From positions 992,001 to 1,056,000 of the forward strand of contig NC_013743.1 of the NCBI RefSeq assembly GCF_000025325.1: a stretch of DNA of 64,000 bases, read 5' to 3'. The notes below the pieces were generated by a model. That model was not told the origin of the DNA. It searched no databases and was given only the letters and a program-made list of their open reading frames with translations. The DNA comes from Haloterrigena turkmenica DSM 5511. GTDB taxonomy: Archaea; Halobacteriota; Halobacteria; Halobacteriales; Natrialbaceae. The first letter of the stretch is position 1. Each line of letters starts with the position of its first letter. The position numbers were made by a program, and so were the translations under genes. This document shows positions 1-64,000 of the stretch, in pieces.

Positions 1-181
1 CGTACAGGATAAACAGCGCCCGCCGCACGTCGTTCAACTCGAGATCCAGCTCTTCCGCGAGCTCCTCGTCGGTCACTTCCCCGTCCGGCGGCGCCGCCGC
101 GACGGGCATCCCCTTGGGACCGACCAGCTCGTGCAAGTACTTCTGGATGACCGGATCCTCGAGCAGGTCCTCAAAAGCCAT
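1..181 (-). CDS. tfe: Transcription factor E (TFE alpha), N-terminal part, runs off the window
   Basis: The 60 visible residues begin MAFEDLLEDPVIQKYLHELV and continue with the 'GPKGMPVAAAPPDGEVT' stretch and 'LELNDVRRALFILY', which I recognise as the winged-helix start of archaeal TFE. The factor helps TBP/TFB open promoters for RNA polymerase. The zinc-ribbon half lies outside the window. The ATG at 179-181 is the only plausible start. The upstream strand 'cgttacacgtaggta' carries no strong Shine-Dalgarno, in keeping with a short leader. Family assignment is from remembered haloarchaeal TFE sequences and is strong despite the truncation. Confidence 0.9.
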   Translation of the reverse strand, partial: MAFEDLLEDPVIQKYLHELVGPKGMPVAAAPPDGEVTDEELAEELDLELNDVRRALFILY

Positions 182-292
182 TACCTACGTGTAACGGCAT
201 GTGGCCATTAAGTCTTGTTAACTGCCTCGCGTGCAGGGACCCGCCGGCGGAGTCGCTTCGGACTCCTGAACCGTCGCCCGGGGGAGTCCCCG

Positions 293-526
293 TTACTCGG
301 TCGGACCGTCGTCCGACTGTCCCGTTCTGCCCAGTACCAGACGCAGGGTAACGACGATCAGCAGGAGCATGGTCGCCTGAAAGAGCCCGAAGAACATCCC
401 CCTCGACATCGCTATCATGAGGTGATGGCCGGTCGCGACCAGCACGACCATGTTGAGCACGACCAGCACCGCGGCGAACATGTAGTACTCGATCGGCGTC
501 CGCTGTAGCGGCGCGTCCGAATCCAT
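293..526 (-). CDS. Small two-helix membrane protein, function unknown
   Basis: A 77-residue protein with a short polar head ('MDSDAPLQRTPIEYYMF'), a hydrophobic segment at about 15-35 (AAVLVVLNMVVLVATG), a second at about 42-65 (FFGLFQATMLLLIVVTL) and an acidic tail. It is probably an inner-membrane hairpin protein. It has typical haloarchaeal codon use with G or C in third positions. It stands alone between tfe and an acyl-CoA ligase, on the same strand as both. I recognise no family, so no function is offered. Confidence 0.65.
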   Translation of the reverse strand: MDSDAPLQRTPIEYYMFAAVLVVLNMVVLVATGHHLMIAMSRGMFFGLFQATMLLLIVVTLRLVLGRTGQSDDGPTE

Positions 527-622
527 ACTCGATCTGGGACCTCGAGGAGTGAAAAGCTAGCCGTTCGCGAGTGGTAGTGGAGTCACCGATCACAGCTACA
601 CGACGAATCGGCTATCTGGGCC

Positions 623-2200
623 TCAGACTTCGTTCGCCTCGAGCTTGTACTTCTGCACCTTGCCGCTGGTGGTCCGAGGAAGCTCGTCGATGAACTCGAC
701 CTCCCGGGGGTGTTTGTACTCGGCGACGCGGTCGAGGCTGTACCGCTTGAGTTCGTCGGCGGTCACGTCCGCCCCTGGATCGACGCCGGCCCCGGGAACG
801 ACGAAGGCCTTCGGGACTTCGTTGCGGCGGTCGTCCGGGACGCCGATGACGGCGACGTCCGCGACGGCCTCGTGTTCCAACAGCAGGGCCTCGAGTTCGC
901 TGGGATAGACGTTGTAGCCGGCGCTGACGATGACGTGTTTCTTGCGGTCGACGATCTCGTAGTAGTTGTTCTCGTCCCGACGGGCGATGTCACCCGTCCG
1001 GAAGTAGCCGTTCTCGGTGAACGCGGCCTCGGTCGCCTCGGGCATGTCGTGGTAGCCCGTCATGACCTGCGGGCCGCGCACGAGGAGTTCGCCCTCCTCG
1101 CCGGAGGCGACCTCGTCACCGCTCTCGTCGACGATTTTGCAGTCGGTCATCCGCAGCGGCTGGCCGATCGTCCCGTGTCGCAGGCCGAACGACGAGCCCA
1201 GTTGAGTGTGGGTGGCGCCGTGGGTCTCGGTGAGCCCATACCCCTCGGAGATGTCGACGCCGGCGGTCTCCTCGAACCGTTCCTGGACCGCCGTCGAGAG
1301 CTTCGCACCCCCCTCCGAGGCCGACTCGAGGCTCGACAGATCGTACTCGCCGAAGCCCTCGGCCTCGACCATGTCGGCGTACATCGTCGTCACGCCCACG
1401 AAGTGGGTGATCTCCTCGTCCTCGATGAGCTGCATGCACTCTCGGGCGTCCCACTCGAGGGCGCTGCGGAAGTACAGGCTCCCGCCGCCGACCAGCGGCT
1501 GGAGGGCGGTGTGGGTGAAGCCGGTGATGTGATACAGCGGCAGCCAGACGAGACTGCGGACGTCTTCGCCCTCGACGTCGACGTTGGAGGACGTCAGCGG
1601 CCAGCTCATCTGTGCGCGCGTGTTTCGGTGGGTGAGCTGGACGCCCTTCGGATCGCCCGTCGTTCCCGACGTGTAGGGCAGCAAGGCGACGTCGTCGTCG
1701 GTCCGCTCGACCAGCGTCGGCTCACCGCTGACGTCCTCGAAGAAGACGTCGTCGGGGTCTCGATCTGCCAGCTCGCTCTCGATGGTGACGACCGCGGGCT
1801 CCCGATCGGTGTCCTCAAGAGCTTCGTCGACGACCTCCCGGAGCAGCGGGTGGGTGACGATCGCCGTCGCGTCGGCGTCCGCTAGTTGGTAGGCGACCTC
1901 GCGGCGCTTGTACTGCGGGTTGACCGGCGAGAAGACGACGCCGGCCCTGAACGCGCCTAGCGAGGCCACGAGGTACTCCGGGCAGTTCGGCAGGAAGAGC
2001 AGCATGCGGTCGCCGGGCGCGAGACCCAACTCGTGGAGTCCCCCGGCGAACGCCGCGGTCCGGTCCCGTAATTCGGCGTGGGTCGTTCGCTCGCCGTGGT
2101 GTTCCATCGCCTGGGCGTCCCCGTGGTGAGCCGCTGTCTCGTCGAACAGCGTCGCGACGTTCCCAGTCCGCGCGGTCGGATCGACGTCGTCCAGGTCCAT
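623..2200 (-). CDS. Acyl-CoA synthetase (AMP-forming, class I adenylating enzyme)
   Basis: A 525-residue AMP-dependent ligase, expected to adenylate a carboxylic acid and transfer it to CoA in the cytoplasm. Visible motifs are the P-loop-like 'YTSGTTGDPKG' at about 176-186, 'GYGLTETHG' (A5), 'GYFRTGDIARRD' (A7), the hinge region 'DRKKHVIVSAGYNVYPSELE' (A8) and 'PRTTSGKVQKYKL' near the C terminus, which holds the catalytic lysine (A10). This length and order fit medium/long-chain fatty acyl-CoA ligases rather than acetyl-CoA synthetase (about 660 aa). The start at 2198-2200 is preferred over in-frame codons further upstream because a TATA element at 2224-2233 lies about 27 nt before it and the extra N-terminal sequence is not protein-like. 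Substrate not determinable. Confidence 0.88.
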   Translation of the reverse strand: MDLDDVDPTARTGNVATLFDETAAHHGDAQAMEHHGERTTHAELRDRTAAFAGGLHELGLAPGDRMLLFLPNCPEYLVASLGAFRAGVVFSPVNPQYKRREVAYQLADADATAIVTHPLLREVVDEALEDTDREPAVVTIESELADRDPDDVFFEDVSGEPTLVERTDDDVALLPYTSGTTGDPKGVQLTHRNTRAQMSWPLTSSNVDVEGEDVRSLVWLPLYHITGFTHTALQPLVGGGSLYFRSALEWDARECMQLIEDEEITHFVGVTTMYADMVEAEGFGEYDLSSLESASEGGAKLSTAVQERFEETAGVDISEGYGLTETHGATHTQLGSSFGLRHGTIGQPLRMTDCKIVDESGDEVASGEEGELLVRGPQVMTGYHDMPEATEAAFTENGYFRTGDIARRDENNYYEIVDRKKHVIVSAGYNVYPSELEALLLEHEAVADVAVIGVPDDRRNEVPKAFVVPGAGVDPGADVTADELKRYSLDRVAEYKHPREVEFIDELPRTTSGKVQKYKLEANEV

Positions 2201-2223
2201 GATATATGATACCGAAGATCGCG

Positions 2224-2233
2224 TATAAAATTT
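2224..2233 (-). promoter_or_regulatory. TATA element of the acyl-CoA ligase gene
   Basis: On the minus strand the sequence reads GAAATTTTATA about 27 nt upstream of the ATG at 2200. That spacing puts the transcription start at or next to the start codon, as in leaderless haloarchaeal genes. Confidence 0.5.
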
Positions 2234-2410
2234 CGCCCCAGTTACATCTCTGCCTCGAAGCGCCGGACGATCCGTTCGCGCTCGCCCAGTCGACAAGGTA
2301 GTTTGCTGCAGCACTCGAGGCCGACAGCCCGCTGGCGTCGAATACGTCCCTCGGACGTTCCGTCGCTCGAGCGATAGTATTAACAACTTTGCTGTGTGAT
2401 TTTCTACACG

Positions 2411-3079
2411 ATGGTCCGCCGATTCGCTGCCCGATTCCGGGACGAGATCGACCGCGCCGACGTCGCCACCGCCGCCGGCTTCGGCGCCGTCCTCGCGCTC
2501 TCCGGCAACGAGTCGACCGCGATTGGAATCGTCGTCGGCCTCCTCGTGGGCGTTCCGTTTCTCACCGCCCTCATCGACGCCGTTGGGCCGGACCTCGAGC
2601 CCGGTCCCGCCGGCGTCGCCCTCGGGACGCTGGTCGTCGCCGCGGGCGGCTCACTACACCTCGACGGCGGCCGCTGGGTCGGCTGGGGCGTCGTCGCGAT
2701 CGGCGCGTGGATCCTCCTCGATGGAATCGACAAGTGGCGCCGCGACGACGTCCCCGCCGACGCGACGGCCGACGAGGACGACATGTCGAAAGAAGACGTG
2801 TTCCGCTACGGCGAGTACAACCGCTGGCTGCTCGAGGAACTCCGCGCGGCCGACCGCCCGCTGACCGCCGCCGAGATCCAGTCGCGGACGGGGCTCACCG
2901 AGGACGATTTCGAGCGCCTCCTCGAGAGCCACGGCGAATCCGGGCCGATCGGGCGCGTCGGAAACGGCTACGTGCTCGACGAGAGCGAGTTGGGCGCCGT
3001 CGCGTTCGTCCGGAACCTGGTCCGCACGATCGGCGGGCGCCTCCTCCGTCCGTTCCGGCTGTTTCGGCCGGCCGGCTGA
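2411..3079 (+). CDS. Membrane-anchored winged-helix protein, putative regulator
   Basis: A 222-residue protein with two parts. Residues about 18-110 contain three to four hydrophobic segments (VATAAGFGAVLALSG, AIGIVVGLLVGVPFLTAL, GVALGTLVVAAGGS, GWGVVAIGAWILLDG). After an acidic linker, residues about 130-200 look like a winged-helix domain ('YGEYNRWLLEEL', 'LTAAEIQSRTGLTEDDFERL', then a 'GNGYVLDE' wing). A membrane-tethered transcription regulator is a reasonable inference, but no ligand or target is visible. The ATG at 2411 is used; one five codons earlier (2396) is also in frame. It is divergent from the acyl-CoA ligase and convergent with trm56. Confidence 0.7.
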   Translation: MVRRFAARFRDEIDRADVATAAGFGAVLALSGNESTAIGIVVGLLVGVPFLTALIDAVGPDLEPGPAGVALGTLVVAAGGSLHLDGGRWVGWGVVAIGAWILLDGIDKWRRDDVPADATADEDDMSKEDVFRYGEYNRWLLEELRAADRPLTAAEIQSRTGLTEDDFERLLESHGESGPIGRVGNGYVLDESELGAVAFVRNLVRTIGGRLLRPFRLFRPAG

Positions 3080-3116
3080 GACTGCGACGCGTCGCTCGCG
3101 TCTCGAGTTCACTCAG

Positions 3117-3665
3117 TTACTCTTCGTCGGTCGACTCGACGCGCTTGCCCGTCTCCATCGGGAGCACGCGCCGGTCGGCGTCCTCCCAGTCGCGCTCGAG
3201 TTCTCGGCCTTCGAACAGCCGGTCCAAGAAGACCGCGAGGCCGGCGACCTCCGAGTGGGGCTGGTTGGTGACGCCGACGTTCCAGTCGGCTTCCTCGTAG
3301 ACGTCGAAGGGGACTTTCTCGGCGCCGACGACGACGAGCAGGGGTTGACCCTCGTCGCCGTGGGCCGCCCGGATCTCGTCCTCGACGTCCTGGACGCGCT
3401 CGCCGTACATTGTGAGGTGGACGACCCGTCCCTCCCAGTTGCGGATGATCCCCTGGGGCGAGTCGGTGAGTTCGACTCCGAAGGGGCCGCCGAAGCGGTC
3501 GGTGATGTCCGCGACGGTCTCCTTCGATTGGCCCGCGTTGTCGGGCAGGAGAACGCGGTCGGCGCCCAGCGCTCTCGCGGTCAGGCCGACGTGGGTCGTC
3601 ATCCGCTCGTCCCGACCGGGGCGGTGACCGAGCCGGAGGACGGCGACCTCGCTGTCGTCGTGCAT
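3117..3665 (-). CDS. trm56: tRNA (cytidine(56)-2'-O)-methyltransferase
   Basis: A 182-residue SPOUT-class methyltransferase. The family 2'-O-methylates C56 in the T-loop of archaeal tRNA using S-adenosylmethionine. Recognised features are the N-terminal 'VLRLGHRPGRDERMTTHVGL', 'ALGADRVLLP', the central 'GIIRNWEGRVVHLTMYG', and the knot segment 'LLVVVGAEKVPFDVYEEADWNVGVTNQPHSEVAGLAVFLDRL', quoted here only as a span of residues about 95-140. 'VGAEKVP' and 'NVGVTNQPHSEVAGLA' are characteristic of aTrm56. The ATG at 3663-3665 is preferred; an in-frame GTG four codons upstream is an alternative. It is convergent with the membrane HTH gene. Confidence 0.9.
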   Translation of the reverse strand: MHDDSEVAVLRLGHRPGRDERMTTHVGLTARALGADRVLLPDNAGQSKETVADITDRFGGPFGVELTDSPQGIIRNWEGRVVHLTMYGERVQDVEDEIRAAHGDEGQPLLVVVGAEKVPFDVYEEADWNVGVTNQPHSEVAGLAVFLDRLFEGRELERDWEDADRRVLPMETGKRVESTDEE

Positions 3666-3865
3666 GCTCGAACTCACTCTCGGACGGGGTTAGGGGGTTT
3701 CGCTTTCGCGTCGCGCTGGCCGTCCCGTTCGCCCTCGGTCGCCGATCGGTCCGGACGAGACGCTTCCCGGTCGACCGCTCGGGCTCTCGAGGCCGGGCGG
3801 GAACGGCACTCCCGCTCTCCATCGGAGCACGGAGAGTGCCCGCGGTACTACACAGCAAAATCCTC

Positions 3866-6055
3866 ATGGTAGCGGTCGGCATAGGACCGGTAGTGTCCCT
3901 CCAGAACCGTGCCATCTCCGCCGTCGGCGGGAGGCGCATTATCATCGCTCTCGGTGCGCTGTATCTCGCACTGGCCGCGGGACGGGGTCTCGCTCGAATC
4001 GTCGGCGGGAGACCGCTGGGAAACGTCCTCATCATCACGCTTCTCATCGCCGGCCCCGGGCTCGTCCTCCTCTACTGCGGATACCGGTTACCCACGTTCG
4101 ATATCCGGAGCGAATTTTACTCGTCCGTCGCGGAGTGGTGTCTCGGTGGCTTGGGCGTGATGCTCGGCGTCCTCGTCGTCTACAGTCTCCAGCCCGGCGA
4201 GGCGGTTGACGATCCATCGACGGCGCTCATCCTGACGGCGCTCGCCAGCGTCGCCGGCCTCGCGGCCGGCCTCCACGATGCGGAAGCCAAAACCCGGACG
4301 CGAGAGCTCGAACAGCGCAACCGAGAGCTAAAGCGGACGCAGTCGCAGCTCGAGGAGACGGTGCAACGACTCGAGGTGGCGAACACCCAGCTCGCGGAAT
4401 CGAACGACCGCCTCGAGCACTATCGAGCGTACACCGATCAGGTGCTGAACGCCATCCACGACGTGTTCTACGTCCTCGAGGAGGACGGGTCGCTCCAGCG
4501 CTGGAACGAGAGCCTCTGTGAGGTGACGGGCTACTCGGACGCGGACGTCGCGTCGATGAACGCCGTCGACTTCGTCGGCGACGACGACCGCGAGGCGGCC
4601 GCGAACGCGATCAGGGACGGGTTCGAAACCGGGCGTCTGCAGTTCGCGGCGGACCTGGTCACCGAGGACGGCGAGGCCATCCCCTACGAGTTCGCCGCCT
4701 CGTCGCTCGAGACGCCCGACGGCGAGTCGGTGCTGGCGGGCATCGGGCGCGATATCTCCGAACGCGAGGAGCGCGAGCGCGAACTCGAGCGGCGGGCCCG
4801 TCAGCAACAGGTCGTCGCCGACCTCGGCCAGCTCGCCCTCGAGACCGACGACCTCGACGAACTCATGCGCGAAGTGGTTCGGCAAGTAGCGGACGTGCTC
4901 GACAACGAGTACTGCAAGGTGCTCGACCTGGATCGGAAGCGCGAGGAGCTCCTGCTCCGACAGGGCGTCGGGTGGCGGGACGGAATCGTCGGCGAGGCGA
5001 CGGTGTCCGCCGTCGAATCCGACTCCCAGGCCGCCTACACCCTCTCGACCGACCGTCCGGTCGTCGTCGAGGACCTCGAGACGGAAACGCGGTTCAGCGG
5101 GCCCGCATTGCTGACGAACCACAACGTTCGCAGCGGTATCAGCACCATTATCGGTCCGATCGACGAGCCGTGGGGCATCCTGGGGACGCACGACACCGAC
5201 GCCAAGACGTTCACCGACGAGGACGTCAACTTCGTCCAGAGCGTCGCGAACGTGCTCGCCGAGGCGATCGAGCGCCGGCAGTATCAGGCGGAACTCGAGG
5301 AGTTGATCGCCGACCTTGAGGAGTCCAACGAGCGGCTGGAACAGTTCGCCTATGCGGCCTCCCACGACCTCCAGGAGCCGCTGCGAATGGTCTCGAGCTA
5401 CCTGCGACTCATCGACCGTCGGTACGGCGACGAACTCGACGAGGACGGCCACGAGTTCCTCGACTTCGCCGTCAACGGGGCCGACCGGATGCGAGAGATG
5501 ATCGAGGGGCTGCTCCAGTACTCGCGCGTCGAGACGCGGGGCGACGAGTTCGCGCCGGTCGATCTCGAGACCGTTCTCGCGGACGTCCGCGAGAACCTCA
5601 CGGTGAAAATCGAGGAGCGCGACGTCCGGATCACGACCGAGTCGCTCCCGCGCGTTCGGGGCGACGAAGGGCAACTGCGCCAGGTGTTCCAGAACCTCGT
5701 TTCGAACGCGATCGAGTACAGCGGTGCGGAGCCACCGCGAATACACGTGTCCGCCGAACGGAACGGCGCGGAGTGGACGGTGTCCGTCACCGACAACGGG
5801 ATCGGCATCGAACCGGCGGATCAGGAGCGCATCTTCGAGGTGTTCCAGCGGCTTCACGACCGCGAGGAGCATCCGGGTACCGGAATCGGCCTCGCACTGT
5901 GCGAGCGAATCGTCGAACGCCACGGCGGGGAGATCTGGGTCGACTCCGAACCCGGCGACGGAGCGACCTTCTCGTTCACACTGCCGGCGATCGAGGCGGA
6001 CTCCGACCGGCCGTCGGAACTGGAGTCGGGCGGCTGTTCCGTTCGCCGCGACTGA
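3866..6055 (+). CDS. Membrane PAS-GAF sensor histidine kinase
   Basis: A 729-residue kinase. Four hydrophobic segments occupy about 25-137, followed by a coiled coil (140-185, repeated EQRNREL-type heptads), a PAS domain (190-300, 'EVTGYSDADV', ending 'GIGRDISERE'), a GAF domain (320-470), a HisKA dimerisation helix with phospho-acceptor His500 in '[16 protein letters not shown]', and an HATPase_c domain with N box 'NLVSNAIEYSG', G1 'DNGIGIE' and G2 'GTGIGLAL'. It should autophosphorylate His500; no receiver-domain partner is adjacent. The HisKA segment is nearly the same as that of the kinase at 61596, so the two are paralogues. The ATG at 3866 is preferred over the one at 3836. The input signal cannot be read from sequence. 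Confidence 0.88.
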   Translation: MVAVGIGPVVSLQNRAISAVGGRRIIIALGALYLALAAGRGLARIVGGRPLGNVLIITLLIAGPGLVLLYCGYRLPTFDIRSEFYSSVAEWCLGGLGVMLGVLVVYSLQPGEAVDDPSTALILTALASVAGLAAGLHDAEAKTRTRELEQRNRELKRTQSQLEETVQRLEVANTQLAESNDRLEHYRAYTDQVLNAIHDVFYVLEEDGSLQRWNESLCEVTGYSDADVASMNAVDFVGDDDREAAANAIRDGFETGRLQFAADLVTEDGEAIPYEFAASSLETPDGESVLAGIGRDISEREERERELERRARQQQVVADLGQLALETDDLDELMREVVRQVADVLDNEYCKVLDLDRKREELLLRQGVGWRDGIVGEATVSAVESDSQAAYTLSTDRPVVVEDLETETRFSGPALLTNHNVRSGISTIIGPIDEPWGILGTHDTDAKTFTDEDVNFVQSVANVLAEAIERRQYQAELEELIADLEESNERLEQFAYAASHDLQEPLRMVSSYLRLIDRRYGDELDEDGHEFLDFAVNGADRMREMIEGLLQYSRVETRGDEFAPVDLETVLADVRENLTVKIEERDVRITTESLPRVRGDEGQLRQVFQNLVSNAIEYSGAEPPRIHVSAERNGAEWTVSVTDNGIGIEPADQERIFEVFQRLHDREEHPGTGIGLALCERIVERHGGEIWVDSEPGDGATFSFTLPAIEADSDRPSELESGGCSVRRD

Positions 6056-6083
6056 TCGGCGCGACTCGAGCGCCTCGAAAACC

Positions 6084-6091
6084 CTTATACC
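6084..6091 (+). promoter_or_regulatory. TATA element of the cupin gene
   Basis: The sequence 'cttatacc' lies 27-30 nt before the ATG at 6116, which predicts a leaderless transcript. Confidence 0.5.
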
Positions 6092-6115
6092 ACTGACGTA
6101 TATCGCTCTCAGCGT

Positions 6116-6616
6116 ATGCCCAAGATCAACGAGTCCGACCTCGAGTGGAACGAATACGACCCCGAACCGGACGACGTCGCGTTTCGCCGCAAGGAGTTCT
6201 CGACGGCCGTCGACGCCGACGAGTTGGGCTGCAGCCTCTACGAACTCCCGGCGGGGAGGCGCTCGTGGCCCTACCACTACCACACGGCCAACGAGGAGGC
6301 GGTGTACGTGCTGGCCGGCGAGGGGTTACTCGTCTCGGCCGACGGCGAGAAACCGCTCGAGGCAGGAGACTTCGCGAGCTTCCCGGCCGACGAGCGCGGC
6401 GGCCATCGGATCGTCAACGACGGCGACGATCCGCTACGCTACCTGATGGTCTCGACGATGACCGAGCCGGATATCACCGTCTACCCCGAGATGGAGAAAT
6501 TCGGGGTCTACGTCGGCTCGCCGCCCGGCGGCCGCGAGGAGCGGACGCTCGAGGGCTACTACCGTATCGACGACGAGGTTCCGTACTGGGACGCGGACGA
6601 ACCGGACGACGAGTGA
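6116..6616 (+). CDS. Cupin domain protein
   Basis: A 166-residue single-domain cupin. The metal-binding motif 1 is visible as 'WPYHYHTANEEAVYVLAG' (about 45-62; H-x-H then E) and motif 2 as 'GDFASFPADERGGHRIVND' (about 85-103, ending with the conserved His). These are the ligands for a divalent metal in the family. C-terminal residues 'YYRIDDEVPYWDADEPDDE' are acidic. Proteins of this type include sugar isomerases, dioxygenases and small-molecule sensors, so the reaction is not assignable. A TATA box at 6084-6091 fits the ATG used. It follows the kinase gene by 60 nt but has its own promoter. Confidence 0.85.
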   Translation: MPKINESDLEWNEYDPEPDDVAFRRKEFSTAVDADELGCSLYELPAGRRSWPYHYHTANEEAVYVLAGEGLLVSADGEKPLEAGDFASFPADERGGHRIVNDGDDPLRYLMVSTMTEPDITVYPEMEKFGVYVGSPPGGREERTLEGYYRIDDEVPYWDADEPDDE

Positions 6617-6723
6617 GCAGGCGACTCGGTCGACGATCGGCGAACCGGCGACGATAGACTTTTTTCGCCGGGCACGAGACGGTATGTCATGGACGCGTTC
6701 GAATCCGGGCGGGTGACCGGCCG

Positions 6724-6936
6724 ATGACGGGGCTCAGTGAGCGACTCGAGACCATCCGCGAGGAGCGGTGGGGACTGCTGGCCGACCTCGCGTTCGCGGT
6801 CATCTGGGTAACGGTCGTCGACGTTCTCTTCCGCGTCCTCCAGGGCCCGGACTGGGCTTACTACATGTTCATGCTCGGAGGTATCGTCGCCTACTTCGGC
6901 TTCTTCGCGAGTCTCAAACTGGCCCGACAGCAATAG
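6724..6936 (+). CDS. Small two-helix membrane protein
   Basis: A 70-residue protein: a charged amphipathic start ('LSERLETIREERWGL'), a hydrophobic helix at about 19-37 (LLADLAFAVIWVTVVDVLF) and a second at about 44-65 (YYMFMLGGIVAYFGFFASL), with a basic tail. It is likely an integral membrane protein of unknown role. The ATG overlaps the stop of a possible 12-codon leader frame (6689-6727) in an ATGA arrangement. Its codon use is typical of the neighbourhood. Confidence 0.65.
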   Translation: MTGLSERLETIREERWGLLADLAFAVIWVTVVDVLFRVLQGPDWAYYMFMLGGIVAYFGFFASLKLARQQ

Positions 6937-7030
6937 AGGACAGCGCCCACACCGTTAATTCGGAATCACGGCAACGCCGCTGGTCGGATCGGGGTCGATC
7001 TGTCGGCGAAAAACAACCTGTGAATCGCGA

Positions 7031-7486
7031 CTACTTCTCGAGGTCGACGACGAGTACCGGAACGTGAGTCGACCGAAGCGTCCGTTCGGTGACGCTGCCG
7101 AGTAGCGCTCGTCGGATACCCGATCGACCGTGCGATCCCATGACGACGAGATCGATGTCCTTGTCCTCGATGTAATCGGCGATGAGCGAGTGGGGTTTGC
7201 CCGCCGAGACGTTCTCGACGCTCTCGAGGCCGCGCTCTTGGGCACGGTCAGCGATGTAACCGGTGGCGCGCTCGGCGCGTTCTCGGACGTCATCCATCTC
7301 GTCGTACTGGCCTTGTTCGATGCGATCGACCTGTTCGGCACCGAGGCTCAGACTCATTGAGTCAGTATCGACCACGTACAGGGCGTGGACTTCGGCCCCG
7401 TACTTCTCGGCGAGGTCGAGCGCGTGCTCGACCGCTGTCTCGGCCGTCTCGCTTCCGTCAGTTGGAATAAGTATGCGTTCGTACAT
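7031..7486 (-). CDS. Universal stress protein (UspA family)
   Basis: A 151-residue single Usp domain beginning 'MYERILIPTDGSETAETAVE', with the ATP-binding signature near the C terminus 'VMGSHGRSGIRRALLGSVTE' followed by 'VPVLVVDLEK' (G-2x-G-9x-G-S/T pattern). It probably binds ATP and modulates stress physiology. The ATG at 7484-7486 lies only 4 nt after the stop of the symporter gene, so the two are almost certainly co-transcribed. This is common for transporters in haloarchaea and suggests regulation of the symporter or of acetate metabolism (inference). Confidence 0.9.
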   Translation of the reverse strand: MYERILIPTDGSETAETAVEHALDLAEKYGAEVHALYVVDTDSMSLSLGAEQVDRIEQGQYDEMDDVRERAERATGYIADRAQERGLESVENVSAGKPHSLIADYIEDKDIDLVVMGSHGRSGIRRALLGSVTERTLRSTHVPVLVVDLEK

Positions 7487-7490
7487 TGAT

Positions 7491-9173
7491 CTAGTCATCC
7501 GCAGGTGTCTCACCGCCGTCGGTGCCCACGACGTCCTGTGCAGTCTGTTGCTGCCCCATCGGTTCAGGGCTGTGACACTGCCGGACCAGTCGTTTGGTCT
7601 CCATCGGTGGTTCGTCGGTCACCATCGAGACGACGATCGTGACGATGAACACTGCCGGCGTCCCAACGAGCGCCGCTCCGATAGGCGGCACGTACTGGGC
7701 GTAGATGGGCACGAGAGCAGCCCCTTCGCCGCCGGCGGTCTCGGCCAGGAAGCCGATGTAGCTCGGCAGCACGCTGTTGATGATCGACGTAATCCAAATG
7801 AACAGACCGACGGACATGCCGGCCAGCGCACCTGGCTTGTTGGTATTCTCCCACCACAGACCGAGGAAGAACATCGGGAACAGCACGATACCGGCCAACG
7901 AGAACGCGTACGCGACCAGTTCGCCGATGAGTGCTGGCGGGTTGAACGCGGTGACGGTCACCAGCGCGCCGATGACGACGATGGTGGCGCGACCGATGAG
8001 GACCTGCTCGCGCTGGGTCGCATCGGGATTTATCAGCTCAGTGTAGATGTCGTGTGCAACCGCCGACGAGGCCGTGATGAACAGACCGGCCGTCGTCGCG
8101 ATCGCCGCGGCCATCGCACCGGCCGCGACCAGCCCGACGAACCAGGTCGGCAGGTCGGCGAACTGCGCCGCCAGTACGACGATAACGTCACCCTCCGCAC
8201 CCGACATCGCTTGATCGCCACTGAAGACCGCTTCCGGCGCGATGCTGTTGACCTGCGAGTACAGGTCGACACCGAAGGCCGCCATTGCCGGCGCGGCCCA
8301 GTACAGCAGGCAGATGAAGAACAGGCCCCAGACCGTCGACCAGCGGGCAGTCCGCTCGTTCTGGACCGTGTAGAACCGTACTAGCACGTGTGGGAGGCCA
8401 CACGTACCGACGATGAGCGAGAACGCCGTAGCCACCCAGAGGTAGAACGTATTGTCGCCGAGGAACGGCTCAGAGAACTGACGGCTCAGTTCGTCGAAGA
8501 GCGCCCCGTACTCGAGCGGGGGGAGGGCCGTGGAGTATCCCTGCGTCCAACCGACGGCGTACACACCCGCGAGGAACGCGACAATGAGGATGACGTACTG
8601 TACGGCCATGTTCTTCGTCGCGCCCAGCATCCCAGACAGTGCCAGGTACCCGACGGTGATCGTCATCATCACGATGATCATCGGAATGATGTCGAGCCCG
8701 AAGACGTACTGGCCAACCAGCCCCATGCCGCGGGCCTGTCCGACCGAGTACACGTACGCGATCAACAGCGTCGTGAAGGCCGCGAGTGCTCGTGCGGCGG
8801 GAGAGTTGAAGCGGTCGCCGACGAAGTCTGGTGCGGTATACTTCCCGAATCGACGCATCTGTGCGGCCAGGAAGATCAGCAACACGAAGTAGCCCGTCGT
8901 CCAGCCGACGATGAACGCTAGTCCGTAGAAACCGGAGAGGGCGACGAGCCCTGCGAGTCCGAGATACGACGCGGCCGACATCCAGTTGGCACCGATCGCC
9001 ATCCCGTTCTCGATGTTCCCGATGCCCCGACCGGCGACCCACATGCCATCGGTGTCAGCGACCTTGAACACGTATCCGATGGCGAGGAACGAAGCCATCA
9101 TTAAGAAGACCATGATGGCCGGTACCAGCTTGAACGAGATGTCAAGTGCGTCAGCTTGGAGCGGGAACGTCAT
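7491..9173 (-). CDS. actP: Sodium:solute symporter, acetate permease (ActP) type
   Basis: A 560-residue integral membrane protein with about 13 hydrophobic segments, in the solute:sodium symporter family. Recognised stretches are 'GMAIGANWMSAASYLGLAGL' (residues about 56-75), 'GKYTAPDFVGDRF' and 'GTCGLPHVLVRFYTV' in the core. It should bring a monocarboxylate, most likely acetate, into the cell with Na+. The gene starts with an ATG that overlaps the TGA of the DUF4212 gene, and a Usp gene follows by 4 nt. An acetyl-CoA synthetase lies just upstream on the same strand, which supports acetate as substrate. Substrate remains an inference from context and family. Confidence 0.85.
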   Translation of the reverse strand: MTFPLQADALDISFKLVPAIMVFLMMASFLAIGYVFKVADTDGMWVAGRGIGNIENGMAIGANWMSAASYLGLAGLVALSGFYGLAFIVGWTTGYFVLLIFLAAQMRRFGKYTAPDFVGDRFNSPAARALAAFTTLLIAYVYSVGQARGMGLVGQYVFGLDIIPMIIVMMTITVGYLALSGMLGATKNMAVQYVILIVAFLAGVYAVGWTQGYSTALPPLEYGALFDELSRQFSEPFLGDNTFYLWVATAFSLIVGTCGLPHVLVRFYTVQNERTARWSTVWGLFFICLLYWAAPAMAAFGVDLYSQVNSIAPEAVFSGDQAMSGAEGDVIVVLAAQFADLPTWFVGLVAAGAMAAAIATTAGLFITASSAVAHDIYTELINPDATQREQVLIGRATIVVIGALVTVTAFNPPALIGELVAYAFSLAGIVLFPMFFLGLWWENTNKPGALAGMSVGLFIWITSIINSVLPSYIGFLAETAGGEGAALVPIYAQYVPPIGAALVGTPAVFIVTIVVSMVTDEPPMETKRLVRQCHSPEPMGQQQTAQDVVGTDGGETPADD

Positions 9174-9640
9174 TGGTCACCACCTCCGTCAGTCGCCGCT
9201 ACGTCCGCAGTTCCGCTGTCGTTATCGACAGTGGCGGGCTCGATTCCGTACTTCTCGTCCAGTCGGTCTCGAGAGCGAGCGTAGACCGCCGACAGTACCA
9301 ACGCCCCAGTCGGAGCACCGAGAGCAACGAGGAAATAGTGGAGCGGGAACCCGAGCCCCGGAATAGTCCTCGTCATGATCTCCGGTGCGAGCCACGTCAG
9401 CGTCACCGGCCCCCAGACGATGAGTAACCACGCGATGAAGGTCCCCCAGACGAGTTTGAGGTGATCCCGCATGAACTGCGTGCTCGGATTCAGCAGGTTC
9501 ACCTCCGAGCTGAGATAGTCGGTGTTGCGGTGGGCCTGAGCGGGCGATCCGCTGGCCACCCCGCCGTCGGCTTTCACCTCGGCGTCGTTCGTCGAACTGT
9601 TCGATCCGTCGTCCGCATCATGACTGTTATTGTCTGCCAT
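9170..9640 (-). CDS. DUF4212 small subunit of the acetate-type symporter
   Basis: A 156-residue protein with a long acidic/polar N-terminal tail (about 1-50), then a DUF4212-like core with two transmembrane helices: 'TFIAWLLIVWGPVTLTWLAP' (about 70-89) and 'PLHYFLVALGAPTGALVLSA' (about 100-120), followed by 'RSRDRLDEKYGI'. In many bacteria and archaea such a protein is encoded directly before an SSS-family symporter and is taken to be its small subunit. Here its stop overlaps the symporter start (ATGA, 9170-9173). The ATG at 9638-9640 is preferred because the frame upstream reads as unstructured Arg/Ser sequence. Family number is from memory. Confidence 0.82.
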   Translation of the reverse strand: MADNNSHDADDGSNSSTNDAEVKADGGVASGSPAQAHRNTDYLSSEVNLLNPSTQFMRDHLKLVWGTFIAWLLIVWGPVTLTWLAPEIMTRTIPGLGFPLHYFLVALGAPTGALVLSAVYARSRDRLDEKYGIEPATVDNDSGTADVAATDGGGDQ

Positions 9641-9695
9641 ATTTTGGTGCAGTGTGTCGATGTCGTGTGGTATCGTTCGAAAACCGAGGAGACGC

Positions 9696-11675
<1,980 letters not shown>

Positions 11676-11933
11676 GATACACCACACCCAAACACAACTG
11701 GCATAGTAAAGCCGCCATCTAGTTGTGCAAAATCGACCCGACATGGGGGATGATAGCTAGGGGATATTGACTGTATTAGGAGCATATAGCCGCTTATATC
11801 GATCCGAATCCCCCGGTCGAGCGGTCGCGCGACGAACGAGCGCGAGCCGATCGGACGCCGTTCGTCGCCGGACCCGTCGCATGCAGGCCGTTCATCTAGA
11901 GGGTTAGTATCCGACCGATCGACAGGATCACCG

Positions 11934-14147
11934 TCAGTCGGGCCCGCGAGAGTCGTCGCCCGGATCGTCGAAGAAGGTCCGCAGGAGTTCGTGCTGGCCC
12001 TTCCGCAGGTGGTTGTGCAGCGTCGGCGAGGAGATCCCCATCGCGTCGGCGATCTCCTCGGCCGTGCTCTCCCGGGGCCAGTCGTAGTAGCCGCCGAAGT
12101 AGGCCGCCCGCAGCGACGCCTCCTGGCGGTCGGTCAGGCGGTCCTCGAGTCCCTCACGGAACTCGCGGGCCGTTCGGACGGTCCGCTCGGTCTCGCGTTT
12201 GCCGACCAGTTCGGAGTCGGGGAAGACGGCCCGAAGCCCGTCGACGATCGTCCGGATGTCGGCGTCGGCGGCGCACTCGGCCGTGATCGTCGCTGTTCCG
12301 CCCTCGAATCGCGCGTCGAGGACGGTGGTGCCGTACTCGGTGAGCGTGACGATGGGACAGGAGCTATCGACAACGAACTCGACGCGCCAGCCCTCCGCGT
12401 CGGTCTCGACCAGCCGATAGTCCTCGATGCCGGCGTCCTCCGCGGCGAGATCGAAGACGTCGGCCGGCGACGCCCCCTCGAGGCGAAGGTAGTACAGTTG
12501 CGTCGACTCCGAGACGGGGACGAGCGAATCGAGTTCGAACCGACAGCCCAGGCGCCGCGAGGCAGCGACGAAAAACGAGTCGTCGTCGCGACACTCGAGT
12601 TCGAGTTCGACGACCCGGTCGGACAGCAGGAGATTCCGTCGCCGGATCGCCGCGATGGCGTAGCCGACCTGCTGGCCGATCGTCTCGAGCCAGCCCCGTT
12701 CCGTCTCGTCGAACGCCTCGGCCGCGTCGGTCGCGACCGTGAGGCTGCCGTAGACCGTGTCCCCGTAGACCAGCGGCACGCGAGCCAGGACGCCGGTCGC
12801 TTCCGCGCCGTCGTCCGCTTCGTCGACAGCGAGGGCGACGTCGGTCGCGACGGCTATCGTCGGCTCGGTCGCGGCGTCGGGCCCCTCCGGACCGTCCTCC
12901 CGCCACTCGTCCGGAACCAGCCGATCGACGGCGTCGGGGTCGATCCCGCTGGCAGCGCGCGAGTTCGGCCGTCGGTCCGCGTGGGTCGCCCGATCGATCC
13001 AGGCGCACTCGTAGACCCGGTCCGCGGTCAGCGCGGCGCAGGTGCTCGCCTCGATCCCCTCGTGGTCGGTCGCCTCGAGCAGCGCTCGCGTGACCCCGCG
13101 GTGGGCCCGGGCGACGGCGTACCGCCGCTCGAGTTCGTCCCGTCGCGTCCGGAGTTCCTCGAGTTCCTCGTGGGCGGGCGAGACGTCGCGGACGAAGACG
13201 GCGAAGCCGCGGTGGCGACCCTGCTCGTCTCGCAGCGGAGAGATCACTTCGGTCGCTCGGAACCGCGAGCCGTCCTCCGCGACGCGCCATCCCTCGTGTT
13301 CGTAGCCCGATTCATCGATAGCCGTCGAGAGCGCTCGCTCGGGAACGCCGTCGTCGACCGCCTCGTCGGGGTAGAACGTCGAGACGTGCGTGCCGACGAT
13401 CTCGCCGGCCCGGTAGCCGAACATCGCGGCCGCGCTCCGGTTCCAGCGCTCGACGTAGCCGTCGGCGTCCAGGCGCAACAGCGCGTACCGGTCGCTGGCG
13501 GCCAGCAGCAGCCGGATAACGCTGTCGTCGCCCACGACCTGGCCGTCGCCCCGATCGCGGCCGGGTCCGGACGGTCGCTCGACGGCGTCGAAGGCGTCGA
13601 CGATCTCGGCGTCGGTGGGGTCGGGGAGGTACGGCTCGAGGGCCTCGAAGCTCCGCCAGCCGCCGGCGGCCTTGACGACGCGGGGGTTGACGCCGTGGTC
13701 GACCAGCGCCCGGCGGGCGAAGTACTGCCGGAGGTCGCTCGTGGAGACGTCGGCCAGCTCCGGCCGGTCGAACAGGTCGGCGGCCCGATCGGCGACGTCC
13801 GAGACGAGCATCTGGAGTCGTCGGGCCGAGACGGGAAAGATCCGGTCGTCGGTCGTCAGCCCGTTGCTCCGCGCGTAGCGGCGCAGTTCCCGCTCGACGC
13901 GGGTCGGCAGATACGTCGTTCGACCGTCGCCGCCGTCGACGGTCGGAACGCGAATCAGGTAGCGGGGCGGTTCGATCCGGACCTGCTCGACGTCGTCGAC
14001 GGTCAGTTCGGTCAGTTCCCGCGGCCGAAGCCCGACGTCACCACAGAGGCGCACGACCAGCGCCTCCCGGTAGGTTTCGGCGGCGTCGAGGAGGACCTCG
14101 TATTCTTCGCGCGCGAGCGTCGGCGCCTGGGTCCCCTCGAGACTCAT
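11934..14147 (-). CDS. Bat-type regulator: recombinase-like domain + PAS + GAF + HTH_10
   Basis: A 737-residue regulator. Residues 1-175 resemble the catalytic domain of tyrosine recombinases: 'GDVGLRPRELTELTVDDV' (box I Arg), 'TSDLRQYFARRALVDHGV' (box II Arg), then 'GGWRSFEALEPYL' (Trp and Tyr positions). A PAS domain follows (about 210-330, 'MFGYRAGEIVGTHVSTFYP'), then a GAF domain (about 350-500), the Bat-associated domain, and a C-terminal HTH_10 ('LTDRQEASLRAAYFGGYYDW', 'ADAMGISSPTLHNHLRKG'). The HTH_10 architecture marks bacterio-opsin activator-like transcription factors. Lying between two acs genes on the same strand, it probably controls acetate activation (inference). It is unlikely to be an active recombinase: the box II His and the beta-hairpin Lys are not visible. 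Confidence 0.85.
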   Translation of the reverse strand: MSLEGTQAPTLAREEYEVLLDAAETYREALVVRLCGDVGLRPRELTELTVDDVEQVRIEPPRYLIRVPTVDGGDGRTTYLPTRVERELRRYARSNGLTTDDRIFPVSARRLQMLVSDVADRAADLFDRPELADVSTSDLRQYFARRALVDHGVNPRVVKAAGGWRSFEALEPYLPDPTDAEIVDAFDAVERPSGPGRDRGDGQVVGDDSVIRLLLAASDRYALLRLDADGYVERWNRSAAAMFGYRAGEIVGTHVSTFYPDEAVDDGVPERALSTAIDESGYEHEGWRVAEDGSRFRATEVISPLRDEQGRHRGFAVFVRDVSPAHEELEELRTRRDELERRYAVARAHRGVTRALLEATDHEGIEASTCAALTADRVYECAWIDRATHADRRPNSRAASGIDPDAVDRLVPDEWREDGPEGPDAATEPTIAVATDVALAVDEADDGAEATGVLARVPLVYGDTVYGSLTVATDAAEAFDETERGWLETIGQQVGYAIAAIRRRNLLLSDRVVELELECRDDDSFFVAASRRLGCRFELDSLVPVSESTQLYYLRLEGASPADVFDLAAEDAGIEDYRLVETDAEGWRVEFVVDSSCPIVTLTEYGTTVLDARFEGGTATITAECAADADIRTIVDGLRAVFPDSELVGKRETERTVRTAREFREGLEDRLTDRQEASLRAAYFGGYYDWPRESTAEEIADAMGISSPTLHNHLRKGQHELLRTFFDDPGDDSRGPD

Positions 14148-14284
14148 GTTTCGCACATTCTAATGGCCCGAATATAATTGTATCGGCATTCTCAGCGCTG
14201 TCACTCTCTGTTTGGGAACGGTGCGCATCACAATCCAACTACTACGTTTCGCGAAATTTGAAAGAGCGAAACGGCCACGGCGGT

Positions 14285-16261
<1,977 letters not shown>

Positions 16262-16309
16262 TCTCGTTCGAACCGACGACAGACAGTGGAATAAGCGTTA
16301 GGCCCCGAA

Positions 16310-16372
16310 CTTTTTTAACGGGGGCATCGGCTGGCGTCGAAGACGCCAGCCTCAACCCCCGAGAAAAAACGC
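16310..16372. repeat. Nested inverted repeat (hairpin with T6/A6 and G5/C5 outer arms)
   Basis: A perfect 10-bp stem, GGCTGGCGTC / GACGCCAGCC, with a GAA loop (16329-16351), is enclosed by G5 (16320-16324) and C5 (16356-16360), then by a T run (from about 16312) and a matching A run (16363-16369). It lies between the antiporter stop and the acs start. It may terminate the antiporter transcript, act in the acs leader, or be a mobile-element remnant; sequence alone does not decide. Confidence 0.7.
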
Positions 16373-16375
16373 CAA

Positions 16376-16433
16376 GCGCGCCAGCGGCGCGCTCGGTGAA
16401 CCGCTCGCTCCGCTCACGGATGCCCGGCATCCG
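16376..16433. repeat. Two further perfect short hairpins
   Basis: GCGCGCC-AGC-GGCGCGC (16376-16392) and CGGATGC-CCG-GCATCCG (16417-16433) are both perfect 7-bp stems with 3-nt loops. They follow directly on the larger inverted repeat at 16310-16372. Confidence 0.7.
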
Positions 16434-16498
16434 CCTGCTTCACTCTGGTCACGGGGTCAGTCGCGTCAGATACCCCTGTAGCGATTCAGACGGGTCAG

Positions 16499-18565
16499 TC
16501 ACCGAAACTGCAGGAACTGCCGATCGTCGCCTTCCTCGCCGACCGCCGGATAAATCACCACGAAGTTCCCATCGGTCAGTTCTGCAACGGTCGTCGGCAG
16601 CGTTCGCAGCGTCGCGTCCCAGCCCATCGTCCCCCGTCGGGCGCTCATCGGAACGACCAGCGACGTCTCGTCGACGTCTTCGCGGAGTCGGTCCTCGAGG
16701 GCGTCCCAGCCGTCGACTCGTTCGAACGTCGCCGGTACGTCGGGTTCGACCAGATCGAACAGCCGCTCGAACTGGTCCGAGTTTCCGTCGACGACGAGGC
16801 CGCGAACCGGCGCGCCGACCTGGTCCGCGAGGTGCTCGACCGTGTGGACGGCCTCGGAGAACCCGTCGTTGTGGTCGATCCCCGGCGGGAGGACGACCAC
16901 GACCTCGTCAGTAGTGTTCAGCGGCTGTCGCACGTGCGAGACCAGGACGAGTTGTTTCGTCCGAATCAACACCCGATCGATCACGTGGCCGAAGACGCGC
17001 TGGTGGCGCGGCGCGCCGTCCCAGCCGATGACTAGCGTCGTGATCCGGTTCTCGAGGGCCGCCCGCACGATTCCCGAGGCGACGTTGGCGTCGACGCGCG
17101 TCTGGCTCTCGAGGGGGACCTCAGCGCCGGCCGCGTAGGCCTCCGTCGCCTCGAGGTCCGACTCGAGTTCCGCGACGTCGGCCTCGGCGTCGGTTCCCGG
17201 TCGAGCGACGCTCAGGGAGTACAGCGGCTGATTCTCGTCGGGTTCGCGAACCAGTAGCGCGAGATCGAGCAGGCGTTCGCTGTACTGGGAGTCGCGCGAA
17301 ACGGGGACCATAATTCGTTGCGGGGCGGCCCGCGGATCGTACGCGGTGCGTTCGGACGCGCGAGCGATGCCCCGGCCGTAGCGGTCGACGATGGCGGGAC
17401 TGATCACGCTAACGACGAGGATCATCAGCACCGTGGCGTTGAGCATCGCCTCGCCGAACAGGGTCGCCTCGTAGCCGATGAGCACGATGGCCAACGCCGC
17501 GGCGGCCTGGCCCAGCGAGAGCCCGAACATCGCCATCGTCTCGTCGGTCGAGTAGCCGTACAGCCGCGCGGTCAACCACGCCGCCGCGTACTTCGTCGGG
17601 AGCAAGAGACCGACGAACGCGGCGGCGATCGCCAGCGTCTCGAGGCCCTCGGTCAGGACCCACACGTCGACGAGCATCCCCACGGAGAGCAGGAAGAAGG
17701 GAATGAACAGCGCGTTGCCGACGAACTCGATCCGGTTCATCAGCGGGCCGCTCTCGGGGATCAGCCGGTTGAGGACCAGCCCCGCGAGGAACGCGCCGAT
17801 GATGTGCTCCACGCCGGCGAGTTCGGCGAGGAAGGCGCAGCCGAAGAGGACGGCCATCACGAACAGGAACTCGAAGTAGCTCTCCTGATCGACCGTCCGG
17901 AAGAACCACTCGCCCAGCCGAGGGACGAGCACCCAGACGCCGACGAAGAAGAGCGCGAGTTTGCCCGTCAGCGAGAGCCAGAAGGCCGGCCCCAGTTCGC
18001 CCGCCTCGCCGGCCATGACGACCGCGAGGACGAGCAGCGCGAGGGTGTCGGTGACGATCGTCCCGCCGATCGTCGCCGTGACGCTCTCGGTCTTCGCGAT
18101 CCCCAGTCGGCTGACGATCGGGTACGCCAGCAGCGTGTGTGAGGCGAAAATCGCCGCGAACAGCGCCGCGGCGCCGACGGTGAGCCCGAGGGCGTAGCGG
18201 CCGACGACGGTCCCGATCGCCTGCGGGATCGCGAAGGAGAGGACGCCGAAGACGGCGCTCCGGTCCTTGTACGCGATGAACTGGGTGAGGTTGATCTCAA
18301 GGCCCGCGACGAACATCAGGTAGACGATTCCGACCTCGCCGAGCAGCACGATCGTCTCCCCGCGCTCGAGGATCCCGAGGCCGTTGGGACCGATCGCCGC
18401 CCCGACGACGATGACGCCGATGATCCCCGGGAGCCGATAGCGGTCGAGCACCAGCGGCGCGACCAGGAAGACGGTCATCGCCAGCCCGAAGATGAGAATC
18501 GGGTCCTCGACGGGGATCGACGCCGCTGCCGGCGTCACGGCCCTCTCCGTGGCTGACCCTACCAT
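16499..18565 (-). CDS. CPA2-type cation:proton antiporter with C-terminal Usp-like domain
   Basis: A 688-residue protein. About 12 membrane segments fill residues 20-405, starting '[20 protein letters not shown]', with typical CPA2/Kef features: '[20 protein letters not shown]', '[16 protein letters not shown]', '[20 protein letters not shown]' (ion-binding region with the TD pair) and '[20 protein letters not shown]'. The cytoplasmic C-terminal half (about 425-688) contains a Usp-like fold ('[20 protein letters not shown]'). It should exchange Na+ or K+ for H+ across the membrane, important for a halophile. There is no TrkA-N domain. A separate Usp gene follows upstream on the same strand. 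Ion preference is not determinable. Confidence 0.88.
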
Positions 18566-18716
18566 GGCCCTACTCTCACTGGTTCCGACCTTCGTCCGAA
18601 CACGCGTCTACTCGAGACGGCCTCGGTCGACTACAAACTGGCTCCGATTTTCGCGCCGCGAACTCGAGTGCCCGACGGCGGGGCCGACTGACGCCGCCGT
18701 GAGAGCGGGCACGCGA

Positions 18717-19211
18717 TCACTCGACGGTCGAATCGATGTCCGTGATGTCCTCGGGATCGACGTCATCGCCGGGTTCGCGGACGACGTAGACGTCGTAACG
18801 CTGGTCGTTGGCGACCGGACTGCCGACGCTTGACTGTGGGGCGATCACCGAACCGGCGTTTTCGGAGCCGATGAAGACCACCGAGGCGCCGATCTCGCCG
18901 GCGACCCGTCGGATCGCGCGGACGACGTTGTTCGTCGCCGTCGCGGTCGGCTCGTCGGAACTGACGCGCTCGGTCTGGAACGTCGCTTCCGGGGCGACCG
19001 CCGACGCTCGCGTCTCGATGCCCGCTTCGATGGCCTCCGGGTCGAACGGCTCTCCCTCGGCGATCCAGCCGCGGTCTCGGGCGTAGTCGGCGTCGTCGGG
19101 GATCACCGTCAGGACGACGACCTCCTCGTCTAACAGGTCGCCGAACATCGCGGCCTTCTCGAGCGCTTTTCTCGCCAGTTTCGACCCGTCGAACGGCACG
19201 AGTAGCGTCAT
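18717..19211 (-). CDS. Universal stress protein (UspA family)
   Basis: A 164-residue Usp protein beginning 'MTLLVPFDGSKLARKALEKA', with a later 'VVFIGSENAG' nucleotide-loop equivalent and 'RYDVYVVREPGDD'. The usual G-2x-G-9x-G(S/T) signature is only partly kept ('GSENAGSVIAPQSSVGSPVA'), so it may belong to the branch that binds ATP poorly. It is transcribed toward the antiporter gene with about 150 nt between them. A role in regulating that antiporter is possible but unproven. Confidence 0.85.
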   Translation of the reverse strand: MTLLVPFDGSKLARKALEKAAMFGDLLDEEVVVLTVIPDDADYARDRGWIAEGEPFDPEAIEAGIETRASAVAPEATFQTERVSSDEPTATATNNVVRAIRRVAGEIGASVVFIGSENAGSVIAPQSSVGSPVANDQRYDVYVVREPGDDVDPEDITDIDSTVE

Positions 19212-19288
19212 AGGGCTATGTCACACGACAGCCGAAGTAAATGTTCGGCCTCCACCGCACGGCGAGGCGGTCGGCAGCGTCACACGCG

Positions 19289-19771
19289 TTACTCATCAGT
19301 TTCCGGTTCCACTTGTGCGCCGATCGTCGCGACGACGTTTCGGACGTACCGCATGCTCGTCGCGATCGACATGATTCCGTCCATCAGGGCCTGCTGGGAG
19401 GCGTTCTCGGGGTAGAGACGATACTCGACCTGAACGGTCTCCGCCCGTCGGAGCTGACAGGACTCTCCGGCCGGATCGAGGAACGTGTAGAACCCCGGCG
19501 TCGCCGCCAGCATCGGCCCGACGTACTGGAGGAGTTCGCTCCGGCGCTGATCGTCGCGGAGCAGTTTCTTCGTTCGCTCGGTGTCGAACCCGCTTCGACC
19601 GACGATCCGGACGGGGCCGAACTCCTCCTCCTTGATGACGTGGACGGGCAACCGCGAGAGTTCGATCTGTAGGTTGAACGCGGTGTCCTCGTCTGCATGA
19701 GCCGTTACGCCCCGAATCGCCGTCTCGTCTAGCCAGTGGCGGATCTGGGTCTCGCTAACGTGTCTCGTCAT
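19289..19771 (-). CDS. Conserved archaeal protein, possibly DUF2299-like
   Basis: A 160-residue soluble protein. Its N-terminal 'ETQIRHWLDETAIRGVTAHA' followed by 'FNLQIELSRLPVHVIKEEEF' recalls the archaeal DUF2299 / YbjN-like chaperone fold: a helix and then beta strands for short-term protein interaction. This match is from memory and is weak. No catalytic motif is visible. It is monocistronic and on the same strand as the upstream acidic-protein cluster and the downstream Usp gene. The C-terminal 'MDGIMSIATSMRYVRNVVAT' is helical. Confidence 0.6.
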   Translation of the reverse strand: MTRHVSETQIRHWLDETAIRGVTAHADEDTAFNLQIELSRLPVHVIKEEEFGPVRIVGRSGFDTERTKKLLRDDQRRSELLQYVGPMLAATPGFYTFLDPAGESCQLRRAETVQVEYRLYPENASQQALMDGIMSIATSMRYVRNVVATIGAQVEPETDE

Positions 19772-19867
19772 ACGAGAGCGACGGCTGCAGTCGGGATAAG
19801 CCTTCAGCGGTCTCCTGCCGGGATTTCGTGACGGTCCGTTGCGCCACAGTGCGAGCGGACGAATCGC

Positions 19868-21001
19868 TCAGCGGCGTTTGGGCATCGTCGAGTGACGTGT
19901 CGTCCTCATATCCGCGCGCTTCGATGGCGGCGGTGGCATCGTCGAGTGGCGGGTTCCGTCGCCGCCGCCCTCGCCGCTCGAGCCGAGCCCGGAGCCGAGC
20001 AGCCCGTCGTCTTCCTCGTCCGCTGTGTCGGCTTCGTCCTCACCGTCGCCTTCGCCGCCGACGGAACTGGCGCTTCGCTCCTGCAGTCGCTCGTGGAGCC
20101 CCTCGAGGTCGTCGCCGACGCCCGTCAGCGAGGACTCGACCGCCGATCGGAGTCGGTCGCCGATGACGGAGCCGGCGTCGTCATCGTCGTTTCCGTCCTC
20201 CCCCTCGAGAATTCCGCTAGCCTCGCCGACCGTTTCGGCGGCCGCTTCGATCGTCTCTCGAGCGCCGCCCTCGCCGTCGGATTCGTCGGCATCGCCGTCC
20301 GCTTCGGTGTCGCTGGCCGCTGCCTCGGTACCGCTGTCGTCGCTGCTCTCATCGTCCTCGAGGAGTCCACCGGCTTCGCCGACCGTTTCGGCGGCCGCCT
20401 CGACCACCTCTCGAGCGCCGCCCTCGCCGTCGGATTCGTCTGCGTCGTCATCGGTTTCGGTGTCGCCGGCCTCCGCTTCGGCGCCGCTCTCGCCGTCCTC
20501 GTCGCTCGAGCCGATCACGGTCTCGAGCAGTCCGTCGTCTTCGCCTTCATCGTCTCCACTTCCGTCCTCCTCATCTTGGTCGCCCTCGCTGCCGGCCTCG
20601 TCGCCGTCGCCCGATTCGGCCGTCGCTTCCTCGCCGTCGCCGATCGACGACCGGAGTTCGTCGACGGCCCCCTCGAGCGCCCTCTCGTCGTCGTCATCGG
20701 CCAGATTCGAGAGGTGCAACAGCCGTTGGAGGTCCGAGACCTGCTCCGGATCGCCCCGTGCGATCGCTTCCGGGATCGAGTCCGGTTCGCTGCCGTCCGG
20801 CAGCGTGTCCAGTCCGACCGCCGCGAGCAGTTCGTCCGGCTCCGCGGACTCGAGGAGGTCGCTGGCCTCCGCGGCGGTCTCGAGGAGGTCCGCGCCGTCG
20901 GAGTCCCCGTTCTCGTCGCCGAGCATCGACCCGCTCGAGGTCTCGGCGGCGTTCAGTATCTCGGTCACCCGATCGTGGAGGTCCTGGCTATCCTGGCTCA
21001 T
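19868..21001 (-). CDS. Highly acidic repeat protein (acidic cluster, protein 1)
   Basis: A 377-residue protein. Residues 1-120 are moderately complex and helical ('LHDRVTEILNAAETSSGS', 'LSNLADDDDERALEGAVDEL'). Residues 120-350 are Asp/Glu/Ser/Gly-rich. Within them two near-identical modules, at about 186-216 and 236-266, read 'EGGARE..EAAAETVGEA.G.LE'. Residues 276-310 form a likely amphipathic helix ('GDRLRSAVESSLTGVGDDLE'). The last 30 residues switch abruptly to basic sequence with a repeated 'TRHSTMP'. The shared module also occurs in the next gene. No signal peptide, membrane helix or catalytic motif. Function unknown; it is grouped with the three genes upstream by strand, spacing and composition. 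Confidence 0.7.
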   Translation of the reverse strand: MSQDSQDLHDRVTEILNAAETSSGSMLGDENGDSDGADLLETAAEASDLLESAEPDELLAAVGLDTLPDGSEPDSIPEAIARGDPEQVSDLQRLLHLSNLADDDDERALEGAVDELRSSIGDGEEATAESGDGDEAGSEGDQDEEDGSGDDEGEDDGLLETVIGSSDEDGESGAEAEAGDTETDDDADESDGEGGAREVVEAAAETVGEAGGLLEDDESSDDSGTEAAASDTEADGDADESDGEGGARETIEAAAETVGEASGILEGEDGNDDDDAGSVIGDRLRSAVESSLTGVGDDLEGLHERLQERSASSVGGEGDGEDEADTADEEDDGLLGSGLGSSGEGGGDGTRHSTMPPPPSKRADMRTTRHSTMPKRR

Positions 21002-21112
21002 GGGTTCCCTCGCTGTCCGCGCCGCGGTCCACAGTTCGCCGTTCGCCGATCGCTGCCGTCCGGGCCGCCACTCGAGGGCGGACGGCGACGATTCGGTTTC
21101 GGCCGCCGGTCG

Positions 21113-22090
21113 CTATTCCGCTTCGGCCTCCGCCTCTTCGTCGTCTTCGTCCTCGTCGGTCACCGCCGCGATGATCTCCTCGGTCATCTTCTCGCGGCTG
21201 AGGTTCGCCTTCACGTCGACGTCCTTGGCCACCGATTGCAGATCGTCGTAGGACATGATACCGAGGAAGTCCTCCAAGGTGTCACGCCGCAAGTCCTCGA
21301 TGTCTTCGACCGACGGCTCGGAGTCGTCGCTCGCTTCCGCTTCGGCCTCTTCGGCCTCTTCGGTCTCGTCTTCGGATTCGTCCTCGGTCGCCTCCGCTTC
21401 GTCGCTTTCAGCTTCCGGCTCGGCTTCGTCTTCCGATTCAGCTTCGTCACCTTCGTCCTCCGACTCGGCCTCGTCTTCCGCCTCCTCCTCGTCGCCTTCA
21501 TCCTCCGGCTCGGATTCGTCCTCTATTTCTTCCTCCTCACCTTCAGCTTCGGGCTCGGCCTCGTCTTCCGCTTCCTCGCCCTCATCCTCTTCCCCGAGAA
21601 CGTCACCGAGTCCGCTTTCCTCACCGATGCTCTCGACGACCGACTCGATGGTCTCCTGCGTACCGCTCTCGCTTTCGGCTTCCTCGCTCTCGTCGCTCTC
21701 GGATTCGCTTTCGTCAGTATCGCTCTCGAGCAGGCCCTCGAGACCGCTCTCCCCGGAGACGCCCTGAGCCAGCGACTTGACCGACTTCTTCGCGTCGTTT
21801 TCTTCGACCGTCTCCCGGAGGGCGTCGCGAATCGACGCCGTAAGGGTCGACTGCATCTCCTTGCGGCTCTTCCCCTCCTCGAGGCCTTCGGCGATCGATT
21901 CGTGGATTCCGCGGCCGATCGCCCCGCCGAGTTCGCGCCCGACCTGCTCGCCGAACTCGCGGCCGACCGCCGCGCCGACCTCGCCGCCGTCGATGCTGTC
22001 CTCGAGGCTGCCGTCGCCGAGCACGTCGGCCACGTCGAGCTGGTCGCTCACCTCCTTGGCGACCAGCTTCCGCAGTCCGCTTTCAGCCAT
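21113..22090 (-). CDS. Acidic glycine-zipper protein with C-terminal SAP/Rho-N-like segment (protein 2)
   Basis: A 325-residue protein. Residues 33-62 form a glycine zipper ('GGEVGAAVGREFGEQVGREL' and 'GGAIGRGIHESI'), a motif that packs helices together. Residues 65-110 are helical and mixed-charge. Residues about 135-160 carry 'SGTQETIESVVESIGEESGL', matching the module in protein 1. A 110-residue Glu/Asp/Ala/Ser tract follows. The C-terminal 50 residues ('LRRDTLEDFLGIMSYDDLQS', 'ANLSREKMTEEIIAAV') resemble SAP or Rho-N helix pairs that bind nucleic acid or pack as helical hairpins. The ATG at 22088-22090 is chosen; three codons upstream is an alternative. No known function. Confidence 0.7.
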   Translation of the reverse strand: MAESGLRKLVAKEVSDQLDVADVLGDGSLEDSIDGGEVGAAVGREFGEQVGRELGGAIGRGIHESIAEGLEEGKSRKEMQSTLTASIRDALRETVEENDAKKSVKSLAQGVSGESGLEGLLESDTDESESESDESEEAESESGTQETIESVVESIGEESGLGDVLGEEDEGEEAEDEAEPEAEGEEEEIEDESEPEDEGDEEEAEDEAESEDEGDEAESEDEAEPEAESDEAEATEDESEDETEEAEEAEAEASDDSEPSVEDIEDLRRDTLEDFLGIMSYDDLQSVAKDVDVKANLSREKMTEEIIAAVTDEDEDDEEAEAEAE

Positions 22091-22150
22091 GGCGCTCACC
22101 TCGGGCCGTGACGGACGATCCGCCGTCGGGAAGCTGCTTTCGTACCATGG

Positions 22151-22726
22151 TCAGTCCTCCTCGGCTTCGACGGCGTCCTCTTCCTCGGCCTCGGACTCCT
22201 CGCCACTCTCATCGTCCGCCGCGGCTTCGTCCTCTTCGCCGTCCTCGGCCTGGCTGTCGTCGGTGTCCTCATCGCCGGACGCCTCGGACTCGTCATCCGC
22301 TGATTCGTCCGACTGTTCGTCGTCTTCCGATTCGGATTCCTCCTCTTCCTCCGCCGATTCGTCAGCTTCCTCTTCGGCCTCGACTTCTTCTTCCGCAGCC
22401 TCTTCTTCGAGATCCTCCGCTTCAGCTTCGGCTTCCTCTTCTTCGGCCTCTTCAGCTTCGACTTCCTCTTCGGCTTCTTCTTTGTCGCCGAACAGTTCCT
22501 CAAGGATCATATCACCGATCGCTCGACCGATGGATTCGCCGATCTTCCGGCCGATGAGCGCGCCGATCTGGGCGCCGATGGCCTCTCCGAGGGGCTGGTC
22601 CTCCTCGATCTTGTCCTCCCACTGTGTGCCCTCGATCAGTTCCTCGACGTCGATGTTCTGGGTGATCTTCTCGAAGTCGATGCGCTGGGCCATTGACTTG
22701 GACTCGGTGTCGGATTCTCCGCTCAT
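22151..22726 (-). CDS. Acidic glycine-zipper protein (protein 3)
   Basis: A 191-residue protein. Residues 1-45 are polar. Residues about 46-76 form a glycine zipper, 'LGEAIGAQIGALIGRKIGES' followed by 'IGRAIGDMILEELFG', similar to that of protein 2. The remaining 115 residues are almost entirely Glu, Asp, Ala and Ser. The start lies 2 nt after the stop of the upstream gene (22729), so the two are translated from one message. The zipper suggests oligomerisation or membrane insertion of a helical hairpin, with the acidic tail exposed; this is inference. Confidence 0.72.
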   Translation of the reverse strand: MSGESDTESKSMAQRIDFEKITQNIDVEELIEGTQWEDKIEEDQPLGEAIGAQIGALIGRKIGESIGRAIGDMILEELFGDKEEAEEEVEAEEAEEEEAEAEAEDLEEEAAEEEVEAEEEADESAEEEEESESEDDEQSDESADDESEASGDEDTDDSQAEDGEEDEAAADDESGEESEAEEEDAVEAEED

Positions 22727-22728
22727 CG

Positions 22729-24243
22729 TTAGGCTGCCTCCGCTGTTGCGTCTGACTGGTTATCTGTCCCTTCCTGCTCCTCGTCGGGTTCTAGCTGTTC
22801 GATTAGCTGCTCGAGTACCTCACTGACGACCATCGCCACGATGTCCTCGACCGGCAAGCTCGGTATGAGCCCGGCGAGACCCTTTTTCGCCCGATTTCCT
22901 GCGGCTGAGATCCGTCCGGGCGATTCGGTCGCCTCCTCGTCCTCCTCTGTGCCCTCCGCTTCTTCGTCTTCTTCGACGTCTGCTTCCTCTGGCGATTCTT
23001 CGTCTTCTCCCACCTCCGATTCGTCCGGCGTCTCTTCGTCCTCTCCGACGTCCGCTTCATCCGGCGCTTCCTCGTCTTCCGCTTCGGCCGCTTCGTCCGC
23101 CGCAGCCGCTTCCTCCTCGTCTCCGCCGCCAAAGAGCCCGCGGAGCCACTCGACCGGCTTGCCGAGAATTCCCTTCACCCAGCTGACGAGCGAGGAGATT
23201 CGGCCGCCGGATTCCGCTTCTTCTTCTTCGCCTTCGGCCGCTTCCTCGCCTTCTGCCTCCTCGCCTTCGGCTTCTTCCTCGCCGCCGAGCCCCAGCATCC
23301 CCAACAGCTTGCTAAACAGTTCCTTCGGCTTGCTCAGCAGTCCGCTGAGGAACTGCTTGGGCTTCTCGAGGAGCCCGCTGAGCATCTCTTTGGGTTTCTC
23401 AAGAATCCCGCTGAGGACCTCCTTGGCCTTCCCCGGGACCTTCTTGAGCAGTTCGAACGGCTTTTTCAGGAGCTCCTTCGCCTTGTCGATCATCGCACCG
23501 GGGCCGTCCAGCAGCCCCGTCACGGCGGACAACAGGTTCCCGAGGAGGTTGTTACTGCCCGGCCTTGCCGACACGTCGAGCTGGACCGGATTCAGGTTGA
23601 CCTCGAGTCCGAGCAGGTCGAGGAACAGCCCGTCGAGGTCGAGATGGAGGATGCCGGAAGCATCGTCGCCTTCGTAGACCGCTTCGGCGTCGTCGGCGTG
23701 GCCTTCCGCGCGCTTGTCGTCGGTGAGTTCACCGGTTTCGTCTCCGACATCTCGTTCCTCTTCCTCTGCCTCCTCTTCTTCAGCTTCTTCGTCCTCTGCT
23801 TCCTCCTCCTCAGCCTCTTCTTCAGTCTCTTCGTCCTCTGCTTCCTCCTCCTCAGCCTCTTCTTCAGTCTCTTCGTCCTCTGCTTCCTCCTCCTCAGCCT
23901 CTTCTTCAGTCTCTTCGTCCTCTGCTTCCTCCTCCTCAGCCTCTTCTTCAGTCTCTTCGTCCTCTGCTTCGGCTTCTTCCTCCTCTTCAGTCTCTTCCTC
24001 AGCTTCGGTTTCTTCCTCTCCAGCCTCGGCCTCTTCCGTATCGTCTTCCGACGCGTCGTCGGCATCAGCTGTCGATTCCTCGTCGTTACCCTCCTCGGCC
24101 ATCTCTGCCTGACCCCCGTCGGTCAGAACCCTGCGATCCGCTCGCGTCGCGTGCTCACCGTCGTGACGATGGCTCGAGTGATCCTCGACTGCCACGGGAT
24201 CCGAACATTCCTCGGAACCATCATCTTCTAGACCCGTTGTCAT
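22729..24243 (-). CDS. Acidic protein with LDLLGL-type domain and 11-residue amphipathic repeats (protein 4)
   Basis: Up to 504 residues. Order: Glu-rich tract with four copies of a 14-residue repeat (about 95-165); 'LHLDLDGLFLDLLGLEVNL' and 'ARPGSNNLLGNLLSAVTGLL' (about 198-247), a hydrophobic motif pair I recognise from uncharacterised bacterial and archaeal proteins; five tandem 11-mers of the type KPKExLSGLLE (about 261-314); a second acidic tract; another amphipathic stretch 'SSLVSWVKGILGKPVEWLRG'; 12-residue acidic repeats; and a terminal helix 'VEDIVAMVVSEVLEQLIEQL'. The start is uncertain: ATG at 24241-24243 overlaps a TATA-like 'GCATATAAT', and the following 47 codons have poor third-position bias, so the ATG at 24100-24102 ('MAEEGNDEES') may be the true start. 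Function unknown. Confidence 0.7.
   Translation of the reverse strand: MTTGLEDDGSEECSDPVAVEDHSSHRHDGEHATRADRRVLTDGGQAEMAEEGNDEESTADADDASEDDTEEAEAGEEETEAEEETEEEEEAEAEDEETEEEAEEEEAEDEETEEEAEEEEAEDEETEEEAEEEEAEDEETEEEAEEEEAEDEEAEEEEAEEEERDVGDETGELTDDKRAEGHADDAEAVYEGDDASGILHLDLDGLFLDLLGLEVNLNPVQLDVSARPGSNNLLGNLLSAVTGLLDGPGAMIDKAKELLKKPFELLKKVPGKAKEVLSGILEKPKEMLSGLLEKPKQFLSGLLSKPKELFSKLLGMLGLGGEEEAEGEEAEGEEAAEGEEEEAESGGRISSLVSWVKGILGKPVEWLRGLFGGGDEEEAAAADEAAEAEDEEAPDEADVGEDEETPDESEVGEDEESPEEADVEEDEEAEGTEEDEEATESPGRISAAGNRAKKGLAGLIPSLPVEDIVAMVVSEVLEQLIEQLEPDEEQEGTDNQSDATAEAA
23788..23970 (-). repeat. 42-bp tandem repeat inside the acidic protein gene
   Basis: Four full identical copies begin at 23788, 23830, 23872 and 23914; a fifth, partial copy begins at 23956. 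Each encodes a 14-residue Glu-rich unit (EDEETEEEAEEEEA). Perfect conservation at the DNA level suggests recent expansion or homogenisation. Confidence 0.9.
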
Positions 24244-24385
24244 TATATGCAAAACCCATGCGAGTGGGCGTTGTGGTAATTTCCCTTGCGTATGCGACTG
24301 GTGGCGGGATCGGCCGCTCGAGGCCGACTTCGGCCGGGAAAACGAGTGATGGTGAGCGGGTCTCGAACCGGTTATGGCAGCTCTC

Positions 24386-25708
24386 TTATTCGACCGGGGC
24401 CATGTGCAGGGCGTACTCGCCGCGGGTCTCGCCCTCGTCGTGGTAGGCCACGGGTTCCTCGATCGCCGCCAGCGTGCCGCCGTCGACGGCGGCGGCAGTC
24501 GCGATCCCCGCGAGTCGGTCGACTCGTTGCGGCCCGGACTCGAGGTCGAACCGACGAACGGCGTGGGTTTCGGGGTCGCGAACGCGGAAGTTCTGCGCGC
24601 AGGGTGCGACGATCGTCTCGCCGTCAGCGGCGAGGCCGTGAATGAAGCCCCGGACCTCGTCGTCCCACGCCAACTCGCCGTCGGCGTCGAAGGTCGCGAT
24701 CCGGTGCTCGTTCGGGTGTCGGTTCTCCGTCTCGCGGCTCTCGACGGCGTAGGTGTTTCCGGTTACGAACGTCACGCGCCCGTCTGCCGCGTACGCGTGG
24801 TTCGGGTAGGCGTACAGCGTCTCGCCGTCGATCTCGGTTTCGACCGCCAGATCGATGCGCCAGCGCTCGGCGCCGCCGGGACCGAGCAGGTAGCCCCGTT
24901 TATCGCCGTGGCTCGAGACCGCGATCGAATCGCCGTCGAAGGAAACGTCGCCGACGCGCCGGTCGCCCTCGGTGCCGGGGTCCCAGGTCCACGCGAGGTC
25001 GCCCGACGCTGTTTCGAGGACGACGAGTCCGACGTCGTGATCGCCCATACAGCGGTTGTAGCCGACCGCCAGTCGCTCGCCGTCGGCGTCGAGATCGATC
25101 GCGATCGGGGAGGCGTCGGTCTCGTACGTCCAGCGCACCGTTCCGTCGGGATCGAACGCGTAGACGGTGCTGTGCCACTGGCGCGTCTCGCCGTCGCGCT
25201 CGTACCGTCGCGCGGCCGCATAGAGTCGCTCGTTGCCGTCGCCGTCGGTGCCGCTCTCGAGGGCGACCACGTACGGGAGGTAGAAGACGGTGTCCTTGAC
25301 GGCCTCGCCGAGGTCGTCGACGGTGTCGTACCGCCAGCGTCGCTCGCCGGTCGCGGCGTCGTAGGCTGCAATCGTGCCAGTCTCGCCGCGGCCGGCGACG
25401 ATCACAGTCTCCGCAGTATCGCCGTCGCTCTCGGTCCCGTCACCCGAGAGCGTCGTGATCCCGACCGCGTGGTCCGGATGGTCGGCCGTCCAGCGAGCCT
25501 CGAGCGAGTCCGAGTCGACCTCGCGAGCGGTGACGGTCCCGTCCCACTCGCCGGTGACGACCAGATCGCCGCCCTCGGAGACGTGAACTGCGGATCGGGT
25601 CCACATGTGGCGGCTGCGGGCCGTCTCGATCTCGCCGAGCGGGACCGACCGGAACTCGCGGTCGCCGTCCCGATCGGCTTCGCGGTCGGCGTCAGCGGTT
25701 TCGGCCAT
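24386..25708 (-). CDS. PQQ-like beta-propeller protein in the cobalamin operon
   Basis: A 440-residue protein made of WD/PQQ-type blades: repeated patterns such as 'GTIAAYDAATGERRWRYDTV', 'STVYAFDPDGTVRWTYETD', 'LVVLETASGDLAWTWDPG' and 'HRIATFDADGELAWDDEV'. No signal peptide or lipobox is present, so unlike most such proteins it should be cytoplasmic. It starts 2 nt after the DUF3209 gene and is the last gene of the cobalamin operon. A role in cobalt or corrinoid handling is suggested only by position; residue 'NRCMGDHD' and 'VAPCAQNFRV' contain its few cysteines. The start ATG at 25706-25708 fits the operon spacing; longer frames upstream are non-protein-like. Confidence 0.82.
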   Translation of the reverse strand: MAETADADREADRDGDREFRSVPLGEIETARSRHMWTRSAVHVSEGGDLVVTGEWDGTVTAREVDSDSLEARWTADHPDHAVGITTLSGDGTESDGDTAETVIVAGRGETGTIAAYDAATGERRWRYDTVDDLGEAVKDTVFYLPYVVALESGTDGDGNERLYAAARRYERDGETRQWHSTVYAFDPDGTVRWTYETDASPIAIDLDADGERLAVGYNRCMGDHDVGLVVLETASGDLAWTWDPGTEGDRRVGDVSFDGDSIAVSSHGDKRGYLLGPGGAERWRIDLAVETEIDGETLYAYPNHAYAADGRVTFVTGNTYAVESRETENRHPNEHRIATFDADGELAWDDEVRGFIHGLAADGETIVAPCAQNFRVRDPETHAVRRFDLESGPQRVDRLAGIATAAAVDGGTLAAIEEPVAYHDEGETRGEYALHMAPVE

Positions 25709-25710
25709 CG

Positions 25711-26082
25711 TCAGTCCTCTACCGGGAAGGTCTCGTGGAGGGTGTCGTGGGCGTCGCCGAGCCCGTCGACGATGTGTTCGCCCTGCGCGCTCAGTCGCTG
25801 GACCGCGCGCTCGGCGTCGCGGACCGCGACCAACCTCCCGCGGGTGTAGTCGTATTCGGGATCGTCGCTGTCCATCGCGGCGACTTCCTCTTCCAGATCG
25901 ACGAGCGCGGCGTCGAGATGGCGTTCGACCTCCGCGAGGCTCTCCGCGTTGGCGAGCCCCTCGATCGGCCCCTCGAGGTGGCCCTCGAGTTCGTTCTCCG
26001 CGTGGTCGCGGGTGCTGTCGTCCCCGACGCCGAGGACGTTCATCAGTCCGAGTCGTAGCGCTTCGATTTCGTAACAGCTCAT
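25711..26082 (-). CDS. DUF3209 family protein of the cobalamin operon
   Basis: A 123-residue, mostly helical acidic protein beginning 'MSCYEIEALRLGLMNVLGVG', with 'HAENELEGHLEGPIEGLANA' and 'EVERHLDAALVDLEEEVAAM'. I recognise it as the haloarchaeal DUF3209 family, found next to cbiX in cobalamin clusters (from memory). The early Cys and several His residues (H29, H36, H61 or nearby) could bind metal. It sits 75 nt after cbiX and 2 nt before the propeller gene. Function not established; a cobalt-chelatase accessory is an inference from context. Confidence 0.78.
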   Translation of the reverse strand: MSCYEIEALRLGLMNVLGVGDDSTRDHAENELEGHLEGPIEGLANAESLAEVERHLDAALVDLEEEVAAMDSDDPEYDYTRGRLVAVRDAERAVQRLSAQGEHIVDGLGDAHDTLHETFPVED

Positions 26083-26157
26083 GGGTGTGTGTAGTGACTA
26101 TTCTGAGTCGTGTTTTTCGTCTCGAGTGTGTCGGTGCACATCGGTCGGTTCGATCCG

Positions 26158-27390
26158 CTACAGCGTCTGATCGACAAGGTCGCTGACGATTCGATCCCGG
26201 TCCAAATGGTCGCCGACGATCCGCTCGGCGTCCTGGCTCGCGACGTCGCCGTACCAGATGCCGTCCGGGTAGACCGCGACCATCGGCCCGTCGCCACAGC
26301 GGCCGAGACACGACGAGCGCGTGATGCGGGCGTCGCAGTGGTCGGAGTCACGGGCCTCCTGCCGGAGGCGCTCGAGGACCGACGGCGACCCCATCTCGGC
26401 GCAGGTCTGGTTCATACAGACCGCGACGTGCTTTTCGGGCGCGTCGTGGCTGTGAGGTTCGTCGTCGACGTCCTCGCGGTCGGCGTGGGCCTCCTGATGA
26501 GCCAGCGCGCGCAGCATGGCGCGAGCGCCGCCGACGTCCTCCTCGTAGCCCTCGAGGTCGACCTTGTACTTGCAGGTGTCACAGGACATGGAGACGCTGT
26601 CCGTCCGCGCCTCCTGCCAGCGGTCGGCGAAGACGTCCAGCAGTCGGGAGTCCGTCCCGAGCGGGTCGCCGGCCAGCGCCTCGACGTACGGGTAGTCGTC
26701 GTCGAACTCCGCCGTCCAGTCGCGGACCCGCTGTGTGAGCACGCCGTCGCCGAGCATGTACGGCAGGACGACGACCGCGTCGGGGCGGTACTTCGAGAGC
26801 CCGTGGAGGGTGTCCTCGAGCGTCGGTTCCGTGACGCCGATGAAGGTCGCCTCGACGCGGTCGAATTCGCGGCCCTCGTAGAGCAGGCGGGCCAGCTTGT
26901 GCACGTCGCCGTTGGCGTCCGGATCGCTCGAGCCGCGGCCACAGAGGACGACGGCGACGTCGTCTTCCGCGCGATCGACGCCCAGTTCGGCCTCGACTTC
27001 GGCGGCGCGGTCGTCGAGTAGGTCCAAGATTGCGGGATGGATGCCCAGGTGGGCGCCGTTGTTGATCTCGAGGTCGTGTTCGGCCCGGGCCTGCTCGAGC
27101 GCCAGCGGCACGTCGTTCTTGACGTGGCTCGCGGCGAACAGCGAGCAGTGGACGACGGTTACCTGCGACGTGACGGGCGCGAGTTGCGCGAGTGCCTCGT
27201 CGATCGCCGGCTCCGCGAGTTCGAGGAACGCGGCGTCGACCGGGATGCCGAGCCGTGACTCGAGGCCGCCGGCGAGGTCTCGCACCTGTTCGTTGGACTT
27301 CTCGCGGCGGGAGCCGTGGCCCACCAGCAGGAGCGCCTCGTCGTCGAACGCGGCCGTCGTCGCGGGCGTGGTCTCGTCGGGTTTGCTCAT
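26158..27390 (-). CDS. cbiX: Sirohydrochlorin cobaltochelatase CbiX with C-terminal [2Fe-2S] ferredoxin domain
   Basis: A 410-residue fusion. Residues about 15-265 are a two-lobed CbiX: 'ALLLVGHGSRREKSNEQVRD' (catalytic His in GHGSR) and a second lobe with 'VVLCGRGSSDPDANGDVHKL'. CbiX inserts Co2+ into sirohydrochlorin in the early-cobalt pathway. A CxxC segment 'SMSCDTCKYKVDLEGY' follows. The C-terminal ~95 residues are a thioredoxin-like [2Fe-2S] ferredoxin: 'HVAVCMNQTCAEMGSPSVLE' and 'SSCLGRCGDGPMVAVYPDG'. Such an Fe-S tail is known on some CbiX proteins and may sense redox state or pass electrons. The ATG at 27388-27390 is used. It lies between the LAGLIDADG-like gene (29 nt) and the DUF3209 gene. 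Confidence 0.9.
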   Translation of the reverse strand: MSKPDETTPATTAAFDDEALLLVGHGSRREKSNEQVRDLAGGLESRLGIPVDAAFLELAEPAIDEALAQLAPVTSQVTVVHCSLFAASHVKNDVPLALEQARAEHDLEINNGAHLGIHPAILDLLDDRAAEVEAELGVDRAEDDVAVVLCGRGSSDPDANGDVHKLARLLYEGREFDRVEATFIGVTEPTLEDTLHGLSKYRPDAVVVLPYMLGDGVLTQRVRDWTAEFDDDYPYVEALAGDPLGTDSRLLDVFADRWQEARTDSVSMSCDTCKYKVDLEGYEEDVGGARAMLRALAHQEAHADREDVDDEPHSHDAPEKHVAVCMNQTCAEMGSPSVLERLRQEARDSDHCDARITRSSCLGRCGDGPMVAVYPDGIWYGDVASQDAERIVGDHLDRDRIVSDLVDQTL

Positions 27391-27419
27391 CTTTGGAGTT
27401 CGGAATCGGGATCGGTCGG

Positions 27420-28151
27420 TTACTCGTCGTACGCCGTCGCCTGCTCGAGGCTCCGCTCGAGTTTGCGGCGGCGACTCGGCGCGAAGAGGCCGGTCTCCTC
27501 GCAGTCCTCGTAGAGCCACGTGCCGAACTCGGGCGCGGCGGCGTCGTCGACGCCGAACCAGTAGCCGCCCGACGATGTCTCGGAGAGGTCGTCGTACGGG
27601 GTTTCGACCGGGCTCTCGTCGATCAGGTCCTGTGCGAGTTCGAGCAGTTCCGCGTCGTCGTGGACAAAGGAGATGCCGACGGTGCCGCTCGAGGACTTGA
27701 AGCAGACGGTGCCACAGCCCTCGAGCAACCCACGCAGGAGTTCTCGGTTGTGACTCGAGAACGCGCCGAAGCGGTAGTTGCCCCGGCCGTCGACCGGGAG
27801 GCCGAGTGCGCCGCTGCGGCCGAGGAGGCCCGAGTCGTCGGTCTCGGCGTCGGCGCCGTCGTCGGCCCCGATCGACAGCGTGTACTCGTCCTCCGTGCGC
27901 GTGATGGAAGTATCGTGGGCGTAGTCTCGAGTCGTCGTCTCGTGCTCGAGGTCGCCGCCAGCGATGGCCGCGAGCACCTGTGCGGACTCCTCGTCGTTGG
28001 TGACGACCTCGATTCGGTCGTCGGAAACGTCGCCGCTGCCGGCGACGTGGCCCCAGAAGTACGCCGTCGCGGGGTGGCCCGCGAGCGGGTCCGAGGGGAC
28101 CGCGATCTCGAGGGCGTCGTCGCCGTCGGCTTTCGATTCGGTCTCGCTCAT
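27420..28151 (-). CDS. Cobalamin-operon protein with degenerate LAGLIDADG-like motifs
   Basis: A 243-residue protein of unknown function that overlaps the ferredoxin gene by 4 nt and is followed 29 nt later by cbiX. Two segments resemble the dodecapeptide helices of LAGLIDADG endonucleases, spaced as in a two-lobed monomer: 'AYFWGHVAGSGDV' (about 30-42) and 'ELLRGLLEGCGTVCF' (about 137-151). Each is followed by beta-strand-like sequence. The catalytic acidic positions read Ser and Cys, so nuclease activity is not expected. The fold could have been reused as a ligand or metal binding protein. Alternative: coincidental similarity. The protein also has cysteines at 145, 150 and 217. Confidence 0.75.
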   Translation of the reverse strand: MSETESKADGDDALEIAVPSDPLAGHPATAYFWGHVAGSGDVSDDRIEVVTNDEESAQVLAAIAGGDLEHETTTRDYAHDTSITRTEDEYTLSIGADDGADAETDDSGLLGRSGALGLPVDGRGNYRFGAFSSHNRELLRGLLEGCGTVCFKSSSGTVGISFVHDDAELLELAQDLIDESPVETPYDDLSETSSGGYWFGVDDAAAPEFGTWLYEDCEETGLFAPSRRRKLERSLEQATAYDE

Positions 28152-28414
28152 TCGCCCACCTCCTCGACGACGATCGCGTCCGTCGGACAGGCCGCCGCGG
28201 CCTGCTGGGCCTCGTCGATGCGATCGTCGTCGAACGTCGCGACGACGCGCTCGACGTCGTCGGTGACCTCGCCCTCGCAGTCGTAGACCGGATCCGCGTC
28301 GGGATCGATCGTCGCGAGGCCGTCCGCGCCCTCGACGAACCGCGGGTCGCGGGTCAGGCAGGCGAAGATGCCGTCGCAGGCGTCCTTCTCGATGGTGACT
28401 TCGTATCGTGGCAT
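28148..28414 (-). CDS. Small ferredoxin of the cobalamin operon
   Basis: An 88-residue acidic ferredoxin. Cysteine ligands are visible in 'DACDGIFACLTRDPRF' (C13 and C19) and 'AAACPTDAIVVEE' (C75, CP motif), with one more at 'YDCEG'. The first cluster motif has C-x5-C instead of C-x2-C-x2-C, which fits a [3Fe-4S] or an unusual [4Fe-4S] cluster. It probably gives electrons to a corrin ring step (for example CbiG/CbiH chemistry or cobalt reduction). The gene starts 2 nt after cbiH1 and overlaps the next gene by 4 nt. Confidence 0.88.
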   Translation of the reverse strand: MPRYEVTIEKDACDGIFACLTRDPRFVEGADGLATIDPDADPVYDCEGEVTDDVERVVATFDDDRIDEAQQAAAACPTDAIVVEEVGE

Positions 28415-28416
28415 CG

Positions 28417-29454
28417 TTAGTAATCGTACTTCGTCTCGTAGCCCCGGGGCGTGACCATCCGGTCGTCCCAGACGTAGGTGTCCTCGGTGCCGACGACGAT
28501 GGTCGTCGTCATGTCAATGATCTCGCTCTCGCCGAGTTCCTCGAGTTCCTCGAGTTCGGTGATCATCACCTGCTCGTCCTCGCGGCCGGCGCCGTGGACG
28601 ATGCCGACCGGCGTGTCGGGGTCTCGATGCGTGAGGAGGATCTCGCAGGCCTTCTGGAAGTTCTCGCGGCGCTTGCGGCTCCACGGGTTGTAGATCGTGA
28701 TCGTGAAGTTCTCGCTGGCGACCGAGTGCAGGCGCGACTCGATCTCGGGCATCGGAACGAGGTGGTCCGACAGCGAGACCGAGACGGTATCGTTCACGAG
28801 GGGTGCACCGAGCCGTGCCCCACAGGATTGGGCCGCGGGGACGCCCGGAACCACTTCGAAGTCGACCATCGAGGCCGTCGCGCCCTTGGACTCGAGGATC
28901 TCGAGCGCCAGCCCGGCCAGCGCGTAGACGTTCGGATCGCCGCTGCCGACGATGGCGACGTCGTTGCCCGCCAGCGCGCGGTCGATCGACTCCTCCGTCC
29001 GGGAGACCTCGCCGCACATCGGCGTGTCGTAGATGTCCTCGGCCTCGTCGGTGATCTCGTCCGGAATCAGCTCGATGTAGGTCGTGTAGCCGACGATGTG
29101 GTCGGCCTCGAGCAGGGCGTCTTTCGCGCGCTCGGTCATCCCCTCCGGGTGACCGGGTCCGAGCCCGACGGCGATCAGTTGGCCGGGCTCGGCGTCGAAG
29201 TCCTCGATCGTCGCGCCGACCTCCTTCTCGTTGCTTCCCGAGTCGTCCGAACTCGAGGCTCCGCAGGAACTCGAGGACGAGGAATCGGAACTCGAAGAGG
29301 CGCCGCACTTGGTGCTACTCGAGTCGTCCGTCTCGTTCGAGGAAGCGCCGCACTTCGACTCCGAGGACGAGGTCTCGGTCTCTGTGTCGGTACTCGAGGC
29401 GCCGCACTTGGACGTCGATTCGTCGTCAGCATCTGCGTTGGTGTCCGTACTCAT
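28417..29454 (-). CDS. cbiH: Precorrin-3B C17-methyltransferase family protein with Cys-Gly-Ala-Ser-Ser repeats (CbiH1)
   Basis: A 345-residue protein. From residue 90 it is a tetrapyrrole methylase: 'QLIAVGLGPGHPEGMTERAK', 'IVGSGDPNVYALAGLALEIL', 'VVPGVPAAQSCGARLGAPLV', 'NFTITIYNPWSRKRRENFQK' and a C-terminal 'YVWDDRMVTPRGYETKYDY'. CbiH methylates C17 and contracts the ring, using SAM. The first ~75 residues are a Ser/Asp/Thr-rich tail with four copies of '[K/S]CGASS', Cys17, Cys35, Cys50 and Cys64. I know no such tail in bacterial CbiH; metal binding is a possible role. It starts 20 nt after cbiH2. Confidence 0.9.
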   Translation of the reverse strand: MSTDTNADADDESTSKCGASSTDTETETSSSESKCGASSNETDDSSSTKCGASSSSDSSSSSSCGASSSDDSGSNEKEVGATIEDFDAEPGQLIAVGLGPGHPEGMTERAKDALLEADHIVGYTTYIELIPDEITDEAEDIYDTPMCGEVSRTEESIDRALAGNDVAIVGSGDPNVYALAGLALEILESKGATASMVDFEVVPGVPAAQSCGARLGAPLVNDTVSVSLSDHLVPMPEIESRLHSVASENFTITIYNPWSRKRRENFQKACEILLTHRDPDTPVGIVHGAGREDEQVMITELEELEELGESEIIDMTTTIVVGTEDTYVWDDRMVTPRGYETKYDY

Positions 29455-29474
29455 TGGTGTGTAGTATCTCTCTT

Positions 29475-30347
29475 TCAGAAGTCGTCGACGTCACGCCCGC
29501 CCCGCGGGGTGACGAGGTACGTTCGGTCGTCGTTGCTCCAGGTCTCGGTCTCGTGGTTGCCGATGATCAGCGAGGTGCCCATCCCGGAGACCTTGTCGTC
29601 GTGGTCGGCGGCCTCGCCGAGGGTCGTGATGAACTGGCTCTCGCCGTTCCGGCCGGCGTCGGCGCGGCCCGCGTCGTTGACGATGGCCACGCGGGCGTCG
29701 TCGGTGCGCTCCTCGCGGACGATCTCGACCGCCTTCTCGTAGTTTCGCCAGCAGTTGTAGAGGACAATCACGAAGTCGCTGATTGCCGCGGCGCGCAGTT
29801 TCTCCTCGATTTCGTCCCAGCCGCGCCACTTGTCCGACAGCGAGATCGTACAGAAGTCGTTGCACAGCGGCGCGCCGACGTTGGCCGCGCCGCCCAGCGC
29901 CGCCGTCATGCCGGGCACGATCTCGATCGGGACGTCCGTGGCGTCCTCCTCGTCGGCCATTTTGAAGATCAGGTCGGACTTGCCGTAGACCGACGGGTCG
30001 CCGCCGGAGACGTGGGCGACGTCCTTCCCCTCGCGGACGTAGTCGAACGCCGCGCGGGCGAGTTCGATCTGGCGTCCCATCGTCGAGCGGACGATCTCCT
30101 GCTCGAAGCCGTCCTCGCGGGTCGCGATGCCGTCCTCGTCCGTTCGCTCCTCCGAGGGGATCGTGCCGTCGTCGCGCAGGAACTCCTGGTAGAGGCTCGA
30201 GGCGATGACGACCTCCGAGGACTCGATGACCTCCTTGGCCCGCTTGGTCATGTGGTCGGGCAGGCCGGGGCCGATGCCGACGACGTAGAGGGTGCCGTGG
30301 TCGTCGGGGGTGCCGTCGCCGCTGGTAGCTGCGTCCTCGACGCTCAT
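29475..30347 (-). CDS. cbiH: Precorrin-3B C17-methyltransferase family protein (CbiH2)
   Basis: A 290-residue tetrapyrrole methylase: 'GTLYVVGIGPGLPDHMTKRA', 'DVAHVSGGDPSVYGKSDLIF', 'EIVPGMTAALGGAANVGAPL', 'FVIVLYNCWRNYEKAVEIVR' and 'YLVTPRGGRDVDDF'. The closing 'VTPRGG' and 'LYN.W' mark it as CbiH/CobJ-like. It overlaps the cbiG gene by 4 nt and is followed 20 nt later by cbiH1. As one C17 methylase is enough, one of the two copies may do another step; the C1 methylation normally done by CbiD or CobF has no other obvious owner in this window (inference). Confidence 0.9.
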   Translation of the reverse strand: MSVEDAATSGDGTPDDHGTLYVVGIGPGLPDHMTKRAKEVIESSEVVIASSLYQEFLRDDGTIPSEERTDEDGIATREDGFEQEIVRSTMGRQIELARAAFDYVREGKDVAHVSGGDPSVYGKSDLIFKMADEEDATDVPIEIVPGMTAALGGAANVGAPLCNDFCTISLSDKWRGWDEIEEKLRAAAISDFVIVLYNCWRNYEKAVEIVREERTDDARVAIVNDAGRADAGRNGESQFITTLGEAADHDDKVSGMGTSLIIGNHETETWSNDDRTYLVTPRGGRDVDDF

Positions 30348-31339
30348 CGGCCGATCGCCACCGTGACCTCGTTCTCGTAGCTGATCTTCTCGAGAATCAG
30401 TTCCTGTTCAGCCCCGCCGGCGATCGCCGAGGCTTCGGAGACGCCGGGCCAGCCGATCAGCTCCTTGGACTTCGAGGGCGTCGGCCCCTCGTGGTCGAGC
30501 AGCGTCTCCTTGTCGAAGGCGACGACACCCAGATCGAGTTCCTGCGCGGCCTCGAGCAGTCCCTCCTCGTCTTCCTTTCGCGTCGCGGTGCCGACGAACT
30601 CGACGTCCTCGAGTTCGTAGTCCGTTCGCTCGAGGGCTTCCTCCCAGGCCTCGAGGAACGCCTCCTTGTCGGCGCCGGAGACGCTGCCGGTGCCGAGGAC
30701 GACCCCCTCGTCTTTGTTCCGCTTGAGAACCGTCACGTCGTCGCCGACGAGGACGGCCTTCGGCCCCTCGAGTCGCTCGACGGGGCCGAGGTTATCGTCG
30801 AGCACGGCGAGGTTCGTCTTGACCGTCGAGTCGCCGTTGACGACGTGGGTGTCCATCGCCTTCGCGCGCGACTCGACGCCCTGCTTGCCAGCGGCCTCGC
30901 TGGCGGTGGTCATCGCCGGCACGGCGCCCATCGTCGCCAAGTCCTGTGCGACCTGATTCGCGCCGTGGTGGCCGCCGGTGATCGGGATGGCCCAAGTGAG
31001 TTCCTCGTCGACCACGCAGATCGCGGGGTCGTCCCACTTGTCGTCGAGCAGGTGGGCCGTCTTCCGCATCGCGATGCCCGAGGCCATCAGCCCGATGAAG
31101 CAGTCGTATTCGCCCCAGTGTTCCTCGAAGACGTCGCCGTGGTACTCGATGATGTCGATCGCCTCGTAGCGATCGCCGATCTCGGCTTTGATCTCCTCGG
31201 CGGTATCCATCTTCCGTCCGAAGGAGATGATCGCGATCTCCTCGGCTACTTCGCCGTCCGAGTCCGGCGTCGAACAGTGGCCGCCGGAATCCGTACTCGA
31301 GTCGTCTGTGCCGTCCGTGTTCTCCGTTTCTGAGCTCAT
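30344..31339 (-). CDS. cbiG: Cobalt-precorrin 5A hydrolase CbiG
   Basis: A 331-residue CbiG. N-terminal domain: 'EEIAIISFGRKMDTAEEIKA' and 'YDCFIGLMASGIAMRKTAHL'; central: 'CVVDEELTWAIPITGGHHGA' (the GGHHGAN motif); C-terminal domain: 'VVLGTGSVSGADKEAFLEAW', 'VGTATRKEDEEGLLEAAQEL' and 'GWPGVSEASAIAGGAEQELI'. CbiG opens the delta-lactone of cobalt-precorrin 5A and releases acetaldehyde. A strong Shine-Dalgarno (GGAGG, 31347-31351) lies 7 nt before the ATG. The 5' gap of 225 nt to cbiF contains a long inverted repeat, so this gene may have separate expression control. Its stop overlaps cbiH2. Confidence 0.92.
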   Translation of the reverse strand: MSSETENTDGTDDSSTDSGGHCSTPDSDGEVAEEIAIISFGRKMDTAEEIKAEIGDRYEAIDIIEYHGDVFEEHWGEYDCFIGLMASGIAMRKTAHLLDDKWDDPAICVVDEELTWAIPITGGHHGANQVAQDLATMGAVPAMTTASEAAGKQGVESRAKAMDTHVVNGDSTVKTNLAVLDDNLGPVERLEGPKAVLVGDDVTVLKRNKDEGVVLGTGSVSGADKEAFLEAWEEALERTDYELEDVEFVGTATRKEDEEGLLEAAQELDLGVVAFDKETLLDHEGPTPSKSKELIGWPGVSEASAIAGGAEQELILEKISYENEVTVAIGR

Positions 31340-31346
31340 GCTGAAA

Positions 31347-31351
31347 CCTCC
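31347..31351 (-). promoter_or_regulatory. Shine-Dalgarno of cbiG
   Basis: GGAGG on the minus strand, 7 nt before the ATG at 31339. It is notable here because most genes of the window look leaderless or are translationally coupled. Confidence 0.7.
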
Positions 31352-31409
31352 ATCCTAATCGTAGCGAAATCGTCCTGTCCGCGTGCTATCGACCCGTTCA
31401 GACCACCGC

Positions 31410-31556
31410 GGGGGTGGGACTGAAAGGGGCCAGCCCGCTCGAGGAAGGCGGACGACGTAAGCACCGCAGGGAGGGAGCGCTGCGACCGACCGAGGAGCAC
31501 AGCGAGTCCTCCGACTCGAGCGGGCTGGGGGCTTTCGCCGCGTTTGCGGTCCCTCC
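31410..31556. repeat. Long imperfect inverted-repeat element between cbiF and cbiG
   Basis: Arms of 22 bp at 31422-31443 and 31515-31536, with 13 perfect inner base pairs (CAGCCCGCTCGAG / CTCGAGCGGGCTG), enclose about 70 nt that hold smaller stems. The flanks read 'GGTGGGACTGAAAGGGG' and 'GGGGGCTTTCGCCGCG'. From memory, sequences with this 'GGGACTGAAAGGGG ... GGGGGCTTTCG' frame recur in many haloarchaeal genomes. It may be a dispersed non-autonomous element, a structured RNA or an mRNA-processing site. Confidence 0.7.
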
Positions 31557-31564
31557 ACTGGGCC

Positions 31565-32464
31565 TCAGTCATCGCTCGCCTCCGACTCGCTCGCACTCTC
31601 CGAAGACGAGCCTCGATTGGCCCAGTCGCCGTAGAGGAACGAGCGCTCGTAGCCCGCGCCGGTCACGGCGTCGCCGATGACGACCATCGCTGAAGCCCGA
31701 TAGCCGGCCTCCTCGACCTTGTCGGCGATATCGTCGACCGTGCCGATGATCACGTCCTCGTCCGGCCACGAGGCGTGGTAGATCACCGCGACCGGCGTCT
31801 CGGGATCGTGATCGTCCTCGAGCAGCCGATCCATCGTGTCCCGAACCGCGTGGGTTCCGAGGTAGATACAGGTCGTCACGTCGCCCATCTCCACGAAATC
31901 GGTGATGTGGTCCTCCTCCGGGCTCAGGGTCTTCCCCTGGGGCCGGGTGAAGGCGACGTGGTTCGACACTTCGTTCAACGTCAACTGCGTCCGCAGCGTC
32001 GCGCTCGCGGCGAAGGCCGACGTGACGCCCGGCACGAAGTAGGTCGGGACGCCCTCGTGTTCCAGCGCGTCCATCTGTTCGAGCGCCGCGCCGTAGATGG
32101 CGGGGTCGCCGCTGTGGAGCCGGACCACGTTGTCGCCGTACTCGTAGGCGTCCCGCATCAGCGGGATCAGTTCCTCGAGGTCCTTGCCGACCGAATTCAC
32201 CAACTCCGCGTGGCCGCAGTACTCGTCGAGGAGTTCGCTGTTGACAAGCGAGCCCGCGTGGACCACGAGGTCGGCGTCCTCGAGCAGTTCCTTGCCCGCG
32301 ACGGTCAGCAGTCGCGGGTTGCCGGGGCCGGCCCCAACGAAGGGGATCCCTTCCTGTTCGTCGCCGGCGCTGTGCTCGAAGATCCGGTCGTCGAGTTCCT
32401 CACGGCGGCGTTCGCCCTGAGAGTCGATCGCGTCCTGCGGGTCGTTCTGCGTGTCCTCAGTCAT
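31565..32464 (-). CDS. cbiF: Cobalt-precorrin-4 C11-methyltransferase CbiF
   Basis: A 299-residue tetrapyrrole methylase: 'GIPFVGAGPGNPRLLTVAGK', 'DADLVVHAGSLVNSELLDEY', 'NVVRLHSGDPAIYGAALEQM', 'YFVPGVTSAFAASATLRTQL', 'VAFTRPQGKTLSPEEDHITD' and 'VIYHASWPDEDVIIGTVDDI'. The 'AGSLV', 'LHSGDP' and 'RTQLTLNEVSN' stretches are diagnostic for CbiF/CobM. It uses SAM to methylate C11. The N-terminal 35 residues and C-terminal Ser/Glu tail are acidic haloarchaeal extensions. Its start overlaps the cbiL stop by 4 nt. Confidence 0.93.
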   Translation of the reverse strand: MTEDTQNDPQDAIDSQGERRREELDDRIFEHSAGDEQEGIPFVGAGPGNPRLLTVAGKELLEDADLVVHAGSLVNSELLDEYCGHAELVNSVGKDLEELIPLMRDAYEYGDNVVRLHSGDPAIYGAALEQMDALEHEGVPTYFVPGVTSAFAASATLRTQLTLNEVSNHVAFTRPQGKTLSPEEDHITDFVEMGDVTTCIYLGTHAVRDTMDRLLEDDHDPETPVAVIYHASWPDEDVIIGTVDDIADKVEEAGYRASAMVVIGDAVTGAGYERSFLYGDWANRGSSSESASESEASDD

Positions 32465-33291
32465 CGGTGGCCTCCACAGTCGCCGCCCTCACAGCCCTCG
32501 GCGTGCTCGAGGGCGACTACTTCCCCGCCGTCCGCGACGGGTTCGCCGCTCGTCGCAGAGTCGTCGTCGCCCTCGCTGGCGTCCGTTCCATCGCTTTCGT
32601 CCCCGTCCTCGAGGAACGCTGCCGTCGCCTGCTCGACCTCGAGGTCTTCCTTTTCGGCGTAGGCGAGGGTGTAGTAGTCGCGCTCGTCGATCTCCTCGGG
32701 GTCGTCCGTCACCAGCGTCTCGCCCTGCTCCATGAACAGCCGGCGGCCGTAGGTCACGTCGTAGCCGGCCTCGAGGAGTCCCTCGTGGGTCGCCGGCGCG
32801 TCGGTGACCTTGAACAGGATCATCCGATCCGGGCCCGTCGGGCTCGCGCCGGACGCGGCCTCGCGCAGCGAGAGCCCGGCGCCGGCCTCGATCTCGACGC
32901 CCATCGCGGTCGCGAACGCGGTCACGGCGCTGACGCCGGGGACGATCTCGAGGTCCACATCCGGATGAAAGGCGTCGATCGTCCGGCGCAGGTGGCCGAA
33001 CGTCGAGTAGACGTTCGGATCGCCCAGTGTCACGAAGGCGACGTCGCCGTCACGGGCGTTGGGCGCGATCTCCGCTGCAGCCTCCTTCCATGCGGCCCGC
33101 AGTTTCTCCTCGTCTTTCGTCATCGGGAAGTCCAAATCCCCGATCTTCGACTCGTCGACGTGCTCGAGGGCAACGGTTCGAGACAAGCGGCCCGGCGAGT
33201 AGACGACGTCGCACTCCTCGAGAACAGCCTTCCCGCGGACGGTTACGAGGTCGGCCTCGCCGGGACCGAGTCCGACGCCGTAGAGCGTCAT
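32461..33291 (-). CDS. cbiL: Precorrin-2 C20-methyltransferase CbiL
   Basis: A 276-residue methylase: 'MTLYGVGLGPGEADLVTVRG', 'DVVYSPGRLSRTVALEHVDE', 'DVAFVTLGDPNVYSTFGHLR', 'EIVPGVSAVTAFATAMGVEI' and 'MEQGETLVTDDPEEIDERDY'. 'YSPGR.S' and 'TLGDPNVYSTF' mark the C20 methylase of the corrin pathway. After residue 225 an acidic tail ends in 'EHAEGCEGGDCGGHR', a Cys/His cluster that could bind metal. It overlaps both neighbours (cbiT and cbiF) by 4 nt, so translation is coupled. Confidence 0.93.
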   Translation of the reverse strand: MTLYGVGLGPGEADLVTVRGKAVLEECDVVYSPGRLSRTVALEHVDESKIGDLDFPMTKDEEKLRAAWKEAAAEIAPNARDGDVAFVTLGDPNVYSTFGHLRRTIDAFHPDVDLEIVPGVSAVTAFATAMGVEIEAGAGLSLREAASGASPTGPDRMILFKVTDAPATHEGLLEAGYDVTYGRRLFMEQGETLVTDDPEEIDERDYYTLAYAEKEDLEVEQATAAFLEDGDESDGTDASEGDDDSATSGEPVADGGEVVALEHAEGCEGGDCGGHR

Positions 33292-33983
33292 TGGCGGTTC
33301 CCCCCGCTTTTCAAATCGCCGCGGGCGATTCGACCTACGTCGGAGCGACGCTCCGACGAGGATCGCCTCGTTTCACTCGGCTCACCACCGTCCGCAGCGA
33401 CCTTCTTCCCGTCGTCTCCGTCCTCGCTCGAGTCCGGCGTCGCGCTCCCGACCAGCATGTACACCGGGTTGTCCGAGTTGAAACTCGTCGCGCCGGCGAG
33501 TTCGTAGCCGTGACTCACCTGGAACTGGACGACCTCCTCGAGAATATCCCGGTCGCGGAAGGCCGCAGTCGCCTCTCCGGCGACCTCGAGTCGCGAGACG
33601 TTCATCACGATGCGGTCGACACCGGTCTCGACGGCGTGGTCGAGGACGGCCTCGAAGTTCCGGCTCCCGCCCAGGAAGAGCGCGTCGGCGTCGTCGGGCA
33701 GCCCCTCGGGCGCTTCCGCGTTGCGCAGCTCGACGTCGGCGCGGACCGACTCCGCGTTCGCGGCGAGGTTCTTCTCGGTCGTCTCGAGCCGGTCGGCCTT
33801 CCGCTCGACGGCGGTCACGCGTCCGGCCCGCTGTGCGGCTTCGATGGTGACGGCCCCCGTACAGGAGCCGACCTCCGCGAAGTGGTCGTCCGCCTCGAGC
33901 GCGAGCTTCGAGGCGACGACGGCGCGGACCTCGGACTTCGTCGGTCCGGCCTTCGCGTCGTGTGGAAGCGCGATGGGTGGCAT
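33288..33983 (-). CDS. cbiT: Cobalt-precorrin-6B C15-methyltransferase (decarboxylating) CbiT
   Basis: A 231-residue class I methyltransferase: 'MPPIALPHDAKAGPTKSEVR', the SAM-binding motif 'HFAEVGSCTGAVTIEAAQRA', 'VTAVERKADRLETTEKNLAA' and 'DADALFLGGSRNFEAVLDHA'. 'GGS' and 'PTKSEVRA' are CbiT features. It methylates C15 and decarboxylates the C12 acetate side chain. It is the first gene of the long cobalamin operon. The ATG at 33981-33983 is chosen over one 4 codons earlier because it begins the conserved 'MPPIALPHD'. The C terminus has an Arg/Ser-rich haloarchaeal extension. Confidence 0.92.
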   Translation of the reverse strand: MPPIALPHDAKAGPTKSEVRAVVASKLALEADDHFAEVGSCTGAVTIEAAQRAGRVTAVERKADRLETTEKNLAANAESVRADVELRNAEAPEGLPDDADALFLGGSRNFEAVLDHAVETGVDRIVMNVSRLEVAGEATAAFRDRDILEEVVQFQVSHGYELAGATSFNSDNPVYMLVGSATPDSSEDGDDGKKVAADGGEPSETRRSSSERRSDVGRIARGDLKSGGNRQ

Positions 33984-34010
33984 CACCCGTGGCAACAGCA
34001 GCCGCCCCTA

Positions 34011-34033
34011 AAACAATTTTGTTTGGTATAAGG
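34011..34033 (-). promoter_or_regulatory. Promoter and palindromic operator candidate of the cobalamin operon
   Basis: A TATA-like CCTTATACC (34025-34033) directly abuts a perfect palindrome AAACAA-TT-TTGTTT (34011-34024). The palindrome sits between the TATA box and the expected start site near 34003. A dimeric repressor bound there would block initiation. This would be the control point for the cbiT-to-propeller operon. Confidence 0.5.
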
Positions 34034-34055
34034 CAAGTTCGCTTGCTCACCTGCG

Positions 34056-34155
34056 CTTGGAGTAGTCCAAGAGAGGTTGTCTAACGGCGCGAGACCGCCG
34101 ACTCGAGCACGCGTGAAACCGGGCGAAGACGCGCCGTCGCGGGTTCGAATCGAAA
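34056..34155 (+). pseudogene. Possible degenerate tRNA-Leu/Ser-like sequence
   Basis: From 34056 the plus strand looks like an acceptor 5' half, then TA-GTCCAAG, a D-loop, an anticodon-like stem (CGAG...CTCG), a long variable region and 'GCGGGTTCGAAT', the standard T-stem/loop sequence. The 3' T-stem and acceptor strand do not follow ('CGAAAATCG' instead). It could be a broken tRNA gene or a chance resemblance. Confidence 0.25.
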
Positions 34156-34172
34156 ATCGATGGGGTACCGCG

Positions 34173-34955
34173 CTACCACTCCATTCCGCCGTTGATCCCG
34201 ATGACTTGGCCAGTCATGTACTCCGCGTAGTCGCTGGTGAGGAACCGAATCATGCCGACGATGTCCTCGGTCGTGGCGAACCGTCCCAGCGGGATGTCCT
34301 CGCGGATCTTCTCCTGGACGCGCTCGGGGACCTTCTCGAGCATGTCCGTCCTGGTGAAGCCGGGAGCGACGCAGTTGGCCGTCGAGCCGTGGCTGGCCAA
34401 CTCGAGGGCGAGCGTCCGAGTGAAGGCGAACAGGCCGCCCTTCGAGGTCGCGTAGTTGGCCTGCCCGTAGTTGCCCTGCTGGCCGACGACGCTCGAGATG
34501 TTGATGAGCCGACCGTGGTTGGACGCCTTGATGTCCTCGTAGAACGCCTTCGTGCAGTTGAACGTCCCGGTTAAGTTGACGTCGATGACCTGCCGCCAGT
34601 CCTCGTAGGTCATGTCCTCGAACTTCCGATCGATCGTGATCCCCGCGTTGTTGACGAGGACGTCGATCTCGCCGAGCTCCTCGCGTACCTCCACGGCCAT
34701 TCGCTCGACCTGCGTCGGGTCGGAGATGTCGGCTTGTACCGGGACGGCCGTCTCGCCGTTCTCTTCGATCGTGCTCGTGACCTCGAGGGCGCGGTCCTCG
34801 GCCGAGCGATAGTTGACGGCAACGTCGGCGCCGGCGCGGGCGAGTTCGAACGCGATGTCGCGGCCGATCCCGCGGGACGATCCGGTGACGAGGCAGGTGC
34901 GGTCGGTCAGCGGTCTTCGCTCCAGCGGCTCGAGTCGGTGGACGGTTTCGGACAT
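34173..34955 (-). CDS. phaB: Acetoacetyl-CoA / 3-oxoacyl reductase (SDR family, PhaB/FabG-like)
   Basis: A 260-residue short-chain dehydrogenase: NADP(H)-binding 'CLVTGSSRGIGRDIAFELAR', 'VLVNNAGITIDRKFEDMTYE' (NNAG motif), catalytic Ser in 'GRLINISSVVGQQGNYGQAN' and the YxxxK pair in 'NYATSKGGLFAFTRTLALE', then 'NCVAPGFTRTDML'. The 'GQQGNYGQANYATSKGG' signature is typical of PhaB acetoacetyl-CoA reductases, which supply (R)-3-hydroxybutyryl-CoA for polyhydroxyalkanoate, and of FabG. Haloarchaea lack bacterial fatty acid synthesis, which favours the PHA role. No PHA synthase is in the window. It has its own promoter (AT-rich 34990-35006) and is monocistronic. Confidence 0.85.
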   Translation of the reverse strand: MSETVHRLEPLERRPLTDRTCLVTGSSRGIGRDIAFELARAGADVAVNYRSAEDRALEVTSTIEENGETAVPVQADISDPTQVERMAVEVREELGEIDVLVNNAGITIDRKFEDMTYEDWRQVIDVNLTGTFNCTKAFYEDIKASNHGRLINISSVVGQQGNYGQANYATSKGGLFAFTRTLALELASHGSTANCVAPGFTRTDMLEKVPERVQEKIREDIPLGRFATTEDIVGMIRFLTSDYAEYMTGQVIGINGGMEW

Positions 34956-35078
34956 ACGATCGATGCTACGCCCGCATTCGTGTTAACTATTTGACTATAT
35001 ATCAGTAGCTGTGACTACCACTCCACGATTCCATTCCAATCCGAACGGACGGACTCGAGTCGTCTCGACGTCTCCGAC

Positions 35079-35999
35079 TCACTCCGCCTCGACCGAGACG
35101 TCGAACTTGCTGTGCCACCGGTAACGCCGCCCGCCCCAGACGAACGTCCGTCGGACGAGGCCGTACGCGAGCAGCGGAATCGCCGCCAGCGCGACCGGAT
35201 ACGCCGCGAGGAACGTCCATCGACGAACGCCGAACGCGGCGTAAACGCCGGCCATCGCGGCCGTCAGTAGCACCAGCGCGGGGAGCGGAAACAGCACGCA
35301 GCCGGCGGTGAGTACCGTTCCGAGGACGAACTGGCCGACGATAGCGGTCGGTTCGTGGTGACGGACGATCTTCGTGAATCGGACCTGGTTCTCGAGCGTC
35401 TCGCGGACCGAGCCACCGATCTCGACGCGGCGCGTCCGCCCGACGCTCGTGATATCGGCGTACTCCATGAGGAGGCCGTCGTCGCTCACCGTCCGCCGGA
35501 GGTCCGAGAGGAAGGCCGCCTCGTCGATGTCGTCGCGTTCGAAGACGAGCGACCCGCCCCAGGGAACGCCCCCTTGAGAGACGGCGAGCGTTCCGCTGAG
35601 AACGTGGGTCGGCTCGAGGAGTCGGGCGAGCGGATCCCGGCCGACGAAGACCGGGACTTCCGTGGTCGGTCCGTACCGTTCGTAGTCGCGGCGCAGTCCG
35701 TCTAGCCAGTCGGGCGGATGGTGATAGTCGTCGTCGGACCAGACGAGGCGATCACACTCGGCCGCGTCCATTCCGGCCGCGATCGCGTTCGCCTTCCCGG
35801 AACAGCCCTCGGGTTCGCCCGCGACCACCAGCCTGACGTCGTCCGGGCGGTCGTCGATTCGCTCGGCGACCGACTCGACCGCCCTGTCACAGACCACGAG
35901 GAGTTCGTCCCCCGGACGCAGTTGCGCGGCGATCTCTTCGCAGGCGTCGTTCCACCCCGTCGTGGGTAGAATGACGCTGACCGGCGTTGGCTCTACCAT
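35079..35999 (-). CDS. Membrane-associated family 2 glycosyltransferase
   Basis: A 306-residue protein. The N-terminal GT-A domain has 'TPVSVILPTTGWNDACEEIA', 'DELLVVCDRAVESVAERIDD', a nucleotide-sugar DxD-like 'RLVWSDDDYHHPPDWLDGLR' and 'GRDPLARLLEPTHVLSGTLA'. The C-terminal third has two to three membrane helices: 'GQFVLGTVLTAGCVLFPLPA', 'LVLLTAAMAGVYAAFGV' and 'FLAAYPVALAAIPLLAYGLV'. It resembles ceramide-glucosyltransferase-like GT2 enzymes that glycosylate lipids. A TATA element at 36019-36030 lies about 25 nt before the ATG at 35997-35999. No operon partner; the substrate is unknown. Confidence 0.83.
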   Translation of the reverse strand: MVEPTPVSVILPTTGWNDACEEIAAQLRPGDELLVVCDRAVESVAERIDDRPDDVRLVVAGEPEGCSGKANAIAAGMDAAECDRLVWSDDDYHHPPDWLDGLRRDYERYGPTTEVPVFVGRDPLARLLEPTHVLSGTLAVSQGGVPWGGSLVFERDDIDEAAFLSDLRRTVSDDGLLMEYADITSVGRTRRVEIGGSVRETLENQVRFTKIVRHHEPTAIVGQFVLGTVLTAGCVLFPLPALVLLTAAMAGVYAAFGVRRWTFLAAYPVALAAIPLLAYGLVRRTFVWGGRRYRWHSKFDVSVEAE

Positions 36000-36018
36000 G
36001 TACTCCCTATCGACCACC

Positions 36019-36030
36019 TTATAATTAAAT
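36019..36030 (-). promoter_or_regulatory. TATA element of the glycosyltransferase gene
   Basis: The minus strand reads ATTTAATTATAA about 20-31 nt before the ATG at 35999, a near-consensus archaeal TATA box for a leaderless mRNA. Confidence 0.6.
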
Positions 36031-36120
36031 GACAGGTGATCGGAGCGGAGTCAGCTATCAACTCACGATTAGCGGCGCGTCGGTCGAGACTATCGAATCG
36101 GTCGAACGCGATCGCCGCGG

Positions 36121-37431
36121 TCAGCGACCGCTCTCCTCGAGGAACCGATCGAACGCGCCGCTCTCGGCGTGGACGTGGACGTACGTCCCCAGCGAGTCGT
36201 ACTCGGTCAGGCCGTCGTGATTCCCGTCGATGCCGTCGCCCCGCACGGTCTCGAAGGCGAAGCGAGCGTCGCCGTCGACGTCGGCGCTCGAGTAGTGGAA
36301 CTCGTGGCCCCGAATCGTCTCGCCGGCGCCGGCAGTGAGCGTCCCCTCGAGGGCCTCGCACTCGACGTGATCGAGCGCCTGATAGCGGTCGTGCATGGTG
36401 ACGTCTGCCGGAAGGATCCCGGCCATCTCGTGACGGTCGCCCTCCACGGTGGTCAGCGACTGACTCATGGCCATCAGCCCGCCACACTCGCCGAGGACCG
36501 GCAGTCCCTCGCGCGCGAGCGCTCCGAGTTCGTCGAGCGTGTCGCTGGCCTCGAGGCCGTCGGCGTGGAGTTCGGGGTAGCCGCCGGGGAGGTAGACGCC
36601 GTCGCAGTCGGGGATGGAATCGCCCGCAACCGGTGAGAATGTGACCAGTTCGGCGCGCTCGCGGAACCGCTCGATCGTCGCCGGATACCGGAAGCAGAAG
36701 GCGGCGTCGCTGGCGACGGCGATCGTGGCGTCGATGGGTTCAGGGGAGTCCTCGAGTGACCGCTCCGGCGCGGGCGGCTCCGTCGCGACCGCGGCCAGCC
36801 GTTCGGCCTCGAGCGACTCCGCGGCCTCCCGCAACGCGTCTCTGGGGAGGGCGGCCTCCGCGCCCATCTCGAGGCCGAGGTGCCGATTGGGAATCTCGAG
36901 GTCGTCGTTCGGCGGGATCCGCCCGAAGTACTCGAGGTCGTCGGGGAGGGCGTCGCGAATGCCCTGCTCGTGACGGCCACCGTGGGCCCGCTGGGCGACG
37001 ACGCCGGCGACCTCGATATCGCGGCCGATCGCGTCGGCGTACTCCTTGAAGCCCAGCGCGGTCGCGGCGACGCTCTCCATGCCGGCCTTGGCGTCGACGA
37101 CGAGGACGACGGGTAACTCGAGCGCTTCGGCGACCATCGCCGTGCTCGAGCCGTCGCCGTCATAGAGGCCCATGACGCCCTCGACGACGCAGATATCGCC
37201 CTCGCCTCGCTGGTAGTTTCGCCGCAGGCCATCCTCGCCGCAGAGCCAGAGATCGAGCGTGCGGGAGGGCCGGCCCGCGATCGCCTCGTGGTGGCTCGGA
37301 TCGATGAAGTCCGGGCCCGCCTTGGCCGGCTGGACCGCGTAGCCGGCGTCCTCGAGGGCCTGCACGATCGACAGCGTCGCGACCGTCTTCCCGACGCCGG
37401 AGCTGACGCCGCCGAGGACGAATCCGTTCAT
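36121..37431 (-). CDS. cobB: Cobyrinate a,c-diamide synthase (CbiA/CobB)
   Basis: A 436-residue glutamine-dependent amidoligase. N-terminal P-loop domain: 'GFVLGGVSSGVGKTVATLSI' (residues 3-22) and 'KAGPDFIDPSHHEAIAGRPS'; middle: 'CVVEGVMGLYDGDGSSTAMV'; C-terminal class I glutamine amidotransferase domain with nucleophile Cys in 'PVLGECGGLMAMSQSL' (about 318) and His in 'GHEFHYSSADV' (about 377). It amidates the a and c acetate side chains of cobyrinate. MM at 37429-37434 gives two adjacent starts; the second is used. Its 5' side is a hairpin-rich intergenic region; it is separate from both cob operons. Confidence 0.93.
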   Translation of the reverse strand: MNGFVLGGVSSGVGKTVATLSIVQALEDAGYAVQPAKAGPDFIDPSHHEAIAGRPSRTLDLWLCGEDGLRRNYQRGEGDICVVEGVMGLYDGDGSSTAMVAEALELPVVLVVDAKAGMESVAATALGFKEYADAIGRDIEVAGVVAQRAHGGRHEQGIRDALPDDLEYFGRIPPNDDLEIPNRHLGLEMGAEAALPRDALREAAESLEAERLAAVATEPPAPERSLEDSPEPIDATIAVASDAAFCFRYPATIERFRERAELVTFSPVAGDSIPDCDGVYLPGGYPELHADGLEASDTLDELGALAREGLPVLGECGGLMAMSQSLTTVEGDRHEMAGILPADVTMHDRYQALDHVECEALEGTLTAGAGETIRGHEFHYSSADVDGDARFAFETVRGDGIDGNHDGLTEYDSLGTYVHVHAESGAFDRFLEESGR

Positions 37432-37434
37432 CAT

Positions 37435-37973
37435 TGTGGTTTCGTTCGCACAACTGAACTTGAATCCGTCGGTGGGGAGTACGAACGGCTCGACGAGTAC
37501 TGAGTGAGGAACCTCGAGAAGGGTTCGAGTGAAAATGAGCGTTCTGCTATCGTGGCGACAGGTTATCGCCACACCCTCTCCAGCCGATTTCTGCTCGCGA
37601 GCCAACGGCTCGCTCGCATGGTTCGCGGAACCGTCGGTTCCGCGCTAACGCTCATTCACTTCGTTCACTCGCTCATCCACTGTCAGAGCAACCTCTGACA
37701 AGCTGCTGAAAAATCTCCGATTTTTCGCATCATGAGACGGCTTCGCCGTCTCGAACGACTTCGCTCGTGAAACTCGCGAAGACCTCGCACGATTTCGTCG
37801 ATCGGCCCTCACAGTCGTTCGGACCGATCGTCGGCGCGCGCCACCGCAAACCGAGTTCGGGATCAAACCGTTCTGTAGCGATCTGTACAGTACACAGCAA
37901 TCGATACCCGAGAAGCAGTCCGAGGCGACCGAAACCGAGTTGGGAGTGGTCCGCGTTCGAGGAACCGAGACCA
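37435..37973. other. 539-nt intergenic region between divergent genes, hairpin-rich
   Basis: No convincing coding frame. The part 37534-37752 is packed with perfect inverted repeats (described separately). The remaining stretch to 37973 must hold the promoters of cobB (minus) and the DUF1802 gene (plus); no clear TATA box is evident for either. Confidence 0.6.
37534..37752. repeat. Array of at least six perfect hairpins
   Basis: Outer 10-bp arms AATGAGCGTT (37534-37543) and AACGCTCATT (37647-37656) enclose three hairpins: GTGGCGA/TCGCCAC (37552-37572), GCGAGCC/GGCTCGC (37597-37613) and CGCGGAACC/GGTTCCGCG (37624-37644). Three more follow: TGTCAGAG/CTCTGACA (37681-37700), GAAAAATC/GATTTTTC (37708-37726) and GAGACGGC/GCCGTCTC (37734-37752). 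Such density is far above chance. Confidence 0.85.
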
Positions 37974-38534
37974 ATGAGCGACGCGAGAAATGCTACCGAG
38001 ACGGTGCCGGCACTGAAGGAGCGCGCCGGCGTCGTCAACGCCCTGCTCGACGGCACGCAGACCGTGCTCGTTCGCCACCCGACGCTCGATCCAGGCACGA
38101 TCGACGACGAATTCGTGCTCTATCCGGCCTATAGCCATCAGGACCCCGCGCGGTACCAGTCGCGATACGAGCACTACTACCATCGCTCGAGCGCGAAACC
38201 CGACGCCGGCGTGCCGATCCGCGCCGTCGCCGACGTCCGCGAGGAATACCGCGTCTCGAGTGACGCCCTCGAGGCGCTGGCTCGCCACTACGTCTACACG
38301 CCGGACGGCCTGCGCGACAAGTACGACCCGGAGGACGACCTGCGCGTGCTGTTGCTTCGCGTGTCGGCGCTCGTGTCACCGCGACTCGTCGAGGAGCGGG
38401 GCAGCTACCGCGGCTGTCGCGCGTGGATCGACCTCGAGGACGACGTCGACGTCGATACCGAGGCCTCGCTCCCCGTGCTCGACGACGTGGCGTTCGCGGA
38501 GCGACGGGCCGCGGTTCGGGGCGTCCTCGAGTGA
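37974..38534 (+). CDS. DUF1802 family protein
   Basis: A 186-residue protein: 'VPALKERAGVVNALLDGTQT', 'VLVRHPTLDPGTIDDEFVLY', 'PAYSHQDPARYQSRYEHYYH' and 'LVSPRLVEERGSYRGCRAWI'. The pattern of an early 'LKER..VV.AL..G.Q....R', then 'F.LYP.Y.HQ' and a final 'G..SW'-like 'YRGCRAWIDL' is that of DUF1802 (from memory). No biochemical role is known to me; the conserved His and Arg suggest a binding pocket. The ATG at 37974 is used because upstream codons read as Arg/Ser-rich non-protein sequence. Confidence 0.78.
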   Translation: MSDARNATETVPALKERAGVVNALLDGTQTVLVRHPTLDPGTIDDEFVLYPAYSHQDPARYQSRYEHYYHRSSAKPDAGVPIRAVADVREEYRVSSDALEALARHYVYTPDGLRDKYDPEDDLRVLLLRVSALVSPRLVEERGSYRGCRAWIDLEDDVDVDTEASLPVLDDVAFAERRAAVRGVLE

Positions 38535-38602
38535 CGTGGCGGCCGGTTCGAACCACCGACGAACTTAACCGCTCGAGTCGGCTACGACCGTCGGATCGAA
38601 CT

Positions 38603-38776
38603 ATGAGTGGGAAAAGCGGGAGTGACACCGAGATCGAGCACCACCTTCGGGAAGCGCTGCAGCACTTGAGCGAGGCCCGCGATGCCGACGACCTCCGAAA
38701 GACCAACGCCGTCGCGCTCGAAGAGGTCGAGAACACCGTTTCGACGGTCCTGCGGGAGTACGAGCAGGACGAGTGA
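38603..38776 (+). CDS. Small coiled-coil protein, unknown
   Basis: A 57-residue protein: a short polar start 'MSGKSGSDTEIEHHLREALQ', then 'HLSEARDADDLRKTNAVALE' and 'EVENTVSTVLREYEQDE'. The whole chain is predicted helical by its heptad-like spacing of Leu and Val. 'AACTTAACC' at about 38562-38570 could serve as a TATA box. It follows the DUF1802 gene by 68 nt on the same strand. Function unknown. Confidence 0.65.
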   Translation: MSGKSGSDTEIEHHLREALQHLSEARDADDLRKTNAVALEEVENTVSTVLREYEQDE

Positions 38777-38987
38777 GGCCGATCCGATCGGCCGCTCCAG
38801 CGCAGGGGTGCCGTCCGCGGCCGGCCGATCGAGACGGGGACGTCCGTAGCCTCGCGCGGAGTCTCACCACGATGCCGGTTCTCGAAACAGTTATTTTGTT
38901 CGGCGAATGATTGCAGGGAACAATGTCGTTCGAAGATCGTCGGATCGGTTCGAACCGATCCGCAGGCCGGACCAGGGGTGGCCAGTC

Positions 38988-39668
38988 GTGACGACTCGAG
39001 ACGACGAGGCCGTTAAAGAGCGCGTCCAGCAGTATTGGGACGACCGTTCGGAGTCGTACGACGGAGACAGCCAACATGCCATCCACAGCGACGAGCAGCG
39101 CGACGCGTGGCTGTCGATCCTCCGGGACTGGACCGGTGACGGTGACCCACCTCGGCGAACTCTCGACGTCGGCTGTGGAACGGGCGTCATCTCGCTGTTG
39201 CTGGCCGAACTCGGTCACGTCGTCACCGGAGTCGACCTCTCGACGGACATGCTCGAGCGCGCTCGAGCGAAAGCTCGCGACCGCGACCGGTCGGTCGAGT
39301 TCCGAAACGGGGACGCGGAATCGATTTCGGCTCCCGAAAACGCGTACGATCTGGTGACGGCCCGGCACCTCGTCTGGACGCTGCCGAATCCGTTGGCGGC
39401 GATTCGCGAGTGGCAACGAGTCGTCCGTCCGGGCGGCCGGATCGTCCTGATCGAAGGCCACTGGGACTTCGACGAGGCGTTCGACGGCTATCAGGAGATC
39501 CACGACGAGTTGCCGCTGTACGACGGACGGCCGCCCGAAGAGTTGGTCGACGTACTCGAAGAACACGGGCTCGAGCGGGTCGAGTACGAGCCGCTAATGG
39601 AGTCGGTGCTCTGGGGCGAAGAGCCGAACTACGAGCAGTACGTCGTCGCTGGCCACGTTCCGGAATAA
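38988..39668 (+). CDS. Class I SAM-dependent methyltransferase
   Basis: A 226-residue methyltransferase with motif I 'RTLDVGCGTGVISLLLAELG', motif II 'HVVTGVDLSTDMLERARAKA', 'VEFRNGDAESISAPENAYDL' and 'LVWTLPNPLAAIREWQRVVR' then 'PGGRIVLIEGHWDFDEAFDG'. These mark a UbiE/COQ5-type small-molecule methylase. The start is uncertain: GTG at 38988 is chosen because a TATA-like 'TTATTTTG' at 38892-38899 is too near the ATG at 38907 and a purine-rich AGGGGTGG precedes the GTG. It lies between cobB and cbiE, convergent with the latter, so a corrinoid role is possible but not supported by motifs. Confidence 0.82.
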   Translation: MTTRDDEAVKERVQQYWDDRSESYDGDSQHAIHSDEQRDAWLSILRDWTGDGDPPRRTLDVGCGTGVISLLLAELGHVVTGVDLSTDMLERARAKARDRDRSVEFRNGDAESISAPENAYDLVTARHLVWTLPNPLAAIREWQRVVRPGGRIVLIEGHWDFDEAFDGYQEIHDELPLYDGRPPEELVDVLEEHGLERVEYEPLMESVLWGEEPNYEQYVVAGHVPE

Positions 39669-39749
39669 GACGGGACGGCGGAGACCGACCGCAGACGGCG
39701 ACCGACGGGTCGCCCGCGATAGCCTCGACCGATCCGTCCGGTCGTTCGA

Positions 39750-40559
39750 CTACGGCACCGGCTGCCGAACGGCGAGCACGACGAGATCCGAGAACGGCGT
39801 GTCTTCCGTTCCGGTTCCACCGGCGTGCTCGGACAACTCCGCCAGCGTGAACCGGTGGATCTCTTCGTCCTCGTGAGTCAGCTTCTCGAGGACCAGCGCC
39901 TCGAGGTTCGGATCAGCACCCTCCTCGAGCAGGAAGGCGGCGATATCTCCAGGCATCCGGTCGTAGGGCCGGGGGAGCACGAGCAGATGGCGCTCGTCGA
40001 CCGTCCCGGCGGCCGCGAGGCGTTCCATATCGGCCTCGAGGCCGCCGCTCTTGTGGAGCGTGACGAACTCGGTGTCCTCCATCGGCGTGCGGGCGCGGCT
40101 GGCGGCCAGCTGGAGCGAGGAGATACCGGGGACGATCCGAACGGATCTCGGATCGACGTCGCGGTTCCTCGCCTCCCGTTCGACCGCATCTTGCACCTTT
40201 CCGACGAACTGGTAGCCCGAGTGGTTGGGGTCGCCCATCGCGACGGCGGTTCCCGACTCGCCGGCCGCGACGCGCTCGCCGAACGCCTCGAGCGCCTCGG
40301 CCTCGTCCTTGTACCCGCAGGTCAGCAGGTCGGCGTCGGTCAGGTCCTCGACGAACTCCACGACGGTGGTAAAGCCGACGACGACATCGGCCTCGCGGAT
40401 CGCCCGTTCGCCTCGCGGAGTCAGATACTCTTGATTGCCGGGTCCGACGCCGACGGCGTAGACGGGGTCCTCGGTCTCCTCGTCGATGTTCGGCTCCGGC
40501 GCTGCCGCCGCGAACGTCGCCGGATCCGGCCCCGCCTCGAGGTCGTACTCGTCGCTCAT
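39750..40559 (-). CDS. cbiE: Cobalt-precorrin-7 C5-methyltransferase CbiE
   Basis: A 269-residue tetrapyrrole methylase: 'PVYAVGVGPGNQEYLTPRGE', 'EADVVVGFTTVVEFVEDLTD', 'GTAVAMGDPNHSGYQFVGKV', 'VRIVPGISSLQLAASRARTP' and 'EFVTLHKSGGLEADMERLAA'. The 'PGISSLQ.A..R' and 'HKSGG' stretches fit CbiE/CobL-N. It methylates C5, while CbiT (33288) does C15; in the aerobic CobL these are fused. The N-terminal 30 residues are an acidic extension. It overlaps the cbiC stop by 4 nt. Confidence 0.9.
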   Translation of the reverse strand: MSDEYDLEAGPDPATFAAAAPEPNIDEETEDPVYAVGVGPGNQEYLTPRGERAIREADVVVGFTTVVEFVEDLTDADLLTCGYKDEAEALEAFGERVAAGESGTAVAMGDPNHSGYQFVGKVQDAVEREARNRDVDPRSVRIVPGISSLQLAASRARTPMEDTEFVTLHKSGGLEADMERLAAAGTVDERHLLVLPRPYDRMPGDIAAFLLEEGADPNLEALVLEKLTHEDEEIHRFTLAELSEHAGGTGTEDTPFSDLVVLAVRQPVP

Positions 40560-41320
40560 GCGTCCTCGTTGTCCTCGGATTCAGCTTGTGCCGCTCGAGC
40601 CTCGGCCGTCAGTTCCAGTTCGAGGTCATCGGTCCGCACGTCTTTCGCGACGTGGATCAGTTCGTTCGTAAGCGCCGCGGCCAGTCCGCTGCCGCCGCGG
40701 CGGCCGACGTTCGTGATCGCGGGCACGTCGTATTCCTCGCTGACCTCGCGGATCCGCTGACGGCTCTCCTCGGCCTTGACGAAGCCGACGGGCGTCGCGA
40801 CGATGGCGGCGGGCCGGGTGCCGTTCTCGATGCAGTCCGCCAGCGCGAAGGCGGCCGTCGGCGCGTTGCCGATCGTCGCGATCGCGCCGTCGTAGACGCC
40901 CTGCTTGTCGAGTTCGAGCACCGAGGCCGCGGTACGGGTCATCCCCGTTTCCTTCGCGAGCTCGGCGCCGTTACCGATCGCCTTGCGCTTCTCGCAGTTG
41001 TGGCCCCGAGAGGTGATCCCGGCCTTGGACATCGTGATGTCCGTGACGATCGTCGCCTCGTCGAGGACCGCTCGAGCGCCGGCGCGAACGGGCGCGTCCT
41101 CGTCGTCGCCGAGGTCATCGCTGCCCGTGAACTCGATCAGGTGCTGGAACTCGATGTCGCCCATCGAGTGGACCGACTTCTGGCGGATTCGGTCGGCCAG
41201 CGTCTCGTCCGGCACGAACTGCCGGACGATGTCCATGCTCGTCTCAGCGATATCCATCGCGTTCTGTGTCGTCGCGCCCAGATCGGCGTACTCCTGCTCG
41301 AACTCCTGGCTGTCACTCAT
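40556..41320 (-). CDS. cbiC: Cobalt-precorrin-8 methylmutase CbiC
   Basis: A 254-residue CbiC: 'TSMDIVRQFVPDETLADRIR', 'QKSVHSMGDIEFQHLIEF', 'ATIVTDITMSKAGITSRGHN', 'RTAASVLELDKQGVYDGAIA', 'GNAPTAAFALADCIENGTRP' and 'ATPVGFVKAEESRQRIREV'. The conserved 'H..GD' and 'GNAPTA' motifs are present, including the active-site His in 'SVHSMGD'. It moves the methyl group from C11 to C12 to give hydrogenobyrinate or cobyrinate. It lies between cobN (71 nt) and cbiE (4-nt overlap). The ATG at 41318-41320 is preferred over a frame extension upstream. Confidence 0.93.
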   Translation of the reverse strand: MSDSQEFEQEYADLGATTQNAMDIAETSMDIVRQFVPDETLADRIRQKSVHSMGDIEFQHLIEFTGSDDLGDDEDAPVRAGARAVLDEATIVTDITMSKAGITSRGHNCEKRKAIGNGAELAKETGMTRTAASVLELDKQGVYDGAIATIGNAPTAAFALADCIENGTRPAAIVATPVGFVKAEESRQRIREVSEEYDVPAITNVGRRGGSGLAAALTNELIHVAKDVRTDDLELELTAEARAAQAESEDNEDA

Positions 41321-41391
41321 GGCTCTCACTCTCCGGGCCTCGCGTATCGTTCGACGGCCGAACACCTTCGCCGGTCGCTGCGACCGTCCGG

Positions 41392-44300
41392 TCAGTCATC
41401 CTGGGCCACCTCGGCGCCCACGGCGTCGTTGGTCGTGCGCGCCTCGAGGTCGCCCTCGACCTCGAGGTTCAGGTCGCGCAGTCGGTCGACGGTCTCGTCG
41501 TCGGCGTCCCAGAGGTCGCGTTCGATCGCCTCGAGCAACGTGTCCGTGATGGACTCGAGCGCCCACGGGTTGACGTCGCGCATCCATTCTTGGCGAGCGT
41601 CGTCGAAGGCGAACTTCTCGGCGACTTCCTCCCAGAGCGTATCGGAGACGACGCCGGTGGTGGCGTCCCAGCCCAGCGTCACGTCGACGGTCGTCGAGAG
41701 ATCCCCTGCGCCCTTGTAGCCGTGTTCCTCCATCGACTCGAGCCAGTCGGGATTCAAGACGCGCGAGCGCATCGCCTTACGGACCTTCTCCTCGTTCGTG
41801 TAGACGTCGACGTTGTCGGGGTCCGAGGAGTCGCCGACGTAGGAGGCGGGCTCCTCGCCCGAAATCTCCGACACGGCGGAGATGAACCCGCCGTGGAAGG
41901 CGTACCAGTCCGAGGAGTCGAACTCGTCTTGCTCCATCGTGTCCTCGATCTTGACCGTCGCGTCGACTGAAGAGAGCCGGCGTTCGAAGGCGTCGTGGGC
42001 GTCGGAGACTCGGCCGCGCGAGCCCATCGCGTAGCCGCCCCACTGGATGTAGACGCTGGCGAGGTCCGAACGGTCGTCCCAGTTGCCCTCGTCGACGGCC
42101 TTGTTCGTCCCGGCGCCGTAGCCGCCGGGTTTGGTGGTGAAGACGCGGTGTTTCGCGGCCTTGCGGGCGTCGGATTCGTCGAGCCCTTCCTCGTCCTCGA
42201 GTTCGGCCTGCTCTTCCTCGACGTGTTTCTTCACGTAGTTCATCTCGAGGGGTTCGTCAAGGTCGACGACGGCGTCGACGGCGTCGTGGATGACCCCCGC
42301 CGCGGCGGGGAAGGCGTCGCGGAATAGCCCGGAGACGCGCGTGGTGACGTCGATTCGGGGTCGGTCGAGTTCCTCGAGCGGGATCGGCTCGACGTCGTCG
42401 ATCCGGCCGGCGTCCGTCCACTTGGGTTCGACGCCCATCATCGCGAGCACCTGGGCGATCGTCTCGCCGCGGGTGCGGACGGTGGGGGTCCCCCAGGCGA
42501 CCACGCCGATCTCTTCGGGGTACTCGCCGTTCTCCGAATGATGGCGCTCGAGAACGCCCTCCGCGACTTCGCTCCCGACCTGCCACGCGGCCTTCGCGGG
42601 TACCTTCCGCGGGTCGAGCGTGTAGAAGTTCCGCGCGGTCGGCAGCAGGTCGACGCCGCCGCGGGTCGGCGCGCCCGATCCGCCGGGGGGTACGTACTCG
42701 CCCGAAAGGGCGTCCGCGGTTCTGGGGATCTCGTCCTCGGCGCCCTGGACGCGGGGCTGGGCCTCCTCGCAGATGTACGCGAGGACTTCGCGGAGGTCGT
42801 CGTGGGCGCGCGATTTGGCCCGCGCGTCGCCGATCGTCTCGAGGTCGACGACGAGGAGATTCATGTTCACTTCGTCCTCAGGACCGGCTTCGCGCTCCGA
42901 TTCCGGCACGTCGAAGTCGTGTTCCGCGAGCGTCTCGATCAGATCGACGCTCGTCTCGTGGACCGCGTCGGCGGCCTCGGCGTAGGTCATGCCGAGGGCC
43001 TCGCCGTACTCTCCGGGCGACTCGAGCATCTTCTCGTAGTCCACGCCGAGCGCACCGGCCACGCTCTCGCGCAGGCTCGGCGCGCCGGGGTTCTCGAGTC
43101 GGGTCAGCGCCACGAGGTACTCCACGAGGCGCTCGTCGGCCGGCGGCTCGGACATCGTGTGTAGCCCCAGCCGGATCTGGGTCGTCTTGACGTCAGTCAG
43201 GTACTCGTGGACGCGTTCGACGAGTTCGTCGACGTCGACTTCGTCTCCCGTGACTTCACCCTCGGCGAGACTCGAGCCCGCTTCGTCGGGGCCGCGAACG
43301 TCGGCTTTCTCGTCGATGGTGCCCTCGATTCCCAACTCGACCGCGAGATCGAGTTCTTCGACCGTCTCGCGGATGAGCGTCTCGAGGTGGTCGCCGTCGT
43401 CGGCGCGGGCGTCTTCCATCCCCGCTTCGCGGTACTGGTTCGCGAGTTCCTCGAGTTCCGAGAGTTCGTCGTACGTCCCGGCCGACCGCATGACCGGGGT
43501 CAGGTAGTCGACGATGGCGGCGTAGGAGCGCCGTTTGGCCTGGGTTCCCTCGCCGGGGTTGTTCACGATGTAGGGGTAGACGTTCGGGATGTCGTCGATC
43601 AACTGATCGGGTGCGCTCGCGCCGTTCAGGCCGACCGTCTTGCCGGGGAGCCACTCGAGGCTGCCGTGGGTTCCCAGATGAACGACCCCGTCGGCTCCGA
43701 ACGCGTTGCGCAGCCAGCCGTAGAACGCGTAGTAGTCGTGTGGCGGCTGCAGGTCCGAGTCGTGGTAGACCTTCGAGGGATCCATTCCGAAGCCGCGCGG
43801 GGGCTGGACAGTGACGAGGACGTTACCGAACTCGACGCCCGGAATCGCGAACGGACGGTCCGGAACCTCGCCCCACTCGTCGATGATGTTCTCCTGAAAG
43901 CGCTCGTCGGCGTCGGCGAACCACTCTTCGTAGGTGTCTGGCGAGACCACGTCGACGGAGAGGTCGCGAACGTCTTCGGGGGCGACCCAGCGGTCCTCGA
44001 GGGTTAGCTGTGCGGTCAGCTTCTCGACCAGCGTCTGGCCGTCCTCGGGCAGCTCGTCGCCCAGATCGTACCCGCGAGCCTCGAGTTCCTCGAGCAGGTT
44101 CACCGTCGACTCGGGCGAATCGAGACCGAACGCGGTGCCGATGCCGTCGTCGCTCGGCGGGTAGTTGTGCAGGACGACGGCGACCTGTTTGTCCTCGTTC
44201 GGCGTGTGTCGGAGTTCGGCCCAGTTGACCGCCAGCCGCGTGGCGTGGTCGACCCGGTCCTCGATGGGGAAGTGGTGTTTCGGCGCCGACCCGATGCCGG

Positions 44301-45288
44301 CCTCGTCGTCGGTGCGTTCCTTCCCCGAAATCGGGTGGGTGATGACGTTGCCGTCGAACTCCGGCAGCGCCACGGAGAGGGCGAGTTCGAAGCCCATCAC
44401 GCCCGTGTCGCTGGACTCGTACCGGGATCGGGAGCGCATCGTGGTGACCGTCTGGAGGACCGGGACGCCGAGGCGGTCGAGGAAGACGTCTTCGGCGCTC
44501 TGGCCCTCGTCGCTGGCGCTGCGGCCACGCTCGTCCATCGAGAGGGAGAACATGAACGAGGAGAGCACGGCGTCCACGACTGGTTGTCCCGCATCGTCCA
44601 GCAGCCAGTTGTCCGTCACCCACTCGGCGTCCTCCTGCTCCTCCGTATCAGTGGCCGGGTTACAGAAGATCGGCAGGGCGTTCGCGCCCTGCTCCTCGAG
44701 CGCCCGGACCTGCGCGTCGACGTAGCGGGTGTTCTCGTGGGTCCAGTGGGACTCGTAGAACCAGATCGCGACCGTCGGCTTCCCGGGGTCGTGGGTCTCG
44801 AGCAGTTCCTCGTACCCGATCCCCGGGTGGTCGGGGTGGTAGACCCCCTCCGTCGGCAGTTCGGTGGGCTCGTCGTACTCAACATCGCGGCCCTCGTACT
44901 CCGCGACCAGAAATCGGCACAGGTTGGCGACGTTGATCGTCCCGCCCTTCTCCAGGTAGTCGTAGACGAGGTCGCGATGGCCCTCCGAGACGGTCGTATC
45001 CTCGAATGCGAAAGCGTCGCCGGTCGCCTTGACGATCAGCGGCACGCCCGCCTCCTCGAGGTCGCCGGTCGCGTAGTCGTAGCCCGGCATGCTGTCTTCG
45101 GCCCCGTGCAGCCAGAAGATGGCCGCCGCGGCGTCGTGCAATTCCTCGACGAACTCCTCGACGGCGGCCTCGTCCTCGAGGTCGCTTTCCGAGCGAACGA
45201 CGAGGTCGATATCCTCGAGTCGCTGGGCGGCCCGGCCGATCGAGCCGAGTTCGTTCTCCGTGGCGGTGTAGATCCCGATCGTAGTCAT
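41392..45288 (-). CDS. cobN: Cobaltochelatase large subunit CobN
   Basis: A 1298-residue homologue of CobN/ChlH. It begins 'MTTIGIYTATENELGSIGRA'. Conserved stretches include 'LHGAEDSMPGYDYATGDLEE', 'GVYHPDHPGIGYEELLETHD', 'VLHNYPPSDDGIGTAFGLDS', 'GVVHLGTHGSLEWLPGKTVG' (HLGTHG core), 'DAIPNVYPYIVNNPGEG'-like text at about 570, and 'GVVAWGTPTVRTRGETIAQV' near the C terminus. CobN binds hydrogenobyrinate a,c-diamide and receives cobalt with help of an AAA+ pair. Haloarchaea lack CobS/CobT, and the divergent ChlI/ChlD-like gene at 45323 is the natural partner. It heads the cobN-cbiC-cbiE operon. The extra frame before the ATG at 45286-45288 overlaps the divergent gene and is rejected. Confidence 0.94.
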   Translation of the reverse strand: MTTIGIYTATENELGSIGRAAQRLEDIDLVVRSESDLEDEAAVEEFVEELHDAAAAIFWLHGAEDSMPGYDYATGDLEEAGVPLIVKATGDAFAFEDTTVSEGHRDLVYDYLEKGGTINVANLCRFLVAEYEGRDVEYDEPTELPTEGVYHPDHPGIGYEELLETHDPGKPTVAIWFYESHWTHENTRYVDAQVRALEEQGANALPIFCNPATDTEEQEDAEWVTDNWLLDDAGQPVVDAVLSSFMFSLSMDERGRSASDEGQSAEDVFLDRLGVPVLQTVTTMRSRSRYESSDTGVMGFELALSVALPEFDGNVITHPISGKERTDDEAGIGSAPKHHFPIEDRVDHATRLAVNWAELRHTPNEDKQVAVVLHNYPPSDDGIGTAFGLDSPESTVNLLEELEARGYDLGDELPEDGQTLVEKLTAQLTLEDRWVAPEDVRDLSVDVVSPDTYEEWFADADERFQENIIDEWGEVPDRPFAIPGVEFGNVLVTVQPPRGFGMDPSKVYHDSDLQPPHDYYAFYGWLRNAFGADGVVHLGTHGSLEWLPGKTVGLNGASAPDQLIDDIPNVYPYIVNNPGEGTQAKRRSYAAIVDYLTPVMRSAGTYDELSELEELANQYREAGMEDARADDGDHLETLIRETVEELDLAVELGIEGTIDEKADVRGPDEAGSSLAEGEVTGDEVDVDELVERVHEYLTDVKTTQIRLGLHTMSEPPADERLVEYLVALTRLENPGAPSLRESVAGALGVDYEKMLESPGEYGEALGMTYAEAADAVHETSVDLIETLAEHDFDVPESEREAGPEDEVNMNLLVVDLETIGDARAKSRAHDDLREVLAYICEEAQPRVQGAEDEIPRTADALSGEYVPPGGSGAPTRGGVDLLPTARNFYTLDPRKVPAKAAWQVGSEVAEGVLERHHSENGEYPEEIGVVAWGTPTVRTRGETIAQVLAMMGVEPKWTDAGRIDDVEPIPLEELDRPRIDVTTRVSGLFRDAFPAAAGVIHDAVDAVVDLDEPLEMNYVKKHVEEEQAELEDEEGLDESDARKAAKHRVFTTKPGGYGAGTNKAVDEGNWDDRSDLASVYIQWGGYAMGSRGRVSDAHDAFERRLSSVDATVKIEDTMEQDEFDSSDWYAFHGGFISAVSEISGEEPASYVGDSSDPDNVDVYTNEEKVRKAMRSRVLNPDWLESMEEHGYKGAGDLSTTVDVTLGWDATTGVVSDTLWEEVAEKFAFDDARQEWMRDVNPWALESITDTLLEAIERDLWDADDETVDRLRDLNLEVEGDLEARTTNDAVGAEVAQDD

Positions 45289-45292
45289 CGCG

Positions 45293-45300
45293 TTTTTAAA
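45293..45300 (+). promoter_or_regulatory. TATA element in the cobN/chlID divergent promoter
   Basis: TTTTTAAA lies 23-30 nt before the ATG at 45323, which fits a leaderless chlID-type transcript. The gap between the two divergent start codons is only 34 nt, so any regulator bound here would act on both genes. Confidence 0.55.
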
Positions 45301-45322
45301 CCTCTGTTGTATTAGCGCAACT

Positions 45323-47572
45323 ATGGTTGCAGAGTCCGGAGACAAAAAGCTGTCGTCACTCCCCTTTCCGGCCATCGTCGGCCAGAACGAGTTGAAGCGG
45401 GTGCTGCTCGCCGTCGCCACCAACGACGGCCTCGACGGCGCCCTGATCGTCGGCGAGAAGGGGACCGCGAAGTCGACCGCGGTGCGAGGGCTCGTGGATC
45501 TCCTCCCCGAACAGCGGGCCGTGGCCGACTGTCCGTACGGCTGTGCGCCCGACGCGCCGAATCTGCAGTGCGACGACTGCCGCGAACGCGATCCGGAAGC
45601 GATGCCCGTCGAAACCCGGCCAGTTCCGCTCGTGACGCTTCCGCTGGGTGCGACTCGAGACCGCGTCGTCGGGACCCTCTCGGTCGAGGACGCGCTGGCC
45701 GGCGCGGCCGACTTCGATCCCGGACTGCTCGCCCGCGCTCATCGGGGCATCCTCTACGTCGACGAGGTCAACCTGCTGGACGACCACCTCGTGGACGTCA
45801 TTCTCGACGCGGCCGCCAGCGGGGTCAATACGGTCGAGCGTGACGGAGTCAGCGTCTCTCACCCCGCCGAGTTCACCCTCGTCGGGACGATGAACCCCGA
45901 GGAGGGCGACCTCCGCCCCCAACTGCGGGACCGCTTCGCCCTGCAAGCCACCGTCGAGGGCTGTCGTGAGATCGACCAGCGCGTCGAGATCATCGATCGG
46001 GCGCTCGAGACGGACGCCAGTGGCGCTGGCGGATCTGACGGGCCGGAACCCTGGACCGAGTACGCCGACGAGACGGCGACCCTGCGCGAGGAACTCGCGG
46101 CGGCCCGCGACCGCCTTGCCGAAGTCACGCTCCCGGACGATTTCAAGGCGGAGATCGCCGACCTCTGTCTCGAGGCCGGCGTCGACGGCCACCGCGGCGA
46201 CGTGGCGACCGCTCGGACGGCGATGACCATTGCCGCGCTCGAGGGCCGAACGACGGTCATCGAGTCCGACGTTCACGAGGCCGCCAGCTACACGCTTCCC
46301 CACCGCCTCCGGAGCACGCCGTTCGAAGACGAACCCGACGTCGAGGACCTGCTCGAGGACCGCTTCGACGAGGAGTCGACGGACGAGAGCGAAAGCGAGG
46401 ACGATGCGGACGGCGACGAGTCCGCGGACGGAGGCGACGGAGACGAGTCCGAGACCGAGAGCGACGACGGTGAGACGGGAACCGAACCCGGCGGCGAGCG
46501 CAGCGACGGTGACGGTGACGACGGCGAATCCGACGGGAACGACGGCGACGCCGATTCCGAGACCGACGACTCGAGTCCCGAGCGTCGACCCGACGAGGGC
46601 GACGACCCGACCGGCGGTGAGCCGTCGCCCGCCGAAGCCGGCAACGGGAGCGACGAGACCGGCGACTCGAGCGAATCCGATTCGAACGACGGTGACGGGA
46701 GCGACGGAGACGGCGAAAGCGGCGACGAGGGAGACGAGAACGCCCAGCCGCTCGTCCCCGGCCAGCAGCGCGCCGACGTCGCCGCGGTGGGCGAGGCCAC
46801 GTCGCCGGACCTCGAGACGCCCGACGCCGAGAGCGCGGACGCGGCGACGGCGAGCGGTTCGCGAGCGAGCACGGCCCCAAGCACGGACAACCGCGGTGCT
46901 CGAGTTCGGACCGAACCCGCGTCGGGGGACGGCCCTATCGACGCGGCGGCGTCGGTTCGCTCCGCCGCGACCCGCGGCGACTCCCGGGTACAGAAGCGGG
47001 ACTTGCGTCAGTCGGTCCGCACCGGCGACACGTCGGCGACGATCGTCTTCGCGGTCGACGCCAGCGCCTCGATGCGCCCCGCGATGCGCACCGCGAAGGG
47101 CGTCGTCCTTGATCTGCTGCGGGACAGCTACGAGCACCGCGATCGGGTCGCGTTCGTCGCCTTCGCCGGCGAAGACGCCGACGTCCTCCTGCCGCCGACC
47201 GACAGCGTCTCGCTGGCCGCGCGCCACCTCAAGGAACTCCCCTCGGGCGATCGGACGCCCCTTCCCGCGGGCCTCGAGACCTCGCGGCGAGTCCTCGAGC
47301 GCGCGGAGACGGACGCCTCGGTCGTCGTCTGCGTGACCGACGGCCGGGCGAACGTCGCCGACGGCAGTCCGACCGAGGCGACGCGACGGGCGGCCCGAGG
47401 GCTCGCGGCCGAGGACGCGACCGTGATCGTCGTCGACGCCGGCGACGACTCTCGGGCCGGCCTCTCGGAGCTGGTCGCCGCCGAAACGGGGGGCGAAGTG
47501 GTCGCCCTCGAGGCGCTGTCGTCCGAGACGGTCCGAGCGGCGGCGGACCACGCCGCATCGGGGGGACAGTAA
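45323..47572 (+). CDS. ChlI/ChlD-like AAA+ ATPase with VWA domain, probable CobN partner
   Basis: A 749-residue protein. N-terminal AAA+ domain: Walker A 'GALIVGEKGTAKSTAVRGL', a Cys-rich insert 'CPYGCAPDAPNLQCDDCRER' (about 74-93), Walker B 'GILYVDEVNLLDDHLVDVIL' and sensor 'LVGTMNPEEGDLRPQLRDRF'. A 150-residue acidic Asp/Glu/Gly/Ser linker follows (about 345-490). The C-terminal von Willebrand A domain has the MIDAS motif 'FAVDASASMRPAMRTAKGVV' (about 575). ChlI and ChlD are joined in one chain, as in Mg-chelatase subunits; here the 34-nt divergent arrangement with cobN indicates that it powers cobalt insertion. No chlorophyll genes are seen. Confidence 0.9.
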   Translation: MVAESGDKKLSSLPFPAIVGQNELKRVLLAVATNDGLDGALIVGEKGTAKSTAVRGLVDLLPEQRAVADCPYGCAPDAPNLQCDDCRERDPEAMPVETRPVPLVTLPLGATRDRVVGTLSVEDALAGAADFDPGLLARAHRGILYVDEVNLLDDHLVDVILDAAASGVNTVERDGVSVSHPAEFTLVGTMNPEEGDLRPQLRDRFALQATVEGCREIDQRVEIIDRALETDASGAGGSDGPEPWTEYADETATLREELAAARDRLAEVTLPDDFKAEIADLCLEAGVDGHRGDVATARTAMTIAALEGRTTVIESDVHEAASYTLPHRLRSTPFEDEPDVEDLLEDRFDEESTDESESEDDADGDESADGGDGDESETESDDGETGTEPGGERSDGDGDDGESDGNDGDADSETDDSSPERRPDEGDDPTGGEPSPAEAGNGSDETGDSSESDSNDGDGSDGDGESGDEGDENAQPLVPGQQRADVAAVGEATSPDLETPDAESADAATASGSRASTAPSTDNRGARVRTEPASGDGPIDAAASVRSAATRGDSRVQKRDLRQSVRTGDTSATIVFAVDASASMRPAMRTAKGVVLDLLRDSYEHRDRVAFVAFAGEDADVLLPPTDSVSLAARHLKELPSGDRTPLPAGLETSRRVLERAETDASVVVCVTDGRANVADGSPTEATRRAARGLAAEDATVIVVDAGDDSRAGLSELVAAETGGEVVALEALSSETVRAAADHAASGGQ

Positions 47573-47790
47573 GTCACCGTCTCCGAACGGGAGTCGCTCG
47601 AGAGCGGGCTAACGTACACCGCTGATGACTGTAGATGCCCCGAAACGCCGTTACTGAACGCTCTCGAGCGCTCGGTCGAACGGATCACCGGGACGCTGCA
47701 GACGACTCGAGTCGCTTCCGCGTCGCCACGACCGAATCGGCGACGGAGGATCAACATCGATATGAGCCCCCTCGCTCGTTATCCGACGAG

Positions 47791-49392
47791 ATGACCGAAC
47801 AGGGGGATCACGTAGCTGACGGGAGCGATGGGGCCGACGGAGCCGACGTCGCCGTCAGCGACGATATCGAGTACGGTATCGACGACAAACCGCCGCTGGG
47901 CGAATCGTTCGTTCTGGGGATCCAACACTACCTGACGATGGTCGGGGCGAACATCGCGGTGCCGCTGATTCTGGCGGGTGCGATGGAGATGCCAGCCGAC
48001 GTAACGGCGCGGTTCATCGGCACCTTCTTCGTCGTCTCGGGGATCGCGACGCTGGCCCAGACGACCCTCGGGAACCGCTACCCGATCGTGCAGGGGGCAC
48101 CGTTCTCGATGCTCGCGCCGGCGCTGGCGATCGTCTTCGTCGTCACGAACGGTGGCGTCGGTGGGGGTGGCTGGGAGGCCGCCCTGCTCCAGTTACAGGG
48201 CGCGATCATCGTCGCCGCGACGGTGCAGGTCGCGATGGGCTATCTGGGACTCGTGGGGAAGCTCCGCCGGTTCCTCTCGCCGGTGGTCATCGCGCCGACC
48301 ATCGCACTGATCGGCCTCGCGCTGTTCGACGCGCCCCAGATCACTAGTGCTGAGCAGAGCTGGCCGCTGCTGGGGCTGACGCTCGGCCTGATCTTGCTGT
48401 TCTCGCAGTATCTCGACGTCAAAGCTCGAGCGTTTCGTCTCTACCCGGTCATTCTGGCACTGATCATCGCGTGGGTTGTCGCCGCGGCACTCTCCGCGGG
48501 CGGCGTCATCACCGACGCCCATCCCGGCTACGTCGCACTCGGCGACGTCACTGACACGCAGCCACTTCTGCCGATCTACCCGTTCCAGTGGGGGACGCCC
48601 CAGATCACGACCGCGTTCGTTATCGGGATGTTCGCGGGCGTACTGGCGTCGATCGTCGAGAGCATCGGTGACTACTACGCCGTCGCTAATCTGACCGGCT
48701 CCGCCGCACCGAGCGAGAAGCGAATCAATCACGGCATCGGGATGGAGGGGCTGATGAACGTCTTCTCCGGAATTATGGGCACTGCAGGCTCGACGTCCTA
48801 CTCCGAGAACATCGGTGCGATCGGACTGACCGGCGTCGCCTCGCGGTACGTCGTCCAGCTCGGCGCCGTCGTCATGCTGCTCTTCGGCTTCATCGGCTAC
48901 TTCGGGCAACTGGTCGCGACCATTCCGGATCCGATCGTCGGCGGCCTCTTTATCGCCATGTTCGCCCAGATCGTCGCCGTCGGTGTCTCGAACCTCCGCC
49001 ACGTCGACCTAGACTCCTCGAGGAACACCTTCGTCATCGGCTTCGCGCTGTTCGTCGGGCTGGCGATTCCGGCCTACATGGGGAACTTCGAGAGCACGAT
49101 CGCGTTCCGCGAGGCGATCGCTCTCGAGAGCGCGCTCGCGGGCCAGCCGGGGTGGCTCGAGGCCGCGGCGCAGGCCGTCGTCGACACGATATTTATCATC
49201 GGCTCGACCGGGATGGCCGTCGGCGGCCTCGCGGCGCTGGTGCTCGACAACACGATCCCTGGCAGCCGCGAGGAGCGCGGCCTGGCCCACTGGGATCGGA
49301 TCACCGAGGACGAGTCCGAGTTCGAGAGCTTCTGGGACCGCTGGCTCGGGGCCGACGACAACGCCGCGTTCGACGCGGAGCGGCAGGACTGA
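47791..49392 (+). CDS. Nucleobase:cation symporter NCS2 (uracil/xanthine permease family)
   Basis: A 533-residue membrane protein with about 12-14 helices. Family signatures: 'FVLGIQHYLTMVGANIAVPL', 'GIATLAQTTLGNRYPIVQGA', 'FSMLAPALAIVFVV', 'GSTSYSENIGAIGLTGVASR' (the NCS2 S-x-S/T-x-NxG region) and 'GGLFIAMFAQIVAVGVSNLR'. It should take up a purine or pyrimidine base with a cation. The first 45 residues are a soluble acidic tail. The ATG at 47791 is chosen; the longer frame from 47635 has Arg/Thr-rich sequence unlike a protein. The exact substrate (uracil, xanthine, urate) is not determinable. Confidence 0.88.
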   Translation: MTEQGDHVADGSDGADGADVAVSDDIEYGIDDKPPLGESFVLGIQHYLTMVGANIAVPLILAGAMEMPADVTARFIGTFFVVSGIATLAQTTLGNRYPIVQGAPFSMLAPALAIVFVVTNGGVGGGGWEAALLQLQGAIIVAATVQVAMGYLGLVGKLRRFLSPVVIAPTIALIGLALFDAPQITSAEQSWPLLGLTLGLILLFSQYLDVKARAFRLYPVILALIIAWVVAAALSAGGVITDAHPGYVALGDVTDTQPLLPIYPFQWGTPQITTAFVIGMFAGVLASIVESIGDYYAVANLTGSAAPSEKRINHGIGMEGLMNVFSGIMGTAGSTSYSENIGAIGLTGVASRYVVQLGAVVMLLFGFIGYFGQLVATIPDPIVGGLFIAMFAQIVAVGVSNLRHVDLDSSRNTFVIGFALFVGLAIPAYMGNFESTIAFREAIALESALAGQPGWLEAAAQAVVDTIFIIGSTGMAVGGLAALVLDNTIPGSREERGLAHWDRITEDESEFESFWDRWLGADDNAAFDAERQD

Positions 49393-49468
49393 GCGGCTGT
49401 CACTTGCTTTCTCATGGGTCACAGTGCAACCCGTCGACCTATCTGTGCGGGAGCCTACAGTATTCTCG

Positions 49469-50296
49469 ATGGCAGAACTCTCCCTCGAGGACGGCACGCT
49501 CTGGTACGAGACGCGCGGCGACGGACAGCCGCTGGTGTTCATCCACGGCGGCTGGATGAACGGGCAGTCCTGGCAGCCCCAGGTTGACCGCTTCGACGAC
49601 GACTACGAGGTCGTTACCTTCGACGTCCGCGGCCACGGCCAGACGGGGGCGACCGAGGCGGACCAGTATTCGGTCGAACTCTTCACCGACGACCTCGAGG
49701 CCTTACTCTCGCATCTCGACCTCGAGGCGCCGATCCTCTGTGGCCTCTCGCTCGGGTCGATGGTCGTCCAGGAGTTCATGGACCGCCACCCCGACCGCGC
49801 GGCGGGAGCGATCCTCGGCGGCGCGGTGCGCTCGATGCCGCCGCTGAACATGCCCGCGGAGCTGAAGCCCTTCATGTCGCCGCTGCCCGCGCTCACGACG
49901 TCGCTGTCGCTGACGGGGTCGAAGACGACGTTCCGGTCGATGCTGGGATCCATTCGAGCGACCACTGGTGAGCGCTGGCTCTCCGTGAACCCGGAGATTC
50001 AGTCGCAAGCGATCGACGCCGTCGACGAGATCGGTCGCGACGAGTTCCGCAAGGTGTTCGACGCGCTCTACCGCTACGAGCCGTCGAACCTCTCGCACGT
50101 CGAGACGCCGACACTGGTCGTCCACGGCGAGCAGGAGGCGCCGCTGGTCAAACGACAGGGCCGACAACTCGTCTCGGAGGTCGGCGGCGCCGAACGGCTG
50201 GAACTGTCCGACTCGGGCCACCTCGTCAACCTCGATCGCCCGAACGCGTTCAACAGCGCGAGCGAGACGTTCCTCGAGACGGCCAGCGCCGCGTAA
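49469..50296 (+). CDS. Alpha/beta hydrolase
   Basis: A 275-residue alpha/beta-hydrolase fold protein. Oxyanion region 'QPLVFIHGGWMNGQSWQPQV', 'VVTFDVRGHGQTGATEADQY', nucleophile elbow 'ILCGLSLGSMVVQEFMDRHP' (Ser in G-L-S-L-G), later strand 'SHVETPTLVVHGEQEAPLVK' with the acid residue, and catalytic His in 'LSDSGHLVNLDRPNAFN'. The triad is complete. Substrate unknown; members include esterases, lactonases and haloperoxidase-like enzymes. It follows the permease by 76 nt on the same strand. The ATG at 49469 starts the conserved 'MAELSLEDGTLWYETRGDG'. Confidence 0.87.
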   Translation: MAELSLEDGTLWYETRGDGQPLVFIHGGWMNGQSWQPQVDRFDDDYEVVTFDVRGHGQTGATEADQYSVELFTDDLEALLSHLDLEAPILCGLSLGSMVVQEFMDRHPDRAAGAILGGAVRSMPPLNMPAELKPFMSPLPALTTSLSLTGSKTTFRSMLGSIRATTGERWLSVNPEIQSQAIDAVDEIGRDEFRKVFDALYRYEPSNLSHVETPTLVVHGEQEAPLVKRQGRQLVSEVGGAERLELSDSGHLVNLDRPNAFNSASETFLETASAA

Positions 50297-50471
50297 TCGG
50301 CGCAATAGTACGGAACCGATCGCAATCGAGCGGTGTGCGTATGCGCCGCCCATTCTCTCGGAATCGCGGCTCACGTTACGGGTTTGACTTCGTGTTTACG
50401 TGTCTGAAAAACGCCGCTTGAGCCGTGATGGGCGGCGCTATCGCTGGTGAAAGGTACTGTATGGAATATGA

Positions 50472-50774
50472 GTGTGGAAGCCGCGATTGCCCGGCGTTCC
50501 GGCCGGGGGAATCCCGGTTGCCTCCTCCACCCCGCGACCCGTCGAGCGACAGGTGTCCGGCGGTCCACTGCTCGCTTCCGCGCCTGATGGGCTGTCGCCG
50601 ACTAACCGCGATGGGGCGTCCCTGCGGACGGCCATCGCGGACCGCTGTCCCCGACGGACGAGGCTTCTGCGTTGGCTCCCGGGGCCCCGGCCGGTCTGAC
50701 CGGACGCCCGCGGTGTTTGGTCCCCGCTAAAGGCCATATCGCGGGTAACGAGCAGGGCCTAACTGCCCGACCTA
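50472..50774 (-). ncRNA. ffs: Archaeal signal recognition particle RNA (7S RNA)
   Basis: The minus strand starts 'TAGGTCGGGCAGTTAGGCCC', the 5' domain I recognise from haloarchaeal 7S RNA. About 200 nt later it has the hallmark helix 8: 'CAGGCGCGGAAGCGAGCAG', with the GGAA tetraloop on a CGC/GCG stem and the symmetric loop ending AGCAG that binds SRP54. The region has no protein-like frame, is very GC-rich with many internal pairings, and has a TATA box at 50800-50806, 26-32 nt upstream. The length near 300 nt matches the archaeal type. The 3' end is approximate. It serves co-translational protein targeting with SRP19 and SRP54. Confidence 0.9.
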
Positions 50775-50799
50775 TCCATCTCTTCATAGGGGAAGGGAA

Positions 50800-50806
50800 C
50801 TTAAGG
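50800..50806 (-). promoter_or_regulatory. TATA element of the SRP RNA gene
   Basis: CCTTAAG on the minus strand, centred about 29 nt before the inferred 5' end at 50774. Confidence 0.55.
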
Positions 50807-50883
50807 ACCTTTCGTCTCTCCGATCGCCCGACGGCACCGGGATCGGTTGCGATAATCAGTTCGATGCGTGACTCGACGCCCGA

Positions 50884-52200
50884 TCAGTCCGATGTCGCGT
50901 CCGCTCCGCGGAGCGCGTGCAGTCCCCCGCTCGGGAAGAAGACCGTTCCGCCGACGACGGGTGCGAGCTTCTCGCCGCTGGAACTCGTGGCATCGGTCCG
51001 GTAGCGCCACAGCGGGCTGCCGTCGGTTCTGTCGTAGGCCTCGACCGCGTTCAGCCCGCTCGTGTAGACGGCGCCGTCGGCGACGACCGGCGAGCGGTCG
51101 CCGCCCGTTTCAGTCGTCCAGTGCGCCGAGCCGGTCTCGGCGTCCAGCGCCGTCAGCTGAAACGCGTTCGTGACGTACAGCGATCCGTCGGCGACCGCCG
51201 GCGACGTCACGAACTCCATCCCGGACCCCCGACCACCGTACTCGACCGGCTGGCGCCACCGCTTCGTTCCGTCGCGATCGAGCGCCGCGACGGTACCGTC
51301 GCCGAGCGGAACGTAGCAGGCGTCGTCGGTGACGGTCGGCGGTCCGGTGACCGCGTTCCCGAAGTCCTTCGACCACAGCTGTTCGCCGTCCGCAGCCGAT
51401 AGCGCGGTGAGTTCTACGCCGCCCTGATAGACGGTCTCGTCGACGACTGCCGGCGGTGTCGGCCAGAACACCGCGCCATCAGCGAGGGGGACGGTCCAGC
51501 GCTCGCGGCCCGTCTCGAGATCGATCGCAACCAGCGTCGGCGGATCGGCGTACGTGGTGTTGATCGCGTAGACCGTCCCGTCGGCGACCGTGACCGAGTC
51601 GGAAAAGTCCCGCTCGAGTCGCCAGCGTTCGGTTCCCGCGTCGGCCTCGAGCGCGACGACCGATCCGCCGAGACCGAGGACGACCGCTCCCTCGGCGACG
51701 ACGGTCGATCCGAACGTGGTACCGCGGGGATAGGGCCACTCCCACTCGACCTCGCCGGTCGCGCCGTCTACCGCGTAGACGACCGTCTCCGCACCGTCGT
51801 CGCCGACGGAGTGAGTCTCGGGGACGTAGACCGTTCCGTCGACCACCGCCGGCGTTCCGATCTCGTAGTACTCGTCGTCGTCACCCTTGCGGAACGTCCA
51901 GACGGCGTCGACGTCGGCGGTCGGTCCATCGTCGCCGGCGTTTCCGACGTGGCCCGGCCCGTACTGATGCATCCGGTACGGATCGGCTGCGGCCAGCGTC
52001 TCCCGCAGTTCGGCCGCCTCGGTCGAGTCCCCGTCGGGTTCGGAGTCGCCGTCCCTGCCGTTCCCGTTCTCGTTTTCGTCATCGTCCTCCTCGAGCGCGC
52101 CGAGACAGCCAGCCAGTCCGGTCGTCAGCGCTATCCCCGCGGCCGAGAGCAGGTCGCGGCGCCCGCGATCGCCGCACCTTATTCTCCTCATGAAATTCAT
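50884..52200 (-). CDS. Tat-exported lipoprotein with PQQ-like beta-propeller
   Basis: A 438-residue protein. The N terminus has a twin-arginine motif and lipobox: 'GRRDLLSAAGIALTTGLAGC' (residues about 13-32), so it should be exported folded and lipid-anchored at Cys32, followed by an acidic Asp/Glu/Asn/Gly linker. The rest is made of seven or eight propeller blades with repeats such as 'AVDGATGEVEWEWPYP', 'AIDLETGRERWTVPLADG', 'ALSAADGEQLWSKDFG' and 'ALDAETGSAHWTTETGG'. Such proteins bind no PQQ by default and often act as surface scaffolds. A TATA element at 52224-52231 is about 27 nt before the ATG at 52200. The ligand is unknown. Confidence 0.88.
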   Translation of the reverse strand: MNFMRRIRCGDRGRRDLLSAAGIALTTGLAGCLGALEEDDDENENGNGRDGDSEPDGDSTEAAELRETLAAADPYRMHQYGPGHVGNAGDDGPTADVDAVWTFRKGDDDEYYEIGTPAVVDGTVYVPETHSVGDDGAETVVYAVDGATGEVEWEWPYPRGTTFGSTVVAEGAVVLGLGGSVVALEADAGTERWRLERDFSDSVTVADGTVYAINTTYADPPTLVAIDLETGRERWTVPLADGAVFWPTPPAVVDETVYQGGVELTALSAADGEQLWSKDFGNAVTGPPTVTDDACYVPLGDGTVAALDRDGTKRWRQPVEYGGRGSGMEFVTSPAVADGSLYVTNAFQLTALDAETGSAHWTTETGGDRSPVVADGAVYTSGLNAVEAYDRTDGSPLWRYRTDATSSSGEKLAPVVGGTVFFPSGGLHALRGADATSD

Positions 52201-52582
52201 GTTTCCGTATGTATATCGAGAGAATATATATGCGATGGTTCCGTTAGCAACGGCGGTCGGCTCTAAACCATCCCCGAGCGTCCGACAGCCTCCCTCGAGG
52301 GTGTCGCGGTCGGCAGCGCCGGCCAGTTAGCACCTCGAGACGACTAGCGGTCGATCCCGGCCTCGAGGCGCGACCGCGGGGACTGATCACGTCGGATCGA
52401 TGAACGGCGTGTACATCCGGTGGGCGTTCGGACAGCCGCCGAGCGACCGTTCCGGCGTCGACGTCCGGGGCGTAGATCCGGCGGACGCCGTCATCAGTGC
52501 CGAGCGCGTCGCCGGTGTCGTCCCAGTCGTCGAGCCACGCGGACTCGAGGAAAAGGAGGTGGAAGCCGGATACCGAGGGCCG
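52201..52582. other. 382-nt region without a confident gene
   Basis: It holds the promoter of the lipoprotein gene (TATA 52224-52231). On the minus strand at about 52412-52577, the frame that continues past the stop of the Cdc48-like remnant still reads protein-like ('LESAWLDDWDDTGDALGTDD', 'VRRIYAPDVDAGTVARRLSE'), which may be gene debris. The open plus-strand frame from 52400 overlaps these minus-strand remnants and is not credible. Confidence 0.5.
52224..52231 (-). promoter_or_regulatory. TATA element of the lipoprotein gene
   Basis: The minus strand reads ATATATTC with its centre about 27 nt before the ATG at 52200, as expected for a leaderless mRNA. Confidence 0.55.
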
Positions 52583-52762
52583 TTACTCGGCTTCCGTTTC
52601 GCTCTCGCCGCCCTCGAGGACGCCGCCGAACTCGCTGGCGCTGGGTCCGCCCTCGAACTCGGCGGTCGATTCGGGCGAGACCTCCTCGAGCGCGTCGCGA
52701 TCGATCGCGGCGAGACCGCTGCCTGCGTCCTTCCGTTTGAGCGGTCGTACGTGGAGTCGCAT
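52583..52762 (-). pseudogene. Cdc48/VCP-type AAA ATPase remnant (N-terminal fragment)
   Basis: A 59-codon frame begins 'MRLHVRPLKRKDAGSGLAAI', close to the start of a haloarchaeal Cdc48-family ATPase (MRLTVKPLKQKDAGRGLAAI type, from memory). After about 22 residues it passes straight to an acidic tail 'LEEVSPESTAEFEGGPSASE' and 'FGGVLEGGESETEAE', with no AAA modules. The simplest reading is an in-frame internal deletion that fused the first and last residues of a ~740-residue ATPase. It lies 200 nt downstream of the broken hsp20 gene on the same strand; the two often neighbour each other in haloarchaea. A genuine small protein is less likely. Confidence 0.55.
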
Positions 52763-52961
52763 GGTCCTGCGTTCGAACTCGAACGTCGGGACGGCGCCGA
52801 CGCGTGCGGAAAACGACGGTCGCGATCAGCGAACGACTCGGCCGACGCGATCTAAGACGGACACGCGTCGGCAGCGATCGGTTCGCCGGTCGATGCCGGG
52901 TGTCGGTTCACCGACGGGGATGGAATTCGAGCACGGGTGGTGTCCGCAGGCGGGACCGCGC

Positions 52962-53330
52962 TCACCCTTCGAGGGGGATCTCCTTCCCGCGGGTGACGGC
53001 GTCGGCCACCGGCAGTTCGACCTCGAGGACGCCGTTGGTGTACTCGGCGGTGATGGCGTCCTAGTCGATGGTCTTGGGGAAGCGGAACCGCCGGTGGTAG
53101 GTCTTCTTGCGGCCGCGCTCGTCGTCGACGTGCTCGGCAGCGACGTTGAGCACGCCGTCGTCCCACGAGAGCCCGATCTCGTCGGTCTCGAAGCCCGGCA
53201 TGTCGATCGTCAGGACGAACTCGTCGTCCTCCTCGTACAGTTCGTAGTCGCTGTTCCCCTGGTCACCGAACAGCTGTGACGGCATGTCGAGGCTCTGCGT
53301 CCAGGTGCTTGGCGTCGGTCGGAGCACCAT
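52962..53330 (-). pseudogene. Hsp20 (alpha-crystallin family) interrupted by an in-frame amber codon
   Basis: Reading from the ATG at 53328-53330 gives 'DYELYEEDDEFVLTIDMPGF', 'ETDEIGLSWDDGVLNVAAEH', 'RKKTYHRRFRFPKTID', then TAG (53061-53063), then in the same frame 'DAITAEYTNGVLEVELPVAD' and 'AVTRGKEIPLEG' to a TGA at 52962-52964. Both parts belong to one alpha-crystallin domain: the second holds the 'A.Y.NGVLEV.LP' strand. The amber codon removes the last 33 residues, including the I-x-I/V-like dimer and oligomer contacts. A Shine-Dalgarno GAGGTGA is 6 nt upstream of the ATG. A sequencing error or readthrough is an alternative to a true pseudogene. Confidence 0.88.
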
Positions 53331-53336
53331 GGCTGT

Positions 53337-53343
53337 TCACCTC
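53337..53343 (-). promoter_or_regulatory. Shine-Dalgarno of the hsp20 gene
   Basis: GAGGTGA on the minus strand, 6 nt before the ATG at 53330; a near-full match to the anti-SD of haloarchaeal 16S rRNA. An A/T-rich element further upstream (about 53375-53385) may be the TATA box. Confidence 0.65.
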
Positions 53344-53487
53344 GTGTTCACCAGTAGATTGTTCGCGGTTCGTAAAAAATGTGTCGATTCGTGTTGTGTG
53401 CTATCATGGATGGGGCCGGCGACCGATACCTTCGAACGCGTGCGGCGGAGGAAAAGGCCCATTAGCTTCCCGACACCTCGATTAGCT

Positions 53488-53823
53488 ATGGGACTTGGCA
53501 GCACTGCAAAGAAGATTCAGAGCCTCTCGGATCGCGCCGAGGCGATGTACAAGCAGGTACAGCAGCTCCAGAAACGAATCATCTCGCTGGAAGAGGAGAT
53601 GGACGACACCCACGACACGGTCAACCGAATGGACCACCAGTTGACTGAACAACGCGCGCTCCTGCTGGCCATCGCCGAAGAACACGATATCGACGGCGAA
53701 CAGATCCTCGCCGACGCGGCCATCGACGAGGCCGAACTCGAGGCCGAGGAGAGTGACGCCGCTACGGACGAGACTACGGACGAATCGGCGGACACCGACG
53801 CGAGCGACGCGACGGCCGAATAG
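53488..53823 (+). CDS. DUF5798 family coiled-coil protein
   Basis: A 111-residue protein. 'MGLGSTAKKIQSLSDRAEAM' leads into a coiled coil 'YKQVQQLQKRIISLEEEMDD' and 'THDTVNRMDHQLTEQRALLL' with clear heptads to about residue 70, followed by 'AIAEEHDIDGEQILADAAI' and an acidic Asp/Glu/Thr/Ala tail. I recognise the start 'MGLGSTAKKIQ' as that of the haloarchaeal DUF5798 family (from memory). It probably forms a homo-oligomeric coiled coil in the cytoplasm. The ATG at 53488 is used; the frame upstream is not protein-like. Its function is unknown. Confidence 0.8.
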   Translation: MGLGSTAKKIQSLSDRAEAMYKQVQQLQKRIISLEEEMDDTHDTVNRMDHQLTEQRALLLAIAEEHDIDGEQILADAAIDEAELEAEESDAATDETTDESADTDASDATAE

Positions 53824-53935
53824 GCCCCTCGAGATCGATTTCTGGATCCGGGCGAATCCAGCCCCGAGCGATCGACCGACCGAAGGAGGACTTTCGGGGA
53901 AAGCCCTACAGCGACGGCTCCCGTTTTTCGAGTCG

Positions 53936-54916
53936 ATGACGAGCCACGAGCAGCCGGTCGACTCGGTTCTCGAGACGATCGGTCGGACGCCCCTGGTCGC
54001 CCTGCAGGACGGACCCGCGAACGTCGACCTGTACGCGAAACTCGAGACGTTCAATCCCGGGGCCAGCGTCAAGGATCGCATCGGCCGGTACATGCTCGAG
54101 GCGATGCTCGAGCGCGGAGACGTCTCTGAGGGCGGGACGATCATCGAACCGACCGCGGGAAACACGGGAATCGGGTTCGCGATCGCCGCCGAACAGCTGG
54201 GTCTCGAGGCGATTTTCGTCGTCCCGGAACGGTTCAGCGTCGAGAAACAGCAGTTGATGGCCGCGCTGGGCGCCGAGATCATCAACACGCCCACGGACGC
54301 CGGGATGGGCGGGGCGATCGAGCGCGCCCACGAACTGGCCGCGGAGCTCGACGACGCCGTCGTCCCCCAGCAGTTCTCGAACCCGCTCAACGTCGAAGCC
54401 CACTACGAGACCACCGGCCCCGAGATCTACGAGGCGCTGGACGGCGAGGTGGGGGCCGTCGTCGCCGGTTGTGGCACCGCAGGGACACTGATGGGCATCG
54501 CGGAGTACGCCCTCGAGCAGGACGAGTCGACGTACGTCGCTGCGGTCGAACCCGAGGGCTCGATCTACGGCGAGGCGCTGGGTGACGACCGCGAGGAGGA
54601 CGAGTACAAGATCGAGGGGATCGGCACCCACGATCTGGCGACCAACGAACTGTTCGATCCCGACCTCGTCGACGCCGTCTACGCGATCCCGGACCGGGAC
54701 GCCCACGACGAGCTCCGGCGGCTGGCCCGCGAGGAGGGCCACCTCGTCGCCTCGAGTGCGGGCGCGGCGAGTGTCGCCGCGAGGCGGGTAGCACGGGAGA
54801 TTTCGACGGGCGAGATCGACGCGCCCCACGAGACCGTCGTGACGGTGTTTCCGGACTCGAGCGAGCGCTACCTCTCGAAGGGCATTTATCGGTCCTTCGA
54901 GGAATGGGAGGGCTGA
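53936..54916 (+). CDS. cysK: Cysteine synthase / PLP-dependent beta-replacing enzyme
   Basis: A 326-residue fold type II PLP enzyme. 'VLETIGRTPLVALQDGPANV', PLP lysine in 'NPGASVKDRIGRYMLEAMLE', substrate loop 'IEPTAGNTGIGFAIAAEQLG', phosphate-binding 'AGCGTAGTLMGIAEYALEQ' and the C-terminal 'VASSAGAASVAARRVAREIS'. The 'TAGNTG' and 'CGTAGT' loops fit O-acetylserine sulfhydrylase or cystathionine beta-synthase (catalytic domain only). It should make cysteine from an activated serine and sulfide. The ATG at 53936 is used. It follows the DUF5798 gene by 112 nt, same strand. Confidence 0.9.
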   Translation: MTSHEQPVDSVLETIGRTPLVALQDGPANVDLYAKLETFNPGASVKDRIGRYMLEAMLERGDVSEGGTIIEPTAGNTGIGFAIAAEQLGLEAIFVVPERFSVEKQQLMAALGAEIINTPTDAGMGGAIERAHELAAELDDAVVPQQFSNPLNVEAHYETTGPEIYEALDGEVGAVVAGCGTAGTLMGIAEYALEQDESTYVAAVEPEGSIYGEALGDDREEDEYKIEGIGTHDLATNELFDPDLVDAVYAIPDRDAHDELRRLAREEGHLVASSAGAASVAARRVAREISTGEIDAPHETVVTVFPDSSERYLSKGIYRSFEEWEG

Positions 54917-54995
54917 TGTCGGACGCGCCCGAGGAGTTGGGCGTCTTGAGCGGCGGATATCGGCGCTCCGACCGTGACCCCGCTCGAACCTCGCC

Positions 54996-55406
54996 TCAGG
55001 CGGCCAACCGCCGGTGTTCGACCTTCATACACCGATCCTGAACGACCCGCCGGCCGTCGTCTTCGGCACGGGACGCGGCCTCGTCGTCGCGGATCCCCTG
55101 CTGGGTCCAAATGACTTCCACATCCTCGCGCTCGAGGGCCGCGTCGACGATCCCGCTCACCTCTTCGCTCGGCCGGAAGATACAGACGACATCGATCGCT
55201 TCCTCCACGTCGTCGAGCGAGTCGTAGACCTCTCGGTCAAAGATCTCGTCGGCGTACGGGTTGACCGGAAGTACGTCGTAGCCGCGCTCGAGCAGGTACT
55301 CGGGCACGTCGTGGGCCGCCTTCCCCGGCGTGCTCGAACAGCCCACGACCGCGATCGTCTCGTACTCGAGGATCTCTTCGATCTCCTCCGCGGTATCGAC
55401 TGGCAT
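54996..55406 (-). CDS. CoA-binding domain protein
   Basis: A 136-residue Rossmann-fold protein: 'YETIAVVGCSSTPGKAAHDV', 'PEYLLERGYDVLPVNPYADE', 'AIDVVCIFRPSEEVSGIVDA' and 'VIWTQQGIRDDEAASRAEDD', ending 'VVQDRCMKVEHRRL'. These match the YccU/CoA-binding family of single-domain proteins (related to succinyl-CoA synthetase alpha). The C-terminal 'DRC.K.EH' motif is typical. It probably binds CoA or a nucleotide; its cellular role is not known. It is convergent with the cysteine synthase gene. Confidence 0.9.
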   Translation of the reverse strand: MPVDTAEEIEEILEYETIAVVGCSSTPGKAAHDVPEYLLERGYDVLPVNPYADEIFDREVYDSLDDVEEAIDVVCIFRPSEEVSGIVDAALEREDVEVIWTQQGIRDDEAASRAEDDGRRVVQDRCMKVEHRRLAA

Positions 55407-55600
55407 GGTACGTCGGACTACGCGCTCGGCGCTGAAACGTTTCGGGGTCTCTCGTATCGGCTCTGTGTAGAACTCGAGTCGCGAACGGGGCGCTCTGAGA
55501 GCGGTTTCGGTCGCAGCGTCGTTCCGTACACACTACTCGCAATCGAACGCTACTCAAAAAACGGAGCCAGCGATCACGACGGTCGGTGTGGCCGATCAGG

Positions 55601-56233
55601 TCAACTCGAGAGGCCGGCGGTCCGAATCTCGGGCTCCTCGCCGTCGGCCGGCTCCTCGAGTTCGATGACGGCGTCGAACAGCTGTTTGAGCGTGTTCATA
55701 GTCTGGTCGTCGTGGGCCGTCGAGTCGATGACGTACAGCCCCATGGCGTCGGCGCTCTGGATGCGGCCCGTGAAGACGTGGAGAAACCGAAACACGGTCT
55801 GGAGGTCGGAATACATCAGCAGCGTCGACACCGAGTGTAACAGCACGCGGTTCTCGGTCAGTCCCTGTCCCTCGTAGAACTCCTGGAGGAACTCCGAGAG
55901 CTTGATCCCGATGCCGGTCATGTCGACCGGCGAGGAGGCGTACTTGATCCGCGGATTGTCGTCGACGGTGCCGATCCCGCGCTGTTTCGTGACGCAGTCG
56001 ACGACGCCGACGTTCGAATCGATGCCCGCATCGAGCGAGTCGGTGAACGTCTCGAGGACCTTGTCGGCGCTGTCTTTGGTCGTCACGACGATCGAACCGT
56101 TACCACGGTTGGCGCCGCTGGCGAGGATGTCGAAGGCGATCTCGCGCTTTCCCGTCAGTGGCGGGCCCGCAATGAGCAGGTTCGTCCCGGGTTCGATATC
56201 GGCGTCCGGGAGGACTTCTGCGAGGTCATACAT
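55601..56233 (-). CDS. RecA/KaiC-like ATPase domain protein (haloarchaeal)
   Basis: A 210-residue protein with a Walker A motif 'GTNLLIAGPPLTGKREIAFD' (residues 17-36), then 'GSIVVTTKDSADKVLETFTD', a Walker B-like hydrophobic strand 'NRVLLHSVSTLLMYSDLQTV' and 'AMGLYVIDSTAHDDQTMNTL'. It resembles the RAD55/KaiC-like single-domain family found in haloarchaea next to signalling genes. The Walker B acidic residue is Ser here ('LHSVSTLL'), so ATP binding without strong hydrolysis is possible. No neighbour gives a clear function. The ATG at 56231-56233 is used. Confidence 0.8.
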   Translation of the reverse strand: MYDLAEVLPDADIEPGTNLLIAGPPLTGKREIAFDILASGANRGNGSIVVTTKDSADKVLETFTDSLDAGIDSNVGVVDCVTKQRGIGTVDDNPRIKYASSPVDMTGIGIKLSEFLQEFYEGQGLTENRVLLHSVSTLLMYSDLQTVFRFLHVFTGRIQSADAMGLYVIDSTAHDDQTMNTLKQLFDAVIELEEPADGEEPEIRTAGLSS

Positions 56234-56404
56234 GCCAAATGCTCACATCCATACAGCCGTAGTGGAATCCGCTGGCTACTCCGGCGTGTGATATGAGAAT
56301 GCGGTATCCAGCTTATATTACTTTTGATTGTACGGCCACAACTATTGGCTATTTCCCCCCCGGTTGTATGCTGAGGGCTGCCGGAGTTGATGTCCCAAAC
56401 GGTC

Positions 56405-57259
56405 TCAGAACACGGCGGGCATCGCCGCCGCCCGCCCCACGATAAACGCCAGCGCGGCGAGAAACATGCCGTACTTGAGATGTCCCTGTCCCGCTGTCGG
56501 ATCCGAGAAGCTCTCGTAGGCCGCATAACACATGATGGCGACGGCCGGACCCACCACGACCAGGTACGCGACCCCGAAGTCCTCGAGGAGGAAGTACGGA
56601 AGCGGGCTCGCCGCGGCGCCGATCGCGAGCAGTCCCGCGGCGACGTACAGCGCGCGGCGCTCGCCGATCGCGATCGGGAGCGTATTGAGCCCTTCCTCGC
56701 GGTCGCCCTCGACGTCCTCGACGTCCTTGATGATCTCTCGAGTCAGCGTCGTGATCGCCGAGAGCAAGAAGAGGACGGCCGCGGGCGCCATGTCGCCCAC
56801 CGCGGCGGCTCCGAAGAGGAACGTACTCCCGACGAGATAGGCGACCAGCGCGTTCCCGAGTCCCGGCAGCCCCTTGAAGACCTCCGTATAGGCCACCAGC
56901 GCGACGAGATTGATGGCCGCGATAGCCAGCGCCGCGAGAGGGAGCATCACCGCGAGCACGACGGCCGCGCCGAAGCAGACGAGACTGAACGCGAGCGCAC
57001 CGCGCGGGCTCACCGCGCCGCGGGGAATCGGCCTGTCGGGCTGGTTGATCCGGTCGATCTCTCGATCGAAGTAGTCGTTGATCGCGTTGCCGGCGCCGAC
57101 CGCGAGCGCCGTGGCGGCGACCGCCGTCGCGACCCGGAGCGGCTGGTCGACGACCCCGCCCGCGACGAACGCGCCGATAAAGGGCAAGACGCTCGCCGCG
57201 ATCACGTTCACCGGCCGCGTCAACTCGAGGAGACCGCGGCCCGTCTCGCCTGCTGTCAT
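56405..57259 (-). CDS. UbiA prenyltransferase, likely geranylgeranylglycerol-phosphate geranylgeranyltransferase
   Basis: A 284-residue membrane protein with about 8-9 helices. Prenyl-diphosphate motif 1 'NAINDYFDREIDRINQPDRP' (residues about 58-77) and motif 2 'REIIKDVEDVEGDREEGLNT' (about 175-194) are both intact, with Mg2+-binding Asp residues. It resembles archaeal DGGGP synthase, which adds the second geranylgeranyl chain to the glycerol phosphate of membrane lipids. 'LELTRPVNVIAASVLPFIGA' at the start is also typical. Other UbiA roles (menaquinone) are possible. It stands alone, divergent from nothing near. Confidence 0.87.
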   Translation of the reverse strand: MTAGETGRGLLELTRPVNVIAASVLPFIGAFVAGGVVDQPLRVATAVAATALAVGAGNAINDYFDREIDRINQPDRPIPRGAVSPRGALAFSLVCFGAAVVLAVMLPLAALAIAAINLVALVAYTEVFKGLPGLGNALVAYLVGSTFLFGAAAVGDMAPAAVLFLLSAITTLTREIIKDVEDVEGDREEGLNTLPIAIGERRALYVAAGLLAIGAAASPLPYFLLEDFGVAYLVVVGPAVAIMCYAAYESFSDPTAGQGHLKYGMFLAALAFIVGRAAAMPAVF

Positions 57260-57443
57260 AGGATGGACTGTTCAATACTGGTGGATAAACGGTGCGATCC
57301 GCCGCGGCGGGACGGCGGGGTAGAGAGAAGCGGCTCCGAGCCCCCCGCTGTGGTTTGTAACTACGTTAATCGCCGGCGAGAGCGCGGGTCGGTAGCGGTA
57401 CGAGACTCGGTACGGTGCGGTCTCGAGGAGCTGGCGCGGAGCG

Positions 57444-57626
57444 TCACTGCCAGTTCTCGAGATCGCACAGCGTGTCGACGTCGACCGAGAGCCACTTGGT
57501 CACGCGCTCGTCACCGGTGGCGTCGGCGGGGACGGCCGTCCAGACGTCCTCGTCGTCGGTGAGCAACTCGAGCGGCGTCGCTGCGGCCTGCTCGTCGTCG
57601 GGGATGGGGGTCTCGTTTACCGTCAT
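57444..57626 (-). CDS. DUF7511-type small haloarchaeal protein
   Basis: A 60-residue protein: 'MTVNETPIPDDEQAAATPLE', 'LLTDDEDVWTAVPADATGDE' and 'RVTKWLSVDVDTLCDLENWQ'. The closing 'T.W.SVD.DTLCDLE.WQ' is a pattern I know from many short haloarchaeal proteins (DUF7511, from memory). The single Cys and the W residues are conserved in that family. Its function is unknown. The ATG at 57624-57626 is preferred; the upstream extension includes Cys/Gly sequence and is not conserved in style. Confidence 0.78.
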   Translation of the reverse strand: MTVNETPIPDDEQAAATPLELLTDDEDVWTAVPADATGDERVTKWLSVDVDTLCDLENWQ

Positions 57627-57791
57627 AGCACATCCGATGGTTGGCTGCCCACGGCAAAGACCCCCTGAGCCAATTTTCACCGACTGAGAAGTGCGGGTGA
57701 GGGTGGTCGACTCGAGGCGGGTGTGGTGATGGCTGTCGAAAGCGCCGCAAATCGAGTGACTTATACGGGACCGCCGGAAATTCAGTGGTGA

Positions 57792-57866
57792 GGGCGCTTA
57801 GCTCAGTCTGGACAGAGTACTTGGCTTCGGACCAAGCTGTCGCGGGTTCAAATCCTGCAGCGCCCA
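57792..57866 (+). tRNA. tRNA-Arg (anticodon UCG)
   Basis: A complete cloverleaf of 75 nt. Acceptor GGGCGCT pairs with AGCGCCC, discriminator A. The D-arm GCTC...GAGT is followed by the anticodon stem CTTGG/CCAAG with loop CTTCGGA (anticodon TCG). Variable CTGTC, T-arm GCGGG-TTCAAAT-CCTGC. No CCA is encoded and no intron is seen. Its last 13 bases plus two flanking bases recur at 61201-61215, marking it as an integration target. Confidence 0.96.
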
Positions 57867-58021
57867 TATTTTTGCGGGGTGTAATCGCCCGAAAGCGGAG
57901 GAACGGTTGCTGAATCGAATGCTGCGCCGTTGCTTTCGTTCGATGGTCGAACGACGAGTGATTTCCACCGGGGTTCGCGTACAGCCAAACCGGTGGCAAT
58001 AGAGAAAATCAATCGCCGATT
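57854..58021 (+). repeat. Left direct repeat: tRNA-Arg 3' end and flank (attachment-like site)
   Basis: It begins with the 15-bp core CCTGCAGCGCCCATA, of which 13 bases are the tRNA 3' end. The following ~150 nt, up to 'AGAGAAAATCAATCGCCGATTG', match the copy at 61201-61369 closely but imperfectly. Confidence 0.75.
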
Positions 58022-58085
58022 GACACAACACCCTTATGATTTGCCAGGACGCGGGTGCTGGATGCAGAAGCTTCGGGTAGCATTG

Positions 58086-59492
58086 CTACGACGTTTTCCG
58101 GGATTCCGCTTTCGATGAAACATGACTTGTGTGCTCTCCTCGGAGAATCTCTGGTTTGAGAACCCGCCATGCGACGCTCGGACGAAGCAGCCTCGTGGGA
58201 GGGTGTTCCATGGAGGCTACGCGGGCGAGAGCGTCACGCAGTTCACCATCGGAGTGCGCTTTGCGGGTAAGCCGAGAGAGGTACCACGCGAACATCCCGG
58301 TACCCGGTGGCGTCGGCCCCGTAGTTTCGGAAAACTGGACGTCAGCGCCGATAGCCATCGTCCAAGCAGTGTCGATGATCGTCTGGACACGGTCGAAGAA
58401 TGCGAGAGCGAGATTTGGGCCGCGAACAGACGCAAGCACGTGGTGAAGCACAAGCGCCTCCAACGCCGCGACGGACATTCCCTGCCCATAAATCGGGTTG
58501 AAGCTGGCGAGGGCATCACCGAGGACGATGAGACCGTCCGGGAACCTATCGAGGTTCTCGTAGTGAACCCGCCGGTTTGACGGAAACGGATAGGATTCGA
58601 TGTCCTGCCAGACTTGTGGGTAGGTTTCTACGAGTCGATGTATCTGCGGTATCGGCAGGCTCGCGGCGAAGTCGGTGAACCCCTCCGGGTCGGTTGGGGG
58701 ATGGTCTCCGTTCATTCCGTGCAGGTTTACCAGCCAACGGTTATCCTCCACGGGAAACACGGCACCACCCCGCGTTCGCGGGGGCGATGCCGCAGCGAAG
58801 AACGTTCGTCGATCGTCCGGGGGACGACGAATGGCCGTCGTGCAATACCCGAGGTCGATCTGAACCTCGTCGATATCGGGCGCATCGAAGCCGTGGTCGT
58901 CCAGCCACGTCGGAGTCCGACTCGTCCGACCGGTGGCGTCCACAACGAGATCGGCAGCGATGTGCTTCTGGTCGGAGCCTTCTCGGACGGCAATCCCCTC
59001 GATCGTCATCGTCTCGGAATCGAAGAGGTAATCTCTGAACTGGCACCCCGTTCTGAGCTCGATGTTTTCGAAACTGGTCACCCGACGTCTAATGACGTGT
59101 TCGAACAGCGGCCGCGTGGCGAAGTACATCGGAAACCGTTTCGTCCCGTCAGCGAGGAACCCCCCTTCGTCGTAGAACTTGAAGTCGCTCGCACCGTCGA
59201 TCAGCAGGCCTCCGGCGGAGATGATGTCTTCTCCGAACCCCGGAAATAAGTCTTCCAATGTAGCCCGGCCCGCTTCCTGAAGCGCATGGATCTGTGGCCC
59301 CTGAGGGACGCCGCGTCGGAAGCTCGAATCGTCGGAGAGCGAATCCTTTTCGATGATCGTGACGGTGTCGTAGCCATCAGCTAGCACGCGGGCAGCGCAC
59401 AACCCGGCGAGACTCCCACCGATAACGGCAGCGTGTTCACCCACCTGCTGGACGCGGCCGGATTGGTAGCGTCGAACCGTTGAGAGTGTCAT
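58086..59492 (-). CDS. FAD-dependent oxidoreductase (monooxygenase-like) on the tRNA island
   Basis: A 468-residue flavoprotein. The dinucleotide-binding motif is 'HAAVIGGSLAGLCAARVLAD' (GxGxxG variant G-G-S-L-A-G, residues about 20-39). Then come 'TVTIIEKDSLSDDSSFRRGV', 'GVPQGPQIHALQEAGRATLE', a second FAD motif 'LDRFPDGLIVLGDALASFNP' and 'IYGQGMSVAALEALVLHHVL' (GD motif). This layout resembles squalene-epoxidase- or halogenase-like flavin monooxygenases with an 'LVVDATGR' segment. The substrate is unknown. The start at 59490-59492 is used. The gene lies inside the island that follows tRNA-Arg, with an HTH regulator 268 nt upstream on the same strand, and its codon use has more A/T in third positions than the neighbours. 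Confidence 0.85.
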   Translation of the reverse strand: MTLSTVRRYQSGRVQQVGEHAAVIGGSLAGLCAARVLADGYDTVTIIEKDSLSDDSSFRRGVPQGPQIHALQEAGRATLEDLFPGFGEDIISAGGLLIDGASDFKFYDEGGFLADGTKRFPMYFATRPLFEHVIRRRVTSFENIELRTGCQFRDYLFDSETMTIEGIAVREGSDQKHIAADLVVDATGRTSRTPTWLDDHGFDAPDIDEVQIDLGYCTTAIRRPPDDRRTFFAAASPPRTRGGAVFPVEDNRWLVNLHGMNGDHPPTDPEGFTDFAASLPIPQIHRLVETYPQVWQDIESYPFPSNRRVHYENLDRFPDGLIVLGDALASFNPIYGQGMSVAALEALVLHHVLASVRGPNLALAFFDRVQTIIDTAWTMAIGADVQFSETTGPTPPGTGMFAWYLSRLTRKAHSDGELRDALARVASMEHPPTRLLRPSVAWRVLKPEILRGEHTSHVSSKAESRKTS

Positions 59493-59760
59493 CGCTGGCT
59501 GCCCTCCAAGGATTGGGGATTGGTCCCCTCGAATCCGGTTCGGAGCCTCGTGATTCGAGACGCCGTGACTGGGGTTCGTCCCATGTCGTTCCTGTTCGCG
59601 TTCAAGTGGCGCACATCTCCAGGGATCACCGAATCGTTTTTCGACTCCATACTGACTCATGGTGGCGCGAGTGCTATCCCATTACTCGGTAAGGAAATCC
59701 CCACGGTGTGAGTAGACCGAGAGAGAACACGACCGTCTGGACGCAATCGAACAGCCGCAG

Positions 59761-60627
59761 TCACTCACCGCTGGAATCGGCTCCTGGCGCTGTCGGGTCT
59801 GCTTCGAACGCACTGGCGTCAATCGGGGAAGCGGCATTCATCCACTCGTCGATCAGATCGTGGGCCCATGAACGGACCGTATCGTTTTCGCTGACGATCG
59901 GCACACCGTACGACTCGTCGATCGGTTCGGGACCGCTTTTTTTAATCAGCACCGTCTCGTCGAAGATCCACAGGTTGCACGGGATGGGGCCCTCGTGTTG
60001 GCGGAGCTCGCTCCCAGCTTCAACGAGCGCTCTCCACCGTTTGGCGCGCTTCGGAGTAGAACCGAGAAATTCGACGAGTTCATCGGTAATGACCCCATTC
60101 ATGGTCATCTGTCTAGCGGTGACCCGCTCGTGCAACGTCGCCCCAAGCGGTTCAGGTGGTGCCAAATGAGCAAGTACCCTGAACTCGGACGTGTTCCCCA
60201 AGAGATCGTTAATAAACCCAATAGCCTCGACAGGGTCTTCGGATTCCGGTCGCCGGACGACCGCGTCGTTGAAGTGCTCAAGACCGATGGAAAGTTCGTC
60301 GATCGGGAGCCACGTAAGCACGTCGTCGAGACGGTGGAGTGTTTCGACCGATTCGATGAAGGGCTTGAACCGTCGCATGAGATGCTGACCGTGGGCTGTG
60401 GCCGCATAATTACCTTCAGTCGTGCGTTTTGCCCACCCTCTCTCTTCCAACTCGTTGATGATCCGATCAAGCGTCGCCCGCGAGACATCCGTTTGATTTG
60501 CCAACGTTCCCCGAGAGTACTGGCCCTCGGTGAGCTCCGTGAGTATCACGACTCGATTGGCGGACCGGGAGAGATACGCGATGTCCTCCAGCGCTCTGGT
60601 CGGGAGTTCGCTGTCTCTTTCGGGCAT
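59761..60627 (-). CDS. HTH transcriptional regulator, FilR1-like
   Basis: A 288-residue regulator. Residues 10-80 form a winged helix ('LEDIAYLSRSANRVVILTEL', 'SRGTLANQTDVSRATLDRII', 'NELEERGWAKRTTEGNYAAT'). The C-terminal two thirds resemble the FilR1 sensor-like domain of archaeal regulators ('EFRVLAHLAPPEPLGATLHE', 'CNLWIFDETVLIKKSGPEPI', 'VRSWAHDLIDEWMN'). It probably binds DNA as a dimer and senses a ligand. It is the only regulator on the island and is placed to control the flavoprotein gene downstream (inference). The DNA is clearly more A/T-rich than the flanks. Confidence 0.82.
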   Translation of the reverse strand: MPERDSELPTRALEDIAYLSRSANRVVILTELTEGQYSRGTLANQTDVSRATLDRIINELEERGWAKRTTEGNYAATAHGQHLMRRFKPFIESVETLHRLDDVLTWLPIDELSIGLEHFNDAVVRRPESEDPVEAIGFINDLLGNTSEFRVLAHLAPPEPLGATLHERVTARQMTMNGVITDELVEFLGSTPKRAKRWRALVEAGSELRQHEGPIPCNLWIFDETVLIKKSGPEPIDESYGVPIVSENDTVRSWAHDLIDEWMNAASPIDASAFEADPTAPGADSSGE

Positions 60628-61200
60628 GACCAGTAATTCGTGTGTCTTGGTAACAAGGGTTGGGGTATTTGAACCGGGAAGACTGTGGATCTAGTCCTGA
60701 TCAGAATTTCGTATTGACTGTGGGCCCTGTATGCAGCAGCGTCTGGAAACCCTCTCAGTGCTATTGACGACGCCACGTACACGTCACTCCTGATATGGAC
60801 GTTGGCGTCACGAGAGGAGTCTACTCGGGAGCAATAGCCGGTTGATTATCTCCAATGTCTCCGAGTCAGGGAACACGAATCACAGTCACCGATGGCCCCC
60901 GACACGGCTCGTAACGAATTTTCCCCGAGTTCAGTATTTCCATACTGAGTAGGTAATAACGGCTCTAAAACACCAAAATGGGTGACTTCAGCACGGCCAC
61001 CGATGTATTCTCGTATCATTCAGATCCACTGCTGTCTGGTGATTCTTCCAGCAGGAGCAACCATCGTTGAGTCTATTAGTAGATACTGAATGTAGAACGC
61101 CCGTATCTTAGGTTTTTCACCTCTGAGAACCTATTTTGAACCCCTCGAAATTAGACGCTTCACAGCTCAAAGGACGATTCGTTCGACAGTTGAAGCAGAG

Positions 61201-61369
61201 CCTGCAGCGCCCATACATTTGAGGTACAATAATCGCCCGACAGCGCGGCGATTATCGGTCGAACGGGCCGATTCGTTGCTTTCGTTCGATGGCCGACCAA
61301 GCGAGTTGGTGTCACGGGGATCCGCGTACATCCAAACCGGTCAGTAGAGAGAAAATCGATCGCCGATTG
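61201..61369 (+). repeat. Right direct repeat: copy of the tRNA-Arg 3' end and flank
   Basis: It begins with the same CCTGCAGCGCCCATA as the tRNA 3' end, then ~150 nt similar to 57869-58021, including 'CGTTGCTTTCGTTCGATGG' and 'CGATCGCCGATTGG'-like text. There is no tRNA body here: the preceding sequence is unrelated. It reads as the distal border of an island inserted at the tRNA. Confidence 0.75.
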
Positions 61370-61563
61370 GCGGCCGATCATCGCTGGAGAGTACCTCCAC
61401 CCAAACCCTGTCAAAAGTTCTGTGCTGCATCTCTCATGGGCCCTCGTTTATTTCGTCTCAGCGGAACTGAACTGACCGTAACGTACTGCGTGCATATCTA
61501 CCGAGCGCTGGCTCCAAACGGTGGGAGTACGAGGGCGGATCACCCACGTGCAGATGAAGACCA

Positions 61564-61570
61564 CATTTAA
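61564..61570 (+). promoter_or_regulatory. TATA element of the MEDS kinase gene
   Basis: CATTTAA lies 26-32 nt before the ATG at 61596, which predicts a leaderless mRNA. Confidence 0.55.
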
Positions 61571-61595
61571 CCGTGCCACCCAACTACCGTTGCCA

Positions 61596-64000
61596 ATGAG
61601 TCAACAGGGCGAACGCAGTGACCAACCGGGGACGCCGGGTCTCGAAAGCGGCCTCGAGGCATTGCGTCAGAGTCCTGAGTTTCGCGGCCCGGTCGAATCC
61701 CTCGATGGTCACGACCACGCCAACGACCATTTCGCACTCATATATAAGAACCGGGACGAGCAGTTCGCGGCCGCCATCCCGTTCATCCGCCAGGGGCTCG
61801 AGCAGGGCGAGCGATGCCTGTACGTCGCGGATGACAACTCGAAAGCAGAAGTACTGGAAGCGATGCGGGCCCGCGGCATTGACGTGGACGGTGCCCTCGA
61901 CTCGGGTGCGCTCTCCGTCCACACGGAGGCGGACACGTACCGCAGGACCGGCACGTTCAATCAGGATGCGATACTGGAGTTCTGGGAGGACTCCCTAACG
62001 GAGGCAACAGACGAGGACGGCTACACGGGAATCAGGGCAGCCACCGAGATGACGTGGGCGCTGGATGAGAATACGAGCCCCGATCAATTGGTTGAGTACG
62101 AAGCGGCCCTCAACTCTCTGTTCCAGAACGAGGACTACACCGTCATGTGTCAGTATAATCGCGAGCGGTTCCCACCCGAGGTGCTCGAAGACGTCATCCA
62201 GACCCACCCGCTCCTCATCCACGACAACGTGATCTCTCACAACGTCTACTACACCCCACCCGAGGAGGTCTTCGGCCCCGAGCAGCCAGCCGACAGGGTC
62301 GATCGGATGATGGGGACGCTGCGCGAGCGAACCGAGGCGAAGACGGAACTCCAGCGATCGAAGGAACACGAGCAGGCCCAGCAGAGATTGTACGAGATCG
62401 TTGCCGATTCCGACCTGCCGTTCGACGACAAACTCCAGGCGGTACTCGAGCTCGGCTGCGAGCGGTTCGACCTCGAATACGGCGGGATCGCCCGCATCGA
62501 TCCGGCGACCGATCTGTTCGAGGTGGAGACCATACGCGGGGACCACGACCACCTCGTCCCGGGCGAGCAGTATCCGCTCTCCGAAACCTACTGCCGATCG
62601 GTGGCGGACGACGGAGAAACCGCTGTCGTCACCGACCCCGTAAGCGAGGGGTTCGAGGGGAAACTGTGCTACGAGCGCTTCGGCGTCCAGACGTACCTCG
62701 GAACCCGACTCGAAGTCGATGGTGACGACGATCGGACGTTCTTCTTCGCCTCGAACGAACCACGGGAGGAGGGGTTCTCTGAGGCCGAACGCACGTTCCA
62801 CCACCTGATGGGGCAGTGGGTGGAGTACGAACTCGAACGGAGGCAGGCCGCGGAGGCGCTGCGCGAACAAACCCACACTCTCGAAACGATCAACCAGGTG
62901 GGCAACTCGTTGGCGGCCGAACTCGACCTCGAGAATCTGGTGCAGAAGGTGACAGACGCCGGTACGGAAATAACCGGCGCGGAGTTCGGTGCCTTCTTCT
63001 ATAACGTCATCGACGACCAGGGAGAATCCTACACGCTCTATACCCTCTCGGGCGTTCCCGACGAGGCGTTCGAAGACTTCCCGATGCCGCGCAATACGGA
63101 GGTCTTCGGCCCGACCTTTCACGGCGAGGGGGTCGTCCGTTCGGACGACATCACCAACGATCCGCGCTACGGTAACAACGCGCCCTACAACGGGATGCCC
63201 GAAGGCCATCTGCCCGTCTGCAGTTACCTGGCGGTTCCCGTAATCTCGAACTCCGGTGAAGTACACGGCGGGCTTTTCTTCGGCCATTCTGAACCGGGCG
63301 TCTTCACCGAGAAGGACGAAAACATCATCACCGGGATTTCCGCTCAAGCGGCCGTAGCCATCGATAACGCTCGTCTGTACGAAACGGCGCGCGAAAGCGA
63401 GCAGCGATTCCGGGCGCTGGTCACCGCGAGTTCCGAAGCCGTGTTTCGCATGGGCCCCGATTGGGACGAAATGCAACACCTCGAAGCCCAGGGCTTCCTC
63501 GCCGACACGAACGAACCGACCAGCGACTGGCTCGACAAATACATTCACCCGAACGACCAGGAGCGCGTCATGGAGGCCGTCAACGAAGCCGTCCGGACAA
63601 AGAGCACGTTCGAGCTCGAACACCGAGTAGAGCAGGTCGATGGCAGCCTGGGCTGGTCGTTCACGCGTGCGGTACCGATGCTGAACGAGGACGGTGACAT
63701 CGAGGAATGGATCGGGATGGCGAGCGACGTTACCGAGCGCAAGCGTCGCCAGCAGGAACTCGAACAAACTAACGCGCAACTGGAACGCTCGAACGCCGAA
63801 TTGAAGCGGTTCGCCTACGCCGCCTCCCACGACCTCCAGGAGCCGTTACGGATGGTGTCGAGTTATGTCCAACTGCTCGAACAACGATATGCCGACGATC
63901 TCGATGCCGACGCACAGGAGTACATCGAGTTCGCCGTCGATGGTGCCGACCGGATGCGCGAGATGATCGATGCGTTGCTGCAGTATTCACGGCTCAACAC
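61596..64000 (+). CDS. MEDS-GAF-GAF-PAS sensor histidine kinase, incomplete at the window end
   Basis: At least 801 residues, still open at 64000. Order: an N-terminal MEDS (DcmR-type) sensory domain (about 40-225; '[20 protein letters not shown]', '[20 protein letters not shown]', '[20 protein letters not shown]'), two GAF domains (about 265-410 and 430-590; the second has '[20 protein letters not shown]'), a PAS domain (about 600-720, ending '[17 protein letters not shown]') and the HisKA helix with phospho-acceptor His in '[20 protein letters not shown]'. The HATPase domain must lie beyond the window. It is a paralogue of the kinase at 3866. MEDS domains respond to one-carbon or hydrocarbon derivatives in some archaea and bacteria; the ligand here is unknown. 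Confidence 0.9.

Follow-up and report, generated by a model that had tools for sequence, protein, structure and literature searches.

The interval 57854-61213 is best explained as a CIME-like unit without an integrase, which was put in behind a tRNA-Arg gene by a tRNA-Arg-specific integrase of the SNJ2 type that was either lost or supplied in trans (probability about 0.8). This unit, termed unit 1, lies nearest to the tRNA among at least three successive insertions and is probably the latest of them. The window analyzed, i.e. the whole stretch of 64,000 nucleotides, corresponds to G000:C1:992001-1056000 of the source genome (G000). The parts of unit 1 and of the adjoining unit 2 are:

57792..57866, forward strand: tRNA-Arg(TCG), the putative insertion target (ARAGORN, Rfam)
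57854..57866, forward strand: core 1 (CCTGCAGCGCCCA), the tRNA 3' end and left junction of unit 1
57867..58022, forward strand: unit 1 left end (P' arm), ~155 nt, belonging to a class-wide arm family
57938-57952: inverted repeat GTTCGA-TGG-TCGAAC inside the unit 1 left end
58058..60696, unstranded: unit 1 cargo block
58086..59489, reverse strand: FAD-dependent oxidoreductase, 467 aa (Pfam FAD_binding_3/Pyr_redox_2)
59761..60627, reverse strand: HVO_A0261_N + FilR1_middle transcription regulator, 288 aa (Pfam)
61141..61200, forward strand: unit 1 right end (P arm), ~60 bp, strongest over 61161-61200
61181-61195: inverted-repeat-like GTTCGA-CAG-TTGAAG inside the unit 1 right end
61201..61213, forward strand: core 2, where unit 1 meets unit 2
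61214..61369, forward strand: unit 2 left end (P' arm)
61596..64000, forward strand: unit 2 cargo, a MEDS-PAS-GAF histidine kinase that continues past the window end (Pfam of the G002 homologue)

The tRNA-Arg gene is intact. As the first-pass annotation had claimed, its 3' end is duplicated on the other side of the island together with the flank. The two copies, 57854-58022 and 61201-61369, lie 3,347 nt apart and align over 173 nt at 73% identity (E 9e-20 in a blastn comparison of the extracted loci). Exactly three copies of the 14-mer CCTGCAGCGCCCAT were found in the 5.44-Mb genome (7 contigs), all within the array and on a single strand, and a reversed-pattern control gave 1 occurrence. A fourth copy with one mismatch is located further along the array, which runs beyond the window end. 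Core 3 lies at G000:C1:1056716 and has a divergent arm, core 4 lies at G000:C1:1063234 and has a good arm. All four cores are in register, and they delimit three units of 3.35 kb (unit 1), 3.5 kb (unit 2) and 6.5 kb (unit 3). Since the exact core copies are confined to the array and share one orientation, 57854-61213 can be read as unit 1 of at least three units. The contents of unit 3 include a berberine-type FAD oxidase, OsmC and two methyltransferases, and a second FilR1-type regulator and a FAD oxidase follow core 4. The cores beyond the window, like the ~60-bp right end before core 2, are features that lay outside the earlier annotation.

The A/T-rich character proposed for the island was recovered. 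The GC content of 57867-61200 is 0.571, below that of every equal stretch of window positions 1-57000 (mean 0.665, lowest 3.3-kb stretch 0.623), and the dinucleotide distance, suggested as a check, falls in the top 6%. Only two genes are present within unit 1. Both are cargo, neither encodes transfer functions, and Pfam agrees with their initial reading as a flavoprotein and a FilR1-like regulator. The oxidoreductase reading frame could be extended to 59660; the start of its homologue in G093 is the equivalent of 59489. The cargo at 58058-60696 is 92.3% identical to a block on G093:C5, and no arm, right end or tRNA was found with that block. Thus the cargo of unit 1 may have been captured, or the G093 copy may have lost its ends. 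G093 was therefore rejected as the source of a donor unit, the same two genes standing there without att parts.

In an alignment of sites from about 50 loci, the attachment site proved to be composite: a right end is followed directly by a 13-nt core and this by a left end of ~155 nt, with a whole length of ~230 nt. The right end finishes with ...CACGCCTGAAAGGTCGATTCGTTCGACAGTCGAACCGGAG, and the left end finishes near GAGAAAATCAATCGCCGATTG. In unit 1, 61161-61200 differs from the canonical right end at 7 of 40 positions; the next-best place in the 64-kb window has 16 mismatches. The canonical right end was present in 37 of 63 non-tRNA sites from several families. An exact inverted repeat, GTTCGA-N(2-4)-TCGAAC, was detected in 19 of these 63 right ends (background 0.0008 per 45 nt), and a near copy of it in 45 of 81 left ends compared with 9% of equal-length control pieces. 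These repeats are candidate integrase-binding sites. The order of the parts is fixed: a core stands before the left-end arm in nearly all cases and a right end in many, and the adjoining genes are in either orientation. All 40 non-tRNA cores were nearest to the tRNA-Arg end of their own genome, 30 of them exactly (22 genomes, four core types), counts that are descriptive because the loci had been picked for holding arms and the search was seeded with the four core types at up to 2 mismatches.

What the ~155 nt represent is central to the interpretation. The first-pass annotation had suggested that the homology beyond the core was the tRNA flank of a related donor. This did not hold. The congeners G003 and G005 have the tRNA but no arm (only a weak partial match in G005). 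The arm occurs in 29 of the 125 family genomes, on megaplasmids without the tRNA and after most cores. It is instead the element's own left end. The same data bear on another proposal, in which the repeat would be a chance duplication of a conserved RNA gene or regulatory element 3' of tRNA-Arg, the island having been inserted in some other way. Its intergenic position and its conservation across the class would suit such a function. However, it is missing in most family genomes that have the tRNA, it occurs on plasmids that do not, and neither the core nearly always standing before it nor the varying orientation of the adjoining genes fits. Rfam recognized no family but the tRNA, by which the reading as a known RNA was rejected, and we regard the whole proposal as very improbable.

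Similar stacks occur across the whole class Halobacteria. An arm profile had matches in 94 of the 391 Halobacteria genomes sampled and, within the family, in 29 of 125; the profile is sequence-only, the filters were strict for the large searches, and matches near the threshold may include sites other than attachment sites. The arm was also found on megaplasmids of Natrinema, Halomontanus, Natribaculum, Halapricum and Haloprofundus, some of which lack the tRNA. A phage origin was rejected: the arm had no match among 50,697 phage records, and IMG/VR contained no match to the exact right-end/core pattern. Thus no mobile vehicle was found in the phage collection or, for the exact pattern, in IMG/VR, which, like the bare cargo block of G093, counts against the preferred reading.

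Comparison of the same site in congeners revealed different contents. In G003 the tRNA is followed by 1.7 kb and then by sequence that matches G000 from 1070296 on, so the G000 units are missing there. The interval between the tRNA and core 2 is occupied by a FAD-oxidase unit in G002, by a 10-kb element in G001 and by a 48-kb region in G004, which has an intact integrase at its far end, beside core 2. Unit 1 was not found at the tRNA-Arg site in any of the five congeners examined. A close homologue of the flavoprotein was likewise absent from the searched congeners, G003 having only a 50% homologue elsewhere in its genome. Repeats in relatives without the two genes had been named beforehand as evidence against an island. 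They do occur in G002, but other cargo lies between them, as the array explanation predicts. In contrast to unit 1, the histidine kinase of unit 2 is common to G001, G002 and G004, and the unit 2 left end is 96% identical in G004, 85% in G002 and 83.5% in G001. The cargo of unit 2 would thus be an older layer. With four cores, three units and other units in the same slots of relatives, the earlier idea of successive insertions at one site is well borne out.

Whole units also recur elsewhere. From its arm to the next core, a VOC unit in position 2 of G001 is 89-95% identical to the unit in position 1 of G155, which belongs to another family; about 450 nt are missing internally from the G001 copy. 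The FAD-oxidase unit in position 1 of G002 has a counterpart after core 4 in G000 (74%) and another as a unit in G086 (79%). A 2.7-kb segment made up of the unit 3 end (OsmC-methyltransferase), core 4 and the core 4 arm matches an array on a Natrinema megaplasmid at 92%; on a Haloprofundus plasmid, a match to the unit 3 end extends through the core at 88%. Several genomes share units about 1 kb long that encode either a PIN toxin with a small partner or a Fic/Doc toxin. The Fic/Doc gene stands behind three core types. These matches suggest that the units move as whole units.

Such exchange might rest on crossovers of the RadA type, placed in neighboring genes or the ~200-bp arms, with the cores as passive passengers. 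Between strains, arm identity reaches 96%, and the shared unit 2 with its conserved kinase provides further homology. However, the arms that bound unit 1 are only 73% identical, the core type agreed with the host tRNA type in 40/40 cases, and one cargo family is found behind three different core sequences. We consider crossovers as the general explanation unlikely, but homologous recombination between similar arms could be a further route for units, next to site-specific insertion.

The enzyme is indicated by what lies beside the right end in relatives. There, we found a tyrosine integrase (PF00589 + Phage_int_SAM_1) with 45-47% identity to the integrases of SNJ2 and HHPV4. Of 81 sites, 12 have an integrase of this type, whole or as a fragment, less than 700 bp upstream on the opposite strand, compared with 1 on the other side. 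Where the right end is canonical, ~100 nt separate the start codon of the integrase from the core. Full-length matches next to the canonical right end were obtained in Natrinema zhouii, G091, G189, G347 and Halorubrum halophilum; in G054 (a 57-aa N-terminal fragment), G058 and G094 the gene is broken or reduced to a fragment. The element in Natrinema zhouii is 25.7 kb in size and has an intact integrase, a canonical right end and a divergent left end (E 3e-12). Its cargo, named by eye, reads as type I restriction-modification plus a second integrase, and no virus genes were recognized in it. From this fixed place beside the same right end we infer that the enzyme acting on unit 1 would be of the SNJ2 type. 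In G000, tRNA-Ala is the neighbor of the only intact SNJ2-type integrase (335 aa), and tRNA-Met that of a truncated one. Thus no obviously cognate enzyme is present now, a point against the preferred reading, and unit 1 may be stranded.

The initial reading of a tRNA-anchored island without an integrase stood up to a tblastn search with two cognate-type integrases, which yielded no fragment above chance in unit 1 or in the rest of the array (from the tRNA to 1070.5k). Accordingly, the enzyme would have been supplied in trans or its gene lost. One form of the latter is that unit 1 once bore an integrase, inserted autonomously, then had the gene deleted at the right end, and was never mobilized in trans. 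The integrase remnants of G054, G058 and G094 occupy exactly the equivalent place, and the 570 nt before core 2 are non-coding and low in GC (0.486). But unit 1 itself holds no remnant above chance. Moreover, several genomes have integrase-less units of about 1 kb with shared cargo (PIN pair, Fic/Doc), and the VOC unit lacks an integrase in two families. For such shared units repeated independent loss is hard to invoke. Autonomous insertion followed by decay is possible, though we lean against it; as a sub-case of the preferred reading, its probability overlaps with the one given for that reading.

For the preferred reading, insertion by an SNJ2-type integrase, we propose the following route. 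The core of a circular form would be joined to the tRNA 3' end by an SNJ2-type tyrosine integrase, and this joining would restore the tRNA and leave a second core. Because each insertion would recreate a core, units could stack. In this route the circular form, the activity of the integrase at the unit's ends and its action in trans are inferences; for the last there is a precedent in a delta-int SNJ2 provirus, whose excision junctions were regained with plasmid-supplied integrase (PMC13107129).

More broadly, the units could belong to a general haloarchaeal gene-cassette system. SNJ2-type integrases would act in trans on units of 0.95-8 kb that share the ~230-nt site, are stacked or exchanged behind tRNA-Arg and on megaplasmids, and in many cases carry toxin-antitoxin or metabolic genes. 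It would be a counterpart of the integron with a different enzyme family. This extension is tentative, with chances somewhat short of even. The combination of right end, core and left end offers a sequence handle for mobile units that are missed by integrase-reliant island finders, and it ties these units to an enzyme family for which genetic tools exist in haloarchaea. The spread of toxin-antitoxin pairs, oxidoreductases and methyltransferases among archaea thereby becomes testable. A full-text search of the open-licence literature found no papers on haloarchaeal cassette arrays, and the main text of a review on archaeal tyrosine recombinases contains neither 'cassette' nor 'tRNA-Arg' (PMC8371274). 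CIME-like units without an integrase are known from bacteria, and a class-wide archaeal version appears to be undescribed in the open-licence literature.

Among known systems, unit 1 resembles the CIMEs and accretion products related to ICESt1 of Streptococcus thermophilus. It has att-type flanks with conserved ends, neither integrase nor transfer genes, and an integrase-bearing relative with matching ends. In Dehalococcoides, tandem islands with and without an integrase module stand behind one RNA gene (ssrA) and were suggested to be cis-mobilizable (PMC3146451). Tandem islands, a short RNA 3'-end repeat, a conserved motif just upstream and an integrase on some of the islands are common to these systems and ours (PMC3146451). 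In contrast to them, the system described here is archaeal, and its associated enzyme is a tyrosine integrase of the SNJ2 type, not the ICESt1 integrase or a serine recombinase. Its conserved left end is much longer, its distribution is class-wide, and its units go down to 0.95 kb. With the SNJ2 family (the betapleolipoviruses SNJ2 and HHPV4, and proviruses) our sites share a related integrase at the att end and a 13-nt core from a tRNA 3' end, as described for SNJ2 (PMC8371274). Here, however, the target is tRNA-Arg. Unit 1 has such a core, but no integrase next to its att site and no replication or virion gene, and the integrase-bearing relative examined carries restriction-modification cargo.

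Integrons and CALINs likewise consist of arrays of short units, several of them toxin-antitoxin, with a recombination site in between and in some cases no integrase. Archaeal integrons exist and use IntI and attC (PMC9668308). In our case the associated enzyme is SNJ2-like and not IntI, neither attI nor attC was seen, the array is anchored at a tRNA, and the att site is long. Its folding as a single strand, compared with that of attC, shows a weak excess (z -1.25 and -1.20 on the two strands, mean about -1.2). If action in trans holds true, haloarchaea would possess a cassette system analogous to integrons. Tycheposons, elements of marine bacteria that are likewise bounded by a tRNA, have a tyrosine recombinase of their own. 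Finally, the additive flexible genomic islands of marine and freshwater bacteria, as far as described in the available text of two reports, have cassettes added at a tRNA whose 3' end is repeated (PMC5217437, PMC10872708). That text defines no conserved composite att site or integrase family, whereas here both ends and a likely enzyme family are identified.

The flavoprotein-regulator pair was also observed outside of any array, in the haloarchaeal genome G093 (G093:C5:115481-118120, L131). This copy has 92% DNA identity, and genes for a tubulin-like protein and an HxlR regulator lie nearby. Near-minimal units of 0.95-1.3 kb were detected at L082, L085, L086, L091, L088, L089 and L092. Their sole content was either a Fic/Doc toxin or a PIN toxin together with its small partner. 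Within one genus, the copies in three genomes are 98-99% identical, and identity to those of other genomes is 75-91%. At tRNA-Arg of Natrinema zhouii lies a 25.7-kb element (G105:C1:3206728-3232418, L063-L065). Two of its genes read as tyrosine integrases, and others as type I restriction-modification, as a PIN protein and as serine-recombinase-like. It is likely a defence island with its own integrase.

In G004 and G043 (L037 and L066), integrase-bearing right ends unlike the canonical one were found, in which ...CGCGTGACCAAGG precedes the core. This noncanonical end is common to two genera, and therefore at least two right-end types exist. Additional copies of the tRNA-Arg 3' end lie a short way past the tRNA at L042, L044, L047 and L048. 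Because these copies retain a longer stretch (GGTTCAAATCCTGCAGCGCCCA), their sequence suggests that another element type, whose core is longer, targets the same tRNA-Arg.

In H. turkmenica (G000), tRNA-Ala(GGC) is adjoined by an intact SNJ2-type integrase of 335 aa (L141, G000:C1:1456603-1457610), and tRNA-Met by a truncated relative (453937-454662). This integrase family seems to use several tRNAs within one genome.
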